A stretch of 53,904 nt of DNA from an uncultured Burkholderiales bacterium (GTDB lineage Bacteria > Pseudomonadota > Gammaproteobacteria > Burkholderiales > Burkholderiaceae_C). This document shows positions 1 to 53,904 of the stretch, piece after piece (the first letter of the stretch is position 1; each line of letters starts with the position of its first letter). A program made the position numbers and the translations under genes. The stretch lies in NCBI GenBank assembly GCA_937873395.1, contig CALMYH010000012.1, forward strand, positions 1 to 53,904, read 5' to 3'. Below the pieces are notes generated by a model, which was not told where the DNA came from, ran no database searches, and saw nothing but the letters and a program-made list of their open reading frames with translations.

Positions 1-132
1 TTCGAAGGTTCGGGCATCGGTCTGGCGACCGTTCGGCGCATCATCGAGCGCCACGGCGGCCAGATCAAGGCCGAAGGCGCGCCAGGCCAGGGGGCACGAT
101 TCTGCTTCCACTTCGGCAGCGAAGAGGTCTGA
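1..132 (+). CDS. Sensor histidine kinase, C-terminal fragment
   Basis: The window opens inside this gene; only the last 43 codons are present before the TGA at 130-132. The visible part contains [18 protein letters not shown], the G2-box and following helix of a GHKL/HATPase_c domain, which binds ATP in two-component sensor kinases. The C-terminus (GARFCFHFG) is the usual last beta strand of this fold, so no receiver domain follows. The input domain and partner regulator lie outside the window, so the signal cannot be stated. The next gene is on the opposite strand, so this is the last gene of its transcription unit. The family assignment is secure; the role is unknown. Confidence 0.85.
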
Positions 133-147
133 TCCCGGACCCCGGAC

Positions 148-960
148 TCAGTGTCGGTGCGCCAGCCCGCTGACCACGGTCACGAGCCCGATGCCGGCCA
201 GCAACCAGGCCACCTGCGCCAGCGTCTGACGCATGCCCAGCCGCTTCTGCAACTGGGGAATCAGGTCCGCCAGGGCCACATAGACGAAGCTGCTGGACGC
301 GGCGACCAGAAAATACGGCAGGTAATCCTCCAGCCGGTTGAGCAGCACATAACCCACCACCCCCCCGAGGGCGGTCACGGTACCGGCCATGGACACCTTG
401 ATCAGCGCCGCGCGCGCGGTTCCCGAGGTCTGGCGCAACACCACCAGGTCACCCATGTGGTGCGGCACTTCATGGGCCAGCACGGCCAGCGAAGCGACCA
501 CGCCGAGACGGATGTCGGCCACAAAGGCCGAAGCGATCAGGATGCCGTCACCGAAGGCATGGACGCTGTCACCGGCCAGCACGGCCCAGCCACCCGAGCG
601 GCGTTCGTCACCATGGTGGTGATGCCCGTGATCGTGGGCGTGGTGGTGACCGGCGTGCCCGTGGGACCCATCGGATCCGTGGTGATGCTCGTGGCCATGG
701 TGCCAGAGTTCGGCCTTGTCCAGCAGAAAGAAGAACACCAGGCCCGCCAGCAGCAGGGCGAACAGCTCATGCGCCCCGGCGGCACTTTCGAAGGCCTCGG
801 GCAGCAGGTGCATGAACGCGGTCGCCATCAGGGCACCGGCGGCCAGGCTGAGCATGTGCTGGGTGAAGCGCGCCAGCATGGCAAAGCTCAGCAGGGCGGC
901 CAGCCACACGCTGCCCACACCCGCGGCCACGGTTCCGATCAATATCGCAATCAGGGTCAT
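148..960 (-). CDS. ZIP-family divalent metal (zinc) transporter
   Basis: This 270-residue multi-pass membrane protein resembles the ZIP/ZupT family, which moves Zn2+ and other divalent metals into the cytoplasm. Hydrophobic helices lie at both ends. The transmembrane histidine motifs HAFGDG and HEVPHHMGD (about residues 134-172) match the ZIP metal-site helices. Between helices 3 and 4 is a very His-rich cytoplasmic-type loop (about residues 86-118) with repeats such as HGHEHHHG and HDHGHHHHG, typical of metal-buffering loops. No strong ribosome-binding site is visible before the ATG. No Zur-like palindrome of the type at 41704 is seen upstream. Direction and metal are inferred from family. 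Confidence 0.88.
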   Translation of the reverse strand: MTLIAILIGTVAAGVGSVWLAALLSFAMLARFTQHMLSLAAGALMATAFMHLLPEAFESAAGAHELFALLLAGLVFFFLLDKAELWHHGHEHHHGSDGSHGHAGHHHAHDHGHHHHGDERRSGGWAVLAGDSVHAFGDGILIASAFVADIRLGVVASLAVLAHEVPHHMGDLVVLRQTSGTARAALIKVSMAGTVTALGGVVGYVLLNRLEDYLPYFLVAASSSFVYVALADLIPQLQKRLGMRQTLAQVAWLLAGIGLVTVVSGLAHRH

Positions 961-1003
961 GTCAAGGACTCACAACTGGCGACCGCAGCAGCCGGCCACC
1001 CAC

Positions 1004-1030
1004 AAAAAAGGGGCCGCATGATGCGACCCC
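1004..1030 (-). terminator. Rho-independent terminator after the dienelactone hydrolase gene
   Basis: Read on the minus strand, GGGG + CGCA pair with TGCG + CCCC (one internal mismatch, 3-nt loop) over 1010-1030, followed by six T at 1009-1004. It lies about 30 nt beyond the stop at 1062. Confidence 0.75.
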
Positions 1031-1061
1031 GCTGCACTGGTGAACCGACTGCCACTCCGTA

Positions 1062-1961
1062 TCAGGCCACCCCATGCCGCCGGAACCAGTCCAGCGCCCG
1101 CTTCCAGCCATCTTCTGCCGCCTCGCGGCGGAAACTGGGCCGGTAGTCGGCGTGGAAGGCATGGGGTGCACCCGGGTACACCACAAAGGTCGAGGCCTTG
1201 GCCGCGGCATTGCCCGCCGCCAGTGCGGCTTTCATCTTATCAACCGTGTCAAGGGGGATGCCGGTGTCCTCGGCGCCATAGAGGCCGAGCACCGGGCCGT
1301 GCAACTGACCGGCGATATCCACCGGGTGCCTGGGCATCAGTTCGCTGGTCGGCCCCACCAGCCGCCCATACCAGGCCACGCCTGCCTTGACGGCGGGGTT
1401 GTGGGCGGCGTAGAGCCAGGTCTGCCGGCCGCCCCAGCAGAAACCGGTGACGCCCAGCTTGCGCGTGTCGCCGCCGTTGGCGGCCGCCCACTTCACGGTC
1501 GCGTCCAGGTCGCCCATGACCTGGGCATCGGGCACCTTGGAAATCACCTCGGCAATCAGCCGGGCCATTTCGCCGTAGCCCTGGGCGTCGCCCTGACGGA
1601 CGAACAGCTCGGGCGCCAGGGCCAGGTAACCGGCGCGCGCAAACCGGCGGGCGGTGTCGGCGATGTACTCATGCACACCAAAAATCTCCGACAGCACCAG
1701 CACCACCGGCAGTCCGGTCCGACCGGCCGGAGCGGCCCGGTAGACCGGCATGGAGAAGCCGTTGACGTCGACCATCACCTCACCGACGGTCAGTCCGTCG
1801 GAAGGCGTGCTGATGGCCGTCTGGGCCAAGGTCGGCAGCGTGGACGCCGCGTAACCCACCCCCAGGGCGGCCTTGAGTGCCGTACGGCGGGTGGCGCCAT
1901 TCCCGGTGGAGCGGCCCGGAAGCAGGGCCGACAGGTCCTGTTGATGCGATTCATTGAGCAT
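1062..1961 (-). CDS. Dienelactone hydrolase family protein, Tat-exported
   Basis: This 299-residue alpha/beta hydrolase belongs to the dienelactone hydrolase family, which opens lactone or ester substrates. The nucleophile elbow GFCWGGR carries the catalytic Cys. The acid lies in GAEDTGIP and the histidine in PGAPHAFH, so the Cys-Asp-His triad is complete. The N-terminus has a twin-arginine signal (ATRRTALKAALGVGYAAS, RR at residues 25-26) ending near LAQT, so export to the periplasm is expected. The ATG at 1961 is chosen because GGAG lies 8 nt upstream; a longer reading to 2021 lacks such a site. It is followed by its own terminator. The natural substrate is unknown and no catechol-pathway genes are nearby. 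Confidence 0.88.
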   Translation of the reverse strand: MLNESHQQDLSALLPGRSTGNGATRRTALKAALGVGYAASTLPTLAQTAISTPSDGLTVGEVMVDVNGFSMPVYRAAPAGRTGLPVVLVLSEIFGVHEYIADTARRFARAGYLALAPELFVRQGDAQGYGEMARLIAEVISKVPDAQVMGDLDATVKWAAANGGDTRKLGVTGFCWGGRQTWLYAAHNPAVKAGVAWYGRLVGPTSELMPRHPVDIAGQLHGPVLGLYGAEDTGIPLDTVDKMKAALAAGNAAAKASTFVVYPGAPHAFHADYRPSFRREAAEDGWKRALDWFRRHGVA

Positions 1962-2017
1962 GATGTGTCTCCGGTGGTGGTTGGAATGCCTGCCGACCCT
2001 GACAAGGGGCCAGAAGT

Positions 2018-4822
2018 TCAATGGGCCTGGTCCCAGTTGTGACCGGCCCCGACTTCCGCCAGCAATGGCACCTTGAGCTCGGCCACGCCGGCCATCAGGC
2101 CCGGCACCTCGGCCCGGACCCAGTCCAGCTCCTCCTCCGGCAACTCGAACACCAGTTCGTCGTGCACCTGCATGATCATTCGGGTGGCCTTGCCCTGGAC
2201 ATCCAGCGCCTGCTGCACCGCCACCATCGCCATCTTGATCAGGTCGGCCGCCGTGCCCTGCATGGGGGCATTGATGGCGGCGCGTTCGGCACCGGCGCGT
2301 CGCGGACCGTTGGGGCTGTTGATCTCGGGCAGGTAAAGGCGACGACCGAACACGGTCTCCACATAGCCCTGGGCCTTGGCCTGGGCCTTGGTGTCGTCCA
2401 TGTACTGCCTGACACCGGCGAAGCGGGCGAAGTAGCGGTCGATATAGGTCTTGGCCGCGGTCGTTTCGATGCCCAGCGACTTGGCCAGACCGAAGGCGCT
2501 CATGCCGTAGATGAGGCCGAAATTGATGGTCTTGGCATAGCGCCGCTGCTCGCTGCTGACCTGGGCAGGCTCGATGCCGAAGACCTCGGCTGCCGTGGCC
2601 CGGTGCACGTCCTGTCCCTCGTGGAAGGCGCGCAACAAGGCCTCGTCACCACTGAGGTGGGCCATGATGCGCAGCTCGATCTGCGAGTAGTCGGCGCTGG
2701 CAATGAGGTGCCCCGGGGCGGCCACGAAGGCCTCGCGGACGCGGCGCCCCTCGGGGGTGCGGATGGGGATGTTCTGCAGGTTGGGGTCGTTGCTGGACAG
2801 ACGCCCGGTCACGGCCACGGCCTGGGCGTAATGGGTGTGGACCCGGCCGGTGCGCGGGTGCGCCAGCTGCGCCAGCTTGTCGGTGTAGGTGCCCTTGAGC
2901 TTGGACAGGCTGCGGTGCTGCAGGATCTTGGCCGGCAGCGGGTAGTCTTCGGCCAGTTTTTCCAGCACCTCCTCGTCGGTGCTGCGAGCGCCGGTGGCGG
3001 TCTTCTTGATCACCGGCAGACCGAGTTTGTCGAAGAAGATCTCGCCCAGCTGTTTGGGGCTGCCCAGGTTGAAGGGCTGACCGGCGATTTCGTAGGCTTC
3101 CTGCTCCAGCGCGAAGATGCGCTGGCCCAGATCGTGGCTCTGGCGCGCCAGCGTGGGCGCGTCGATCAGGACGCCGTTGCGCTCGATGCGGTAAAGCACC
3201 TCGCTGCTGGCGATCTCGAGTTCGTAGATGCGGCGCAGTTTTTCGTCGGCCTGCAGGCGGGGCCACAGCACGCGGTGCACATCGAGAGTCTGGTCGCTGT
3301 CCTCGCACGAGTATTCGGCCGCCCTGGCCACATCCACCTGGGCAAACGGGATCTGGTGCGCGCCCTTGCCGCACAGCGACTCGTAGCTGATGCCGCTGCG
3401 GCCCAGGTGGCGCTCGGCCAGGCTTTGCAGGTTGTGCGGCTTGTGCACCTCCAGCACGTAGCTCTGCAACAGCGTGTCGTGCACATAGCCCTGCACCTCG
3501 ATGCCGTGGTTGGCGAACACGTGCCGGTCGTACTTGATGTGTTGCCCGAGCTTGTGCCGGGCCGGGTTCTCCAGCCAGGGCCTGAGCCGGGCCAGCACCT
3601 CGTCGAAGGGCAGCTGCTCGGGCGCGTCCGGACCGGCGTGTTTCAGCGGAATGTAGGCGGCCTCGCCTGGCGTCACACTGAAGCTGATGCCGACGATCTG
3701 CGCCACCATCTCGTCCAGCGAGGTGGTTTCGGTGTCGAGCGCGGTCAGCTCGGCGGCCTCGATCTTGGTCAGCCAGCGGTCGAAGCTGGCCCAGTCCAGG
3801 ATGGTGTCGTAGGTCTTGATCATGGGGGTCGACGCCGCGGGGACCGGGTCGGCGAACAGGTCGTCGGTATCGCCGCGCTTGCCGGCCGCGTCGCCAGCGG
3901 ACACCGCCCCCGCAGGGGTTTCGCCTTCCTGCAGCGACCGGGCCAGGCCCTTGAACCCGTACTGCTCGCAGAACGCCCGCAGCGGGCCGGCCTGCGGCTC
4001 CCCCAGGCGGATCGCATCGAGTGCCGGCAAATCGGGCACCCAGCCGTTGAGGTCGCAGTCGGTCTTGATCGTCAGCAGCTGGCGCCCGGTGGGCAGCCAG
4101 TCCAGTGCCTTGCGCAGGTTTTCCCCGGCCACTCCCTTGATCCGGTCCGCGTGGGCGACGATGGCGTCCAGCGAGCCGTGCTCCTGCAGCCACTTGGCCG
4201 CTGTCTTGGGCCCCACCTTGTCGACGCCGGGCACGTTGTCCACCGCATCGCCCACCAGGGTCTGGAAATCCACCATCAGCCGCGCCGGCACACCGAATTC
4301 GGCTTCCACGCCGGCCAGATCTCGCCGGCGGTCGTTCATGGTGTCGATGATGGTGATCTGCTCGTTGACCAGCTGCGCGAGGTCCTTGTCGCCGCTGCTG
4401 ATGACCACCTGCAGGCCCTGGGCCGCCGCGGTGGCCGCCAGAGTGCCGATGACATCGTCGGCCTCGACACCCGGCACGTCCAGCACCGTCCAGCCCAGCA
4501 GCCGCACCACCTCGTGGATGGGCGGAATCTGGCTGCGCAGGTCATCCGGCATCGGGCTGCGCTGGGCCTTGTAGGCCGGATAGAGGGCGTCGCGAAAGGT
4601 GGGGCCCGATGCATCGAACACGCAGGCGGCGTAGGCGGCGCCGGGAAAGTCCCGGCGCAGCTTCTGCATCATGTTGATCATGCCGCGGATGGCTCCGGTG
4701 GCGGGGCTGGACGGATCTCCCGGCACGGCCCGCAGGTCGGGCATGGCGTGAAATGCCCGGTACAGGTAGCTGGAGCCATCGACCAGCAGCAGATGGGGCG
4801 AAATCGGATTCGTGTCGGACAT
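2018..4822 (-). CDS. polA: DNA polymerase I
   Basis: The 934-residue protein is full length for Pol I, which fills gaps, removes Okazaki primers and acts in excision repair. The N-terminal 5'-3' exonuclease starts LLLVDGSSYLYRAFHA and spans about residues 10-300. The 3'-5' exonuclease keeps its DxE in LTALDTETTS (about 355) and its Exo III tyrosine/aspartate in YSCEDSDQT, so proofreading should be intact. Polymerase motifs are A (DYSQIELRIMAHLSGD), B (RRYAKTINFGLIYG) and C (MQVHDELVFEL). It is divergent from the DUF2782-like gene. GACAAT sits at 4834-4829, exactly 6 nt before the ATG, with no ribosome-binding site, so the mRNA may be leaderless. Confidence 0.98.
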   Translation of the reverse strand: MSDTNPISPHLLLVDGSSYLYRAFHAMPDLRAVPGDPSSPATGAIRGMINMMQKLRRDFPGAAYAACVFDASGPTFRDALYPAYKAQRSPMPDDLRSQIPPIHEVVRLLGWTVLDVPGVEADDVIGTLAATAAAQGLQVVISSGDKDLAQLVNEQITIIDTMNDRRRDLAGVEAEFGVPARLMVDFQTLVGDAVDNVPGVDKVGPKTAAKWLQEHGSLDAIVAHADRIKGVAGENLRKALDWLPTGRQLLTIKTDCDLNGWVPDLPALDAIRLGEPQAGPLRAFCEQYGFKGLARSLQEGETPAGAVSAGDAAGKRGDTDDLFADPVPAASTPMIKTYDTILDWASFDRWLTKIEAAELTALDTETTSLDEMVAQIVGISFSVTPGEAAYIPLKHAGPDAPEQLPFDEVLARLRPWLENPARHKLGQHIKYDRHVFANHGIEVQGYVHDTLLQSYVLEVHKPHNLQSLAERHLGRSGISYESLCGKGAHQIPFAQVDVARAAEYSCEDSDQTLDVHRVLWPRLQADEKLRRIYELEIASSEVLYRIERNGVLIDAPTLARQSHDLGQRIFALEQEAYEIAGQPFNLGSPKQLGEIFFDKLGLPVIKKTATGARSTDEEVLEKLAEDYPLPAKILQHRSLSKLKGTYTDKLAQLAHPRTGRVHTHYAQAVAVTGRLSSNDPNLQNIPIRTPEGRRVREAFVAAPGHLIASADYSQIELRIMAHLSGDEALLRAFHEGQDVHRATAAEVFGIEPAQVSSEQRRYAKTINFGLIYGMSAFGLAKSLGIETTAAKTYIDRYFARFAGVRQYMDDTKAQAKAQGYVETVFGRRLYLPEINSPNGPRRAGAERAAINAPMQGTAADLIKMAMVAVQQALDVQGKATRMIMQVHDELVFELPEEELDWVRAEVPGLMAGVAELKVPLLAEVGAGHNWDQAH

Positions 4823-4828
4823 GGGGGC

Positions 4829-4834
4829 ATTGTC
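4829..4834 (-). promoter_or_regulatory. Possible -10 element of polA (leaderless arrangement)
   Basis: GACAAT read on the minus strand, 6 nt from the polA ATG at 4822. No clear -35 is visible. Confidence 0.4.
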
Positions 4835-4902
4835 GGGGATATCGCCGGGCGGCGAGGCGGGGCGTCCGCCGGGTCGGCGCCGCCCGACCCGGGCAAGTTG
4901 CC

Positions 4903-4908
4903 TACAAT
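4903..4908 (+). promoter_or_regulatory. Possible -10 element of the DUF2782-like gene (leaderless arrangement)
   Basis: TACAAT (5 of 6 matches to TATAAT) ends exactly 6 nt before the ATG at 4915, which would put transcription start at or near the start codon. No convincing -35 is seen. Confidence 0.5.
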
Positions 4909-4914
4909 ATCGGC

Positions 4915-5244
4915 ATGTCTGCCTTGTGTTACTTCCGATTCCGGGCTGTTGCGGCCGCCGTTGCCTTGGGCGCCTGCGGGACGGTCCTGGCCCAGTCGCC
5001 GGCCACTGAGGCCGAACCGCTGCAGCGGCAACCCACCGACCGCATCGAGCGCATCACCCATGAGGATGCCCTGGCCCGTGTCGACGAGTTGCGTGTGGCC
5101 GGGCAGACCCAGCGCATCGAGGTACAGCCCAAGACGGGCGCACCCGCCTACCAGATAAGCACCCGCCAGGGTCCGGCAGACCAGGGGGCGGCACATGGCA
5201 CCGGCAGCGCAGGCCGCAGCAGCTGGCGCTTGCTGAATTTCTGA
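4915..5244 (+). CDS. Small exported DUF2782-like protein
   Basis: This 109-residue protein has a signal peptide (RFRAVAAAVALGACGTVLAQ, cleavage likely after LAQ). It is followed by a short domain with RVDELRVAGQTQRIEVQP and AYQIS, as in the DUF2782 family of betaproteobacterial periplasmic proteins of unknown function, and ends SSWRLLNF. The ATG at 4915 is preferred over upstream in-frame starts because the signal peptide begins there and a TACAAT box lies 6 nt before it. The gene sits between polA and thrB, a neighbourhood I recall from Comamonadaceae. It is 12 nt from thrB and probably cotranscribed. No function can be assigned. Confidence 0.75.
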   Translation: MSALCYFRFRAVAAAVALGACGTVLAQSPATEAEPLQRQPTDRIERITHEDALARVDELRVAGQTQRIEVQPKTGAPAYQISTRQGPADQGAAHGTGSAGRSSWRLLNF

Positions 5245-5256
5245 CCGGGCCCGCCG

Positions 5257-6258
5257 ATGGCCGTTTACACCGAAGTCCGCTTCGAAGAAGCCGCTGCCCT
5301 GCTGCACGAACTTGACCTGGGCGACCTGACCGAGTTGCAGGGGATCCAGGGCGGCATCGAGAACACCAACTACTTCGTCAGCAGCGAGCGCGAGGGGCAG
5401 ACCCTTCGGCACGTGCTGACGGTTTTCGAACGCCTCGGGTTCGAGCAGTTGCCCTTCTACCTCCACCTGATGCGGCACCTGGCTGGACGCGGCATTCCGG
5501 TGCCGGGGCCGGCCGCCAACGCCGGCGGCGAGATCCTGCACCGCATCCAGGACAAGCCCGCCGCCGTGGTCGACCGCTTGCGCGGTCGCAGCGAGTTGCG
5601 GCCTGGCGTGGCCCATTGCGAGGCGGTGGGCGCCATGCTCGCACGCATGCACCTGGCAGGACTGGACTTCGAGATGCGCCAGGACAACCTGCGCGGCCTG
5701 GCCTGGTGGAACGAGACGGTGCCGGTGGTGCTGCCGTTTCTCGACCAGGCCCAGAGCCGACTGATCCTGGGCGAACTTGCCTACCAGAACCACGTGGCCT
5801 CGTCATCGGCCCACAAGGCGCTGCCCCGTGGCCCCATCCACGCCGACCTGTTCCGCGACAACGTGATGTTCGAAGACGGCGAGCTGACCGGCTTCTTCGA
5901 TTTCTACTTCGCCGGCTGCGACAGCTTCCTGTTCGACATCGCGGTCTGCCTGAACGACTGGTGTGTCCGGCACGGTGAGCCCGAAGTCGACGGGCTTCCC
6001 GTGCCCGAGCTGGCCGACCGCTTTCTGGCGGCCTACGAGTCGGTACGCCCCCTCACCGCGGCCGAACACCAGCTGATGCCCGCCATGCTGCGCGCGGGTG
6101 CCCTGCGTTTCTGGATCTCCAGGCTCTGGGATCTTCACCTGCCGCGAGAGGCCAGCATGCTGAAGCCGCACGATCCGTCCCATTTCGAGCGCGTGCTGCG
6201 GGCGCGAGTGCCGCAGTCGGCGGCAGCGCACGTCCTGCCGGAGCTGGCACCGGCATGA
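5257..6258 (+). CDS. thrB: Homoserine kinase (type II, kinase-like fold)
   Basis: The 333-residue product matches the ThrB type found in many proteobacteria, which has an aminoglycoside-phosphotransferase-like fold rather than the GHMP fold. It phosphorylates L-homoserine with ATP for threonine synthesis. Visible motifs are MAVYTEV at the start, IQGGIENTNYFV (nucleotide-binding loop), the Brenner motif IHADLFRDNVMF (catalytic Asp, about residue 195) and FFDFYFAGCDSFLFDIAVC (metal-binding Asp). The start lies 12 nt after the upstream stop and the stop overlaps the next ATG (ATGA), indicating a three-gene operon. Confidence 0.95.
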   Translation: MAVYTEVRFEEAAALLHELDLGDLTELQGIQGGIENTNYFVSSEREGQTLRHVLTVFERLGFEQLPFYLHLMRHLAGRGIPVPGPAANAGGEILHRIQDKPAAVVDRLRGRSELRPGVAHCEAVGAMLARMHLAGLDFEMRQDNLRGLAWWNETVPVVLPFLDQAQSRLILGELAYQNHVASSSAHKALPRGPIHADLFRDNVMFEDGELTGFFDFYFAGCDSFLFDIAVCLNDWCVRHGEPEVDGLPVPELADRFLAAYESVRPLTAAEHQLMPAMLRAGALRFWISRLWDLHLPREASMLKPHDPSHFERVLRARVPQSAAAHVLPELAPA

Positions 6259-7061
6259 GGCTGCATCCTGTTCCCGCCTCGCAGGGTTTCGGCTGGGTCA
6301 AGCTGGGAGCCCGCACCTTCTTCAGGCAACCGCTGGCGATGGCAGGCCTGTTCTTCATGTTCATGGCCGTGGTGTCGGTGCTTTCGGTCGTTCCGGTGTT
6401 CGGTTCGCTGCTGGCGATTGCCTTGGTGCCGTCGGCGACCGTCGGTCTGATGGCAGCGAGCCGCGAAGCGCACGAAGGGCGCTTCCCCATGCCCGTGCTG
6501 CTGGTGACCGCGTTTCGAGGCGGTTTCAACCAGGCCCGCCCCATGCTGGTCCTGGGTGCCATCTATGCGGTGGTGCTCACGGCGCTGGTCGGCCTCGCCT
6601 CCCTGGCGGGTCCGGGCGAGGCACCGGTGCTCACACCGGACACCGAGATCACGCCCGAAATGCTGCGCCAGGCCATGTTCGGCCCCGGCATGCTGCTGAT
6701 GATGCTGCTGTACATCCCGGTGCTGATGGCGTTCTGGCACGCCCCCGCGCTGGTGCACTGGCACGGTGTCGCACCGGTCAAGAGCCTGTTTTTCAGCGCT
6801 CTGGCCTGCTGGCGCAACAAGGGCGCCATGCTTGCCTACGGCCTGGGCTGGCTGGCCGTGTTCCTGCTGGGCAGCGTGGTCATCAGTTTCGTGGCGGCGC
6901 TGTTCGGCGGCGCGCAGGCCATGGGCTTCATGCTGTACCCGGCGGTGTTGCTGATGGCCGCCATGTTCCACACGTCGGTGTACTTCACCTTCAGGGACAG
7001 CTTCATCGACCACGACGGGTCTGCTGCGGCGGCACGTCCGGCGGGCAGCGACCCCACCTGA
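6255..7061 (+). CDS. BPSS1780-family integral membrane protein
   Basis: This 268-residue protein has about six hydrophobic helices (for example LAMAGLFFMFMAVVSVLSVVP and MLLMMLLYIPVLMAFWHAPALV). The opening RLHPVPASQGFGWVKLGARTF and the WHAPALVHWHG segment resemble the BPSS1780 family of betaproteobacterial membrane proteins, whose role is unknown. The ATG overlaps the thrB stop in ATGA, so the two are translationally coupled. Nothing in the sequence shows a transport or catalytic motif. Confidence 0.75.
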   Translation: MRLHPVPASQGFGWVKLGARTFFRQPLAMAGLFFMFMAVVSVLSVVPVFGSLLAIALVPSATVGLMAASREAHEGRFPMPVLLVTAFRGGFNQARPMLVLGAIYAVVLTALVGLASLAGPGEAPVLTPDTEITPEMLRQAMFGPGMLLMMLLYIPVLMAFWHAPALVHWHGVAPVKSLFFSALACWRNKGAMLAYGLGWLAVFLLGSVVISFVAALFGGAQAMGFMLYPAVLLMAAMFHTSVYFTFRDSFIDHDGSAAAARPAGSDPT

Positions 7062-7090
7062 GCAGGCATCGCCGAAACAGACGCCTCGAC

Positions 7091-7146
7091 AGGTCATCGA
7101 GGCTTCACACAAGCACCATGAAGGCGTCACGCACGCTGTCGACACT
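7091..7146 (+). promoter_or_regulatory. Degenerate tandem Pho-box array and -10 upstream of the first phoX
   Basis: Four 7-mers spaced exactly 11 bp apart carry a TCA/CCA core: AGGTCAT (7091), GCTTCAC (7102), GCACCAT (7113) and GCGTCAC (7124). PhoB binds 11-bp direct repeats of CTGTCAT + 4 nt. Ten nt after the last unit is GACACT (7141-7146), a weak -10. Each unit alone is a poor match, so the claim rests on phasing and gene context. A short hairpin (GCCTCGA/TCGAGGC, 7083-7103) overlaps the array. Confidence 0.4.
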
Positions 7147-7179
7147 GCGGGTTCTGTTCAACCCACGGTGGAGAGCCTC

Positions 7180-9255
7180 ATGGCCCAAAGCATTCGAGAC
7201 GACGACGGTGTATCCAACACCTCCCGCAACGTCAGCCTGACCGAACTGGTCGATCAGGCCATCGCACAAAACCCCCAAAGGCGCCTTTTGCTGAAGTCAG
7301 GGCTGGGCGCCGCGATGCTGCCCTTCCTGGGGGGCCTGGCCGCCTGCGGCGGTGGCAGCGACACGGTCACCACGCCCCCGCCCGCCACGCCTCGGGAAGC
7401 GGTCCTGGGCTTCAATCCGGTGGCGGCATCGAGCGGCGATGTGGTGATCGTGCCGGAAGGCTACACGGCCGAGATCCTGAACAGCTGGGGCGATCCGCTG
7501 TTTGCCGACAGCCCCGACTTCGCCGGCGATGCCAGCGAGACCTGGCGCGAGGCCGAGCTGCAGGTGGGGGACAACCACGACGGCATGAGCTTCTTCCCGC
7601 TGCCCTTCGGCACCGAAAGCAACGACCGCGGTCTGCTGGTGCTCAACCACGAGTACATCAACCCCGAGTACTACTACAAGCCCGAGCTGGAGGCCGGCAC
7701 GGGCGAATGGTATGAGCCTTTCACCTTCGAAAAGGTGCGCAAGGGCCTGGCCGGTCATGGCCTGAGCGTGATGGAGGTCCAGCGCAACGCCGACGGCAGC
7801 TGGCGCTATGTCAAGGGCTCGCCCTACAACCGCCGGGTCACCGGTTACACCCCCATCGAGCTCACCGGCCCGGTGCGTGGCAACGCGGCCGTGCGCACGG
7901 CCGCCGACCCAACCGGCACCGAGGTGCTGGGCACCCTGAACAACTGCGCCAACGGCCAGACCCCCTGGGGCACCTACCTGACCTGCGAGGAAAACTCCAA
8001 CGGCTACTTCGGCTGGAACGGCAGCCGCACCCGCACCGCCGCCGAAGCGCGCTACGGCTACAGCCAGAACGGTTTCGGCTACATGTGGCACACCCAGGAT
8101 CCACGTTTCGACCTGAACGCCAACCCCAACGAGCCGAACCGGTTCCACTGGGTGGTGGAAGTGGACCCCTACAACCCGCAGAGCAAGCCGAAGAAGCGCA
8201 CCGCCCTGGGCCGTTTCAAGCACGAGAACATCGAGATCGTGATCGGTGCCGACAACACCGTGGTGGCCTACTCGGGCGACGACGAGCGCGGCGACTACAT
8301 CTACAAGTTCGTGTGTGCCAACCCGTTCAACCCCACCAACATGGCCGCCAACCGCGACCTGCTGGACTCGGGCACCCTGTACGTGGCCCGCTTCGATGCC
8401 GGTGCCGTGGCCGGTGACAACCGGGGTATCGGCGAATGGATCGCCCTGGTGCACGGCCAGAACGGCCTGACGGTGGAAAACGGCTTCGCCGATCAGGCCG
8501 ACGTCCTGATTCGCACCCGCATGGCCGCCGACTTTGTGGGCGCCACCCGGATGGACCGCCCGGAGTGGATCGCGGCCAACCCGACCCGGTTGGGCGACGT
8601 GTACATCGCGCTGACGAACAACTCACAGCGCGGAACCACTTTCGCCGTCGACGAGGCCAACCCGCGCGCCTCCAACGCCTGGGGCCACATCCTGCGCTGG
8701 ACCGAAACCGGCGCCGACCCCAAGGCCACCACCTTCACCTGGGACATGTTCCTGCTGGCGGGCAACCCGGTCGCCTTCCCGGACCGCACCGACCCGCGCT
8801 CGGGCTCGTTGAACATCACCCCCGAGAACATGTTCAACTCGCCCGACGGCCTGTACTTCGACCAGAGCGGTCGCCTCTGGATCCAGACCGACGGTTCCTT
8901 CGCCAACACCAACAATTTCGCCGGCATGGGCAACAACCAGATGCTGGCCGCCGATGTCGAGACCGGCGAGGTACGGCGATTCCTGGTCGGCCCGTCGGGC
9001 TGCGAAATCACCGGTCTGGCCTTCACACCCGACCGCCGGACCATGTTCGTCAACGTGCAGCACCCGGGCGAAGTGGGATCCCACCCGAACCGCCCGGCCC
9101 AGTCCGGGGACGATCAGATCGCCCGCAACCCGACGGCCTTCTCCATCTGGCCGGCCAGCCAGACCAATCCGCCCGCCAACCGCGCCGACGCCGGCCGTCC
9201 GCGTTCGGCCACGGTGGTCGTTCGCCGCCTGGACGGTGGCGTGATCGGCGGCTGA
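7180..9255 (+). CDS. phoX: PhoX-family alkaline phosphatase (first copy), Tat lipoprotein
   Basis: The 691-residue protein belongs to the PhoX (DUF839) family of Ca2+/Fe3+ alkaline phosphatases that release Pi from organic phosphates outside the cytoplasm. The N-terminus has a twin arginine (NPQRRLLLKSGLGAAMLP, RR at about 34-35) ending in LAAC, a lipobox, so a Tat-exported lipoprotein is predicted. Family blocks are VPEGYTAEIL, LVLNHEYINPEYY, TLNNCANGQTPWGTYLTCEEN (21 residues, 7934-7996; its first Cys corresponds to the iron-ligand Cys of characterised PhoX), MDRPEW and a C-terminal VVRRLDGGVIGG. The ATG at 7180 has GGAG 7 nt upstream; a GTG at 7168 is less likely. A second copy lies at 15429. 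Confidence 0.93.
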   Translation: MAQSIRDDDGVSNTSRNVSLTELVDQAIAQNPQRRLLLKSGLGAAMLPFLGGLAACGGGSDTVTTPPPATPREAVLGFNPVAASSGDVVIVPEGYTAEILNSWGDPLFADSPDFAGDASETWREAELQVGDNHDGMSFFPLPFGTESNDRGLLVLNHEYINPEYYYKPELEAGTGEWYEPFTFEKVRKGLAGHGLSVMEVQRNADGSWRYVKGSPYNRRVTGYTPIELTGPVRGNAAVRTAADPTGTEVLGTLNNCANGQTPWGTYLTCEENSNGYFGWNGSRTRTAAEARYGYSQNGFGYMWHTQDPRFDLNANPNEPNRFHWVVEVDPYNPQSKPKKRTALGRFKHENIEIVIGADNTVVAYSGDDERGDYIYKFVCANPFNPTNMAANRDLLDSGTLYVARFDAGAVAGDNRGIGEWIALVHGQNGLTVENGFADQADVLIRTRMAADFVGATRMDRPEWIAANPTRLGDVYIALTNNSQRGTTFAVDEANPRASNAWGHILRWTETGADPKATTFTWDMFLLAGNPVAFPDRTDPRSGSLNITPENMFNSPDGLYFDQSGRLWIQTDGSFANTNNFAGMGNNQMLAADVETGEVRRFLVGPSGCEITGLAFTPDRRTMFVNVQHPGEVGSHPNRPAQSGDDQIARNPTAFSIWPASQTNPPANRADAGRPRSATVVVRRLDGGVIGG

Positions 9256-9311
9256 TTTCCGCTTGCTTAGGGAAGCCGGGCGTGGGTATGCCAGTCCGCA
9301 CCGGCATTGAC

Positions 9312-9344
9312 GGGGGTGGGTGCCTTGTGCCCACCTCCTTTTTT
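9312..9344 (+). terminator. Rho-independent terminator after the first phoX
   Basis: A 12-bp stem (9312-9323 with 9327-9338, three G-U pairs, 3-nt loop) is followed by six T (9339-9344), 56 nt beyond the phoX stop. Confidence 0.75.
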
Positions 9345-9383
9345 CATCTCGGCCACAAAGGCCGCATTTCCTCGGAGACTCCC

Positions 9384-9482
9384 ATGACTCGGGTGCAGGC
9401 TCGCAACACGGTGCAGCGACCGGCGGCCGAGGCGTACTCGCACCAGTCGGTGGTGAGCGCCGGCGGTCTGACGCAGCCCTGA
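9384..9482 (+). CDS. Candidate 32-residue small protein between phoX and the glycosyltransferase
   Basis: The ORF starts at an ATG with GGAG 6 nt upstream (9374-9377) and encodes MTRVQARNTVQRPAAEAYSH followed by QSVVSAGGLTQP. It lies between the phoX terminator and a perfect 11-bp hairpin that begins 4 nt after its stop. The peptide is soluble, slightly basic and lacks a signal peptide. I do not recognise it. No promoter is obvious, so it could depend on read-through. In this GC-rich DNA a 32-codon ORF can occur by chance; the ribosome-binding site and flanking hairpins are the only support. Confidence 0.4.
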   Translation: MTRVQARNTVQRPAAEAYSHQSVVSAGGLTQP

Positions 9483-9485
9483 TGC

Positions 9486-9510
9486 CGAACCCCGCCGGCG
9501 GCGGGGTTCG
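9486..9510. terminator. Perfect 11-bp hairpin between the small ORF and the glycosyltransferase
   Basis: CGAACCCCGCC (9486-9496) pairs perfectly with GGCGGGGTTCG (9500-9510) around a GGC loop. It lies between two converging stops (9482 and 9513). No T-run follows on either strand, so it is a stable hairpin that may end both transcripts or protect 3' ends. Confidence 0.5.
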
Positions 9511-9512
9511 GG

Positions 9513-10742
9513 TCATGCGACCGGCAGGGCGAGAGCGGCCGGTCGCGGCGACGGACTCGAAAGCAGGCCGGACCACAGCTCCTCGACCTGGCCTGCGATG
9601 CGCTGCCAGTCCTGGGAAGCGACGCGACGGGCGGCCCGCTGGCCTGCCATGCGCAGGGTGTCGACCTGCCCGGCCAGGGCGGCCGCCTGTTCAAGATAGC
9701 GTTCCTCGCGTCCTGCACTGGCCAGCCAGCCGTCCTCACCCGATGTGATCCATTCGGCCGCTGCCGCCACATCGAACGCCAGCACCGGCAGGCCGCTGGC
9801 CATGGCTTCCAGTGTGACGTTGCCGAAGGTCTCGGTCAGGCTGGGAAAAAGCATCAGATCGGCGCTGGCGTAGCAGACCGCCAGTTCGGCATGGCTGCAC
9901 TGCCCCATGAAGATGGCCTCGGGGCAGCGGCGCTGCAGGGCGGCGCGCATCGGGCCGTCGCCGGCGAACACCAGTCGGGTCCCGGCACCGGAATGCCGCA
10001 TGGTTTCGTAGGCCCGCACGACCAGATCCAGGTTTTTTTCGGCCGCCAGGCGACCCACCGCGAGCAGGACGGTGTCGCCCTCGCCAGCACCCCAGCGATG
10101 GCGCAGCGACTCGTCGCGCCGCCCCGGATGGAACAGGCGCGTATCGATGCCCCGCCCCACGACGCGCACGCGCTCGAAGCCCTGGTTGATGAGCTCGGCG
10201 GCCAGGGCGCGTGTGGGCACCATGGTGAAGCCGGTCTGGTTGTGAAAGCGCCGCAGGTAGGCCGCAATGGGTTTCCTGAGCCATCCCAGACCGTAATGGG
10301 CACTGTAGCTGTGAAAGTTGGTCCGGAAGTCCGAGCTCACCGGCAGTCGCAGCCGGCGGGCCGCCTGCAGGGCCGACCAGCCCAGGGGGCCCTCGGTGGC
10401 GATGTGCACCAGATCGGGCCGTCGGAAGGTCCACGACTGTTGCAGCGCGCGACGGGCGGGCAAGCCCAGTTTGAGTTGAGGGTATCGCGGAATCGGCATG
10501 CCGCGCATGAGCTTTTCTTCAAGGCCACTCGCGGACGCCTCGCCCCCATCCGGCACCTGCCGCGGCCGCACCAACTGGATCCGATGGCCACGGTCGCACA
10601 GGGTGCTGACGAGGCGAGCCAGTGTCAACGCCACGCCATTGACCTCGGGCGGCCAGGTCTCGGTCACCACCGCCAGTTGCAGGCGAGGCTGGTGGACGGG
10701 CAGATCCTGCAGCAGCAGGTCGGAGCAGGGGTCGTGTCTCAT
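9513..10742 (-). CDS. GT4-family glycosyltransferase, probable diacylglycerol or lipid glycosyltransferase
   Basis: This 409-residue GT-B enzyme opens LAVVTETWPPEVNGVALTLA, the start shared by MgtA/SqdX/alpha-mannosyltransferase-like GT4 enzymes. The C-terminal domain has the donor site VGRLAAEKNLDLVV, FAGDGP and the EX7E region FPSLTETFGNVTLEAMASG. It transfers a sugar from a nucleotide-sugar donor; a lipid acceptor is inferred because such enzymes make phosphorus-free glycolipids during Pi starvation and this gene lies in a phosphate-related island. The ATG at 10742 is chosen over 10787, though neither has a strong ribosome-binding site. It is divergent from the Mpo1-like gene across 176 nt with Pho-box-like repeats. 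Confidence 0.82.
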   Translation of the reverse strand: MRHDPCSDLLLQDLPVHQPRLQLAVVTETWPPEVNGVALTLARLVSTLCDRGHRIQLVRPRQVPDGGEASASGLEEKLMRGMPIPRYPQLKLGLPARRALQQSWTFRRPDLVHIATEGPLGWSALQAARRLRLPVSSDFRTNFHSYSAHYGLGWLRKPIAAYLRRFHNQTGFTMVPTRALAAELINQGFERVRVVGRGIDTRLFHPGRRDESLRHRWGAGEGDTVLLAVGRLAAEKNLDLVVRAYETMRHSGAGTRLVFAGDGPMRAALQRRCPEAIFMGQCSHAELAVCYASADLMLFPSLTETFGNVTLEAMASGLPVLAFDVAAAAEWITSGEDGWLASAGREERYLEQAAALAGQVDTLRMAGQRAARRVASQDWQRIAGQVEELWSGLLSSPSPRPAALALPVA

Positions 10743-10796
10743 GCGCGCAGTCTCGCCGGCCAGCGCAACAAACTGATGACAAGGCATCGCTGTTTC

Positions 10797-10825
10797 GTGT
10801 CAGCCACATGCCACCCGAATGACCC
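10797..10825 (-). promoter_or_regulatory. Possible Pho-box repeats facing the glycosyltransferase gene
   Basis: On the minus strand three 7-mers with 4-nt spacers read GGGTCAT (10825-10819), GTGGCAT (10814-10808) and CTGACAC (10803-10797), each 5 of 7 to CTGTCAT. No convincing -10 lies 10 nt downstream, so this is weaker than the forward site at 10833. Confidence 0.35.
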
Positions 10826-10832
10826 TCCCCAT

Positions 10833-10866
10833 CTGTCACGCCGGTTTCATGCGGACGCCGCAAGAT
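10833..10866 (+). promoter_or_regulatory. Pho box and -10 upstream of the Mpo1-like gene
   Basis: CTGTCAC (10833-10839), spacer GCCG, GTTTCAT (10844-10850) give 11 of 14 matches to the PhoB box. CAAGAT (10861-10866) follows after exactly 10 nt, the spacing of characterised PhoB-activated promoters. Confidence 0.5.
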
Positions 10867-10918
10867 GCGCCGGGGCTGGGTCGCCGGCCTCCAACCGTTG
10901 AAACGCCAAGGAGATGAT

Positions 10919-11524
10919 GTGAACAGCTTCTTCCAGGAACTCGCCACGCAGCGCTGGGACGATCACCGCTACTACCACCACAGCCGGATCAACCAGGCCC
11001 TGCACCTGGTCAGCGCCATCAGCTTTCTGGTCGCCTACCTGTGGCTCCTGATCGACCCGGTGGTCTCGGCCCTGATCGCCTGGCTGATCTCCATGACTTC
11101 GCGGCAGGCCGGACATTTCTTTTTCGAACCCAAGGGGTACGACGAGATCAACCAGGCCACCCACGAGCACAAAGAGGCGATCAAGGTGGGGTACAACCTG
11201 CAACGCAAGGTGGTGCTGATGGCCTTGTGGGCCCTGGTGCCGCTGGTCATTGCCCTGCATCCCGGTGCCCTTGGCCTGGTGGAAGCCCACGAAGACTTCA
11301 ACGGCTACATCCGGCAGGTCGGCGCCGCCTGGCTGCTGCTGGGCATCGGCGGCCTGCTGTTCCGGGTCGTGCAGCTCTGGTTCCTCAAGGATCTGCGGAC
11401 CGGTCTGGTCTGGGCCACCAAGATCCTCACCGATCCCTTCCACGACATCGCTCTCTACCACAAGGCGCCCCTGCACCTGATGCGCGGCGAGTGGCTGGAC
11501 CCGGGCCACGGTCGGGCCCGCTGA
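10919..11524 (+). CDS. Mpo1-like (DUF962-type) multi-pass membrane protein
   Basis: The 201-residue protein has about four hydrophobic helices. Its N-terminal His motif YYHHSRINQALH and the later GHFFFEP and THEHKEA resemble the conserved histidines of the Mpo1/DUF962 family. The yeast member is an Fe2+-dependent dioxygenase of 2-hydroxy fatty acids. The start is the GTG at 10919 because AAGGAG lies 5 nt upstream; the frame also opens earlier at 10865 without a site. A Pho-box-like repeat with a correctly spaced -10 precedes it. A role in fatty-acid or lipid turnover under Pi limitation is inference, and the family match is from motifs only. Confidence 0.6.
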   Translation: MNSFFQELATQRWDDHRYYHHSRINQALHLVSAISFLVAYLWLLIDPVVSALIAWLISMTSRQAGHFFFEPKGYDEINQATHEHKEAIKVGYNLQRKVVLMALWALVPLVIALHPGALGLVEAHEDFNGYIRQVGAAWLLLGIGGLLFRVVQLWFLKDLRTGLVWATKILTDPFHDIALYHKAPLHLMRGEWLDPGHGRAR

Positions 11525-11550
11525 GTCCTGACCCCGGTGCCCGTCGGGCC

Positions 11551-13200
11551 TCAGAACCCGAAACGGGCCGCCAGAAACTCGCGCAGCACGCGTCGGCGGA
11601 TCCAGCGATCGTTCAGGCCTTCCGGATTCATCCACCAGCCGCTCCTGCGCATGTCGCGACCCGCCTTCACGAAGCGTTCCACCACCTCCGCGAACTCGGC
11701 ATCGTCCATGCGCAGACTGAAGATCAGCCGTCCGGTTCCGACCCAGCTCAGGGCCACACCATGCCAGCGCAGGTAATACTGCAGCATCCAGTTGTAGCGC
11801 GAGGGCTCGGTGAAATCGATGGTCCAGATGCTCTGCAGGTGAGCCGCACGCATGGGCAGCGCCTCGCGTTCCATGGTTTCGTTGAACAGGCGGGCGCGCG
11901 CATCCCAGCGCTCATCCTGCCCCTCATAGGCCGCGAGCACCTCCGGGTCGTCCAGGCGCTTGAGGAAGGCGGACATGCCGGCCATCACATAAGGATGGGC
12001 ATTGAAAGTGCCACGCGCCAGGCACAGATCGGCCGGTCGGTCGTCGCGGTAACGGCGCATCAGGTCGTGGCGGCCGCACAGGACACCCACCGGGTAGCCC
12101 CCGGCGATCGTCTTGCCGTAGGTCACCATGTCGGCCTGCACGCCGAAGTAGGCCTGTGCGCCGCCCGGTGCCAGCCGGAAGCCGAGAAACACCTCGTCCA
12201 TGATCAGCACGATTCGCCGCTCGGTGCATACCTGGCGCAGCCGCTGCAGCCAGTCGGCGTAGGCCTGCCGGTCGAATCCGGCGCGGCGGCTGCTGTCAAG
12301 CAGGGCGGAGTCGGCCGGGGCGTTGCGATTCGGATGCAGGGCCTGCAGGGGGTTGACCAGCACACAGGCGATGTCGCGCCGGTGCCGCAACACGTCCAGG
12401 CTGCGCTCGCTGATGTCGGCCAGGGTGTAAGTTTCCCGCGGCGGCATCGGATTGCCCGGCCCCGGCTGCACATCGTCCCACCAGCCGTGGTAGGCCCCGC
12501 AGAAGCGCACCAGGTGGCGCCGCCCGGTGTGGTAGCGGGCCAGCCGGACCGCCTGCATCACCGCCTCCGTGCCCGACATGTGGAAGGACACCTCGTCCTG
12601 CCCCGAGATGTCCTGCAGGCGCTCCACAATGCCTGCGACGCAGGGGTGGTAGGCGCCCAGCACCGGGCCGAGCGCCTCGGCCACCTGCAAGCCCTCGGCC
12701 ATGCAGGCCTTGTAGAAGTCCACCCCCATCACATTCACCCCGTAGGAACCGGTCAGATCGATGAACCGGTTGCCGTCCAGATCGATGAGCGTGTGGCCCT
12801 GGGCCGATGCCACAAAGGCGCCCACAGGCAGGTGCTGGCGGACCAGGGGCGCGAACTGGAAAGGCACCCGGTAGGCGCTGGTCAGCTGAAGGTCGGCAAG
12901 CCCCTCCCTCGCCTGGCGGGTCAGCGCCAGCGAACGGGCATAGCGGGTGGAGAAACCGGCGGACAAGGCCTCGAAAGCCTCCCGGCGCCGCTGGGCCACC
13001 CCTTCATCCGCCCCGTCACAACGAAAGAATTCGTGCTCGTCGTAGTGGTAGGCCGGCAGCCAACGGGCCAGACGCTTGGCCATTCGGGAATGGCCTGCCA
13101 GCGAACGGTGCTTGGCACGCGAAAGCGCCAGACGCCGGGACAGCATGGGCCAGCTCAGGGCCAGCGCGCCCAAAGGCAAAGCGTAGGGCAAAACAGACAT
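11551..13200 (-). CDS. Class III PLP aminotransferase (glutamate-1-semialdehyde aminomutase-like) with N-terminal membrane anchor
   Basis: The 549-residue protein has a complete fold type I PLP domain: SGTEAVMQAVRLAR (about 209), CGAYHGWWDD, the cofactor Asp in LIMDEVFLGFR (about 335) and the Schiff-base Lys in YGKTIAGGYPVG (about K363). It is about 120 residues longer than HemL. The extra N-terminus begins with a hydrophobic segment (YALPLGALALSWPML) and then a basic helix, which suggests membrane anchoring. It therefore is unlikely to be the tetrapyrrole enzyme. The ATG has AGGAG upstream. It is divergent from the phosphatidylserine decarboxylase gene across 59 nt. An amino-lipid or head-group substrate is possible but unproven. 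Confidence 0.82.
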   Translation of the reverse strand: MSVLPYALPLGALALSWPMLSRRLALSRAKHRSLAGHSRMAKRLARWLPAYHYDEHEFFRCDGADEGVAQRRREAFEALSAGFSTRYARSLALTRQAREGLADLQLTSAYRVPFQFAPLVRQHLPVGAFVASAQGHTLIDLDGNRFIDLTGSYGVNVMGVDFYKACMAEGLQVAEALGPVLGAYHPCVAGIVERLQDISGQDEVSFHMSGTEAVMQAVRLARYHTGRRHLVRFCGAYHGWWDDVQPGPGNPMPPRETYTLADISERSLDVLRHRRDIACVLVNPLQALHPNRNAPADSALLDSSRRAGFDRQAYADWLQRLRQVCTERRIVLIMDEVFLGFRLAPGGAQAYFGVQADMVTYGKTIAGGYPVGVLCGRHDLMRRYRDDRPADLCLARGTFNAHPYVMAGMSAFLKRLDDPEVLAAYEGQDERWDARARLFNETMEREALPMRAAHLQSIWTIDFTEPSRYNWMLQYYLRWHGVALSWVGTGRLIFSLRMDDAEFAEVVERFVKAGRDMRRSGWWMNPEGLNDRWIRRRVLREFLAARFGF

Positions 13201-13259
13201 GGGGTTGACTCCTGCGGAACAGCCGCCCGCATCTTTTATGGCATCGAAGTGACACGCGC

Positions 13260-14156
13260 ATGAAAATCACCCATCAACTGAAGCGGCTGGCGCTGCAGGA
13301 AGACCTGAATTTCCTGCTGACCAACCGCATTCCCCGCCTCGCGGCCACGCGCTTCGTGGGGTGGTTCAGCCGCATCCGCCACCCCTGGGTCTACCGCCTC
13401 TCGATGTGGGTGTGGACGCGCTTCACCGACCTGGACCTGAGCGAGGCCAGGCACACCGGGTTCCGGAGCCTGCACGAGTGCTTCACGCGCGAGCTTCGAC
13501 CCGGGGCCCGGCCGGTGGACAACACGGACACGGTGATCGTCAGCCCGAGCGACGGCATCGTCGGCGCCACCGGCACCATCGAGGCCGTGGGGCCGAACCG
13601 CACCCAGGTCTTCCAGATCAAGGGCTTCCCTTACCTGCTGGAGGACCTGCTGGGCAACACCCCGCAAGGCACCCGGTGGGCGTCCGCCCTGGTCGGGGGC
13701 TGCTACGTGACGCTGCGCCTGACCTCGGCCATGTACCACCGCTTCCATGCACCGGACCACGCGCGGCTGTCCCACGTCACCTACATCAGCGGTGACACCT
13801 GGAATGTCAACCCGATTGCCCTCAGGCGCATCGAGCGCCTGTTCTGCAAGAACGAGCGGGCGGTTCTCCACCTGGAGCTGGCCGACGGCCGCTGGCTGCT
13901 GCTGGTGCCTGTGGCGGCGATCCTGGTGGCGAGCCTGCGACTGCACGCACTGGACGTGCCGCTGAACCTGCGTTACCCGGGACCCAACGAGCTGCCCTGC
14001 GACGCCCACTACGCGCGCGGCGATGAGATAGGATGGTTCGAGCACGGATCGACCATCGTCGTGCTGGCTCCTCCAGACCTGTCCCTGGCACCGGGCATGG
14101 TCAGCGGGCGCCTGTTGCGCATGGGGGAGGCCTTGCTGCGCAAGCCGGCGCCATGA
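13260..14156 (+). CDS. psd: Phosphatidylserine decarboxylase
   Basis: The 298-residue protein fits the pyruvoyl-dependent decarboxylase that converts phosphatidylserine to phosphatidylethanolamine at the inner membrane. It shows the catalytic Asp in VSPSDGIVG (about residue 99), the His motif YHRFHAP and the self-cleavage motif in FEHGSTIVV, where the Ser becomes the pyruvoyl group. The length is nearer the E. coli type (322) than the short type (about 215) that I recall as the housekeeping enzyme in many betaproteobacteria, so this may be a second, specialised copy. Its neighbours are the membrane-anchored aminotransferase, a Pho-controlled small gene and PAP2. Confidence 0.9.
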   Translation: MKITHQLKRLALQEDLNFLLTNRIPRLAATRFVGWFSRIRHPWVYRLSMWVWTRFTDLDLSEARHTGFRSLHECFTRELRPGARPVDNTDTVIVSPSDGIVGATGTIEAVGPNRTQVFQIKGFPYLLEDLLGNTPQGTRWASALVGGCYVTLRLTSAMYHRFHAPDHARLSHVTYISGDTWNVNPIALRRIERLFCKNERAVLHLELADGRWLLLVPVAAILVASLRLHALDVPLNLRYPGPNELPCDAHYARGDEIGWFEHGSTIVVLAPPDLSLAPGMVSGRLLRMGEALLRKPAP

Positions 14157-14186
14157 CCTCTCAACCGCACAAGATGGGTGCAGGCA

Positions 14187-14231
14187 CCGTCATTTTTCTG
14201 TCATTTTTCATTCACGAAAACCGGGCACGCT
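14187..14231 (+). promoter_or_regulatory. Near-consensus Pho box and possible -10 upstream of the 101-residue protein
   Basis: CCGTCAT (14187-14193), TTTT, CTGTCAT (14198-14204), TTTT, CATTCAC (14209-14215). The first two units match CTGTCAT-N4-CTGTCAT at 13 of 14 positions with an A/T spacer, and a third unit continues the 11-bp phase. Ten nt after the third unit is CACGCT (14226-14231), a weak -10; TATCCT at 14237-14242 is an alternative. Confidence 0.75.
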
Positions 14232-14294
14232 GCGGATATCCTAGGGGAATCCCTGCGTACCGCAGTATGCACGACCCACTTCTGGAGTTCCCCC

Positions 14295-14600
14295 ATGCGA
14301 GCCGTCAAGAAAGCCCGTAAGCTGATCGAAGCCAACCCCACGCACAGCACCGCCGAGACCCTTTCCCGCCTGGTGCTGGCACTCGAGTCCAGGACACCGT
14401 TCCAGCTGGACGAGCTGTACAAGCTGAGCTATGCGGATTTCGAGCTGGCGCTGGCCGTGATTGCCGAATGGCGCCTGGACCGCTACTACACCAGCAAGGC
14501 GGTGCTGCTGGACCTTTCCTTGCAGGTCGAGCAAGGCAAGACCAAGGCGGCCGCGCAAGACACGGCCACCCCGGCGCAGGCGCCGACAGCCCAAGGCTGA
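14295..14600 (+). CDS. Small helical protein of unknown function under a Pho box
   Basis: This 101-residue, mostly helical, soluble protein has an ATG with GGAG 7 nt upstream. The body (AETLSRLVLALESRTPFQL, then ELALAVIAEWRLDRYY) suggests two or three amphipathic helices. The last 25 residues are Ala/Thr/Gln-rich and probably disordered. I recognise no domain and see no signal peptide. It lies 64 nt before the Pho box that precedes the PAP2 gene and about 80 nt after the best Pho box in the window, so expression under phosphate starvation is a firm prediction. Its function is not known. Confidence 0.8.
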   Translation: MRAVKKARKLIEANPTHSTAETLSRLVLALESRTPFQLDELYKLSYADFELALAVIAEWRLDRYYTSKAVLLDLSLQVEQGKTKAAAQDTATPAQAPTAQG

Positions 14601-14656
14601 TCGCCTGCCCGAATCGACCGTGACCTGAACCGGCCATCGCCCGGCCGGCAGAGGGA

Positions 14657-14690
14657 ACTTCACGAAGCTGTCATGTCGGTCGGCCATGCT
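14657..14690 (+). promoter_or_regulatory. Pho box and -10 upstream of the PAP2 gene
   Basis: ACTTCAC (14657-14663), GAAG, CTGTCAT (14668-14674) form a 7-4-7 repeat whose second unit is a perfect consensus. CATGCT (14685-14690) follows after exactly 10 nt and ends 7 nt before the ATG at 14698, so the transcript may be leaderless. Confidence 0.5.
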
Positions 14691-14697
14691 GGTCGTC

Positions 14698-15294
14698 ATG
14701 AGCCATGCCAGCCCCAACGGATCCCCTGCATCCCTTGATTCGCGCCTACCACGCCCGAGCCGATGGCTGCAGCGCGTGGATCTGTTCCTGTTCGCGCGAC
14801 TGGGTGCCGGTCACGCGGCGCGACCCGCGGTGCTGACCGTGGCGATCGGATCGAGCCGCTGGAGCTGGTTGCCCATGCTGGCCGTCGTGCTGCCGCTGGC
14901 ACTGGGGTCGACGCTGGGCCTGACAACCGTGATCGCCTGCCTGCTGTGGGCCGGCGCGGTCCAGTGGGGCGCGAAGCGTCTGGCCCGGCACTGGCAGGTT
15001 CAGCGGCCATTCACCCAGGGCCTGAGCCCGAATCACCTCGGTCACAGCCTGCGACCGGGATTCCCGAGCACACACGCCGTGGTGATGGGCTTTGTGACTG
15101 CCTTCCTCACACTGGGTCCGGCCGACGCCATGACCGCCGCCGCCCTGGTGTTGCTGAGCGCCGTCACCGGCTGGGCGCGGGTGTACGCAGGGGCACACTT
15201 TCCCTCGGACGTGCTGGCCGGCTGGACGCTGGGTGCCCTGACCGGCCTGTTCGCCTGGGAATGGATGGACTGGCTCGGGCTTCTGTCGGACTGA
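14698..15294 (+). CDS. PAP2-superfamily membrane phosphatase
   Basis: The 198-residue integral membrane protein carries all three PAP2 motifs: KRLARHWQVQRPF, PSTHA and WARVYAGAHFPSDV, with the catalytic histidines in the last two. Such enzymes dephosphorylate phosphatidic acid, phosphatidylglycerophosphate, undecaprenyl diphosphate or similar lipids on the outer face of the inner membrane. Five or six hydrophobic helices are visible. The ATG at 14698 is preferred over 14686 because the Pho-type promoter would start transcription there. Making diacylglycerol for the nearby glycosyltransferase is an attractive inference. Confidence 0.88.
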   Translation: MSHASPNGSPASLDSRLPRPSRWLQRVDLFLFARLGAGHAARPAVLTVAIGSSRWSWLPMLAVVLPLALGSTLGLTTVIACLLWAGAVQWGAKRLARHWQVQRPFTQGLSPNHLGHSLRPGFPSTHAVVMGFVTAFLTLGPADAMTAAALVLLSAVTGWARVYAGAHFPSDVLAGWTLGALTGLFAWEWMDWLGLLSD

Positions 15295-15317
15295 CGGCAG
15301 GCGCTTTCCGGTTTCTT

Positions 15318-15351
15318 CCTTCATCACGTCGTCACACTGCGACGATACGGT
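15318..15351 (+). promoter_or_regulatory. Pho-box-like repeat and -10 upstream of the second phoX
   Basis: CCTTCAT (15318-15324), CACG, TCGTCAC (15329-15335) give 9 of 14 matches. TACGGT (15346-15351) follows after exactly 10 nt. The leader to the ATG at 15429 is about 70 nt. Confidence 0.4.
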
Positions 15352-15428
15352 TTACAAGGGCTTCCCGACCGGATCCCGGCAGGCACCCCCGCCCGCATCC
15401 TTCACGAATCACCCACGAGCAGACCCCC

Positions 15429-17507
15429 ATGAGCCAACTGCCCTCCTCCCTCATCATCAACAACGGCGACGGCGACGAGCCGATGTCCAACGCCAGTGAC
15501 AACCGCCATTTCGACGCCGTGCTGAAGGCGCACCTGAGCCGCCGCTCGGCCCTCAAGGGCACCCTTGGCGCGTCGATCGCGACCCTGTTCGGCGGTGTCG
15601 GCCTGGCCGGCTGCGCCACCGGCGCGGGGGGGTCGGGCAGCCCGCTGATCGGCTTTCAGGCCGTCCCCATCAGTGAGGCCGACACGGTGCTCGTTCCCAA
15701 AGGCTACAAGGTGCAGACCTTCGTCCCCTGGGGCACACCCATCACCGGCAACCTGCCGGCGTTCGATCCGTTGAAAAACACCGGTGCCGACCAGGCCCAC
15801 CAGATGGGCAGCCACCACGACGGCATGCACTTCTTTCCGATCGAGGGCAAGGATCCCTACCGCGGCAGCTCCACCGAAGGCCTGCTGGTGATGAACCACG
15901 AATACGTGGAACCGCGCTACATGCACGCCAGCGCCGTCGGCCAGAAACTCGACCGCAACGCCGTGCCGGCCCTGGTCAACGGCAAGCGTCCGGCCGACGA
16001 ATGCCGCAAGGAAATCAACGCCCACGGCGTGTCGGTGGTGCACATCAAAAAGGGCACCCACGGAGAGTGGAGTGTGGTGAACAGCAAGCTCAACCGCCGC
16101 ATCACCGGTGCCACGCCCATGGCCATCAACGGACCGGTGCGAGGCACCGATTTGGTCAGGACCAGGTACAGCCCGGACGGCACCCGTACCCGGGGCACGC
16201 TCAACAACTGCGCCCACGGCGTCACGCCCTGGAACACCTACATGATGGCCGAGGAAAACTGGGCCGGTTACTTCATCAACAAGGTCGGCGCCAATGGCCG
16301 CACCCGCGAGCAGTCACGCTATGGTGTGCGCCACAACGAAAGCCGGCCCGCCGCCTCCCGCTACGGCTGGGAACTGGCCGACAGCGGTGCCGACGAGTTC
16401 GTCCGCTTTGACGTCAGCGCCAAGGGCGCCGATGCCACACAGGACTATCGCAACGAAGCCAATGGCTTTGGCTGGATGGTGGAATTCGACCCGTTCAACC
16501 CGGACAGCACGCCGGTCAAGCGGACCTCTCTCGGTCGCTTCGCGCATGAAGGGGTGGTGTTCGCCAAAGCGGTCGAAGGCAAGCCGGTGGTCTGCTACTC
16601 GGGTGACGACGCCATCAACGAATACATCTACAAGTTCGTGTCCAACGGCGTGTACCGGAAGGCCGCCGGTGTGGCCAACGGCGCCCTCCTCGACGAAGGC
16701 ACGCTGTACGTCGCCAGATTCAACGACGACGGCACGGGCCAGTGGCTGCCCCTGGTGTTTGGCCAGGGCCCCTTGAATCCGACACCCAGCAACCAGGGCG
16801 ACGAGCAATGCCAGGCGTGTTTCCAGAGCCAGGCCGACGTCCTGGTCAACACCCGACTGGCCGCGGACCGCCTGGGGGCCACCAAAATGGATCGGCCCGA
16901 ATGGGGTGCCATCGACCCGAAGACCGGGCAGGTGTACTTCACGCTCACCAACAACAGCCGGCGCGAGGTGACCGACAAGGCCAACCCGCGTGCCAAGAGC
17001 CGCTGGGGCCACATCATCCGCTGGACCGAAGCCGGCAACGACCCCACGGCCACCCGCTTCAAGTGGGACATCTACCTGCTTTCCGGTCCGGAAAACGACT
17101 CGATGCTCGCCGGCAAGCCCCTGAACAAGGACCAGATCCACAACAGCCCCGACGGCCTGTGGTTCGACAAGGACGGCCGCCTATGGATCCAGACCGACAT
17201 CAGCGAAAGCTCGATGAACCGGGGCGACTATGTTCAGTTCGGCAACAACCAGATGCTGTGCGCCGACCCGCATACCCACGAACTCAAGCGTTTCCTGGTG
17301 GGCCCGGTCGGTCAGGAAATCACCGGCGTGATCACCACACCCGACGGCAAGACGATGTTTGTCAACATCCAGCACCCCGGTGCCACCACCAGCGCCGACG
17401 ACTTCGCCGCTGGCAAGCTCACCGGGACCTGGCCGAACATGGGCCGGTACGCTCGCTCCGCCACCATCGTCATCACCAAGGAAGATGGTGGCGTGATCGG
17501 CACCTGA
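15429..17507 (+). CDS. phoX: PhoX-family alkaline phosphatase (second copy), Tat lipoprotein
   Basis: The 692-residue paralogue of the gene at 7180 has the same architecture. It has a twin-arginine signal (HLSRRSALKGTLGASI, RR at 38-39) ending in a lipobox LAGC with Cys at about 62. Family blocks are VPKGYKVQTF, LLVMNHEYVEPRYM, TLNNCAHGVTPWNTYMMAEEN (21 residues, 16199-16261) and a C-terminal VITKEDGGVIGT. It differs by the insert containing EQCQACFQSQADVLVNTRL and a longer acidic region before MVEFDPFNPD. Periplasmic Pi release is expected. The ATG at 15429 gives a complete signal peptide. It converges on the helicase gene. Confidence 0.93.
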   Translation: MSQLPSSLIINNGDGDEPMSNASDNRHFDAVLKAHLSRRSALKGTLGASIATLFGGVGLAGCATGAGGSGSPLIGFQAVPISEADTVLVPKGYKVQTFVPWGTPITGNLPAFDPLKNTGADQAHQMGSHHDGMHFFPIEGKDPYRGSSTEGLLVMNHEYVEPRYMHASAVGQKLDRNAVPALVNGKRPADECRKEINAHGVSVVHIKKGTHGEWSVVNSKLNRRITGATPMAINGPVRGTDLVRTRYSPDGTRTRGTLNNCAHGVTPWNTYMMAEENWAGYFINKVGANGRTREQSRYGVRHNESRPAASRYGWELADSGADEFVRFDVSAKGADATQDYRNEANGFGWMVEFDPFNPDSTPVKRTSLGRFAHEGVVFAKAVEGKPVVCYSGDDAINEYIYKFVSNGVYRKAAGVANGALLDEGTLYVARFNDDGTGQWLPLVFGQGPLNPTPSNQGDEQCQACFQSQADVLVNTRLAADRLGATKMDRPEWGAIDPKTGQVYFTLTNNSRREVTDKANPRAKSRWGHIIRWTEAGNDPTATRFKWDIYLLSGPENDSMLAGKPLNKDQIHNSPDGLWFDKDGRLWIQTDISESSMNRGDYVQFGNNQMLCADPHTHELKRFLVGPVGQEITGVITTPDGKTMFVNIQHPGATTSADDFAAGKLTGTWPNMGRYARSATIVITKEDGGVIGT

Positions 17508-17526
17508 GGGCCATCGTTCCCAGGTG

Positions 17527-17557
17527 CAGCCTCCTGGGTGGCGATCCAGGAGGGCTG
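17527..17557. terminator. Hairpin between converging phoX and uvrD-like genes
   Basis: CAGCCTCCTGG (17527-17537) pairs with CCAGGAGGGCTG (17546-17557) with one bulged G and an 8-nt loop. There is no T-run. It may end the phoX transcript. Confidence 0.4.
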
Positions 17558-17560
17558 GCC

Positions 17561-19945
17561 TCAGTCGGCGACCGGCGTGAGCTTGGCCACCGACAGCGCC
17601 AGCCATTTGACGCCGTGGCGGGGAAACCTCCCCTGGGCGCGCGCATCGGCACCAGCCCCCTCGACCGCCAGCACCTTGCCCTCGCCGAATTTGTTGTGGA
17701 ACACCTGCAGGCCGGCGCGTATGTCCGTGCCACGGTCCGGCTCGGGCGCGGACGCTGGCGCCTGGGCGGCCGACAGCCAGCCCGGTGACCAGGCCGGCTG
17801 TGACGCTCCGCGCTGACCTGTGGCGCCGGACGGGCTGGACCACGCCGTCGGCGACAAGGCCACACCGGCCTTGGGCGTGAGCCATTTCAGACAGGCCTCG
17901 GGCAGTTCATCGAAAAAGCGGCTGCGCAGGTTGTAGCGGGTCTGGCCATGCAGCATGCGGGTCTGCGCGTGCGTGAGGTACAGGCGCTTTCGCGCACGCG
18001 TGATCGCCACGTACATCAGGCGACGTTCCTCTTCCATGCCGTCGCGGTCGCTCATGGAGTTTTCGTGCGGGAACAGGCCCTCCTCCAGGCCGGTGATGAA
18101 CACCGCGTCGAACTCCAGGCCCTTGGCTGCATGCACGGTCATCAGCTGGACCGCGTCCTGTCCGGCCTGGGCCTGGTTGTCTCCCGACTCCAGCGCGGCG
18201 TGCGTGAGAAAGGCGACCAGCGGACTGAGGGTCTCGCCGGTTTCGGCATCCGGTGCCAGCGATTCACTCAGGACGGACGCATCCGGGTCCAGGCCCTGGC
18301 TGACCGGGCTCTGCGTCAGGGGTGTGCCCTGCTCGTCAACGGGCAGGGCCACGGCATCGCGGCCAAAGCCCTCCTGCATCACAAAACTTTCGGCGGCGTT
18401 GACGAGTTCCTGCAGGTTCTCCACCCGGTCCTCGCCTTCGCGCTCGGCGCGGTAGTGTTCGACCAGGCCGCTCCTGTCGAGCACCATCTCGATGATCTCC
18501 CGCAGGGTCATGGCCTCGGTGCGCTCGCGCATGACATCCAGCAGGGCGATGAAGTTCGCGATGGCGGCACCGGCACGTCCGGTGACGGCACTGGCCGCGT
18601 CGTGCAGGGAGCAGCCACTGGCGCGGGCCACATCCTGCAACTGCTCGACGCTGCGCGCGCCGATGCCGCGCGGCGGGAAGTTCACCACGCGCAGAAAGCT
18701 GGTGTCGTCGTGCGGGTTCTCCAGCAGCCGCAGATAGGCCAGCGCGTGCTTGATCTCGGCTCGCTCGAAGAAGCGCAGGCCGCCGTACACCCGGTAAGGC
18801 ATGCCGGCGTTGAACAGGGCCGTTTCCACCACCCGGCTCTGCGCGTTGCTGCGGTAGAGCACGGCCATCTCGCTGCGCGCCAGGCCGTCGCGCTCGAGCT
18901 GCTTCATCTCGTCGACCATCCACTGCGCCTCGGCGAAGTCGCTGCTGGCCTCGTACACCCGCACCGGCTCGCCCGCCCCCGCATCGGTGCGCAGGTTCTT
19001 GCCCAGGCGGCGGCTGTTGTGGCTGATCAGCTCGTTGGCGCTGTTGAGGATGTTGCTGGCGCTGCGGTAGTTCTGCTCCAGCTTGATCTGGTGGCGGACC
19101 TGGAACTCGCGCACGAAGTCGGCCATGTTGCCCACGCGCGCGCCGCGGAAGGCGTAGATGCTCTGGTCGTCATCGCCCACGGCAAACACCGCGTTGCCCG
19201 AGGGCGGCAGACCCTCGACCGGTGGCGAAGAGAACATCTTGATCCAGGCGTACTGCAGCCGGTTGGTGTCCTGGAACTCGTCGATCAGGATATGCCGGAA
19301 TCGCCGCTGGTAATGCACGCGGATCGGGTCGTTGTCGCGCAGCACCTCGTAGCTGCGCAGCATCAGCTCGCCGAAGTCGACCACCCCTTCGCGCTGGCAC
19401 TGCTCCTCGTAGAGCTGGTAGATCTCGACCTTGCGGCGGGTCTCGTCGTCACGCACCACCACATCCCGTGGTCGCTGGCCATCCTCCTTGCAACCGCTGA
19501 TGAACCACTGCAGCTGCTTGGGCGGAAATCGTTCGTCGTCCACGTTGTGCTGCTTGCACAGGCGCTTGATGGCCGAGAGCTGGTCCTGCGTGTCCAGGAT
19601 CTGGAAGGTCTGCGGCAGGCCGGCCGCCTGGTGGTGTGCACGCAGGAAACGGTTGCACAGTCCGTGAAAGGTGCCGATCCACATGCCGCGCACATTGATC
19701 GGCAGCATGGCCGACAGGCGCGTCATCATTTCCTTGGCTGCCTTGTTGGTGAAGGTGACGGCCATCACCCCCCCGGGCGAGACCTGGCCGCTCTGCAGCA
19801 GCCAGGCGATCCGGGTGGTCAGCACCCGGGTCTTGCCCGAACCGGCGCCGGCCAGGATCAGGGCGTGCTCGGGCGGCAGGGTGACGGCGGCAGACTGCTC
19901 GGGGTTCAGGCCCGACAGCAAGGGAGAGGGATCTTCGAACAACAT
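17561..19945 (-). CDS. uvrD: UvrD/Rep-family DNA helicase II
   Basis: The 794-residue superfamily 1A 3'-5' helicase has motif I LAGAGSGKTRVLTTR (about residue 30), motif Ia VTFTNKAAKEM, motif II LIDEFQDTN, motif III FAVGDDDQSIYAFRGA, motif IV EQNYRS, motif V VHAAKGLEFDAVF and motif VI YVAITRARKRLYL. It unwinds DNA in nucleotide-excision and mismatch repair. The C-terminus (FGEGKVLAVEGAG) is the Tudor-like tail of the UvrD/PcrA group. The frame runs upstream to 21133 through the antisense of guaC, but the ATG at 19945 begins the conserved LNPEQSAAV. TACAAT lies 6 nt before the ATG. Confidence 0.96.
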   Translation of the reverse strand: MLFEDPSPLLSGLNPEQSAAVTLPPEHALILAGAGSGKTRVLTTRIAWLLQSGQVSPGGVMAVTFTNKAAKEMMTRLSAMLPINVRGMWIGTFHGLCNRFLRAHHQAAGLPQTFQILDTQDQLSAIKRLCKQHNVDDERFPPKQLQWFISGCKEDGQRPRDVVVRDDETRRKVEIYQLYEEQCQREGVVDFGELMLRSYEVLRDNDPIRVHYQRRFRHILIDEFQDTNRLQYAWIKMFSSPPVEGLPPSGNAVFAVGDDDQSIYAFRGARVGNMADFVREFQVRHQIKLEQNYRSASNILNSANELISHNSRRLGKNLRTDAGAGEPVRVYEASSDFAEAQWMVDEMKQLERDGLARSEMAVLYRSNAQSRVVETALFNAGMPYRVYGGLRFFERAEIKHALAYLRLLENPHDDTSFLRVVNFPPRGIGARSVEQLQDVARASGCSLHDAASAVTGRAGAAIANFIALLDVMRERTEAMTLREIIEMVLDRSGLVEHYRAEREGEDRVENLQELVNAAESFVMQEGFGRDAVALPVDEQGTPLTQSPVSQGLDPDASVLSESLAPDAETGETLSPLVAFLTHAALESGDNQAQAGQDAVQLMTVHAAKGLEFDAVFITGLEEGLFPHENSMSDRDGMEEERRLMYVAITRARKRLYLTHAQTRMLHGQTRYNLRSRFFDELPEACLKWLTPKAGVALSPTAWSSPSGATGQRGASQPAWSPGWLSAAQAPASAPEPDRGTDIRAGLQVFHNKFGEGKVLAVEGAGADARAQGRFPRHGVKWLALSVAKLTPVAD

Positions 19946-19951
19946 GCCTGG

Positions 19952-19957
19952 ATTGTA
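19952..19957 (-). promoter_or_regulatory. Possible -10 element of uvrD (leaderless arrangement)
   Basis: TACAAT on the minus strand, exactly 6 nt before the ATG at 19945; no ribosome-binding site and no clear -35. Confidence 0.5.
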
Positions 19958-20023
19958 GGAAGCCCGGATGGCTCCCGCGGTCCATATCAGCCTCCGTATG
20001 ACCTGCATATGGCGCGGACCGGG

Positions 20024-20053
20024 TTGGCAATACAGGCCGGTTCCGCCTAGAAT
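20024..20053 (+). promoter_or_regulatory. guaC promoter
   Basis: -35 TTGGCA (20024-20029), 18-nt spacer, -10 TAGAAT (20048-20053). Start of transcription is expected near 20059-20061, at the base of the attenuator stem. Confidence 0.65.
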
Positions 20054-20058
20054 CAGAC

Positions 20059-20106
20059 ACCGGGCCCAAGCAATTGCGCCCGGTTTTTTGTTTCCCGGCC
20101 CCGGGC
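20059..20106 (+). promoter_or_regulatory. Possible transcription attenuator in the guaC leader
   Basis: ACCGGGC (20059-20065) pairs with GCCCGGT (20078-20084), followed by six T (20084-20089): an intrinsic terminator directly after the promoter and about 80 nt before guaC. GCCCGG (20078-20083) can instead pair with CCGGGC at 20101-20106, an alternative that would break the terminator. The loop contains the palindrome GCAATTGC. The ligand or factor is unknown. Confidence 0.55.
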
Positions 20107-20167
20107 AACGCCAACCGGCCAGTTCCAAGCGCCTTTCTTCGAACCCTCGAACACAAGGAACTGGGAC

Positions 20168-21145
20168 ATGGAAATTTTTGACTACGACAACATCCTGCTG
20201 CTGCCGCGCAAATGCCGCGTGGAAAGCCGCAGCGAATGCGACCCCTCCATCGAGTTCGGCGGCCGGCGCTTCAAGCTGCCGGTGGTGCCGGCCAACATGA
20301 AGACGGTGCTGGACGAGTCCATCAGCGAGTGGCTGGCCGCCCACGGCTACTTCTACGTGATGCATCGCTTCGACCTGGACAACGTGGCCTATGCGAAGCG
20401 CATGCGCGAGAAGGGCCTGTTCGTCTCCATCAGCTCGGGGGTGAAGGCGCCGGACTACGACGTGATCGACCGCCTGGCCGCCGACGGTGTGGGCGCCGAC
20501 TACATCACCATCGACATCGCGCACGGCCATGCCGAGAGCGTGCGCCTGATGATCGAGCACATCAAGAAAAAACTGCCCCAGGCCTTCGTGATCGCGGGCA
20601 ACGTGGCCACGCCCGAAGCCGTGATCGACCTGGAGAACTGGGGCGCGGACGCCACCAAGGTGGGCGTGGGCCCGGGCAAGGTCTGCATCACCAAGCTCAA
20701 GACGGGTTTCGGCACCGGCGGCTGGCAACTCTCGGCGCTCAAGTGGTGCGCGCGCGTGGCGACCAAACCCATCATCGCCGACGGCGGCATCCGCCACCAC
20801 GGCGACATCGCCAAGAGCGTGCGCTTTGGGGCCACGATGGTGATGATCGGCTCGCTGTTCGCCGGCCATGAAGAATCGCCCGGACAGACGGTGGAGGTCG
20901 ACGGCAAGCTTTACAAAGAGTACTACGGCTCGGCCAGCGACTTCAACAAGGGCGAGTACAAACACGTCGAAGGCAAGCGCATTCTGGAACCGATCAAGGG
21001 CAAGCTGGCCGACACGTTGCGCGAAATGCAGGAAGACGTGCAGAGCTCCATCAGCTACGCGGGCGGTACGGTGCTGGCAGACCTGAAAAAGGTCAACTAC
21101 GTGATCCTGGGCGGCGAGAACGCCGGCGAACACCTGTTCATGTGA
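20168..21145 (+). CDS. guaC: GMP reductase
   Basis: The 325-residue product matches GMP reductase, which deaminates GMP to IMP with NADPH and so links guanine and adenine nucleotide pools. The opening [15 protein letters not shown], the catalytic loop [20 protein letters not shown] (active-site Cys in KVCIT) and [30 protein letters not shown] are diagnostic. There are no CBS domains, which distinguishes it from IMP dehydrogenase. The KVCIT-type loop is the shorter GuaC form common in Firmicutes. AAGGA lies about 9 nt before the ATG. The leader carries a promoter and an apparent attenuator. Confidence 0.95.
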
Positions 21146-21151
21146 TCCGTT

Positions 21152-21895
21152 TCAGCCCAGCTGTCGGGCGGCGTTGAGCAGCAACAGCAGACCACTGAGC
21201 ATCAACAGACCCGCGATTGCACGGCGCAGCGCCGGTACCGGCAGCCGGCCCGCCAGCCGGTGACCGGCCAGTACCGCCAGTACGGCGGCGGGCAACAGCC
21301 AGACCAGACGGGGCCACAGCCATGGCGAAGACAGCCGCCCATCGAAGGCCAGCAGCAGAAGCACCGCCGACGCCACCAGGGTCATCAGCGCCGGGGTGCT
21401 GGCGCGCATGGCCGGCGCTGGCACGCGGGCCCTTGCCATCCATGCCAGCACCAGCGGACCGGCGGTGCCGAACAGCACCTGCACCAACCCGATGCCCAGG
21501 CCGTGCAGGTGACCCAGCCAGAAACTGGCGGAGCCCGAAGTCGACACTCCGCGCCAGGCGTTGCGCCCGACCCAGATCACGTACAGACCCAGCAGCACCA
21601 GGGGCCACACGCCGGGATGAAGACGCCAGATGGCCAGGCCGGCCAGGGCACCGGTCACCATGCCTGGCAGCAAGGCCCTGAGCACGTCCCATCGCACCTC
21701 ACGCCAGTTCAGGCGCCCCATGAGCGCCGACGCCACCACATCGATCAGCAGCACCAAAGGCACCACCTCGGCCAGGGGCCAGCGCCAGGCCAACAAGGGG
21801 ACGATCACCAGTGCCGACCCGAATCCCGTGATGCCCAGCACCAGATAGCCGGTGACGACCACAGGCAAGGCCCACAGCAGATCCGGGCCGGACAT
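21152..21895 (-). CDS. TauE/SafE-family membrane transporter
   Basis: The 247-residue protein has about eight hydrophobic helices and the two-fold repeat of the TauE/SafE family, with GITGFGSALVIVPLLAW near the start and FGTAGPLVLAWMAR in the middle. Members export sulfite, sulfoacetate or other organosulfur and organic anions. It lies 36 nt after the alpha/beta hydrolase stop on the same strand and is probably its operon partner. The substrate is not indicated by sequence. Confidence 0.85.
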   Translation of the reverse strand: MSGPDLLWALPVVVTGYLVLGITGFGSALVIVPLLAWRWPLAEVVPLVLLIDVVASALMGRLNWREVRWDVLRALLPGMVTGALAGLAIWRLHPGVWPLVLLGLYVIWVGRNAWRGVSTSGSASFWLGHLHGLGIGLVQVLFGTAGPLVLAWMARARVPAPAMRASTPALMTLVASAVLLLLAFDGRLSSPWLWPRLVWLLPAAVLAVLAGHRLAGRLPVPALRRAIAGLLMLSGLLLLLNAARQLG

Positions 21896-21931
21896 CCGGG
21901 GCGGCTCAATCTCGGACCGGCAGGCCCAGGC

Positions 21932-22831
21932 TCATGCCAACAGCCATTTCATGGCCAGCCGGTGCAGCCGGTGGCGTGGGTCGGTGAAGGCTTCCAGCAC
22001 GCTGAAATGGTTCAGACCCGGCAAGGCCTCACAGACCGGCACCGCACGATCCCCCCAGACCTGACGCAGCAGCCCGTTCTGACGCAGGAACTCCGCGCTC
22101 TCGTCGGCACCCGCCACGCAGGCCAGGGCACCCCGAACACCGCGGCCTTCGGGCACCAGGGGCGGCGCCGCAAATCCGACCGGACTGGCCAGACGCACCT
22201 GCTCCGGTGTCAGGCGCAGCGAGTCGCTGAGAAACGGGGTGTGACGCAAGGGCTCCAGGTCAAACAGGCCCGAGATGGACAAGGCGCTGTGCAGCAGCGA
22301 TGGTGGCAGGTCCGCGGCCACCTCCTGCCACCGGGCACTGAGCATCATGGCGGCCAGATGTCCGCCCGCCGAGTGCCCGGCCACCATGATGCGCCGGGGA
22401 TCTCCCCCGTGCACGCCGATGTGCCGATACACCCATGCTGTGGCACGCACCATCTGCAGGCAGATGTCGGGAATCGTGACGGCCGGACACAGGGCATAGT
22501 TGGGCACCACCACACACACGCCCCGGCGCGCAAAGGCGGCAGCCACAAAGCTGTGGTCGGCCTTGTCCAGGCTGCGCCAGTAGCCGCCGTGGATGAACAC
22601 CATGACGGGAGCCAGCCCGCCGCCCTTGCGCCCCTGGGCCGGGAACACGTCCAGCGTCTCTCCGGGACCGAAGCCATAGGCCAGATCCAGCAGGCAGGGC
22701 AGATCCTGGCGCGCTCGCGCCGAATGAGACGCCCAACGGTCGAAATGAGCCTGATGCGCGGGCACCAGAGCCCGGTTGTTGTACTGACCCTCCAGCCAGT
22801 CCGGGTCGGTCTTTGTGTCGGTCGGATGCAT
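21932..22831 (-). CDS. Alpha/beta hydrolase, kynurenine formamidase/esterase type
   Basis: The 299-residue enzyme has the oxyanion motif FIHGGYWR and nucleophile elbow AGHSAGGHLA, as in the kynurenine formamidase-like and hormone-sensitive-lipase-like esterases. The catalytic His is likely in LNHFSVLEAF. The opening WLEGQYNNRALVPAHQ is typical of the formamidase-like subgroup. It has no signal peptide and should act in the cytoplasm. It is divergent from a GntR/FCD regulator and shares a strand with the TauE-like permease, suggesting a small catabolic module. CACAAT lies 6 nt before the ATG. The substrate is unknown. Confidence 0.82.
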   Translation of the reverse strand: MHPTDTKTDPDWLEGQYNNRALVPAHQAHFDRWASHSARARQDLPCLLDLAYGFGPGETLDVFPAQGRKGGGLAPVMVFIHGGYWRSLDKADHSFVAAAFARRGVCVVVPNYALCPAVTIPDICLQMVRATAWVYRHIGVHGGDPRRIMVAGHSAGGHLAAMMLSARWQEVAADLPPSLLHSALSISGLFDLEPLRHTPFLSDSLRLTPEQVRLASPVGFAAPPLVPEGRGVRGALACVAGADESAEFLRQNGLLRQVWGDRAVPVCEALPGLNHFSVLEAFTDPRHRLHRLAMKWLLA

Positions 22832-22837
22832 GAAAAC

Positions 22838-22843
22838 ATTGTG
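22838..22843 (-). promoter_or_regulatory. Possible -10 element of the alpha/beta hydrolase gene (leaderless arrangement)
   Basis: CACAAT on the minus strand, 6 nt before the ATG at 22831. Confidence 0.4.
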
Positions 22844-22900
22844 TCACGCCGCTCACCTTCCCGCAGCGACAAAAAACCGGCGCAAGAGCCCCGAAATCAT

Positions 22901-22917
22901 GTATTCTGTATACGGAG
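22901..22917. promoter_or_regulatory. Possible GntR operator and promoter
   Basis: GTATAC (22908-22913), the core of many FCD-type GntR operators, lies between a possible -10 TATTCT (22902-22907) and the GGAG ribosome-binding site of the regulator gene. The position suits autorepression and control of the divergent hydrolase. Confidence 0.4.
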
Positions 22918-22925
22918 TTCAAAAC

Positions 22926-23666
22926 ATGGCCCAGTTGCTTCAAATCGCCAATTCGCCCGACCTGGTTGACCAGGTCTATCGTGTGCTGCTCGACGCCATC
23001 AGCACCGGACAACTGGCCCCCGGACAACGCCTGACCCAGGAAGAACTGGCCGAACAACTCTCTGTCTCGCGCCAGCCGGTGATGCAGGCCCTGCGCCTGC
23101 TCAAGAAAGACGGGTTTGTGGCCGACGCGCCTGCCGTTTGTGGTGGCCCCGGAAAAAGCCGGGGCCTGCAGGTGGCCCCCATCGAGGCCGCCTGGATCGC
23201 CCAGGTCTACCAGGTGCGTGGCGCACTGGACGTGCTGGCCGTGCGCCTGGCCGCCGCCCGCTCCACCCGGCTGGACCCCGAGCTGATCCGGCGCGGCCGG
23301 AAGGCCGTCGAGGCCGGTGACGTCAAGGCCATGATCGAGACCGACCTCGCCTTTCACCAGGCCATCTACCGGGCCGCAGGCAACCCCCTGATCGAACAAA
23401 GTGCCCTGCTCCACTGGCACCACATCCGTCGGACCATGGGTGAAGCCCTTCAGACCTCGCAACTGCGCGCCACCGTCTGGGACGAACACCAGGCCATGGC
23501 CGAAGCCGTTGCGGCCGGTGATGTCCCGCGTGCCGAGTCGCTCATGCAACACCACAGCGGACAGGCCAGCGAGCACCTGCAGGTCCAGATCCGCGAGGAA
23601 ACCCCAACCGTCACCGCCCTTTCATCGGCCCATGGTCAACTCCGTGGTTCCCGGCAGCCTGGCTAG
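22926..23666 (+). CDS. GntR-family (FCD subfamily) transcriptional regulator
   Basis: The 246-residue protein has an N-terminal winged helix (RVLLDAISTGQLAPGQRLTQ, then EELAEQLSVSRQPVMQALRL, about residues 20-65). A C-terminal FCD domain follows with metal/ligand residues in DLAFHQAIYRAAGN and DEHQAMAEAVAAGD. The ATG at 22926 has GGAG 11 nt upstream and starts in-register with family members; the frame opens earlier at 22815 without support. It is divergent from the hydrolase and upstream of a beta-hydroxyacid dehydrogenase, and probably responds to an organic acid. A strong terminator follows, so the dehydrogenase has its own transcript or depends on read-through. Confidence 0.9.
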   Translation: MAQLLQIANSPDLVDQVYRVLLDAISTGQLAPGQRLTQEELAEQLSVSRQPVMQALRLLKKDGFVADAPAVCGGPGKSRGLQVAPIEAAWIAQVYQVRGALDVLAVRLAAARSTRLDPELIRRGRKAVEAGDVKAMIETDLAFHQAIYRAAGNPLIEQSALLHWHHIRRTMGEALQTSQLRATVWDEHQAMAEAVAAGDVPRAESLMQHHSGQASEHLQVQIREETPTVTALSSAHGQLRGSRQPG

Positions 23667-23680
23667 CCGGTCCACTTGAA

Positions 23681-23717
23681 GGCGGTTCCCGGCCATTCCG
23701 GGGACCGCCCTTTTTTT
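23681..23717 (+). terminator. Rho-independent terminator after the GntR gene
   Basis: A 12-bp stem (23681-23692 with 23698-23709, one G-U pair, 5-nt loop) is followed by C and seven T (23711-23717). Confidence 0.88.
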
Positions 23718-23774
23718 CGGCCGCCAACAACCGACCGCCATGCGCGCCAGCCGCCCCATTCGCAGAGTCCAGCC

Positions 23775-24692
23775 GTGAACCCCGAGACCTCCAACCCCAT
23801 CCCCCCCGCCAACGGCGCCGTCCCACGCGTCGCGGTGCTCGGCATCGGCATGATGGGGCTGCCCATGGCCCGGCGCCTGCTCGATGCCGGCCTGCCCGTG
23901 ACCGCCTGGAACCGAGCGCGCAGCAAGGCCGAACGCCTGGAGCCGGCCGGTGGCCGGGTGGCCGATACACCCGCTGAAGCGGTGGCCGGGGCCGACGTGG
24001 TGATCACCCTGCTCACCGACGGCCAGGCCGTCGAAGACGTGCTGTTCCGGCAAGGTGCCGCCGAGGCAATGCGAGCTGGCAGCACCCTGATCGACATGTC
24101 GTCCATCCAGCCCCGCCAGGCACGCGACCATGCCGCGCGCCTGGCGGGCCGGGGCGTGCATCATCTGGATGCCCCCGTTTCCGGGGGCACGGTGGGCGCC
24201 GAAGCCGGTACCCTGGCCATCATGGTCGGCGGACGCCAGGCCCAGTTCGAGCAGGCCTTCTCCGTGTTCGAGGTGCTGGGCCGGGCCACCCATGTCGGCC
24301 CCCATGGAGCGGGCCAGCTGGCCAAGCTGGCCAACCAGATGATCGTGGGCGTCACCATCGGTGCGGTGGCCGAAGCCCTGCTGCTGTGCGAACGCGGTGG
24401 AGCCGACATGGCACGCGTGCGCGAAGCCATCTCGGGCGGATTTGCCGACAGCCGCATCCTGCAGGTTCACGGCCAACGCATGATCGAGCGCGACTTCACC
24501 AAGCGCGGCGCCGTCTCCGTGCAGCTCAAGGACATGCGCAACGCCCTGGCCACCGCGTCGGAAATCGGCTTCGAGGCCCCCATCACCGCGCTGTTCGAGC
24601 GGCTGTACGCCGAAGCCGCCGATCACGGCCTGGCCGACCTGGACCATTCGGCCCTGTTCGTCGAACTGGCCAGCCGCAACGGCATGAACTGA
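23775..24692 (+). CDS. Beta-hydroxyacid dehydrogenase family NAD(P)-dependent oxidoreductase
   Basis: The 305-residue protein resembles tartronate-semialdehyde reductase and 3-hydroxyisobutyrate dehydrogenase. It has the Rossmann start VAVLGIGMMGLPMARRLLDAG, the substrate motif HLDAPVSGGTVGAEAGTLAI and the catalytic Lys region GQLAKLANQMIVG. The best start is the GTG at 23775; the frame runs back to 23676 but that would include the GntR terminator. It reduces or oxidises a small hydroxy acid using NAD(P). Proximity to a GntR/FCD regulator suggests joint control. The exact substrate cannot be told from sequence. Confidence 0.87.
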   Translation: MNPETSNPIPPANGAVPRVAVLGIGMMGLPMARRLLDAGLPVTAWNRARSKAERLEPAGGRVADTPAEAVAGADVVITLLTDGQAVEDVLFRQGAAEAMRAGSTLIDMSSIQPRQARDHAARLAGRGVHHLDAPVSGGTVGAEAGTLAIMVGGRQAQFEQAFSVFEVLGRATHVGPHGAGQLAKLANQMIVGVTIGAVAEALLLCERGGADMARVREAISGGFADSRILQVHGQRMIERDFTKRGAVSVQLKDMRNALATASEIGFEAPITALFERLYAEAADHGLADLDHSALFVELASRNGMN

Positions 24693-24759
24693 GCGCCGCG
24701 GAAGCCGCCATGCGCCTGCCAGCGACAAAGCGCGGCGGATTTGCTAGCATTTGCTCCAT

Positions 24760-24835
<76 letters not shown>

Positions 24836-24873
24836 ACCAACGATGTCTGGCATGGCGCCGGGCGAAGACACAA

Positions 24874-24900
24874 AAAAAGCCGGGACAAGCCCGGCTTTTT
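24874..24900. terminator. Bidirectional terminator between tRNA-Ala and the DEAD-box helicase
   Basis: GCCGGG (24879-24884) pairs with CCCGGC (24890-24895) around ACAAG, flanked by A-run and T-run that extend the stem. It can end the tRNA transcript on the plus strand and the helicase transcript (stop at 24922) on the minus strand. Confidence 0.9.
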
Positions 24901-24921
24901 CATGTGCGCACCGCGCTGTGT

Positions 24922-26685
24922 TCAGCGCGGGCTGCGGCGTGCCGACGGACGAAAGGCGTCGTTGCGGCGACCCTCCGCCGGCACACCACGACCACCGAAG
25001 CGGTCGCCGGCGCGTTGCTCGCGCGGACCACGATCGGCGAAGGCGGCACCGGGACGCTCACGACCCTTGTCGGTGCGCCCAAAAGACGCGAAACCGCCAT
25101 GGGCGCCTGCCCCCTGACGCGGCCGGGCCGCTTCATCGCGGGCAGGCCGCTCCCAACGGGGATCGGCGCGGCGCTCGTCGCGCTCGACCGGACGGGCCTC
25201 GCCGAACCCGCCACCCATGCGCGGCGTACCGCGGCGGTCGCCGAAGCGGTCGCCGCCCCGACCGGCCGGCCGGCCATTGCCCCGGCCGCGACCGAAGTCG
25301 TTCTGCGGGGGACGCTGGCGCGGCTCCAGACCCGGCACCGTCTTGACTTCGATGCGCTGGTGGGTGAAGGCCTCGATGTCGCCGATCTTGCGGCGGTCGC
25401 GGAATTCGGCAAAGGTCACGGCCAGGCCATCGCGGCCGGCACGGCCGGTGCGGCCGATGCGGTGGGTGTAGTCCTCGGCCTTCATCGGCAGGCCGTAGTT
25501 GAACACGTGCGTGATGGTCGGCACGTCGATGCCGCGGGCCGCCACGTCGGTGGCGACGAGGAACTGCACCTGACCGTTGCGCAACGCCATCAGGCGGCGG
25601 TTGCGCAAACCCTGGCTCAGGGCGCCATGCAGGGCCACGGCGGCAAAACCGGCCTGCTGCAGGTCGGCCGCCAGGCCGTCGCATTCGATCTGGGTGCTGC
25701 AGAAGACCACCGCCTGGTCGATGGCGGCATCCCGCAACCAGTGGTCGAGCAGGGCCCGCTTGTGCTGCTGGTCGTCGGCCCAGTACAGCTGCTGGCGGAT
25801 GTTGGCGTGTTTTTCCTGCGGCGTGTCGATCTGCACCTTCTGCACATGCTTGCCGCCGTCGTGCATGACCCGCAGGGCCAGTTGCTGGATGCGTGGCGCG
25901 AAGGTGGCGCTGAACATCATGGTCTGGCGGCGCTGGCTGGTCAGGTGGTTGACCTCGGCCAGATCGTCGGCAAAGCCCAGGTCCAGCATGCGGTCGGCCT
26001 CGTCGACCACCAGGAACTGCACCTGATCGAGCTGGATCTGGCCCGAGCGCTGCAGGTCCAGCAGGCGGCCCGGCGTGGCGACCACCAGATCGGCGTTCTG
26101 CAGGCGGGCAATCTGGACCTGATAGGGCATGCCCCCGACCACGTTCGCGATGCGCAGACCACGGCAGTGGCGCACCAGACCGATGGCGTCCTGTGCCACC
26201 TGCTGGGCCAGTTCGCGCGTCGGGCACAGCACCAGGGCGCCGGGCGTGGCCGGTTTGAAGTGGCGCGCCAGCGTGGGGTTCTTGCGCTTGGGGCGCTTGG
26301 GCGCGGCCTCGCCGCGGGCCAGGGCCTCGGCCGTGGCGCGCTCCAGGGCCTCACGTTCGCGGGCCTGTTCGGCGTCCTTCTGCTGGATCAGGGTGTGCAG
26401 CACCGGCAACAGAAAGGCGGCGGTCTTGCCGCTGCCGGTCTGGCTGGAAACCATCAGGTCGGCGTAGCGCTGCTCCCCTTCGGACAGCAGCGCCTTGGGC
26501 ACCACCTGGGACTGGACCGCGGTGGGCGCCACATAGCCCAGGTCGGCACAGGCCTGACCCAGCTCGGGGGCCAGGCCCAGCAATTCAAAGGCATTGGGCT
26601 CGCGCACCAGCACCGCACCGTCGGCGACGACGGTCGCGTCCAGTTCTTGCGCCTCGAAGGCGACTTCATCCATACGTTCTTTCAT
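24922..26685 (-). CDS. DEAD-box ATP-dependent RNA helicase
   Basis: The 587-residue protein has all core motifs: Q-motif region YVAPTAVQSQVVP, motif I SSQTGSGKTAAF, Ia PTRELAQQ, II VVDEADRML, III SAT, IV/V VATDVAARGIDVP and VI HRIGRTGRAGR. A Lys/Arg/Ala insert (about residues 105-140) separates motifs I and Ia. The C-terminal 130 residues are Arg/Gly/Asp-rich (for example GRGRGNGRPAGRGGDRFG), a disordered RNA-binding tail. It belongs near RhlE and likely acts in ribosome assembly or RNA decay. The first ATG is used; ATG at 26673 is possible. An unusually long non-coding leader precedes it. Confidence 0.92.
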   Translation of the reverse strand: MKERMDEVAFEAQELDATVVADGAVLVREPNAFELLGLAPELGQACADLGYVAPTAVQSQVVPKALLSEGEQRYADLMVSSQTGSGKTAAFLLPVLHTLIQQKDAEQAREREALERATAEALARGEAAPKRPKRKNPTLARHFKPATPGALVLCPTRELAQQVAQDAIGLVRHCRGLRIANVVGGMPYQVQIARLQNADLVVATPGRLLDLQRSGQIQLDQVQFLVVDEADRMLDLGFADDLAEVNHLTSQRRQTMMFSATFAPRIQQLALRVMHDGGKHVQKVQIDTPQEKHANIRQQLYWADDQQHKRALLDHWLRDAAIDQAVVFCSTQIECDGLAADLQQAGFAAVALHGALSQGLRNRRLMALRNGQVQFLVATDVAARGIDVPTITHVFNYGLPMKAEDYTHRIGRTGRAGRDGLAVTFAEFRDRRKIGDIEAFTHQRIEVKTVPGLEPRQRPPQNDFGRGRGNGRPAGRGGDRFGDRRGTPRMGGGFGEARPVERDERRADPRWERPARDEAARPRQGAGAHGGFASFGRTDKGRERPGAAFADRGPREQRAGDRFGGRGVPAEGRRNDAFRPSARRSPR

Positions 26686-26970
26686 GTTTCATCATCCCGG
26701 CGCGCCAAAAAAGTGGGGCGCGCACATCCGGACAAAGCGAAACGCGGTGCGCAGGCTGGATCCGTTTCCGCGGAAACGGTCAACGCGCAGACGGGCTGCT
26801 TCGTTCGTGGTTGCAGACAACATCAACCATCAAACGAAGAGCGAGGCGAGCCGGTCCCGGTGAGGGAGATCGGCTGCGATCAACGCATGGCCCCGATCAG
26901 ATCACCCCGGTGGGCATCGCCAGGCGATGCATCGGGGCTGCGGGGCACTGTGAGTGTGAGGCAGATGCAC
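26686..26970 (-). other. Long 5' leader of the DEAD-box helicase gene
   Basis: No ORF is supported here. The minus-strand RNA contains a perfect 18-nt palindrome CCGTTTCCGCGGAAACGG (26762-26779). It also contains a GC-rich hairpin next to the start codon, with GGCGCGCC (26699-26706) pairing with GCGCGCC-type sequence near 26717-26723. Long structured leaders are common for cold-inducible RNA helicase genes. I could not identify the promoter. Confidence 0.4.
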
Positions 26971-27000
26971 AAAGGCTGCGCTTTTTACGGCGCAGCCTTT
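26971..27000. terminator. Hairpin terminator after the Pit transporter gene
   Basis: AAAGGCTGCGC (26971-26981) pairs perfectly with GCGCAGCCTTT (26990-27000) around an 8-nt loop. It lies 60 nt beyond the pit stop (27062, minus strand). The T-run after the stem is short. Confidence 0.65.
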
Positions 27001-27061
27001 CATTATGGCATGTTTTCAGGGATTACCCTAGGAATTTCTTTCAGGCCTTCCGTGCGGCACT

Positions 27062-28648
27062 TCAGGTCATCACCGCTCGGACGATGTGGAACAGGATGGC
27101 GGCCAGCACCGCAGTGGCCGGTACCGTCACGATCCAGGCAGCCACGATGCGCAGCACCGTCGAACGTTTGACCAGCTCCTTTTTGTAGGCCTTCTTGAGG
27201 GCTTTCTGTTCTTTCTTCGCCAGCACCGTGCCGTCGGCCAGTTGGCGCTGCTTGGCGAGCTTCTTCATTTCGGCCAGCATGCGCTTCTTCTCGCTCACCT
27301 CGGCCGCCTCGAAGCGTTTCAGATAGGCCTCCACCTCCTCACGATCTCCCCCCTGGTGGCCGGCGAAAACCACCGCCTCCATCTTCGCGTAATTGACCTT
27401 GAGCAGCTCGCGCAGGAAACCCACACCGATGACCGCGCCGATGGTGGTGTGGGTGGTCGAAATCGGCATGCCGAGCTCAGCCGCGATGATCACCGTCAGG
27501 GTGGCGGCCATGGCGATGGAATAGGCCCGCATGTTGTCGAGCTCGGTGATCTCCTTGCCCACGGTGCGGATCAGCTTGGCGCCGTAGAGCGCCAGGCCGA
27601 CGGCCAGGCCCAGGGCCCCCAGCACCATCACCCACATCGGGGATGCCGCCCGGGTGGCCACCGCACCGCTCTTGACCGCCTCGTAAATGGCCGCCAGCGG
27701 GCCGATGGCGTTGCCCACGTCGTTGGCCCCATGGGCAAAACTGAGCAGGGCCGCCGCACAGATGAGCGGCCAGGTGAACAGGCGGTTGACGCCGTCTTTG
27801 CTGTTGTCCTGGCGCAGGGCGGCCCGTGCGATGGGCCTGCGAACCAGGGCCCAGACCACCACCGCCACCAGCGCACCCAGGCCAACCGCTGGCCAGAACC
27901 CCATCTTGACCAGCTGGCTCAGTCCCTTGAGCAGCATGAAGGTGGCATAGGCCCAGACCATGAGCGCAATGAGCACCGGCACCACCCGGGCCGCGGCCTC
28001 GGTCTTTTCGCTGCGGTAGGTGATGCTGCGCTTGATGATGTAGAGGAACAGGGCCGCGATCAGCGCCCCCGTCAAGGGCGAGGCCACCCAGCTGGCGACG
28101 ATCTTGGTGATGGTGCCCCAGTTCACCAGGCCCCAGCCACCGGCCGCAATACCGGCCCCCATGACGGCACCGATGATGGAGTGGGTGGTCGACACCGGCG
28201 CCCCCAGCGCCGTGGCCAGATTGAGCCAGAGCGCCCCGGCCAGCAGGGCCGCCAGCATCACCCAGGCAAACAGGGCCGGGTCGGCAATCTGTTTGCTGTC
28301 GATGATGCCGCCCTTGATGGTGCCCACCACCTCGCCGCCGGCGATGATGGCGCCCAGCGCCTCGAACACGGCCGCGATGACGATGGCCCAGCCCATGGTC
28401 AGGGCGCCGGAACCGACGGCCGGTCCCATGTTGTTGGCCACATCGTTGGCACCGATGTTCATGGCCATGTAGCCACCGATGACCGCGGCGACAATGAGCA
28501 ACCCCACGGACGCCGCAGGCAGGCCGGCCACGGATGCGCCCGTCAGGGAGGCGTACAGTCCGACCAGCCCCAGAAACAACAGGGCGCCACCGAGCTGGAA
28601 GACCTCCAGGTGGCGCGAAACAAAGCGGTTGCGGGATTTTCGTGTCAT
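27062..28648 (-). CDS. pitA: Pit-family low-affinity inorganic phosphate transporter
   Basis: The 528-residue membrane protein carries the duplicated PHO4 signatures GANDVANNMGPAVGSGAL (about residue 66) and GANDVGNAIGPLAA (about 310), and ALGAPVSTTHSIIGAVMGAG with its repeat LGMPISTTHTTIGAVIGVG. It imports metal-phosphate with protons at the inner membrane. A Lys/Glu-rich hydrophilic stretch of about 90 residues (about 430-500) precedes the last helix. It lies outside the phosphate island and has no clear Pho box. A palindromic region is just upstream of the ATG. Confidence 0.93.
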   Translation of the reverse strand: MTRKSRNRFVSRHLEVFQLGGALLFLGLVGLYASLTGASVAGLPAASVGLLIVAAVIGGYMAMNIGANDVANNMGPAVGSGALTMGWAIVIAAVFEALGAIIAGGEVVGTIKGGIIDSKQIADPALFAWVMLAALLAGALWLNLATALGAPVSTTHSIIGAVMGAGIAAGGWGLVNWGTITKIVASWVASPLTGALIAALFLYIIKRSITYRSEKTEAAARVVPVLIALMVWAYATFMLLKGLSQLVKMGFWPAVGLGALVAVVVWALVRRPIARAALRQDNSKDGVNRLFTWPLICAAALLSFAHGANDVGNAIGPLAAIYEAVKSGAVATRAASPMWVMVLGALGLAVGLALYGAKLIRTVGKEITELDNMRAYSIAMAATLTVIIAAELGMPISTTHTTIGAVIGVGFLRELLKVNYAKMEAVVFAGHQGGDREEVEAYLKRFEAAEVSEKKRMLAEMKKLAKQRQLADGTVLAKKEQKALKKAYKKELVKRSTVLRIVAAWIVTVPATAVLAAILFHIVRAVMT

Positions 28649-28655
28649 GGTTTTT

Positions 28656-28671
28656 TCACGTGAATTTCACG
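28656..28671. promoter_or_regulatory. Overlapping palindromes upstream of pitA
   Basis: TCACGTGA (28656-28663) and CGTGAATTTCACG (28659-28671) overlap within 25 nt of the pitA ATG. They could form an operator or an RNA hairpin. No known factor is recognised. Confidence 0.3.
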
Positions 28672-28757
28672 ATTTTGACACGACTGGACTGGCTGAACGG
28701 CGTTCACACGGTCGCACATGACGGGTCGCCCCGTCCGGTGCAGGGACGCGCAATGCC

Positions 28758-29378
28758 TCAGCGCAGGAAGTGGGCCCGGTAATGCTCGAGCTCGTCGATC
28801 GATTCGTGCACGTCGGCCAGGGCCGTGTGGCGCTGCTGCTTCTTGAAGGCGTCGTAGACCTCGGGCCGCCATCGCTTGGCCAGCTCCTTGAGGGTGCTCA
28901 CGTCCAGACAACGGTAATGGAAATAGGCCTCAAGCTTCGGCATGTACTTGACCAGGAAGCGCCGGTCCTGGCTGATGGTGTTGCCACACATCGGGGAGGC
29001 GTTCCTGGGCACATGGCGCGCAATGAACTCCAGCAGTTGCTGCTCGGCCGCCGCCTCGTCAAGGGCGCTGGCCTTGACCTTGTCGATCAGGCCGCTTTTG
29101 CCGTGGGTGCCCTTGTTCCAGTTGTCCATGGCGTCGAGCACTGCCTGACTCTGATGGATCACCAGCACCGGCCCTTCGACACGCGGCTCCAGATGAGGCC
29201 CCGTGATCACCACGGCGATCTCCAGCAGGCGCTCCTTCTCGGGGTCCAGCCCACTCATTTCACAATCGATCCAGACCAGGTTCTGGTCGCTGCGAGGCAG
29301 CAGTACTGGTTCCGCGCCGGGCGTGACTGCGGCGGGCATCGATGCGTCGGTCGGGGTTTCGGATGTCATGGACGTCAT
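28758..29378 (-). CDS. orn: Oligoribonuclease
   Basis: The 206-residue product is the DEDDh 3'-5' exoribonuclease that degrades 2-5 nt RNAs, including pGpG from cyclic-di-GMP turnover. Exo [14 protein letters not shown], Exo [26 protein letters not shown] and Exo [17 protein letters not shown] with its His and Asp are all present. About 30 residues precede the core, longer than usual, and the start is uncertain: ATG 29378 and ATG 29369 are both possible and neither has a strong ribosome-binding site. It is upstream of pitA on the same strand and divergent from the M48 protease. Confidence 0.93.
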
Positions 29379-29436
29379 TTTCGCCGATGCCGCCGCTCGC
29401 CACGCCCCCACACGGACACGGCGGGCCACACTTGGT

Positions 29437-29442
29437 TAGACT
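29437..29442 (+). promoter_or_regulatory. Possible -10 element of the M48 protease gene
   Basis: TAGACT, 7 nt before the ATG at 29450; near-leaderless arrangement. Confidence 0.35.
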
Positions 29443-29449
29443 CCGCGCC

Positions 29450-30712
29450 ATGGATGCCGCTTCCTTTGCCTTCACCGCCGTGGTCTGTGCCGCCCTGATC
29501 GGCTCCCTGGTGCTGAAGACGGTCCTCATCAGCCGCCAGATCCGCCACGTTGCCAGGCATCGCCCGGCCGTGCCGGCCGCGTTTGCCGAGACCGTCACCC
29601 TGGAAGCCCACCAGAAAGCCGCCGACTACACGATCGCCAAGGCCCGCTTCGGCATGCTGGGCAACAGCTTCGAAGTCGCGCTCCTGCTGGGCTGGACCTT
29701 GCTGGGCGGTTTGCACTGGCTCAACCAGGGTCTGCTGGCCTGGCTGGGCGGGGGCATGCTGCAGCAGCTGGCCCTGATCGGATGTTTTGCCCTGATCGGC
29801 GGACTGCTCAGTCTTCCGATGGAATGGTGGAGCAGTTTCCGCATCGAGGAACGCTTCGGCTTCAACCGCATGACCCTGGGCCTTTGGCTGGGCGACCTGT
29901 TCAAGGGCGCCGCGGTCGGTGTCCTCATCGGATTGCCGATCGTCGCCCTGATTCTCTGGTTGATGCAGGCCGCCGGCGCCCTGTGGTGGCTCTGGGCCTG
30001 GGCCGTCTGGATGGGGTTCAACCTGCTGCTGCTGGTGCTCTACCCCACCCTGATTGCGCCCCTGTTCAACAAGTTCGAGCCCCTGCAGGACGAAACCCTG
30101 AAAGCCCGCGTGAGCGCCCTGATGCAACGCTGCGGCTTTGCCGCCAAAGGCCTGTTCGTGATGGATGGCAGCCGGCGCAGCGCACATGCCAACGCCTATT
30201 TCACCGGCTTTGGCGCTGCCAAGCGTGTGGTCTTTTTCGACACGCTGCTCCAGCAGCTGGAGCCGGCCGAGGTGGACGCGGTGCTGGCCCACGAACTGGG
30301 TCACTACAGGCGAAGGCACATCCTGCAACGCCTGGTGCTGTTGTTCGCCCTGAGCCTGGGCGGGTTTGCGCTGCTGGGCTGGACGTCGGGCCAGGTCTGG
30401 TTCTACACCGGCTTGGGGGTTGAGCCCTCGATGGACTCCCCGAACGACGCACTCGCATTGCTGCTGTTCGTGATAGTGGTGCCCCTGTTCACCTACTTTC
30501 TCCAGCCCCTGGTGGCCCAGCTTTCCCGCCGGCACGAGTTCGAAGCCGATGCCTATGCGGTGGCCCAGACCAGCGGCGCCGACCTGGCCAGCGCCCTGCT
30601 GAAGCTTTACAAGGACAATGCCAGCACGCTCACACCGGATCCGGTGTTCGCCCGCTTCTACTACTCCCACCCGCCGGCCAGCGAGCGCCTGGCCCGCCTG
30701 ACCAAGGCCTGA
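29450..30712 (+). CDS. M48-family (Ste24-like) integral membrane metalloprotease
   Basis: The 420-residue protein resembles CAAX prenyl protease 1/Ste24, with an N-terminal helix, a long multi-helix region, and the zinc motif VLAHELGHYRRRH (HExxH, about residue 280). The third zinc ligand lies in HEFEADAYAV. Bacterial members are thought to act in membrane-protein quality control. The ATG at 29450 is chosen because the hydrophobic N-terminus begins there; the frame opens earlier at 29342 within the divergent orn region. phhB and rsgA follow closely on the same strand. Confidence 0.9.
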   Translation: MDAASFAFTAVVCAALIGSLVLKTVLISRQIRHVARHRPAVPAAFAETVTLEAHQKAADYTIAKARFGMLGNSFEVALLLGWTLLGGLHWLNQGLLAWLGGGMLQQLALIGCFALIGGLLSLPMEWWSSFRIEERFGFNRMTLGLWLGDLFKGAAVGVLIGLPIVALILWLMQAAGALWWLWAWAVWMGFNLLLLVLYPTLIAPLFNKFEPLQDETLKARVSALMQRCGFAAKGLFVMDGSRRSAHANAYFTGFGAAKRVVFFDTLLQQLEPAEVDAVLAHELGHYRRRHILQRLVLLFALSLGGFALLGWTSGQVWFYTGLGVEPSMDSPNDALALLLFVIVVPLFTYFLQPLVAQLSRRHEFEADAYAVAQTSGADLASALLKLYKDNASTLTPDPVFARFYYSHPPASERLARLTKA

Positions 30713-30741
30713 ACGGCCCACCCACCGCCCGAGCACATCCC

Positions 30742-31062
30742 ATGAACCCGATCCATCACAACCGCCGCGCTCTGAGTCCGACCGAAATCGTCACCCAGCT
30801 GACCCAACTCAACGGCGACCAGCCCGACGGATGGACACTGATCGACGGCGCACTGGAAAAGGAATTCCGGTTCGCGAATTTTCACGAGACCATCGGTTTC
30901 GTCAACGCTCTGGCCTGGGTAGCGAACCGGGAAGACCACCACCCCGACCTGTCGGTCTCCTACAACCGCTGCGTGGTGCGCTTCAACACCCACGATGTGA
31001 ACGGGATTTCGGTCAGCGACTTCTACTGCGCGGCCGCCGTGGACGTGCTGACCGGTTCCTGA
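30742..31062 (+). CDS. phhB: 4a-hydroxytetrahydrobiopterin dehydratase (pterin carbinolamine dehydratase)
   Basis: The 106-residue protein is full length for the PCD/DCoH family. The active-site block ANREDHHPDLSVSY and FNTHDVNGISVSDFYCAA are diagnostic, with the catalytic histidines in HHPD and TH. The enzyme dehydrates 4a-hydroxytetrahydropterin during phenylalanine hydroxylation. No phhA is in the window; a role in molybdopterin or general pterin recycling is also possible. It lies 29 nt after the M48 gene and is probably cotranscribed with it. Confidence 0.93.
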   Translation: MNPIHHNRRALSPTEIVTQLTQLNGDQPDGWTLIDGALEKEFRFANFHETIGFVNALAWVANREDHHPDLSVSYNRCVVRFNTHDVNGISVSDFYCAAAVDVLTGS

Positions 31063-31150
31063 GCCTGCCAGGGTCGGTCTCGCCCATGTCCTTGCCCAAG
31101 GCCTCCGGTTGAAGCGCAACCCACGTCCGGCCGCAGGAACGGAGGCCGCC

Positions 31151-32074
31151 ATGCCGGGGCGTGTGGTGGCCGCCTTCGGGCGCCACTGTCTCGTCGAGTC
31201 CGAGGATGGCAGCAGGCGCATCTGCCACCCGCGCGGCAAGAAGAATCTGGTGGTGGTCGGTGACCGGGTTCAATGGCTGCCCAGCGGGGACGAAGGCAGC
31301 ATCGAACGGGTGGAAGAACGCCGCAACCTGTTCTACCGCCAGGACGAACTGCGCACCAAGTCGTTCGCGGCCAACATCGATCAGGTGCTGGTGCTGCTGG
31401 CGGCCGATCCTGTGTTCTCCGAGAGCCAGCTCAGTCGCGCGCTGATCGCCTGCGAGGCAGCGGGCATCCAGGCCTTGATTGTGCTCAACAAGCGGGACCT
31501 GGGCCCCGCCTTCGACATCGCCTGGGAGCGGCTGGACGCCTACCGCCGCATGGGCGTGCGCGTGCTGCCGCTGCAACTGCGGGGCGAGGGTGGCGACACC
31601 CTGGCCGCTCTGCGGCGCGAACTCGAAAACCGCCATACGCTGGTCCTGGGGCCCTCGGGGGCGGGCAAGAGCACCTTGGTCAACCGTCTGGTGCCCGATG
31701 CCGGTGCCCAGACCGGTGAAATCTCTCGCGCGCTGAACTCGGGCCGCCACACCACCACCAGCACCACCTGGTACTGGACCGATGCCGGGCACCACACCGC
31801 CCTGATCGACTCTCCCGGCTTCCAGGAGTTCGGTCTGCGCCACATCGAAGCGACCCGACTGGCGTCGCTGATGCCCGATCTGCGGGCCGCGCTCGGGGAG
31901 TGCCGTTTCTACAACTGCACCCACCTGCACGAGCCAGGCTGCGGTGTGCGCCAGCGGGTTGTGGACGGGGATGCCGTGGCCGGCACCCCCCCCGATCAGA
32001 GGACGATCAGTGCCGTCCGTTATCGCATCTACCAGGACCTCTTTGCCGAACTCTCCTCGCCCGCGCGCTACTGA
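31151..32074 (+). CDS. rsgA: Ribosome small subunit-dependent GTPase A
   Basis: The 307-residue circularly permuted GTPase has an N-terminal OB fold. G motifs are in the order G4 (VLNKRDL), G1 (LGPSGAGKSTLVN) and G3 (DSPGFQEFG), followed by the zinc-knuckle C-terminus with CRFYNCTHLHEPGC. It helps late 30S maturation. The ATG at 31151 is preferred because GGAGG lies 5 nt upstream; the frame also opens at TTG 31109. The next gene converges. Confidence 0.95.
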   Translation: MPGRVVAAFGRHCLVESEDGSRRICHPRGKKNLVVVGDRVQWLPSGDEGSIERVEERRNLFYRQDELRTKSFAANIDQVLVLLAADPVFSESQLSRALIACEAAGIQALIVLNKRDLGPAFDIAWERLDAYRRMGVRVLPLQLRGEGGDTLAALRRELENRHTLVLGPSGAGKSTLVNRLVPDAGAQTGEISRALNSGRHTTTSTTWYWTDAGHHTALIDSPGFQEFGLRHIEATRLASLMPDLRAALGECRFYNCTHLHEPGCGVRQRVVDGDAVAGTPPDQRTISAVRYRIYQDLFAELSSPARY

Positions 32075-32113
32075 ACAGGGCGCTGCCCGCGCTGCCGCGC
32101 AGTGGCCAGGTGC

Positions 32114-33031
32114 TCAGCCCACCAGCCTGGCCAGACTGAGCAAGGCCAGCAGAAGCATCCACAGCACGACCGCCCGCCAGACCAGACCGACCACGCTGCC
32201 CAGGTGGGCCAGCTGGGGCGTTTCTGCCGGGGGAACGGCCTCCTGGAGACTTGATCGCAACAGGGGCAGGTTGATGGCCCCGCCTGCCGCCGCCAGCACC
32301 ACCTCGTCGCTGCCCGCGCCACCGGCTGCCGACCTCGATCGCCAGCCTGCCACAGCCTCTTCGAAGTTGCCGACAATGGCGAAGGCCAGTGCCGTCACCC
32401 GGGCCGGCAGCAGGTCGATCCAGTGCCACAAGGTTTGTGCGACCGACTGCAGCGCCTCGCTGGGTGTGCCGTCGGAGCGCTGGCGCCAGCTGCGCGAGGC
32501 ATATTCGGCCAGACGGTAGAGCACCGCACCGGCCGGTCCGAGACCGATCACCCACAGCAGAATGAAAGCCACCAGCACCCCGAACACATGACGGTGCGCC
32601 GACAGCAGGGAGTGGACCATGAACTGCCGCAGCAATTCGGATCTGGGCAGGGTACTGGCGTCGGTACGCAGCCAGCGCGCAAAACGCTCGCGTGCCAGGG
32701 TTTCGTCGCCGGCCTCCAGGGCCTGCCGGATGTCGCTGAAATGGTGGCTGAACTGGCGAAATCCGAGTGTCAGGTACAGCACCAGCACCAGCCACAGAAA
32801 GGCCAGCAACAGGCTCACCTGCCAAAGGGCCCAGTACACCAGGGTGGAGATCAGGGCCGGCAGGGCCACCGCCAGCCCCCAGGCCACCCAGGCGTGTGGC
32901 GTCTGACCGGTGTCGAAATTGCGCCGCATGGAGCGCGCCCAGCCGCGCATGGCGGCATGCACCGGGTTGTCGTAGGCCAGCGGTCGCACCTGCTCGAGAA
33001 CCAGGGCGATGAGGATGGCAAAAAAGCTCAT
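32114..33031 (-). CDS. CobD/CbiB-family (AmpE-like) integral membrane protein
   Basis: The 305-residue protein opens MSFFAILIALVLEQVRPL and has four or five hydrophobic segments (LALPALISTLVYWALWQVSLL-type helices). It contains the motif DIRQALEAGDETLARERFARW and the membrane-proximal EYASRSWRQRSDG seen in the CobD/CbiB superfamily members of Burkholderiales. No cobalamin genes are nearby, so a true CbiB role is doubtful; AmpE-like cell-envelope regulation is an alternative. TATCAT lies exactly 6 nt before the ATG. It is 49 nt downstream of the NUDIX gene on the same strand. Confidence 0.72.
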   Translation of the reverse strand: MSFFAILIALVLEQVRPLAYDNPVHAAMRGWARSMRRNFDTGQTPHAWVAWGLAVALPALISTLVYWALWQVSLLLAFLWLVLVLYLTLGFRQFSHHFSDIRQALEAGDETLARERFARWLRTDASTLPRSELLRQFMVHSLLSAHRHVFGVLVAFILLWVIGLGPAGAVLYRLAEYASRSWRQRSDGTPSEALQSVAQTLWHWIDLLPARVTALAFAIVGNFEEAVAGWRSRSAAGGAGSDEVVLAAAGGAINLPLLRSSLQEAVPPAETPQLAHLGSVVGLVWRAVVLWMLLLALLSLARLVG

Positions 33032-33037
33032 GCGCCG

Positions 33038-33043
33038 ATGATA
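33038..33043 (-). promoter_or_regulatory. Possible -10 element of the CobD/CbiB-family gene (leaderless arrangement)
   Basis: TATCAT on the minus strand, 6 nt before the ATG at 33031. Confidence 0.45.
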
Positions 33044-33080
33044 GCCTCGCGATGGGACACCCGCAGTGGCAAGCCCGAGC

Positions 33081-33764
33081 TCAGGCACAGAGCAGGCGGT
33101 AGAAATTGCGCAGCATGCCGGCGGTCGCTCCCCAGATGAAGCGCTCGCGGCTGCCTTCGGCGTAGGGCATGGAGTACCACTCCCGCATCCGGCCCTCGAA
33201 CTGCAGTCGGTGGCGGCGGTGGTGGGCCGGATCCATCAGGAACGACAAAGGCACCTCGAACACGTCGTCCACCTCGTGGGGGTTCGGCTGCAGGTCGAAG
33301 CCGGGCTGCACGAGACCGACCACCGGCGTCACGATGAAGGCGGTCCCGGTGACATATTCGGGCAGCGTGCCGATGACCTCCACCCGTTGCGGCGACAGCC
33401 CGATTTCTTCGTGGGTCTCGCGCAGGGCGGCCGCCGTGGCGTCCGCATCGCTCTCGTCCACTTTGCCGCCCGGCAGCGCGATCTGACCGGAGTGGGTGTT
33501 CAGATGCGCCGTGCGCTGGGTGAGCAGCAAGGTGAGTTCCTCGCGCATCACCAGCGGCAGCAAGACGGCGGCCGGCGCCGGCATCCTCGACACAAAAGCC
33601 GGCTCCCGCCGCAGTTCTGGCGACCAGGCCGGCGGGTCTGCGAACAGCGAACGCAGACCCTGCGGCGTCAGTCGCTCGGACGGAGCCGGCCGCAGCCACC
33701 GGTCGTCCTCGGCTGCCACGACAGGCACCTGTCGGGGATCGAACGGGAGCGAACTGGAAGACAT
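33081..33764 (-). CDS. NUDIX hydrolase, CoA pyrophosphatase type
   Basis: The 227-residue protein has a complete Nudix box, GGKVDESD through ALRETHEEIGL (G-x5-E-x7-REUxEExGU). It is preceded by LLTQRTAHLNTHSGQIALP, the NuCoA signature of coenzyme A pyrophosphatases such as NudL. It likely hydrolyses CoA or oxidised CoA to phosphopantetheine and 3',5'-ADP. The ATG at 33764 is used; a TTG three codons upstream also keeps the frame. No strong ribosome-binding site is visible. Confidence 0.88.
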   Translation of the reverse strand: MSSSSLPFDPRQVPVVAAEDDRWLRPAPSERLTPQGLRSLFADPPAWSPELRREPAFVSRMPAPAAVLLPLVMREELTLLLTQRTAHLNTHSGQIALPGGKVDESDADATAAALRETHEEIGLSPQRVEVIGTLPEYVTGTAFIVTPVVGLVQPGFDLQPNPHEVDDVFEVPLSFLMDPAHHRRHRLQFEGRMREWYSMPYAEGSRERFIWGATAGMLRNFYRLLCA

Positions 33765-33858
33765 GGCAGGCAATGGTCGTTGTGCAATACCGCAGCATAG
33801 GACAGGACCGCCCGGCGTGCAGACCTGTGGGCGACCGGTGGCTGCGGCCGGCTGTCCG

Positions 33859-33898
33859 AAAACAGGAAAGCCGCTCCAGGGAGCGGCTTTCCTGTTTT
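33859..33898. terminator. Strong bidirectional terminator downstream of rplS
   Basis: An 18-bp perfect inverted repeat (33859-33876 with 33881-33898, loop CAGG) has A-run and T-run ends, so it can act on both strands. On the minus strand it ends the rpsP-rimM-trmD-rplS operon, whose last stop is at 33939. Confidence 0.95.
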
Positions 33899-33938
33899 TC
33901 CGGGGCAGGGGCTCGCCCCGCCACCGGAGCGGGCGCGA

Positions 33939-34295
33939 TCAGGCGCCCAGCTTTTCCTTGATGCGGGCCGACTTGCCGCTGCGCTGGCGCAGGTAGTACA
34001 GCTTGGCACGACGCACATCACCGCGGCGCTTGACCTCGATCTTGGCGATGCGGGGGCTGTACAGCGGGAAGGTGCGCTCGACGCCTTCGCCGTTGGAGAT
34101 CTTGCGGACGATGAAGCTGGAGTTCAGGCCGCGGTTGCGACGGGCGATCACCACGCCTTCGTAGGCCTGCACACGCTTGCGGTTGCCTTCGACCACGTTG
34201 ACGCTGACGATCACGGTGTCGCCGGGGGCGAAGGCCGGAATGTCCTTGTTCAGGCGGGCAATTTCTTCCTGCTCGAGGGTCTGGATGAGGTTCAT
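33939..34295 (-). CDS. rplS: 50S ribosomal protein L19
   Basis: The 118-residue protein matches L19, located at the 30S-50S interface. It opens [12 protein letters not shown] and contains [40 protein letters not shown] and [17 protein letters not shown]. The ATG at 34295 has AAGGA 6 nt upstream; the frame runs on to 34943 only by chance. A separate promoter and a structured leader lie between trmD and rplS, in addition to read-through from the operon promoter. Confidence 0.98.
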
Positions 34296-34360
34296 GATTT
34301 CCTTTGTAACGATCATGGCCGCGCAGCCCCGACATGGGGTGGATAAAAGGCCGCGCTCCC

Positions 34361-34378
34361 GAAAACCCCGGGGTTTTC
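34361..34378 (-). promoter_or_regulatory. Perfect palindrome in the rplS leader
   Basis: GAAAACCCCGGGGTTTTC is an 18-nt perfect palindrome 66 nt upstream of rplS. In RNA it forms a compact hairpin and could be an attenuator, a processing site or a protein-binding leader. A second short stem (CCCC/GGGG near 34327-34339) lies closer to the gene. Confidence 0.4.
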
Positions 34379-34418
34379 TCAAGGCGCAGCAGCCGGCCAG
34401 AGGATCGAAAAGCCTTTG

Positions 34419-34447
34419 ATTATAACAGGCCCTGCCGCCTGAGAAAA
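34419..34447 (-). promoter_or_regulatory. Probable internal promoter for rplS
   Basis: TATAAT on the minus strand (34424-34419) overlaps the trmD stop codon. TTTTCT (34447-34442), a weak -35, lies 17 nt upstream. It would give an rplS leader of about 115 nt. Confidence 0.5.
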
Positions 34448-35196
34448 GCCTCGTCGCTGGCGTCCAGCCGACCCGCCGCGCGGGCAGCCTGCAAAAGGTC
34501 GGGTCGCAGCCGCGCGGTGGCCCGCAGGCTCTGCTCACGGCGGTAGCGGTTGATGCGCTCATGGTGGCCACCGAGCAACACGTCCGGCACAGGCATCGGA
34601 CCCCGGGGGCCCTGCCAGACTTCGGGCCGGGTGTGGTGCGGACTGTCGAGCAGGCCATCAAGAACGGGGTTGAAGCTGTCCTGCTGGTGGCTGCCCTCAT
34701 CGCCCAGCACACCGGGCTGCAGGCGGGCCACGGCATCCAGCAGGGCCATGGCCGGGATTTCGCCGCCCGACAGCACAAAATCGCCCAGGCTGATCTGCCG
34801 GTCGACACACGTGTCGATGAAGCGCTGGTCGATGCCTTCGTAGCGCCCACAGACCAGGACCGCCCCCTGGCAGTCGGACCAGGCCTGCACGCCCGCGTGG
34901 TCGAGTTTGTCCCCGGCGGGTGAAAACAGCACCACTGGCGCACGGGCTTCAGCGGCCTCGGCCCGGTCTTCCTGCACGGCCTGCAGGCAGCGCCACAGGG
35001 GTTCGGCCATCATGACCATGCCGGGGCCACCGCCGAACGGTCGGTCGTCGACCCGGCGGTAGTTGCCGTCGGCAAAATCGCGCGGGTTCCACAGGTGCAC
35101 CTGCACCTGCCCGGACTCGAACGCGCGCCGGTTGATGCCGTGACTCAGAAACGGGCCGAACAGCTCCGGAAAAAGGGTGATGACGTCGAAGCGCAT
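34420..35196 (-). CDS. trmD: tRNA (guanine-N1)-methyltransferase
   Basis: The 258-residue SPOUT methyltransferase makes m1G37 in tRNAs reading CUN, CCN and CGG codons, preventing +1 frameshifts. It opens [13 protein letters not shown] and has the knotted AdoMet site [13 protein letters not shown] and [16 protein letters not shown], plus [13 protein letters not shown]. Third gene of the operon, 44 nt after rimM. The start is at the usual family position. Confidence 0.98.
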
Positions 35197-35240
35197 GACC
35201 AGGGATGTGCGGACGGGGGCTGATCGGCGCGACCGTCTGC

Positions 35241-35876
35241 TCAGAAGTAGTCGGTCTGCCAGTCGACCCGAATACAGCGGCTGGCCTGATCGACTTCATC
35301 GACGTAGGCCGACACAAAGGGAATCATGCGCTCGGCCGCCTGTCCACCCGACTTCCCTTGGGGGCTTTCGCCACCGGGGTCGAGCGTTTGAGCTTCGGTG
35401 TGCGCCAGCACCAGCACCGAGGTCGGCCCGGTGCTCAGCAGATCGCGCACCACGCCCAGGTGTTCGCCTTGGCGGTTGACCACATCCAGGCCGATCAGGT
35501 CGACCCAGTAGTACTCGCCTTCGGGCGTGGGGGGAAAGTCGCTGCGCGGCAGGTAGATGCGCGCGCCCTTGAGGGCCTCGGCCAGGTTGCGATCGACCAC
35601 GCCGTCGATACGGGCCACGATGCCGTCCGCGTGGTGGCGGGCCTCGGCCAGCCCCACCTGCACACAACCTGTGAACGCATCAAAGCCGCGCGCGAAGCGG
35701 GCCTCGGGCGGCTGAAGAAACCAGCGGGATGCAGCCAGTAGCGCCTCGGTGTCGGCGCTGTGGGGCAGGATGCGAACCCAACCCTTGATGCCCCAGGCCT
35801 CCTGCACCCGGCCGAGCTCGATGGCATCGGCCGGCAGGGTGGCCGGCAACAGCGTCTGTTCGGGTGCGACGGACAC
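35241..35876 (-). CDS. rimM: Ribosome maturation factor RimM
   Basis: The 211-residue protein binds S19 and helps 30S head assembly. The N-terminal barrel has ELGRVQEAWGIKGWVRI and the PRC-barrel domain has EYYWVDLIGLDVVNRQGEHLG, ending RIRVDW-like (CIRVDWQTDYF). The start is taken as GTG at 35876, giving SVAPEQTLLP; the frame runs further upstream antisense to the leader without support. A Gly/Ser-rich insert (GGESPQGKSGGQA) sits between the two C-terminal strands. Second gene of the operon. Confidence 0.95.
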   Translation of the reverse strand: MSVAPEQTLLPATLPADAIELGRVQEAWGIKGWVRILPHSADTEALLAASRWFLQPPEARFARGFDAFTGCVQVGLAEARHHADGIVARIDGVVDRNLAEALKGARIYLPRSDFPPTPEGEYYWVDLIGLDVVNRQGEHLGVVRDLLSTGPTSVLVLAHTEAQTLDPGGESPQGKSGGQAAERMIPFVSAYVDEVDQASRCIRVDWQTDYF

Positions 35877-35902
35877 CGGCCTGCCCGGGGAAGCCTGAAG
35901 AA

Positions 35903-36154
35903 TCAGGCGGCGGCCTTGGCGGCCTGCTTGATCAGACGGGCCACGGTGTCGGACGGCTCGGCGCCGACGCCCGTCCAGTAGGTCAGGCGGTCCATGGCGA
36001 TGCGCAGGGGCTCTTCGCCGCCCTTGGCCAGGGGGTTGTAGAAACCGATGCGCTCGATGAAGCGACCGTCGCGGCGGTTGCGCTTGTCGGCCACCACAAT
36101 GTTGTAGAACGGACGGGCTTTTGCACCGCCGCGGGAGAGTCGGATGACGACCAT
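35903..36154 (-). CDS. rpsP: 30S ribosomal protein S16
   Basis: The 83-residue protein has the full S16 pattern: [37 protein letters not shown] and [21 protein letters not shown] lies 8 nt upstream of the ATG. First gene of the rpsP-rimM-trmD-rplS operon, with a near-consensus promoter about 115 nt upstream. Confidence 0.98.
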
Positions 36155-36276
36155 GATTTATCCTTCGGGTGGAGAGGTGCCCAACAAGGCACATCGCTGG
36201 GTCTTGCGACCCGTTTCGTCGCAGCGCCTGAGACACCGACTGACCACCCGGCCAGCGAAACGCTGCAAAGCCTGCA

Positions 36277-36304
36277 ATTATAGCCCGGCGACCCGGACTG
36301 CCAA
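36277..36304 (-). promoter_or_regulatory. Main promoter of the rpsP operon
   Basis: On the minus strand -35 TTGGCA (36304-36299), 16-nt spacer, perfect -10 TATAAT (36282-36277). The leader to rpsP is about 115 nt. Confidence 0.85.
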
Positions 36305-36363
36305 GGGTCTTCATTTTTGCGCCACTTTCACGTCATCTTCGGAGCCACACGGCTCACCGCAAC

Positions 36364-36903
36364 ATGCCCCTGATCCGCCCCAGTCAAGACAGCGACATCG
36401 ACGCCATCACCCGCATTTACGCCCACCATGTGCTGCATGGCACGGGCACCTTCGAGACCACGCCCCCCACGAGTGACGACATGAAGGCGCGCCGCGCCGA
36501 CGTGCTGGCCAAGGGCCTGCCCTGGCTGGTGCTCGAGGAGGGCGACCAGGTGCTGGGCTTTGCCTATGGCAACTGGTTCAAGCCCCGCCCGGCCTACCGG
36601 TTCTCGGTCGAGGACTCGATCTACCTGGCACCCGAAGCGGCCGGTCGCGGGCTGGGCAAGGCCCTGCTCGCCGAGCTGCTGGCGGTACTGGAGCGCAGCG
36701 GCATCCGCAAGGTGATGGCGGTGATCGGAGACTCGGCCAACGCCGGGTCGGTGGGCGTGCACCAGGCCCTGGGCTTCGAGCACGTGGGCGTGGTCCAGTC
36801 CTGCGGCTGGAAGTTCGACCGCTGGCTGGACATCGTGCTGATGCAGAAAACCCTGGGCTTGGGCGACAGCTGCCCGCCGCAAGACATGGGGAGCCCGGTA
36901 TGA
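36364..36903 (+). CDS. GNAT-family N-acetyltransferase, phosphinothricin acetyltransferase type
   Basis: The 179-residue protein opens LIRPSQDSDIDAITRIYAHHV with GTGTFETTPP, matching the PAT/YncA-like GNAT subgroup. The acetyl-CoA site is in YLAPEAAGRGLGKALLAELL, with IGDSANAGSVGVHQALGFEHVG after it. Such enzymes acetylate phosphinothricin, methionine sulfoximine/sulfone or related amines. The natural substrate is not known. The stop overlaps the next ATG (36900-36903). Confidence 0.88.
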   Translation: MPLIRPSQDSDIDAITRIYAHHVLHGTGTFETTPPTSDDMKARRADVLAKGLPWLVLEEGDQVLGFAYGNWFKPRPAYRFSVEDSIYLAPEAAGRGLGKALLAELLAVLERSGIRKVMAVIGDSANAGSVGVHQALGFEHVGVVQSCGWKFDRWLDIVLMQKTLGLGDSCPPQDMGSPV

Positions 36904-37373
36904 GTGGTGCAGGCGCCAAAAACAAGACCGTGGCGGTCTGGCTGGCCCTGCTGGGTGGCACGCTGGGCCTGCACCGCTTCTACCTCAGGGGCATGGGCGA
37001 CTGGATCGGCTGGCTGCACCCCTTGCCCACTGCCCTGGGCTGGTGGGGCGTGGAGCGCGTGCTGACTTATGGTCAGGATGACAAGCTGTCGTGGGTGCTG
37101 ATTCCTCTGCTAGGGGCCAGCATCGCGGCCAGTTGCCTGACCGCCATTGTCTTTGCGCTGGCCGACCGCGACAAGTGGAACCGCTGGTTCAATCCGGCGA
37201 GTCCCACCGACCACGCGTCCGGTGCCACCCAGTGGCTGACCATTGCCGGGCTGGTGTTCTCACTGCTGGTGGGCACCGTGGCCTTCATGGGCACACTGGC
37301 CTTCAGCATCCAGCACTACTTCCAGTACCAGATCGAAGAGGCCCGAAAGATCAGCCAGCCCGATCCCGACTGA
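36900..37373 (+). CDS. TM2-domain-like membrane protein
   Basis: The 157-residue protein begins with a TM2-type segment (KTVAVWLALLGGTLGLHRFY, then GMGDWIGWLHPLPTALGWWG), followed by further helices, roughly four in all. TM2 proteins have no defined biochemical role in bacteria. The ATG overlaps the GNAT stop, so the two are coupled. It converges on the AEC transporter gene. Confidence 0.75.
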   Translation: MSGAGAKNKTVAVWLALLGGTLGLHRFYLRGMGDWIGWLHPLPTALGWWGVERVLTYGQDDKLSWVLIPLLGASIAASCLTAIVFALADRDKWNRWFNPASPTDHASGATQWLTIAGLVFSLLVGTVAFMGTLAFSIQHYFQYQIEEARKISQPDPD

Positions 37374-37417
37374 ACGAAGACCGACCTGACAGACCAGACA
37401 AGACAAGATCAGGCCTG

Positions 37418-38371
37418 TCAGAACAGGGACATCACCATCATCACCAGGCTCAGGCTGAACAGGGCCAGGACGGTCGACAGTCCCATGCTGGCGGTGGTGA
37501 GCGACTGCACCACCTGATAGCGCTGCGCAAACAGGTAAACATTGGCACCGATGGGCAGCGCTGCCGCGACCACCATCACCGTCAGCGGCAGACCTGAGAC
37601 GCCAAAGGCCCAGGCGCTCAGGCCCACCAGCACCGGCAACACCAGGTTCTTGGACAGACACAGCCACAGGGCCTCTCGCCAGTGCCCTTGAAGCGGGGTC
37701 CGCGCCAGACTCACCCCCACCAGGACCAGCGCCATGGGCCCGAAGGCACTGCCCAGCAACTGCAGAGGCCTGTCAACCACCGCTGGCAGGGCCCAACCGG
37801 TCTGGGCAAACAGCAGGCCACAGATGATGGGCAGTGGAATCGGGTGAATCAGCGCACCCCTGATGGCCGAGCCAGCGGTGGCCAGCAGGTGCGGCGCCTC
37901 ATCGCCAGCCTGGCGAGACTCACGCGCCTGGGCCAGCTCAAGGATCACAGAGGCAACGGTCAGCAGGATGAGCGCATGCACCGAAACCAGGGTCAGCAAG
38001 GTCACCAGTCCGGCCTTCCCATAGGCCAGTTCGACCAGGGTGATGCCGATCATGACCATGTTGGAGAACACACCGGCCAGCGCCATCACCACGCTGCGGC
38101 AGCTGAAGCCGCGCCAGACGATGGCGACCGCCAGCAGCCCGAGCGCGGCAACGAAGTAGGCCAGGATAGGCCGCAGGTCCAGCGTCTCGAAGCGCACCGC
38201 GCTCATGGTGCGGAACAGCAGTGCCGGAATCAGCAGCAGAAAGACAAGGTTGGACAGGTCCTTGACCGCATCCTGGCCGATCCAATGCCGGCGGCCGGCG
38301 AGGTAACCGGCACCGATCAGCAGAAAAACGGGGGTCAGCGAGGCAACGACGGGGTGGGAGGCGATGTTCAC
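37418..38371 (-). CDS. AEC-family (auxin efflux carrier-like) transporter
   Basis: The 317-residue protein has about ten helices in two halves. Typical AEC features are the N-terminal PVFLLIGAGYLAGRR and the C-terminal LPLTVMVVAAALPIGANVYLFAQRY. Bacterial members move malonate, malate or similar acids. The start is a GTG at 38371, preceded by TACGAT 7 nt upstream and no ribosome-binding site. It is not obviously part of the upstream zinc operon. Confidence 0.88.
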   Translation of the reverse strand: MNIASHPVVASLTPVFLLIGAGYLAGRRHWIGQDAVKDLSNLVFLLLIPALLFRTMSAVRFETLDLRPILAYFVAALGLLAVAIVWRGFSCRSVVMALAGVFSNMVMIGITLVELAYGKAGLVTLLTLVSVHALILLTVASVILELAQARESRQAGDEAPHLLATAGSAIRGALIHPIPLPIICGLLFAQTGWALPAVVDRPLQLLGSAFGPMALVLVGVSLARTPLQGHWREALWLCLSKNLVLPVLVGLSAWAFGVSGLPLTVMVVAAALPIGANVYLFAQRYQVVQSLTTASMGLSTVLALFSLSLVMMVMSLF

Positions 38372-38378
38372 CGGCGGG

Positions 38379-38384
38379 ATCGTA
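38379..38384 (-). promoter_or_regulatory. Possible -10 element of the AEC transporter gene
   Basis: TACGAT on the minus strand, 7 nt before the GTG start at 38371. Confidence 0.35.
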
Positions 38385-38427
38385 CTGCGTTCCGGCTTGC
38401 ACCTGCCGGTGCGCCGTCACCCATGCA

Positions 38428-39009
38428 TCACCTGACGCCCACCGCCTCGGTGATGCGGTAGTACAGGCCGTACGGATCGCCAGTGAGGACGTGGAACTTG
38501 CCCTCGACCACGACCGCGCCCAGGCTGTACTTGACGGGCGATTTGGTTCGCACCTCGACCATGCTCTCGGGCCCGCCGGGCGTGCAGAAGGAACAGGTCA
38601 GCGGCACCGAGGACAGCAGGAAATGGCGCTGCTGTTCACCCGGCTCCAGCGGCATCATGAAGCCCTGGATGCGCTGGGTCTTCTGGTCCAGCCGGCGCAC
38701 GGCCGACGGGTACACCGGCACGATGCGCCGGTTCTCGATGCGGGTGCTGATGTCGGTCAGCACCGACCAGGGCACCACGTCTTTTCTCTGCGGCAGCGGC
38801 GCAAAGGGGCTCAGCGGGCTGTGCACGCCGGCCCCCTGCCCGTGCGGCGTCGGCGCGGCCGGCTGGGCGCTGGCGCCAGGCGGTTGTGCGGGCGGAGCGC
38901 CCAAGGGCGAGCTCAGTGCCTGCGCGAGCGCGGGCCCCTGGGCCAGGCACAGGAACGTCAGGACCAAGGTCCGAGCCAGAGAAGATCGCATCGGGACAGT
39001 GTGATTCAT
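38428..39009 (-). CDS. Exported DUF3299 protein of the Zur operon
   Basis: The 193-residue protein has a signal peptide (SSLARTLVLTFLCLAQGPALA), a Pro/Ala-rich linker and a DUF3299 domain. The domain includes IQGFMMPLEPGEQQRHFLLSS, the Cys pair LTCSFCTPGGPESMVEV and VKYSLGAVVVEGKFHVL (each given in part). The Pseudomonas aeruginosa protein PA4066 belongs to the same family and sits in a Zur-controlled operon with an ABC transporter, as here. It is the last gene of the zur operon, 30 nt after the small Cys/His gene. A zinc-related periplasmic role is inferred. Confidence 0.8.
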   Translation of the reverse strand: MNHTVPMRSSLARTLVLTFLCLAQGPALAQALSSPLGAPPAQPPGASAQPAAPTPHGQGAGVHSPLSPFAPLPQRKDVVPWSVLTDISTRIENRRIVPVYPSAVRRLDQKTQRIQGFMMPLEPGEQQRHFLLSSVPLTCSFCTPGGPESMVEVRTKSPVKYSLGAVVVEGKFHVLTGDPYGLYYRITEAVGVR

Positions 39010-39039
39010 TGAGGCGCTGGCAGCGCCACCGCCACCAGA

Positions 39040-39282
39040 TCAGTGCGCGTGGCGCATGCCGCAGTATTTTCCAATGGCCAGACCGCGGCAAGCGGTCTGA
39101 AGTTCCGCCAGGCACACCTTCTCGCCCTTGCCGGCCTCCAGACACTGGGCTGCCGCCTCGTGGGCGGCGGCCATGGCGCGGTGCCGCTTGATGTCTTCTT
39201 CGATCTGTTTCTGGGTGTGCTGGGCGGCGGCGGGCAGGCTCAGCACCAGGGCGGCACAGGCGATGGAGAACAGGCGTTTCAT
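39040..39282 (-). CDS. Small periplasmic Cys/His protein in the Zur operon
   Basis: The 80-residue protein has a signal peptide (FSIACAALVLSLPAAAQ) and a mature part of about 58 residues. The mature part carries four cysteines (AAQCLEAG, KVCLAEL, TACRGL, KYCGMRH) and ends HAH. The spacing suggests two disulphides or a Cys/His metal site. The gene starts 4 nt after the permease stop and is certainly in the operon. In the P. aeruginosa PA4063-4066 locus the comparable periplasmic protein is a larger DUF2796 protein, so this may be a functional replacement. I do not recognise the family. Confidence 0.8.
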   Translation of the reverse strand: MKRLFSIACAALVLSLPAAAQHTQKQIEEDIKRHRAMAAAHEAAAQCLEAGKGEKVCLAELQTACRGLAIGKYCGMRHAH

Positions 39283-39286
39283 GGGA

Positions 39287-40501
39287 TCAACTCCTTGAAT
39301 TGAGCAGGTGATGAACGTCCTGGCGGTAGGCGGTCACGACCGGCACCAGGGCCGAGAGCGCCGCCACCAGAACAGCGAAAAAGGGGAGTGGCCACAACAC
39401 GCGCCAGGGGGTGTCGATGACCAGCACGACCGACTGGGTCTGCATCAGCCACCAGCCCAGACCGGCCGACAAGGCCACGATGAGCAGCAAGGCGATCGCG
39501 GCCGCCAGCAGACCCAGCCAGAGGGCCTCAAGCAGCAGCACACCCGCCACCCGGCGCGGTGGGGCACCCAGCAGGCGCAACAAGGCCAGGTCGGCCTGGC
39601 GCTCACGCAGGGCCGACCACAGGCCGACAAACACCGACAGACCCGCGACCAGCAAGAGCACGAAGCCCATGCCCCTGAGCACCTGCAGGCCCACGCCGAG
39701 CATGGCCATCAGGCGAGTGACCTCCACCGCCGGTGCCGCCGCCTGCATGCCGGTGCTGTCGTTGACCATGCGCGGGAAGGTCACCGCCGCCAGCGGCGTG
39801 TTGTAGCGCAGCAGCGCCAGCGTGATCTCGCGTTCGGCCTGCAGGGCCTGCAGGTCGGCCTCGTCCATGTCGGCCGCGCCGTGCATCTCGTCGTGCACAT
39901 CCCAGACCGATTCGGTGGCGGTCAGCACCAGCCGGTCCAGCACGCAGCCGCAGGGCCGCAGGATGCCGGTGACCTGGTAGGCGAGGTCGTCGTGCACCAT
40001 GCCGCCCCGCCCCAGGCCGTGTGCCCCGTAGAAAGCCTGCCCCAACGCCAGTCCGGTCTGGCGCGCCACCTGGGCGCCCAGCACCGCTTCCATCGATGCC
40101 CCCCACCAGCGGCCGGCGGCGAGTGTGACGCCGTAATGGGCCGGGTAGTCGTGGCTGGTGCCGACAATGCGAAAACCGTCCAGGTTGTCGCCCAGGCTCA
40201 GGGGGATGAGCTGCTCCACCTGCGGGTGTCGCGCCAGGGCCTTGGCCTCGGCCAGCGGAATGTTGCCCGGGGGCACATCCAGGTGAAACACCCCGGCCAG
40301 GATGAGTTGCATGGGGCTGCCCTTGGCACCGACCACCAGGTCGATGCCCGCCAGGTCGCGCGTCAGGGCGCGGTCGACCGCGTCGCGCGACAGGCCCACC
40401 AGACCAAGGGCCGACAGGCCCAGGGTCAACAGCAGCAGGTTCAGGCCGCTGGTCAGCGGTCTGGACCACAGGTAGCGCCAGGCCAGGCCCACGAGGTTCA
40501 T
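39287..40501 (-). CDS. FtsX/MacB-type ABC transporter permease
   Basis: The 404-residue permease opens MNLVGLAWRYLWSRPLTSGL with a first helix. It has a large periplasmic domain (about residues 45-260) and then three helices within an FtsX domain (LRERQADLALLRLLGAPPRR between the first and second). It is the homologue by context of PA4065 in the Zur-controlled PA4063-4066 operon. Unlike importers, this type usually moves lipoproteins or transduces force. The ATG overlaps the ATPase stop. The periplasmic domain contains HDEMHGAADMDE, a possible metal-binding patch. Confidence 0.88.
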   Translation of the reverse strand: MNLVGLAWRYLWSRPLTSGLNLLLLTLGLSALGLVGLSRDAVDRALTRDLAGIDLVVGAKGSPMQLILAGVFHLDVPPGNIPLAEAKALARHPQVEQLIPLSLGDNLDGFRIVGTSHDYPAHYGVTLAAGRWWGASMEAVLGAQVARQTGLALGQAFYGAHGLGRGGMVHDDLAYQVTGILRPCGCVLDRLVLTATESVWDVHDEMHGAADMDEADLQALQAEREITLALLRYNTPLAAVTFPRMVNDSTGMQAAAPAVEVTRLMAMLGVGLQVLRGMGFVLLLVAGLSVFVGLWSALRERQADLALLRLLGAPPRRVAGVLLLEALWLGLLAAAIALLLIVALSAGLGWWLMQTQSVVLVIDTPWRVLWPLPFFAVLVAALSALVPVVTAYRQDVHHLLNSRS

Positions 40502-41157
40502 ACGGGCTCCCGCGCTGCAAGCGGAGGCAGCAGCAGGCAGGGCACTTCGGGCCAGGCCCGGGTGACACGTCGGTCGTGGGTGGCGACCACCAGGGTGGCG
40601 CCCGAAAGCTTGGCCGCGCCAGCCAGCAGGTCCAGCGCCCTGGCGCAAGATGCGTCGTCCAGACTGGCCGTGGGTTCGTCCACCAGCAGCACGGCAGGCT
40701 TTCGCAGCACGGCGCGCGCCAGCGCGACCCGCTGCGCCTGTCCGCCCGAGAGCTCGGACGGTCGCCGACGGGCCAGATCGAGCACACCCAAGGCCTCCAG
40801 GGTGGCAGCAACGGCCTGACGGTCGACGGCCCGACCGGCAGCCACATAGGCCAGTGCCAGGTTGTCCTGCACCGTCAAGGCTTCGCTCAGGTGCAGCCGC
40901 TGGGGCAGGAATCCGACGCTGGCCGCTCGCCAGGCGTCGAGATGGGCACCCGAGAGTGCCTCGATCGATTGCCCGGCGACCGTCAGTCGACCAGCTGCGG
41001 GGCTCAGCAGGCCAGCGGCCAGGGCCAACCAGGTCGACTTCCCACAACCAGAGGGGCCGTGCAGCAACAGGGTATGTCCCTGGGCCAGGCTCACGTCGGG
41101 AAAACCCAGCCTGGTACCGGACGGATAACGCGCCGCCAAACCTTGGGACTCGATCAC
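40498..41157 (-). CDS. ABC transporter ATP-binding protein (LolD/MacB-like)
   Basis: The 219-residue ATPase has Walker A LHGPSGCGKSTWLAL, Q-loop GFLPQRLHLSEALTV, signature ELSGGQAQRVALARAVL, Walker B VLLVDEPTASLDD and H-loop VATHDRR. It pairs with the downstream FtsX-type permease. The ATG at 41157 overlaps the zur stop (ATGA), so regulator and transporter are translationally coupled. It resembles PA4064 in arrangement. Confidence 0.92.
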   Translation of the reverse strand: MIESQGLAARYPSGTRLGFPDVSLAQGHTLLLHGPSGCGKSTWLALAAGLLSPAAGRLTVAGQSIEALSGAHLDAWRAASVGFLPQRLHLSEALTVQDNLALAYVAAGRAVDRQAVAATLEALGVLDLARRRPSELSGGQAQRVALARAVLRKPAVLLVDEPTASLDDASCARALDLLAGAAKLSGATLVVATHDRRVTRAWPEVPCLLLPPLAAREPV

Positions 41158-41621
41158 GCTGCGGTTTCTCCGCCCGACCCGACCGGGCTATTCGGGTCCA
41201 CACACACCGCGCAGGTGCCGTGGATCGACAGGTCCACACGCTGACCCTGGTGACCCAGGTGGGCCAGGGTGTTCAGCAGCTGCTGTGCGACAGCCTGAGT
41301 GGGTTCGCTGGCATCGGTCAGCCTGAACTGTCGGTGACAGGCGTCGCACTCGAAGCGGGGCACCACCCCGGTCTGATCTGCCGCGAGGGCAAATCGCCAG
41401 CTTCTGTCGTCGCCTGTGGTGTGGCGCTCCAGCATGCCCGCCTCGACCAGGCGGTCGAGCAAGCGGTAGAGCGTGACCCGGTTCACCTGCAGCCCCGACG
41501 ACTGCAGCGCCGCCTCCAGTTCGGCGTGTGACGGTGACCACCCTGGATCGGACTGGAAAAGACCGACCACCGCCTCGGTGGCCCGCGTGCGCCTGAGCCC
41601 CGCCTTGTCCAGGCGCTGCAT
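41154..41621 (-). CDS. zur: Zinc uptake regulator, Fur family
   Basis: The 155-residue protein has a Fur-type winged helix (AGLRRTRATEAVVGLFQSD and VNRVTLYRLLDRLVEAGML) and the structural zinc cysteines FECDACHRQFRL and HGTCAVC. The regulatory HxH region is reduced relative to Fur, as in Zur. With zinc bound it should repress both divergent operons via the palindromes at 41704-41762. The start is uncertain: ATG 41621 fits Fur-family N-termini, while GTG 41702 would add 27 residues but lies 2 nt from the operator and lacks a ribosome-binding site. First gene of a five-gene operon. Confidence 0.9.
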   Translation of the reverse strand: MQRLDKAGLRRTRATEAVVGLFQSDPGWSPSHAELEAALQSSGLQVNRVTLYRLLDRLVEAGMLERHTTGDDRSWRFALAADQTGVVPRFECDACHRQFRLTDASEPTQAVAQQLLNTLAHLGHQGQRVDLSIHGTCAVCVDPNSPVGSGGETAA

Positions 41622-41703
41622 CAACAAATCACGGTCAGGTGTGGGAGAGGCCACGGCTTGAGCAACAACAAGAACGGAATGGACAAAGCAGCGGTCGAGC
41701 ACC

Positions 41704-41728
41704 CATAACGCAACTTGGTTGCGTTATG
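41704..41728. promoter_or_regulatory. Zur box 1 (perfect palindrome)
   Basis: CATAACGCAAC (41704-41714) and GTTGCGTTATG (41718-41728) are exact inverse complements around TTG. On the minus strand CATAAC (41728-41723) could be the -10 of the zur operon, with TTGATT in box 2 as -35 at a 17-nt spacing. On the plus strand TATGAT (41725-41730) overlaps the box edge. Confidence 0.88.
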
Positions 41729-41737
41729 ATGCGCCCC

Positions 41738-41762
41738 TTAAACGCAATCAAGTTGCGATAGC
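41738..41762. promoter_or_regulatory. Zur box 2 (imperfect palindrome)
   Basis: AACGCAAT-CAA-GTTGCGAT, a degenerate copy of box 1 with its centre 34 bp away. The minus-strand TTGATT (41751-41746) inside it is a good -35 for the zur operon. Confidence 0.75.
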
Positions 41763-41784
41763 CGCCATCTTAACCGCTCAGGCC

Positions 41785-41910
41785 ATGGTCCGCCCACCCT
41801 CCCGTCCACATCCTGCATCGGCCATCGTGCAGTCGCTCGCAAGAAGGCTGGCGTTCGTCCTGCCCCTCTGCCTCGGGCTCTGGCTGGCTCTGTGGCTGGT
41901 GATCGGATGA
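41785..41910 (+). CDS. Candidate 41-residue membrane protein coupled to znuC
   Basis: The ORF begins at ATG 41785 and ends TGA 41908-41910, overlapping the znuC ATG (41907) as ATGA, the same coupling seen at znuC/znuB. The product has a basic N-terminal part (MVRPPSRPHPASAIVQSLAR) and one strong hydrophobic helix (LAFVLPLCLGLWLALWLVIG), a typical single-pass small membrane protein with the N-terminus inside. The ribosome-binding site is weak (CAGG). The context suggests a subunit or modulator of the zinc importer. The family is not recognised. Confidence 0.5.
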   Translation: MVRPPSRPHPASAIVQSLARRLAFVLPLCLGLWLALWLVIG

Positions 41911-42704
41911 GAAACACGCCCATGGCCCACCCCATCCACCTGGACAACCTGACCCTGGGGTACGAGCGACACCCGGCGGTTCACCACCTGTCGCTCACCC
42001 TGGCACCCGGTAGCCTGGTCGGTGTGGTCGGGCCCAATGGCAGTGGCAAAACGACCCTGCTCAAGGCCCTGGCCGGGCTGCTGCCACCCATGCAAGGCGT
42101 GGTTCATGGACTGAGCGGCCTGCGCGTCGCCTACCTTCCTCAACACAGCGAGATCGACCGGGACTTTCCCATACGGGTGGCCGATCTGGTGGCCATGGGC
42201 CTGTGGCACGAAGTCGGCGCCCTTGGCGGCCTCACACGCGGTCAGCGCCACCGATGCGAGGACGCCCTGCAAACCGTGGGGCTGGGCGAGTTCGGTCACC
42301 GGACGCTGGACACGCTGTCCGGGGGACAGTTCCAGTGCGCCCTGTTCGCCCGCCTGCTGCTGCAGGACGCCGACCTGGTGCTGCTGGACGAGCCGTTTGC
42401 CGCCGTGGACACAAGAACGACCGAAGACCTGCTGGCCATCCTGTCCCAGTGGCACCAGGCGGGCAAGACGGTGCTGGTGGTGCTGCACGACCTGCCGCAG
42501 GTGATGGCGCATTGCCCCGAGACCCTGTTGCTGGCCCGCTCGGCCGTGGCCTTTGGCCGCACCCATGACGTGCTCACCCCGGGCAACCTGCAACGCGCCC
42601 GCCAGATGACCGAGGCCTGGGACGAATCCGCACCCGTTTGCCAGCATGCAGAGGCCATTGCGGGCTTTCCGGTCTCTGCCAGCCCCAGGCAGGTGACGCC
42701 ATGA
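41907..42704 (+). CDS. znuC: Zinc ABC transporter ATP-binding protein
   Basis: The 265-residue ATPase has Walker A VGPNGSGKTTLLKAL, Q-loop VAYLPQHSEIDRDFP, signature TLSGGQFQCALFARLLL (C replaces the usual R) and Walker B LVLLDEPFAAVD with H-loop VLHDLPQ. It belongs to the manganese/zinc/iron importer class and pairs with the permease ZnuB. The ATG at 41907 overlaps the stop of a small membrane ORF, and the stop overlaps znuB. Zur boxes lie about 150-200 nt upstream, so derepression under zinc starvation is expected. Confidence 0.93.
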   Translation: MRNTPMAHPIHLDNLTLGYERHPAVHHLSLTLAPGSLVGVVGPNGSGKTTLLKALAGLLPPMQGVVHGLSGLRVAYLPQHSEIDRDFPIRVADLVAMGLWHEVGALGGLTRGQRHRCEDALQTVGLGEFGHRTLDTLSGGQFQCALFARLLLQDADLVLLDEPFAAVDTRTTEDLLAILSQWHQAGKTVLVVLHDLPQVMAHCPETLLLARSAVAFGRTHDVLTPGNLQRARQMTEAWDESAPVCQHAEAIAGFPVSASPRQVTP

Positions 42705-43606
42705 ACGACACCGCCATGGCGCTGCCACCTTCGATCTGGCTGGACTGGCTGGGACTGGCCCCGTTCGCCGAGTTCGGCTTCATGCAGCGGGCCTTGCTGG
42801 GCTGCCTGGCCCTGTCTGTCAGTGCGGCTCCCATGGGTGTGTTTCTCATGCTGCGTCGCATGAGCCTCACTGGCGACGCCATGGCCCACGGCATCCTGCC
42901 AGGCGCGGCGGTCGGCTACCTGGTGTCCGGTCTGTCGGTCGGGGCCATGACCCTGGGTGGGCTGGTGGCCGGCCTGATCGTCGCCATCGGATCGGGGCTG
43001 GTGGCCCGCAGCACGGTCCTGCGCGAGGACACCAGCCTGGCGGCGTTCTACCTGATTTCGCTTGCACTGGGTGTGCTGATCGTGTCCTGGCGCGGCAGCA
43101 ACGTGGACCTGCTGCATGTGCTGTTCGGCACCGTGCTGGCCCTGAACGACGACGCCCTGTGGCTGATGGTCGGGGTGGCCAGCCTCACCCTACTGGGTCT
43201 GGCGGTCCTGTACCGCCCGCTGGTGCTCGAGTGCCTGGACCCGGTCTTCCTGCGCTCGGTCAGTCGCTGGAGCCCGGTGGCCCATTACGGATTCCTGGTG
43301 TTGCTGGTGCTCAACCTGGTGGCCGGCTTTCACGCGCTGGGCACGCTGATGGCGGTGGGATTTCTGGTGCTGCCGGCGGCGACCGCGCGTTTCTGGGTGC
43401 GCGAGATCACCGCCTTGCTGGTGCTCTCCAGCCTGTTCGCCCTGTTCGCCAGCCTTGCCGGTCTGCTGCTGTCCTACCACGCCGACGTGCCCACAGGCCC
43501 CGCCATCGTGCTGTCCCTGGGTGCTCTGTACCTGGGGTCGATGTTCGTCGGGCGCCAGGGCCTCTTGCGCCAACGCCCATCCCTGCAACCCCACCTGAAA
43601 GCCTGA
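42701..43606 (+). CDS. znuB: Zinc ABC transporter permease
   Basis: The 301-residue permease has about eight helices of the ABC-3 family, with FMQRALLGCLALSVSAAPMG, LMLRRMSLTGDAMAHGILPG and FHALGTLMAVGFLVLPAATA. It forms the membrane channel for zinc delivered by ZnuA. The ATG overlaps the znuC stop (ATGA), and znuA begins 3 nt after its own stop. Confidence 0.93.
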   Translation: MNDTAMALPPSIWLDWLGLAPFAEFGFMQRALLGCLALSVSAAPMGVFLMLRRMSLTGDAMAHGILPGAAVGYLVSGLSVGAMTLGGLVAGLIVAIGSGLVARSTVLREDTSLAAFYLISLALGVLIVSWRGSNVDLLHVLFGTVLALNDDALWLMVGVASLTLLGLAVLYRPLVLECLDPVFLRSVSRWSPVAHYGFLVLLVLNLVAGFHALGTLMAVGFLVLPAATARFWVREITALLVLSSLFALFASLAGLLLSYHADVPTGPAIVLSLGALYLGSMFVGRQGLLRQRPSLQPHLKA

Positions 43607-44542
<936 letters not shown>

Positions 44543-44649
44543 ACCCGGCAAGGCGAGGGAGAAGGGCCTGAACCACCGGCCCGCGCGCGCTGCACCCGCC
44601 GTCGACAAAGGCGATATGCTCGCAGCTGCGATCCTTCGAAGACCCCTGC

Positions 44650-45528
44650 TTGCCCTTCCCACACTTGCTTCTTGCCCTCGCCGTGGTGGCGGTCTGGGGC
44701 ACCAACTTCGTCGTCATACGCTGGGGCCTGGACGGCATGCCGCCGTTTCTGCTGGCGACCCTGCGTTTTGCCCTGTCGGCCCTGCCCTGGCTGCTGTTCG
44801 TGCCGCGCCCCGCGGTCGGCTGGCCGATGCTCGCGGCCTTCGGCGTGCTGCTGGGGGTGGGCCAGTTCGGCCTGTTGTTCGTGGCCATGAATGGCCACAT
44901 CTCGCCCGGCCTGGCCTCGCTGGTGGTCCAGATGCAGGTGTTCTTCACCATCGGCCTGTCGCTGTGGCTGATGCGCGAACGGGTGCATGCCTACCAGTTG
45001 GTCGGCCTGGTGCTGGCCCTGCTCGGGCTGGGACTGATCGCCAGCCGGCTGGACGCCGACGCCACGCCCCTGGGCATCGCGCTGGTGCTGGCGGCGGCCC
45101 TGTGCTGGACCGGCGCCAACCTGGTGGTCAAGCGCTGTGGTCAGGTTAACATGCTGCACTTCATGGTCTGGAGCAGCGTGTTTGCCGTGCCCCCGCTGCT
45201 GGGGCTGTCGCTCTGGCTGGAGGGGCCGGCCCAGATTGGACAGGCGCTGGTGGCCGCCGACGGGCTGATCTGGGCCACGGTGGTCTGGCAGGCGGTCGGC
45301 AACACCCTGTTCGGCTATGGGGCCTGGAACTGGCTGCTGGCGCGCCACCCGGCGGCCACGGTCACGCCCATGGCCTTGCTGGTGCCGGTGTTCGGTCTGA
45401 GCGCGTCCGCGTGGGCGCTGGGCGAAAGCCTGCCGGCCTGGAAACTGTGGGCCTGCGCCCTGGTGCTGGGCGGCCTGGCGGTCATTGTGCAATGGCCCCG
45501 CCTGCGCGCACGGCTGGCGCGCACCTGA
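44650..45528 (+). CDS. EamA/DMT-family transporter
   Basis: The 292-residue protein has ten predicted helices in two EamA repeats (first ALAVVAVWGTNFVVIRWGLDG, given as a 21-residue stretch over about residues 9-29; second ALVLAAALCWTGANLVVKRC). It is close to YdcZ/O-acetylserine-cysteine exporter-like members. The start codon is TTG at 44650 with GAAGA 11 nt upstream. It may export amino acids or metabolites. A possible -10 TATGCT lies near 44614-44619. There is no evident link to the zinc genes. Confidence 0.85.
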   Translation: MPFPHLLLALAVVAVWGTNFVVIRWGLDGMPPFLLATLRFALSALPWLLFVPRPAVGWPMLAAFGVLLGVGQFGLLFVAMNGHISPGLASLVVQMQVFFTIGLSLWLMRERVHAYQLVGLVLALLGLGLIASRLDADATPLGIALVLAAALCWTGANLVVKRCGQVNMLHFMVWSSVFAVPPLLGLSLWLEGPAQIGQALVAADGLIWATVVWQAVGNTLFGYGAWNWLLARHPAATVTPMALLVPVFGLSASAWALGESLPAWKLWACALVLGGLAVIVQWPRLRARLART

Positions 45529-45544
45529 AGCGGCGACCGCCGGC

Positions 45545-46081
45545 TCACTTCACCAGCCGGGCGAAGCTGCGGCGCAGCTTTTCGACCTTGGGCGCCGCCA
45601 CCGCCAGGCAGTAACCCTGGTGCGGGTTGCGCTCGAAAAAATCCTGGTGGTAGTCCTCGGCCGGCCAGTAGTGCGCCAGGGGCAGCAGCTCGGTCACGAT
45701 GGGCTGGGCAAACGCGCGGTCTGCCGTCAGTTCGTCGATCAGCGCCTGGGCCGTCGCGCGCTGTTCCTCGCTGGTGAAGTAGATGCCGCTGCGGTACTGG
45801 GTGCCCACGTCGTTGCCCTGGCGGTTGAGCGTGGTCGGGTCGTGGATGAGGAAGAACACCTCCAGCAGCTCGCGGGTGCTCACCTGCGCCGGGTCGTAGA
45901 CCAGCCGCACCACCTCGTTGCAACCGGTCAGTCCGGTGCAGACGTCTTCGTAGCTGGGCCGGGCGGCCTGCCCGTTGCTGTAGCCGGATTCGACGTCCAG
46001 CACGCCGCGCACCTCTTTGTACACGGCTTCGGTGCACCAGAAGCAGCCGCCGCCGAGCACCAGGGTCTGTGAATCGTTCAT
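45545..46081 (-). CDS. msrA: Peptide methionine sulfoxide reductase A
   Basis: The 178-residue enzyme reduces the S-epimer of methionine sulfoxide in proteins. The active site GGGCFWCTEAVY carries the catalytic Cys. ESGYSNGQAARPSYEDVCTG, GNDVGTQYRSGIYF and AEDYHQDFFERNPHQGYC complete the family pattern. GGAG lies 9 nt before the ATG at 46081; the frame continues upstream without support. It is cytoplasmic, since no signal peptide is present. Confidence 0.96.
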   Translation of the reverse strand: MNDSQTLVLGGGCFWCTEAVYKEVRGVLDVESGYSNGQAARPSYEDVCTGLTGCNEVVRLVYDPAQVSTRELLEVFFLIHDPTTLNRQGNDVGTQYRSGIYFTSEEQRATAQALIDELTADRAFAQPIVTELLPLAHYWPAEDYHQDFFERNPHQGYCLAVAAPKVEKLRRSFARLVK

Positions 46082-46100
46082 GGCCGGTCTCCGCTTGATC

Positions 46101-47006
46101 TCATGGATGGGCCCGATGATGCCCCGGCTGCGCCGCTGCGCGCACCGCCGCCAGAAATGCCCCCATGGGGCCTCCGTCCCGACCCGTGCGCCACAGGCAG
46201 TGGGTGTCGTAGGGTGCCAGCGGCCGGTCCAGGGGCACAAATATCACACCGGGCAGACCCGCCTGCTGCAGAGCGGCCGGCACCAGGCCCACGCCCAGGC
46301 CCTGGGCGATCACCGACACCACACTCAGCCAGTGGCGCAATTCGAAGCCCAGGGCCGGCTCAAAACCTGCGTCGGCACAGGCCGCCAGAATGCGGTCGTG
46401 GTAGTCGGGAGACACCGCCCGCATCACGATGGCGAAGGCCTCATCCTTCAGACCGTCGAGTGCCAGCGCCTTGCGCCGGGCCAGCGGGTGGCTAGCCGGC
46501 AGGCAGGCCACAAAGGGCTGGCTGGACACCAGGATCTGCGAGAAACCCGCCGGCACGCGGGTGGTGTGAACAAAGCCCAGGTCCAGCCGGTCGTGCACCA
46601 GCTCCACCAGTTGCTCGCTGCTGCTGAGCTCGCGCAAGGCCAGCCGCAAGCGCGGGTGCGCCGCCGAAAAATCGCGCAAGACCTGCGGCAGTCCGCGGTA
46701 CAGCACCGTGCCGGCAAAGCCGATCTGCAACTGGCCGGCCAGGCCCTGCCCCACATCGCGCGCCTCGCGTGCGGCCTGCGCCGCCTGCTCCAGCAAGGCC
46801 TGGGCGCGCGGCAAAAAAGTCTGGCCGGCCGCGGTGAGCGCCACGCCGCGGCTGTTGCGCTCGAACAATCGCGCACCCACGCCCGCCTCGAGCTGCTGGA
46901 TGGCCATGGACAAGGGCGGCTGGGTCATGGCCAGGCGCTGGGCCGCACGACCAAAATGCAGCTCCTCGGCGAGCACAATGAAACAGCGCAGGTGGCGGAA
47001 CTCCAT
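46101..47006 (-). CDS. LysR-family regulator, probable activator of gcdH
   Basis: The 301-residue protein opens with the LysR winged helix ([21 protein letters not shown], given over residues 1-21, then [20 protein letters not shown]). It continues into a periplasmic-binding-like effector domain ([21 protein letters not shown], about 93-113). It is divergent from the glutaryl-CoA dehydrogenase gene across 97 nt with two dyads of the T-N11-A type, so it is probably the GcdR-like activator that responds to glutarate or glutaryl-CoA. CATAAT lies 8 nt before its ATG. Confidence 0.88.
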
Positions 47007-47007
47007 A

Positions 47008-47042
47008 AATACGAATTATGTATTGATCTATCGCCGATCAAT
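47008..47042. promoter_or_regulatory. Two LysR-type dyads between lysR and gcdH
   Basis: AATAC (47008-47012)-N7-GTATT (47020-47024) and ATTGATC (47022-47028)-N7-GATCAAT (47036-47042) overlap by 3 nt. Both have the 7-nt spacer typical of LysR half-site pairs. The first overlaps the lysR -10, suiting autorepression; the second is closer to gcdH and suits activation. Confidence 0.65.
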
Positions 47043-47103
47043 ATTGGACAGCTATTCATCAGGCCACGACAATCGCCACCAACCCCATACAGGAGACCCA
47101 CCC

Positions 47104-48291
<1,188 letters not shown>

Positions 48292-48317
48292 ATGTATCGA
48301 ACGCCACCTGCCTGAAA

Positions 48318-48344
48318 AGGGCTGCCGCGCGCAGCCCTCTCTTT
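48318..48344 (+). terminator. Terminator after gcdH
   Basis: AGGGCTGC (48318-48325) pairs with GCAGCCCT (48331-48338) around CGCGC, followed by CTCTTTT. Confidence 0.7.
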
Positions 48345-48408
48345 TGGTCGGTGCCGTGGCAAGGCACGGATTTTGCGGGCAGAGGCCGGGAATCCATCCG
48401 ATTTCTGG

Positions 48409-48414
48409 TAGCTT
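48409..48414 (+). promoter_or_regulatory. Possible -10 element of the antiporter gene (leaderless arrangement)
   Basis: TAGCTT, exactly 6 nt before the ATG at 48421; no ribosome-binding site. Confidence 0.4.
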
Positions 48415-48420
48415 CGACGC

Positions 48421-49908
48421 ATGTCCCTGTCGCTGGATTTTCTCAGTCTGCCCCTGTTCGCCGCCGCGGCCCTGGTGTTCATCAGCGTCCTGGCGGGAGT
48501 TTTTTCCACGCGCGCCGGCTTCTCCTTTCTGCTGGTCTTCCTGGTCGTGGGGGTGCTGGCGGGGGAAGACGGCCCCGGCGGCCTGGCCTTCAACAATTTC
48601 ACCGTGAGCTTCTGGGTCGGCAACGTAGCGCTGGCCGTGATCCTGCTCGACGGCGGACTGCGAACCGACCTGGCGACCTTCCGCACCGGCTTGAAGGCGT
48701 CGCTGCTGCTGGCCACCCTTGGTGTGGTCATCTGTGCCGCCATCACCGGCCTCGCGGCGCACTGGCTGCTGGACCTGAGCTGGCCCATGGCATTCCTGCT
48801 GGGCGCCATCGTCGGTTCCACCGATGCTGCCGCGGTGTTTGCCCTGCTCAAGACGTCCGGCGTCAAGCTCAACGAACGGGTCGCGGCCACACTGGAAATC
48901 GAATCGGGCATGAACGACCCGATGGCGGTCTATCTGACGCTGGCCCTGATCGGCGTGGCGCTGTTCATGCAGGCCAACCCGGGCAGTGGCGCGGGGGTGG
49001 GGATTCTGGATGTCGTCTACAACCTGCTGCAGCAGTTCGGCTGGGGAACGGCGCTCGGCCTGGGCAGTGGCTTTGCGATGGCGGCGCTGCTGCATCGTGT
49101 GGCCGGCTCTCACGACGTCGGCGGCGGTATCCGGGCCCTGCTCATCGTCTCGGGCGGTCTGGCGGTGTTCGCCGGCACCACCTGGCTGGGCGGCTCGGGC
49201 TTCCTGGCGGTCTACGTCATGGGTGTGGTCGCCGGCAACCGCGCCAAGCGGGTGGTGCGCTCCTCGCTGTCGGCCATGGACGGCTACGCCTGGCTGGCCC
49301 AGGCCGGGATGTTCCTGCTGCTCGGCCTGTTGGTGACCCCCACCGACCTGCTGCGCACGCTCTGGCCGGCCCTGGGGGTCTCGCTGGTGCTGATGCTGGT
49401 GGCTCGCCCGGTCGCTGTCTGGCTCTGCCTGGCACCGCTGCATTTCCCCCGGCGGGAAATCGGCTACATCTCGTGGGTGGGTCTGCGCGGCGCGGTGCCG
49501 ATCGTGCTGGCCGTGTTTCCGCTGATGGCGGGTGTGGAAGGCGCCAAGACTTTCTTCAATGTGGCTTTTGTGGTGGTGCTGGCCTCATTGCTGCTGCAAG
49601 GCTCGACCATTGCCTGGAGCGCGCGCCGCCTGGGTGTGGTACTGCCCGACCTGGACGACGAGGCCGAGGCCCGCCGAGTGTTCGGCGACTTCGAACTGGA
49701 CGCCTCCACGCCCATGGACGGGCTGTGCACGTTTTATGGCCTGCCGGTTCCAGCCGACGCGCCCAGCACCCTGGGAGACTGGATGCTGGCCTCGCTGGCA
49801 CGCCCGCCGGTCATCGGCGACAGCGTGCACCTGGGCCACGCCGAGCTCAGCGTGCGCAGCCTGGATGCCCACGGACGCATCGCGCGGGTGGGCATGCGCA
49901 TCGACTGA
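48421..49908 (+). CDS. CPA1-type potassium/proton antiporter (NhaP2/CvrA-like)
   Basis: The 495-residue protein has about twelve helices (residues 8-390), including the ion-binding motif TLEIESGMNDPMAVYLTLA (ND pair of CPA1) and GAIVGSTDAAAVF. A C-terminal soluble region of about 95 residues (DDEAEARRVFGDFELDAST onward) resembles the TrkA_C/CorC-like tail of NhaP2. It exports K+ (or Na+) in exchange for protons and protects against osmotic or ionic stress. TAGCTT is placed 6 nt before the ATG. Confidence 0.9.
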   Translation: MSLSLDFLSLPLFAAAALVFISVLAGVFSTRAGFSFLLVFLVVGVLAGEDGPGGLAFNNFTVSFWVGNVALAVILLDGGLRTDLATFRTGLKASLLLATLGVVICAAITGLAAHWLLDLSWPMAFLLGAIVGSTDAAAVFALLKTSGVKLNERVAATLEIESGMNDPMAVYLTLALIGVALFMQANPGSGAGVGILDVVYNLLQQFGWGTALGLGSGFAMAALLHRVAGSHDVGGGIRALLIVSGGLAVFAGTTWLGGSGFLAVYVMGVVAGNRAKRVVRSSLSAMDGYAWLAQAGMFLLLGLLVTPTDLLRTLWPALGVSLVLMLVARPVAVWLCLAPLHFPRREIGYISWVGLRGAVPIVLAVFPLMAGVEGAKTFFNVAFVVVLASLLLQGSTIAWSARRLGVVLPDLDDEAEARRVFGDFELDASTPMDGLCTFYGLPVPADAPSTLGDWMLASLARPPVIGDSVHLGHAELSVRSLDAHGRIARVGMRID

Positions 49909-49966
49909 TACCGGTCGTGTGCACCGGCCGCAGCGGCGCGGGAAATTCGGATCGAAGCCTCCTTAA

Positions 49967-49987
49967 TAACCGATTGGTCAGTAAAAT
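49967..49987 (+). promoter_or_regulatory. Possible TetR operator overlapping the -10 of its own gene
   Basis: TAACCGATTGGTCA (49967-49980) is an imperfect dyad (5 of 7 pairs) typical of TetR-family operators. TAAAAT (49982-49987), a -10 candidate, ends 6 nt before the ATG at 49994. The overlap fits autorepression. Confidence 0.5.
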
Positions 49988-49993
49988 GACGGC

Positions 49994-50647
49994 ATGTCAT
50001 TGCTGCAAGAAACTTCGGCACCCCGGCGTGCCCGGCGCAAAGAGGCGCGTCCGGGCGAATTGCTGGACGCGGCCCTGAGCCTGTTCGTCGAAAAGGGCTT
50101 TGCCGCCACGCGGGTGGAAGAAGTGGCCCACCGGGCCGGGGTGTCCAAAGGCACCCTGTTCCTCTACTTTCCCAGCAAGGAAGAGTTGTTCAAGGCGGTC
50201 GTGCGCGAAACCATCGCCGGGCGGTTTGCCGAATGGAACGAAGAGCTGGACCGCTTCGAAGGCGACACCGCCTCGCTGGTGCGCCACCTGATGCACTCCT
50301 GGTGGGAACGCGTCGGTCAAACTCAGGCAGCAGGCATCACCAAGCTGGTGATGAGCGAGGCCAGCCTGTTCCCGGAAATCGCCGCCTTCTACCAGCACGA
50401 GGTCATCACACCCGGACACCAGCTGATCCGGCGCGTGCTGCAACGGGGCATGGACCGGGGTGAATTCCAGTCACTGGACCTGGACCACGCCATCTACAGC
50501 CTGATTGCACCCATGATCTTCCTGATCATGTGGAAACACTCGCTGGCACCGTGCTGCCCGCGCGATGAATCCATCGACCCGCTGCGCTTCATCGACAGCC
50601 AGGCCACCTTGCTGCTCGAGGGCATGCTGCTGCGCCGCGCCGCCTGA
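49994..50647 (+). CDS. TetR-family regulator of an RND efflux operon
   Basis: The 217-residue protein has an N-terminal helix-turn-helix (RREARPGELLDAALSLFVEKG-type start, given in part; FAATRVEEVAHRAGVSKGTL and LFLYFPSKEELFKAVV). Its alpha-helical ligand domain is similar to AcrR-like repressors. It lies 24 nt upstream of the membrane fusion protein gene on the same strand, so it probably represses its own operon in the absence of a toxic ligand. No ribosome-binding site is visible. Confidence 0.92.
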   Translation: MSLLQETSAPRRARRKEARPGELLDAALSLFVEKGFAATRVEEVAHRAGVSKGTLFLYFPSKEELFKAVVRETIAGRFAEWNEELDRFEGDTASLVRHLMHSWWERVGQTQAAGITKLVMSEASLFPEIAAFYQHEVITPGHQLIRRVLQRGMDRGEFQSLDLDHAIYSLIAPMIFLIMWKHSLAPCCPRDESIDPLRFIDSQATLLLEGMLLRRAA

Positions 50648-50671
50648 GGGCGTCCTACCACCCCACCCATC

Positions 50672-51820
50672 ATGAGCATCTTGCGCGCCCACTGGAAATT
50701 CTGGCTGATCCTGTCCCTGCTGCTGCTGGCCACCTCCTGGGGGGTCTGGAAAGCCCTTGAGCGCCGTGCCGAACAGCAGACGGCGGCCGCGGCAGCCGCG
50801 GCCGCACTGCAGCAACCGCCCGTCTTCGCCCTGGAGCCTGGGGATCTGGCGACGGCAGAACGCATGACCATCACCTCCACCGCCCCGGTGTCCGGCGCGG
50901 TGCGTGCGCTTCAGACGGCAGCCATCAAGGCTCGGGTCGCCGGCGAGGTGCAAGGATTGCGCAAGCGAGAAGGCCATCCGGTCCAGGCCGGCGAAGTGCT
51001 CGCCCGCATCGATCCGACCGAGGCACGCGCCCGGGTTCGCCAGGCCGAACAGCAGGCCGCATCGGCCCGGTCCCAGGTGCAGATTGCGCGGCGCACCCTG
51101 GACAACAACCAGGCGTTGGTGCAAAAGGGATTCATTTCGGCAACGGCACTGGAGAACTCGCAGGCGAACCTTGAGGCAGCCGAGGCCACTCTACAGGCGA
51201 CCCTGGCCTCCCTGGACATTGCCCGCAAGACACTGGACGACACGGTGCTGCGATCGCCGTTGGCCGGCCAGGTGTCGGCGCGTTATGTACAGAACGGGGA
51301 GCGGGTCGGCATCGACACCCGCATCCTCGAGGTGGTGGACCTGTCGGCGTTCGAGATCGAAGCCGCTCTCAGCCCTGCCGATGCCGCCCTGGTGACCATC
51401 GGCCAGCGGGCCGTGCTGCGGGTGGAGGGTCTGCCTGAGCCTGTCGACGGTGTGGTGGACCGCATCAACCCCAACGTGCAGGCCGGCAGCCGGGCCGTGC
51501 TGGTCTACCTTCGCCTGCCGGCCACGCCGGGACTGCGTCAGGGCCTGTTTGCCCGAGGCCATGTCGTGACCGGCGGCCAGCAGGCGGTGGCTGTACCGGC
51601 AGCCACGGTGCGAAACGACAAGCCCGAGCCCTATGTCCAGGCCGTGATCGACGATCGGGTCCGACACCTGCCGGTGCGCGTGCTCATCGAGGGCCTGGCG
51701 GGCGAACGCCCCGTGACCGGCGTGGAAGGTGTGCCTGAAGCGACTCTGGTGCTGCGTGCCGGCACGGGCGTGCTGCGCGAGGGAACCTCTGTCAGCCTGC
51801 CCGAAGCCCAGCGGCCCTGA
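50672..51820 (+). CDS. RND efflux periplasmic adaptor (membrane fusion protein)
   Basis: The 382-residue protein has one N-terminal anchor helix (FWLILSLLLLATSWGVW) and an Ala-rich linker. It has split lipoyl halves (ALQTAAIKARVAGEVQGLRK and LRSPLAGQVSARYVQNGERV), an alpha-hairpin of about 60 residues (ARARVRQAEQQAASARSQV onward), and beta-barrel and membrane-proximal domains. It links the inner-membrane RND pump to an outer-membrane channel. The pump gene starts 12 nt after its stop. Confidence 0.93.
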   Translation: MSILRAHWKFWLILSLLLLATSWGVWKALERRAEQQTAAAAAAAALQQPPVFALEPGDLATAERMTITSTAPVSGAVRALQTAAIKARVAGEVQGLRKREGHPVQAGEVLARIDPTEARARVRQAEQQAASARSQVQIARRTLDNNQALVQKGFISATALENSQANLEAAEATLQATLASLDIARKTLDDTVLRSPLAGQVSARYVQNGERVGIDTRILEVVDLSAFEIEAALSPADAALVTIGQRAVLRVEGLPEPVDGVVDRINPNVQAGSRAVLVYLRLPATPGLRQGLFARGHVVTGGQQAVAVPAATVRNDKPEPYVQAVIDDRVRHLPVRVLIEGLAGERPVTGVEGVPEATLVLRAGTGVLREGTSVSLPEAQRP

Positions 51821-51832
51821 GGCAGCAGCCCC

Positions 51833-53904
51833 ATGTGGTTCACCCGCGTCTCACTGCACAACCCGGTCATGGCCACCATGGTGATGGTGGCCTTCGTGGT
51901 GCTGGGCCTGTTCGCGTTCCAGCGGCTGAAGGTCGACCAGTTTCCGAACATCGACTTTCCGGTGGTGGTGATCACCACCGCCTACCCGGGAGCCTCACCC
52001 GAAATTGTCGAGAGCGAAGTCAGCCGCAAGGTGGAAGAATCGGTCAACTCCATCGCCGGCATCAACGCCCTGACGTCCCGCAGCTACGAAGGCCAGTCGG
52101 TGGTCATCATCGAGTTCCAGCTGCACATCGACGGGCGCAAGGCCGCCGACGACGTGCGCGAGAAGCTGGCAACCTTGCGCCCGACCCTGCGCGACGAGGT
52201 GAAAGAGCCCAGAGTCCTGCGCTTCGACCCCGCCAGCCGGGCCATCTGGTCGGTGGCGGTGTTGTCGGACGACGGGAACACGGCGCCGGGCTCGGCCGCC
52301 GCAGGCACGGCGAACCCCCCACCGTCCATGGTGGAACTGACCACCTGGGCCGAGCAGACCTTGAAGAAGCGCCTGGAAAACGTGCGTGGCGTCGGCTCGG
52401 TCAACCTGGTCGGCGGCACCCGGCGCGCGGTCAACATCCACCTGGATCCGTCGTCCATGGAAGCCCTGGGCGTCATGCCCGAGCAGGTGGTCGCGGCCCT
52501 GCGCGCCGACAACCAGGACCTGCCGGTGGGCACCCTGGACAGCGGAGAAAAGGAACGGGTGGTCCAGGTGCTGTCCCGCGTGCGCGACCCGCAGGACTTC
52601 AACCAGCTCATCGTGACCCGCCGGGGTGGCACGCCGATTCGCCTGGGGCAGGTCGCCAACGTGGTCGATGGCACCGAAGACGTGCAAAGCCGGGCCCTCT
52701 ACAACGGTGAGCGAACCCTGCTGCTGCAGGTGCAGAAGGCGCAGGACGAGAACACCATTGCCGTCGTCGACAGCCTGCAGGCCACCATTGACAGCCTGCG
52801 CGCGGAGCTGCCGCCGGGCATTCGGCTGGAGCCGGTGGCCGACGGTTCACGACCCATCCGCGTGTCGGTGACCAATGTGCGCCAGACCCTGATCGAGGGT
52901 GCGCTTCTGACGGTGCTCATCGTGTTCCTGTTCCTCAATTCCTGGCGATCCACCGTCATCACCGGACTGACACTGCCGATTGCCATCATCGGCACCTTCT
53001 TCTTCATGAACCTGTTCGGGTTCACCATCAACATGATCACGCTGATGGCATTGACCCTGTCCATCGGCTTGCTGATCGACGACGCCATCGTCGTGCGCGA
53101 GAACATCGTGCGACACGCCCAGATGGGCAAGCGTCCGTTCGACGCCGCCATGGACGGCACCCAGGAAATCGGCCTGGCGGTGCTGGCGACCACGCTTTCC
53201 ATCGTGGCGGTGTTCCTGCCCATCGGCTTCATGGGCGGCATCATCGGCAAGTTCTTCCACGAATTCGGCATCACCATGGTGGCGGCGGTGCTGATCTCCA
53301 TGTTCGTGAGTTTCACGCTCGACCCCATGCTGTCCTCGGTCTGGCACGACCCGGCGATCGAGCAGCACGGCAAGCCCTGGCAACCGCGCAGCCTGTACGA
53401 CCGCACGATCGGGCGTGTCACCCACCGATTCGACCGCCTGCAGGACGAACTGACCGAGTTCTACCAGTCGGCGCTGAAATGGTCGCTGCGGCACAAGCTG
53501 GCCACCCTGGCATTGGCCGGTGGGACCTTCGCCGGCAGCATCGCCATGCTGCCCCTGCTCGGCACCGAGTTCGTGCCCAAGGCAGATTTCTCCGAAACCA
53601 GCCTGAGCTTCCACACCCCCGTCGGCTCTTCGCTGGAGGCCACGGAAGCGAAGGCCCGCCAGGTCGAGGCCCTGCTGCGCGAGTTCCCTGAGGTCCGCTA
53701 CACGCTGACCACCATCAACACCGGCAGCGCCCAGGGCAAGATGTACGCCAACGTGTATGTCCGTCTGGTCGACCGGGACCAGCGCGACCGCAACGCCGAT
53801 GCCATGTCCGCCGTTTTGCGCGAACGGCTTCGCAGTGTGCCGGGCATCACCGTCACCCATGCGGGCCTGCTCGACCCGGTGGGCGGCAACAAGCAGCTGG
53901 AGTT
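51833..53904 (+). CDS. RND efflux pump inner-membrane subunit (partial, cut by window end)
   Basis: The first 690 codons of an AcrB-type pump are present with no stop. The start MWFTRVSLHNPVMATMVMVA is followed by a large porter domain (QFPNIDFPVVVITTAYPGAS, SRKVEESVNSIAGINALTS). Helices 2-6 include LMALTLSIGLLIDDAIVVREN, where the Asp-Asp of the proton relay is intact (given over about residues 402-422). A second porter section starts near PLLGTEFVPKADFSE. It exports drugs or toxic organics with proton import. The remaining third, and any outer-membrane factor, lie beyond the window. Confidence 0.95.
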   Translation, partial: MWFTRVSLHNPVMATMVMVAFVVLGLFAFQRLKVDQFPNIDFPVVVITTAYPGASPEIVESEVSRKVEESVNSIAGINALTSRSYEGQSVVIIEFQLHIDGRKAADDVREKLATLRPTLRDEVKEPRVLRFDPASRAIWSVAVLSDDGNTAPGSAAAGTANPPPSMVELTTWAEQTLKKRLENVRGVGSVNLVGGTRRAVNIHLDPSSMEALGVMPEQVVAALRADNQDLPVGTLDSGEKERVVQVLSRVRDPQDFNQLIVTRRGGTPIRLGQVANVVDGTEDVQSRALYNGERTLLLQVQKAQDENTIAVVDSLQATIDSLRAELPPGIRLEPVADGSRPIRVSVTNVRQTLIEGALLTVLIVFLFLNSWRSTVITGLTLPIAIIGTFFFMNLFGFTINMITLMALTLSIGLLIDDAIVVRENIVRHAQMGKRPFDAAMDGTQEIGLAVLATTLSIVAVFLPIGFMGGIIGKFFHEFGITMVAAVLISMFVSFTLDPMLSSVWHDPAIEQHGKPWQPRSLYDRTIGRVTHRFDRLQDELTEFYQSALKWSLRHKLATLALAGGTFAGSIAMLPLLGTEFVPKADFSETSLSFHTPVGSSLEATEAKARQVEALLREFPEVRYTLTTINTGSAQGKMYANVYVRLVDRDQRDRNADAMSAVLRERLRSVPGITVTHAGLLDPVGGNKQLE

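Follow-up and report, generated by a model that had tools for sequence, protein, structure and literature searches.

A widely conserved, apparently PhoB-controlled gene cassette of a Hydrogenophaga-like bacterium, probably involved in membrane-lipid remodelling

In water and soil that are poor in phosphate, phosphate-free membrane lipids are important for life, and to our knowledge the enzymes for several of them have yet to be found. A contig of an uncultured, Hydrogenophaga-like bacterium of the Burkholderiales (the window, i.e. the whole stretch of 53,904 nucleotides that was analyzed) carries two phosphatase genes of the PhoX type together with genes for predicted lipid enzymes at positions 7091-17507. 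This arrangement raises the question of whether the genes form one phosphate-controlled programme, and what such a programme might make. An earlier sequence-only reading described an island of eight genes, all of which are present as described:

7168-9255, + strand: PhoX (PF05787, 580 bits), an accessory neighbour without a PhoB-like box ahead
9513-10787, - strand: GT4 glycosyltransferase of an Agt-sister family, Agt2-like (PF13692/PF13439)
10919-11524, + strand: Mpo1-like protein, divergent PF06127/DUF962 (PF06127 21.5 bits, cut-off 24)
11551-13200, - strand: AT3, a class III PLP aminotransferase bearing a predicted hydrophobic N-terminal helix (PF00202, 113 bits)
13260-14156, + strand: second phosphatidylserine decarboxylase, PSD (PF02666, 167 bits; catalytic motifs intact)
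14295-14600, + strand: small accessory ORF matching no family
about 14698-15294, + strand: PAP2-family membrane phosphatase, accessory (PF01569, 62 bits)
15429-17507, + strand: PhoX, accessory neighbour (557 bits)

The island as originally drawn is too large, and the core cassette is GT4–Mpo1-like–AT3–PSD. AT3 adjoins the Mpo1-like and PSD genes in all 96 distinct loci with at least 3.5 kb on each side, and GT4 is present at the cassette in 92 of them; the core genes are thus not scattered, whereas scattering is what the sequence-only reading had named as fatal to its claim. This adjacency spans several classes, with the gene order rearranged in some loci. The cassette was found in Hydrogenophaga, including H. 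pseudoflava and H. palleronii, and in Limnohabitans, Rubrivivax, Roseateles, Curvibacter, Polaromonas and Variovorax, among others. The Mpo1–AT3–PSD trio extends to other classes of Pseudomonadota, with Bradyrhizobium as a candidate carrier. Membership of all eight genes in one unit was not borne out: in 40 relatives' stretches, some of which end at contig ends, PhoX is present in 20, PAP2 in one and the small ORF after PSD in eight, so these were rejected as core parts and classed as variable neighbours. Within about 10 kb of the cassette in 80 named loci, we found PlcP (25), UDP-glucose dehydrogenase (UGDH; 24), PhoX (17), GT28 (8) and, in a few loci, PstS (3). UshA-like neighbours (9/80 loci) were set aside, since eight of the nine are merely 22-26% identical.

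The regulation of these genes was examined by scoring PhoB-like boxes. A plain scan of the window for CTGTCAT-N4-CTGTCAT was not significant (six matches, equalled in 10/100 shuffles) and was replaced by a PhoB matrix built from 17 pstS promoters (16 congeners and the bacterium's own genome). Eighteen such promoters were at hand (17 congeners and the own genome); that of L128 was omitted, its box being identical to that of L118, and for L114 the register that places the -10 hexamer in phase (10 matches) was used in preference to the best consensus match (11). Significance was estimated from 1000 dinucleotide shuffles for each of seven intergenic segments, and the resulting fractions are uncorrected for the number of segments. 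The following sites were distinguished:

10765-10782, - strand: PhoB-like box before GT4 (TTGTCATCAGTTTGTTGC, score 11.4), at the same place in many relatives
10833-10850, + strand: box of the PhoB-type promoter of the Mpo1-like gene (score 12.9), followed after 10 nt by the -10-like hexamer CAAGAT at 10861-10866
13238-13266, - strand: two overlapping PhoB-like boxes before AT3 (13249/13238, scores 13.9/13.6)
14187-14215, + strand: PhoB-like half-site array before the small ORF (14187/14198, scores 12.3/9.5)
14657-14674, + strand: PhoB-like box before PAP2 (score 10.8; 7/1000 shuffles)

The box at 10833 is the top site of its segment (9/1000 shuffles); the box at 10765 shares this segment, and the shuffle figure belongs to 10833. 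Relatives retain the AT3 boxes (4/1000 shuffles) less well than the Mpo1 box. The boxes before AT3, the small ORF and PAP2 were scored without -10 statistics. Five boxes had been proposed previously. Those at 10833, 14198 and 14657 hold, with a better register for the second beginning at 14187 (9/1000 shuffles), while that at 7113 is wrong (score -5.5) and that at 15318 is not significant (5.0; 71/1000). Neither PhoX gene of the window is preceded by a significant box, the best scores being 3.3 (263/1000 shuffles) in the segment containing 7113 and the 5.0 of 15318. The sites before AT3 and GT4 are additions to the earlier set. The GT4 box lies in the 5′ end of the longest ORF and is kept in many relatives, so GT4 translation likely starts inside this ORF, near 10742. 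The highest-scoring site of the window (14.4) lies outside the island, at 28653, adjoining a PHO4-type phosphate transporter gene.

The Mpo1 promoter combines a direct-repeat box with a -10 hexamer in phase, as expected of a member of the PhoB regulon. With the threshold set at 12.9, which is the window's own Mpo1 box score and was fixed after that score was seen, a box precedes the Mpo1-like gene in 80 of 105 distinct loci, mainly of Burkholderiales, compared with 4 of 1339 coding windows serving as background. In a comparison within loci, 51 boxes of at least 12.9 fall in 6280 b of GT4/Mpo1 interval and 51 in 724,797 b elsewhere in the loci that supplied these intervals. A -10 motif, NANNAT, begins 10 nt past the box in 31 promoters, its three fixed positions being occupied by A (30/31), A (27/31) and T (29/31). 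A strong box directly before the Mpo1-like gene is missing in 25 of the 105 Burkholderiales-type loci and in 15 of 17 others. Among the other classes, boxes scoring at least 11 precede GT4 or AT3 genes in L242, L243, L245, L246 and L258, and no box of this strength was found before any gene checked in L247-L250, L256 and L257. PhoX genes of the genus have a box of at least 12.9 near their start in 14 of 32 cases (the 32 include the two of the window, both without), so a link between PhoX and predicted PhoB boxes is real in places, though it does not show in this window.

A phoB gene is present in the bacterium's own genome (G000:C11:20840-21502; 320.5 bits, cut-off 296.2), and pst lies on the same contig (C11) as phoB and plcP. 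The own-genome pstS fragment scores 21.6 bits, below the cut-off, and has a strong box upstream. The conserved core looks PhoB-controlled, a case built on the genus-specific matrix and the relatives rather than on the plain consensus scan. Promoter conservation far above background and the presence of phoB in the genome support the proposed PhoB-type programme, linked to phosphate, directed at lipids and built on a conserved set of genes.

The sequence-only reading had set the island apart from known remodelling systems. One of these is the PlcP–Agt pathway of lipid remodelling (PMC4796936, PMC9239053). The cassette resembles it in being phosphate-linked, in the presence of PlcP in the genome, in having a GT4 of the Agt kind and in the proximity of UDP-glucose dehydrogenase in relatives. 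The cassette GT4 family is a sister clade of the PlcP-adjacent Agt, distinct from it: it falls together with the second GT4 found in a Pseudomonas-like family (46-50% identity) and is split from the PlcP-adjacent Agt at 100/100. It differs from the known pathway also in its location, as no Agt lies beside plcP (C11:3538) in the own genome, where the cassette GT4 is the only Agt-like match at E<=1e-25. The own-genome PlcP shares 70% identity with a PlcP linked to a cassette; the designation PlcP is based on gene neighbourhood (an adjacent Agt), the query protein being below the LpxH cut-offs. The cassette further adds an Mpo1-like protein, a class III aminotransferase and a second PSD.

According to PMC8528852, Pseudomonas aeruginosa has two GT4 enzymes, Agt1 and Agt2 (PA3218/PA0842), one beside plcP and one apart, and PA0842 (Agt2) makes glucuronosyl-diacylglycerol. 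The second GT4 of the Pseudomonas-like family is a candidate for PA0842/Agt2. Only two of 13 such genes have a box within 450 b upstream, and, unlike the cassette, the 13 Pseudomonas-like family genomes examined contain no AT3 orthologue at E<=1e-70. PlcP was detected in 148 of 398 genomes of the phylum and AT3 in 25; seven of the latter have no PlcP at E<=1e-50. The co-occurrence of the trio with PlcP is loose. The cassette is nevertheless best assigned, by homology and gene neighbourhood, to PlcP/Agt remodelling, because its GT4 is of the Agt-sister family, plcP is on the pst/phoB contig and many relatives have PlcP and UGDH flanking the cassette; the claimed separateness was therefore abandoned.

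We consider it likely that the locus is a PhoB-controlled membrane-lipid-remodelling cassette extending the PlcP–Agt pathway, and that it probably helps to swap phosphate lipids for phosphate-free ones; its induction by phosphate starvation and its role in lipids are what we infer. By homology, PlcP would strip head groups from phospholipids at phosphate starvation, yielding diacylglycerol. The cassette GT4 would then add glucose or glucuronic acid to this diacylglycerol, as suggested by its kinship to Agt and the UDP-glucose dehydrogenase neighbours in relatives. More speculatively, the Mpo1-like–AT3–PSD trio may produce a second, amine-bearing lipid standing in for phosphatidylethanolamine. 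AT3 would aminate a carbonyl-bearing lipid intermediate, possibly the product of an Mpo1-like oxygenase. Decarboxylation by the PSD-type enzyme would turn a serine-like head group into a primary amine. As the product of the trio we favour, speculatively, a phosphorus-free lipid. The known product of PSD is a phospholipid, which is odd for a phosphorus-saving pathway.

The novelty, as far as we have found, lies in the trio, whose three enzymes have no described part in phosphate-free lipid remodelling. Among the matches listed from open-licence literature (titles, abstract starts and term counts), none joins a class III aminotransferase, Mpo1/DUF962 and PSD in phosphate starvation; subscription literature was mostly outside this set, which makes the absence weak evidence. 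A conserved, apparently phosphate-switched trio makes the question of the missing enzymes directly testable. A broader proposal is tentative and, taken jointly, somewhat doubtful: that the trio forms the core of an undescribed route to a membrane lipid that bears an amine, lacks phosphorus and replaces phosphatidylethanolamine at phosphate starvation, both across Burkholderiales and in parts of other classes of Pseudomonadota, and that where PlcP is lacking a large GT4-fused protein releases diacylglycerol instead. A PHP-domain label for this fusion is tentative: the motif was read by eye, and Pfam gave the GT4 part alone in the one protein scanned.

The Mpo1-like proteins have conserved His motifs and are possibly oxygenases; all five proteins scored fall below the family cut-off of 24 (18.6-21.7 bits). 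The hydrophobic helix of AT3 is predicted at residues 4-29, and its invariant K363, within TYGKT, is presumably the PLP-binding lysine. By both profile (209.7 bits) and fold, the top match of AT3 is the AMT domain of mycosubtilin synthase (PDB 6kfm), which together with GSA aminomutases makes up its closest solved relatives. Unlike that domain, with which it shares about 26% identity, AT3 forms a protein by itself and bears a hydrophobic helix at its N terminus. The PSD scores above the cut-off for TIGR00163 (132.9, cut-off 111.75) and, like other bacterial phosphatidylserine decarboxylases, contains SPxD, YHxxH and GST, which we take to be self-cleavage and catalytic motifs.

Ethanolamine-phosphate phospho-lyases are among the class III PLP enzymes, and this activity was the initial favourite for AT3. 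It would suit a phosphate-salvage loop without a new lipid, in which PSD renews phosphatidylethanolamine for PlcP and AT3 removes phosphate from (phospho)ethanolamine or from phosphatidylethanolamine itself. The intact PSD motifs agree with such a loop, and the trio is preceded in L242, L247 and L249 by a PmtA-like methyltransferase (only that of L242 was scanned), which fits phospholipid head-group metabolism. However, AMT and GSA-aminomutase structures rank first, no phospho-lyase is named among the best 60 of 93 profile and best 50 of 1618 fold matches, and the N-terminal helix of AT3 also argues against the loop, which we regard as unlikely.

Alternatively, the sugar of glucosyl- or glucuronosyl-diacylglycerol could be what AT3 aminates, yielding an amino-sugar lipid, with PSD separately supplying phosphatidylethanolamine. 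The adjacency of GT4 and UGDH is in keeping with this, and sugar C-6′ aminotransferases occur among the matched class III structures. Their scores of about 85 bits are, however, far under that of the AMT domain, and no keto-sugar-making oxidase was recognized by eye among the recurrent neighbour families inspected, which renders this editing unlikely as well.

A role at the envelope surface during phosphate stress, in LPS or exopolysaccharide, with GT4 as a polysaccharide glycosyltransferase, is very improbable: the GT4 family is broad and EPS enzymes occur among its NCBIfam matches, at scores far below cut-off, but the enzyme is nearest to Agt, its NCBIfam score is highest for a glycolipid synthase (143 bits, cut-off 480), and its partners PSD, PlcP and the PmtA-like protein are lipid enzymes by family. 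Equally slight is the chance that PSD provides backup phosphatidylethanolamine synthesis in stress beside unrelated neighbours gathered by shared PhoB control, which its status as a second copy with canonical motifs would allow, but which leaves the invariable adjacency of the trio across classes, reordered in places, unexplained.

Unlike an ordinary phosphatidylserine decarboxylase, the cassette enzyme, a putative PSD, is an extra copy within a PhoB-type cassette. Two PSDs were found in 38 of 42 cassette genomes (the remaining four are 59-82% complete), and all ten cassette-less congeners have a single one. Outside the genus, two PSDs also occur in 3 of 28 cassette-less genomes.

The eight genes that the sequence-only reading had named between positions 7091 and 17507 (two phoX genes and those for a GT4 glycosyltransferase, an Mpo1-like protein, a class III aminotransferase (AT3), a phosphatidylserine decarboxylase (PSD), a small protein and a PAP2 phosphatase) were all confirmed in position; the source genome comprises 3.7 Mb in 183 contigs. 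GT4, Mpo1-like, AT3 and PSD form a cassette whose predicted role is that of a PhoB-type lipid-remodelling set of the PlcP/Agt kind (phospholipase plus glycosyltransferase). It carries a conserved trio, Mpo1-like–AT3–PSD, which is the new part compared with known PlcP/Agt remodelling. The earlier view of a PhoB-controlled phosphate-starvation island was confirmed in part as an observation and supported in part as an interpretation: the lipid-remodelling cassette stood, while the proposed boxes at 7113 and 15318 did not.

In Pfam the window's Mpo1-like protein reaches 21.5 bits, short of the cut-off of 24, and four divergent relatives also fall below it (18.6-21.7 bits); its histidine-rich motifs, DDHRYYHHSRINQxLH and GHFFFEP, are strongly conserved among 41 sequences. 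The small protein (14295-14600), which has its own PhoB-like box, matched no family in Pfam or NCBIfam.

An AT3 orthologue (at least 51% identity) was present in 42 of 80 relatives, own genome counted. Wide stretches, several ending at contig edges, were fetched around 40 of the other 41 AT3 places. Mpo1-like and PSD genes adjoin AT3 in all 40, and GT4 in 38; locus L051 (L-numbers denote relatives' cassette loci) begins inside the Mpo1-like gene, and L072 has no recognisable GT4. Wherever all four genes are present in these stretches, order and strands are constant (GT4 minus, Mpo1-like plus, AT3 minus, PSD plus). Variable neighbours, in stretches some of which are contig-ended, are PhoX (20), a small ORF 3′ of PSD (8) and PAP2 (1). 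An AT3-alignment scan of genome contigs yielded at least 578 relatives, and the best 80 carried AT3 (80), PSD (78), Mpo1-like (76) and GT4 (75), several contigs ending nearby; the named loci nearest by AT3 among these 80 belong to a Burkholderiales MAG and Hydrogenophaga. In the Roseateles loci L210 and L211 the set is rearranged yet clustered, with the trio on one strand and PlcP adjoining PSD. When genus, named and phylum sets were pooled, 36 of 141 loci were put aside for short flanks, leaving 105, all with Mpo1-like and PSD and 101 with GT4. Removal of duplicates (some genomes occur in two sets) left 96 distinct loci flanked on both sides by 3.5 kb or more: Mpo1-like and PSD occur in 96/96 and GT4 in 92/96.

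Arsenate is a phosphate mimic. An arsenic-resistance set (ArsC, ACR3, ArsH-like; named by eye) lies downstream of the cassette in L046, L049 and L054, and ACR3 was seen in four of the 80 named loci, the best of at least 578 (L143, L158, L177, L208). A GT28-like glycosyltransferase, which perhaps serves a further glycolipid, is located 3′ of or near PSD in L037, L051, L149, L152, L153, L154, L183, L185, L195, L213 and L241.

PhoB-like boxes were scored with a half-site matrix; it was built from 17 of 18 pstS upstream regions, one from the own genome and the others from 17 congeners.

PhoB-like boxes in the window (pstS-derived matrix)
10765, box before GT4, score 11.4
10833, box, score 12.9
13249/13238, boxes before AT3, scores 13.9/13.6
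14187/14198, boxes, scores 12.3/9.5
14657, box, score 10.8

Of the five boxes proposed earlier, those at 10833, 14198 (with 14187) and 14657 were recovered, 15318 (5.0) and 7113 (-5.5) were not, and those before AT3 and GT4 had been overlooked. Against 1000 dinucleotide shuffles for each of seven intergenic segments, four stand out (GT4/Mpo1, AT3/PSD, PSD-small ORF and small ORF-PAP2; 4 to 9 shuffles per 1000 as good). No excess over shuffles was found in the two segments before the phoX genes (263/1000 and 71/1000 as good) or the PhoX-GT4 segment (694/1000). The start of the longest GT4 ORF (10787; region 10743-10787) coincides with a PhoB-like box that many relatives retain; the real start probably lies near 10742. 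Elsewhere in the window, a PHO4-family phosphate transporter gene (PF01384, 350 bits) lies on the minus strand within 27062-28681. An array of four PhoB-like half-sites (28642-28681, plus strand), with the window's highest score (14.4), overlaps its 5′ end and points to an ORF at 28770 with no Pfam family.

The GT4/Mpo1 interval was compared across the genus and its near relatives (39 intervals including the window's; L047 was dropped because its GT4 is broken, leaving its interval empty). Boxes scoring at least 12.9, on either strand, occur in 36 of the remaining 38, amounting to 51 in 6280 b of interval versus 51 in the other 724797 b of these loci. Since this threshold is the window's own Mpo1 score, it was not a blind choice; stricter thresholds gave 37 versus 32 (at 15) and 22 versus 13 (at 17). 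Among all distinct stretches upstream of Mpo1, such a box is found in 80 of the 105 that come mainly from Burkholderiales and in 2 of the 17 from other loci, the background being 4 of 1339 coding windows. Across 31 Mpo1 promoters, the hexamer beginning 10 nt past the box has the consensus NANNAT (A 30/31, A 27/31, T 29/31), which is the spacing between box and -10-like hexamer proposed earlier. Boxes are less regular in the AT3/PSD interval, with 12 of at least 12.9 in 4816 b. In other lineages, boxes of at least 11 precede GT4 (L242, L243, L258), AT3 (L242, L243, L245, L246, L252, L258, L259) or a methyltransferase gene (L251); none precedes the cassette genes checked in L247-L250, L256 and L257.

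Agt makes MGDG and GADG, and in several bacteria plcP is immediately followed by agt, according to PMC4796936 and PMC9239053. Neighbour clustering of the 40 loci, with Pfam on representatives, placed UDP-glucose dehydrogenase (UGDH) beside GT4 in seven of them and a PlcP-like metallophosphoesterase in six. Within about 10 kb, contig permitting, the best 80 of at least 578 relatives carry PlcP (25), UGDH (24), PhoX (17), GT28 (8) and PstS (3). A search at E≤1e-20 found PlcP, so named because of its neighbourhood (Agt-type GT4 downstream), in 59 of 80 relatives. Among 20 chosen PlcP places, an Agt-type GT4 is directly 3′ in 14, a GT4 alone is in view in two, and four have none; one of these four is the own-genome PlcP (C11:3538-4269), on the contig carrying phoB and the pst region.

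Searched against 30 chosen genomes, a congener's Agt retrieved a close Agt in 20 (E at most 1.4e-109) and, in those with the cassette, its GT4 as an additional match (E about 1e-32 to 1e-42); in the own genome this GT4 is the only match at E≤1e-25. All 13 genomes examined from a Pseudomonas-like family contain a GT4 that shares 46-50% identity with the one in the cassette, most with a further, weaker match near PlcP. A tree of 79 GT4 proteins, midpoint-rooted and with several long branches, is split at 100/100 between PlcP-adjacent Agt, with which Bradyrhizobium-like cassette GT4 groups, and Burkholderiales cassette GT4 together with the Pseudomonas-like second GT4. The latter is likely a counterpart of P. 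aeruginosa Agt2 (PA0842), which makes GADG from UDP-glucuronate according to PMC8528852; only 2 of the 13 have a box within 450 b upstream.

By profile (209.7 bits) and fold (Foldseek E 5.7e-26), the nearest match of AT3 is the mycosubtilin synthase AMT domain, with GSA aminomutases ranking behind. This domain aminates a beta-keto acyl chain. The predicted AT3 model, from 14 sequences, is fair (pLDDT 77.3, pTM 0.82) and begins with a helix (4-29). The PSD of the cassette is an additional copy: two PSDs were found in 38 of the 42 genomes with the cassette (completeness of the remaining four, 59-82%), one in each of 10 cassette-less congeners, and two in 3 of 28 cassette-less genomes outside the genus. 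Its motifs SPxD, YHxxH and GST are intact in every one of 41 sequences with letters there. Taken together, the AMT likeness and the second-copy PSD with kept motifs suggest that the trio may make an amine-bearing lipid.

Among 398 genomes sampled across the phylum, AT3 has an orthologue (E≤1e-70) in 25; kinship labels place 20 of these in other classes. Twenty of the 25 places were fetched (L241 and L244 belong to the window's own order); Mpo1-like and PSD accompany AT3 in 19, the remaining one being a 4.4 kb contig. Judged by size and GC, these genomes appear to represent Bradyrhizobium-like, sphingomonad-like and Mariprofundus-like lineages, among others. In Bradyrhizobium-like loci, the genes upstream of Mpo1-like are a GT4 of another kind, from the Agt clade, and a PmtA-like methyltransferase (151 bits for NCBIfam NF045882, under the cut-off of 390).

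PlcP (E≤1e-50) is encoded by 18 of the 25 AT3 genomes versus 130 of the 373 others. AT3 and PSD are separated by an ORF of 888-958 aa in four of the seven PlcP-less AT3 genomes.

Large ORFs (each locus turned so that AT3 is on the minus strand)
L254, 6375-9110, large ORF
L255, 6976-9657, large ORF
L256, 6108-8984, large ORF
L259, 4705-7371, large ORF

The L259 ORF, the one scanned with Pfam, has a GT4 C-terminus; L252 and L253 show GT4 similarity at the same place, and in the seventh genome the contig is too short to cover it. By eye, the N-terminal part of the large ORFs resembles a PHP-type metal site, for which Pfam made no call in L259. The large GT4 ORF may stand in for PlcP, and since six of the seven PlcP-less genomes are from one family, this would represent one or two displacement events.
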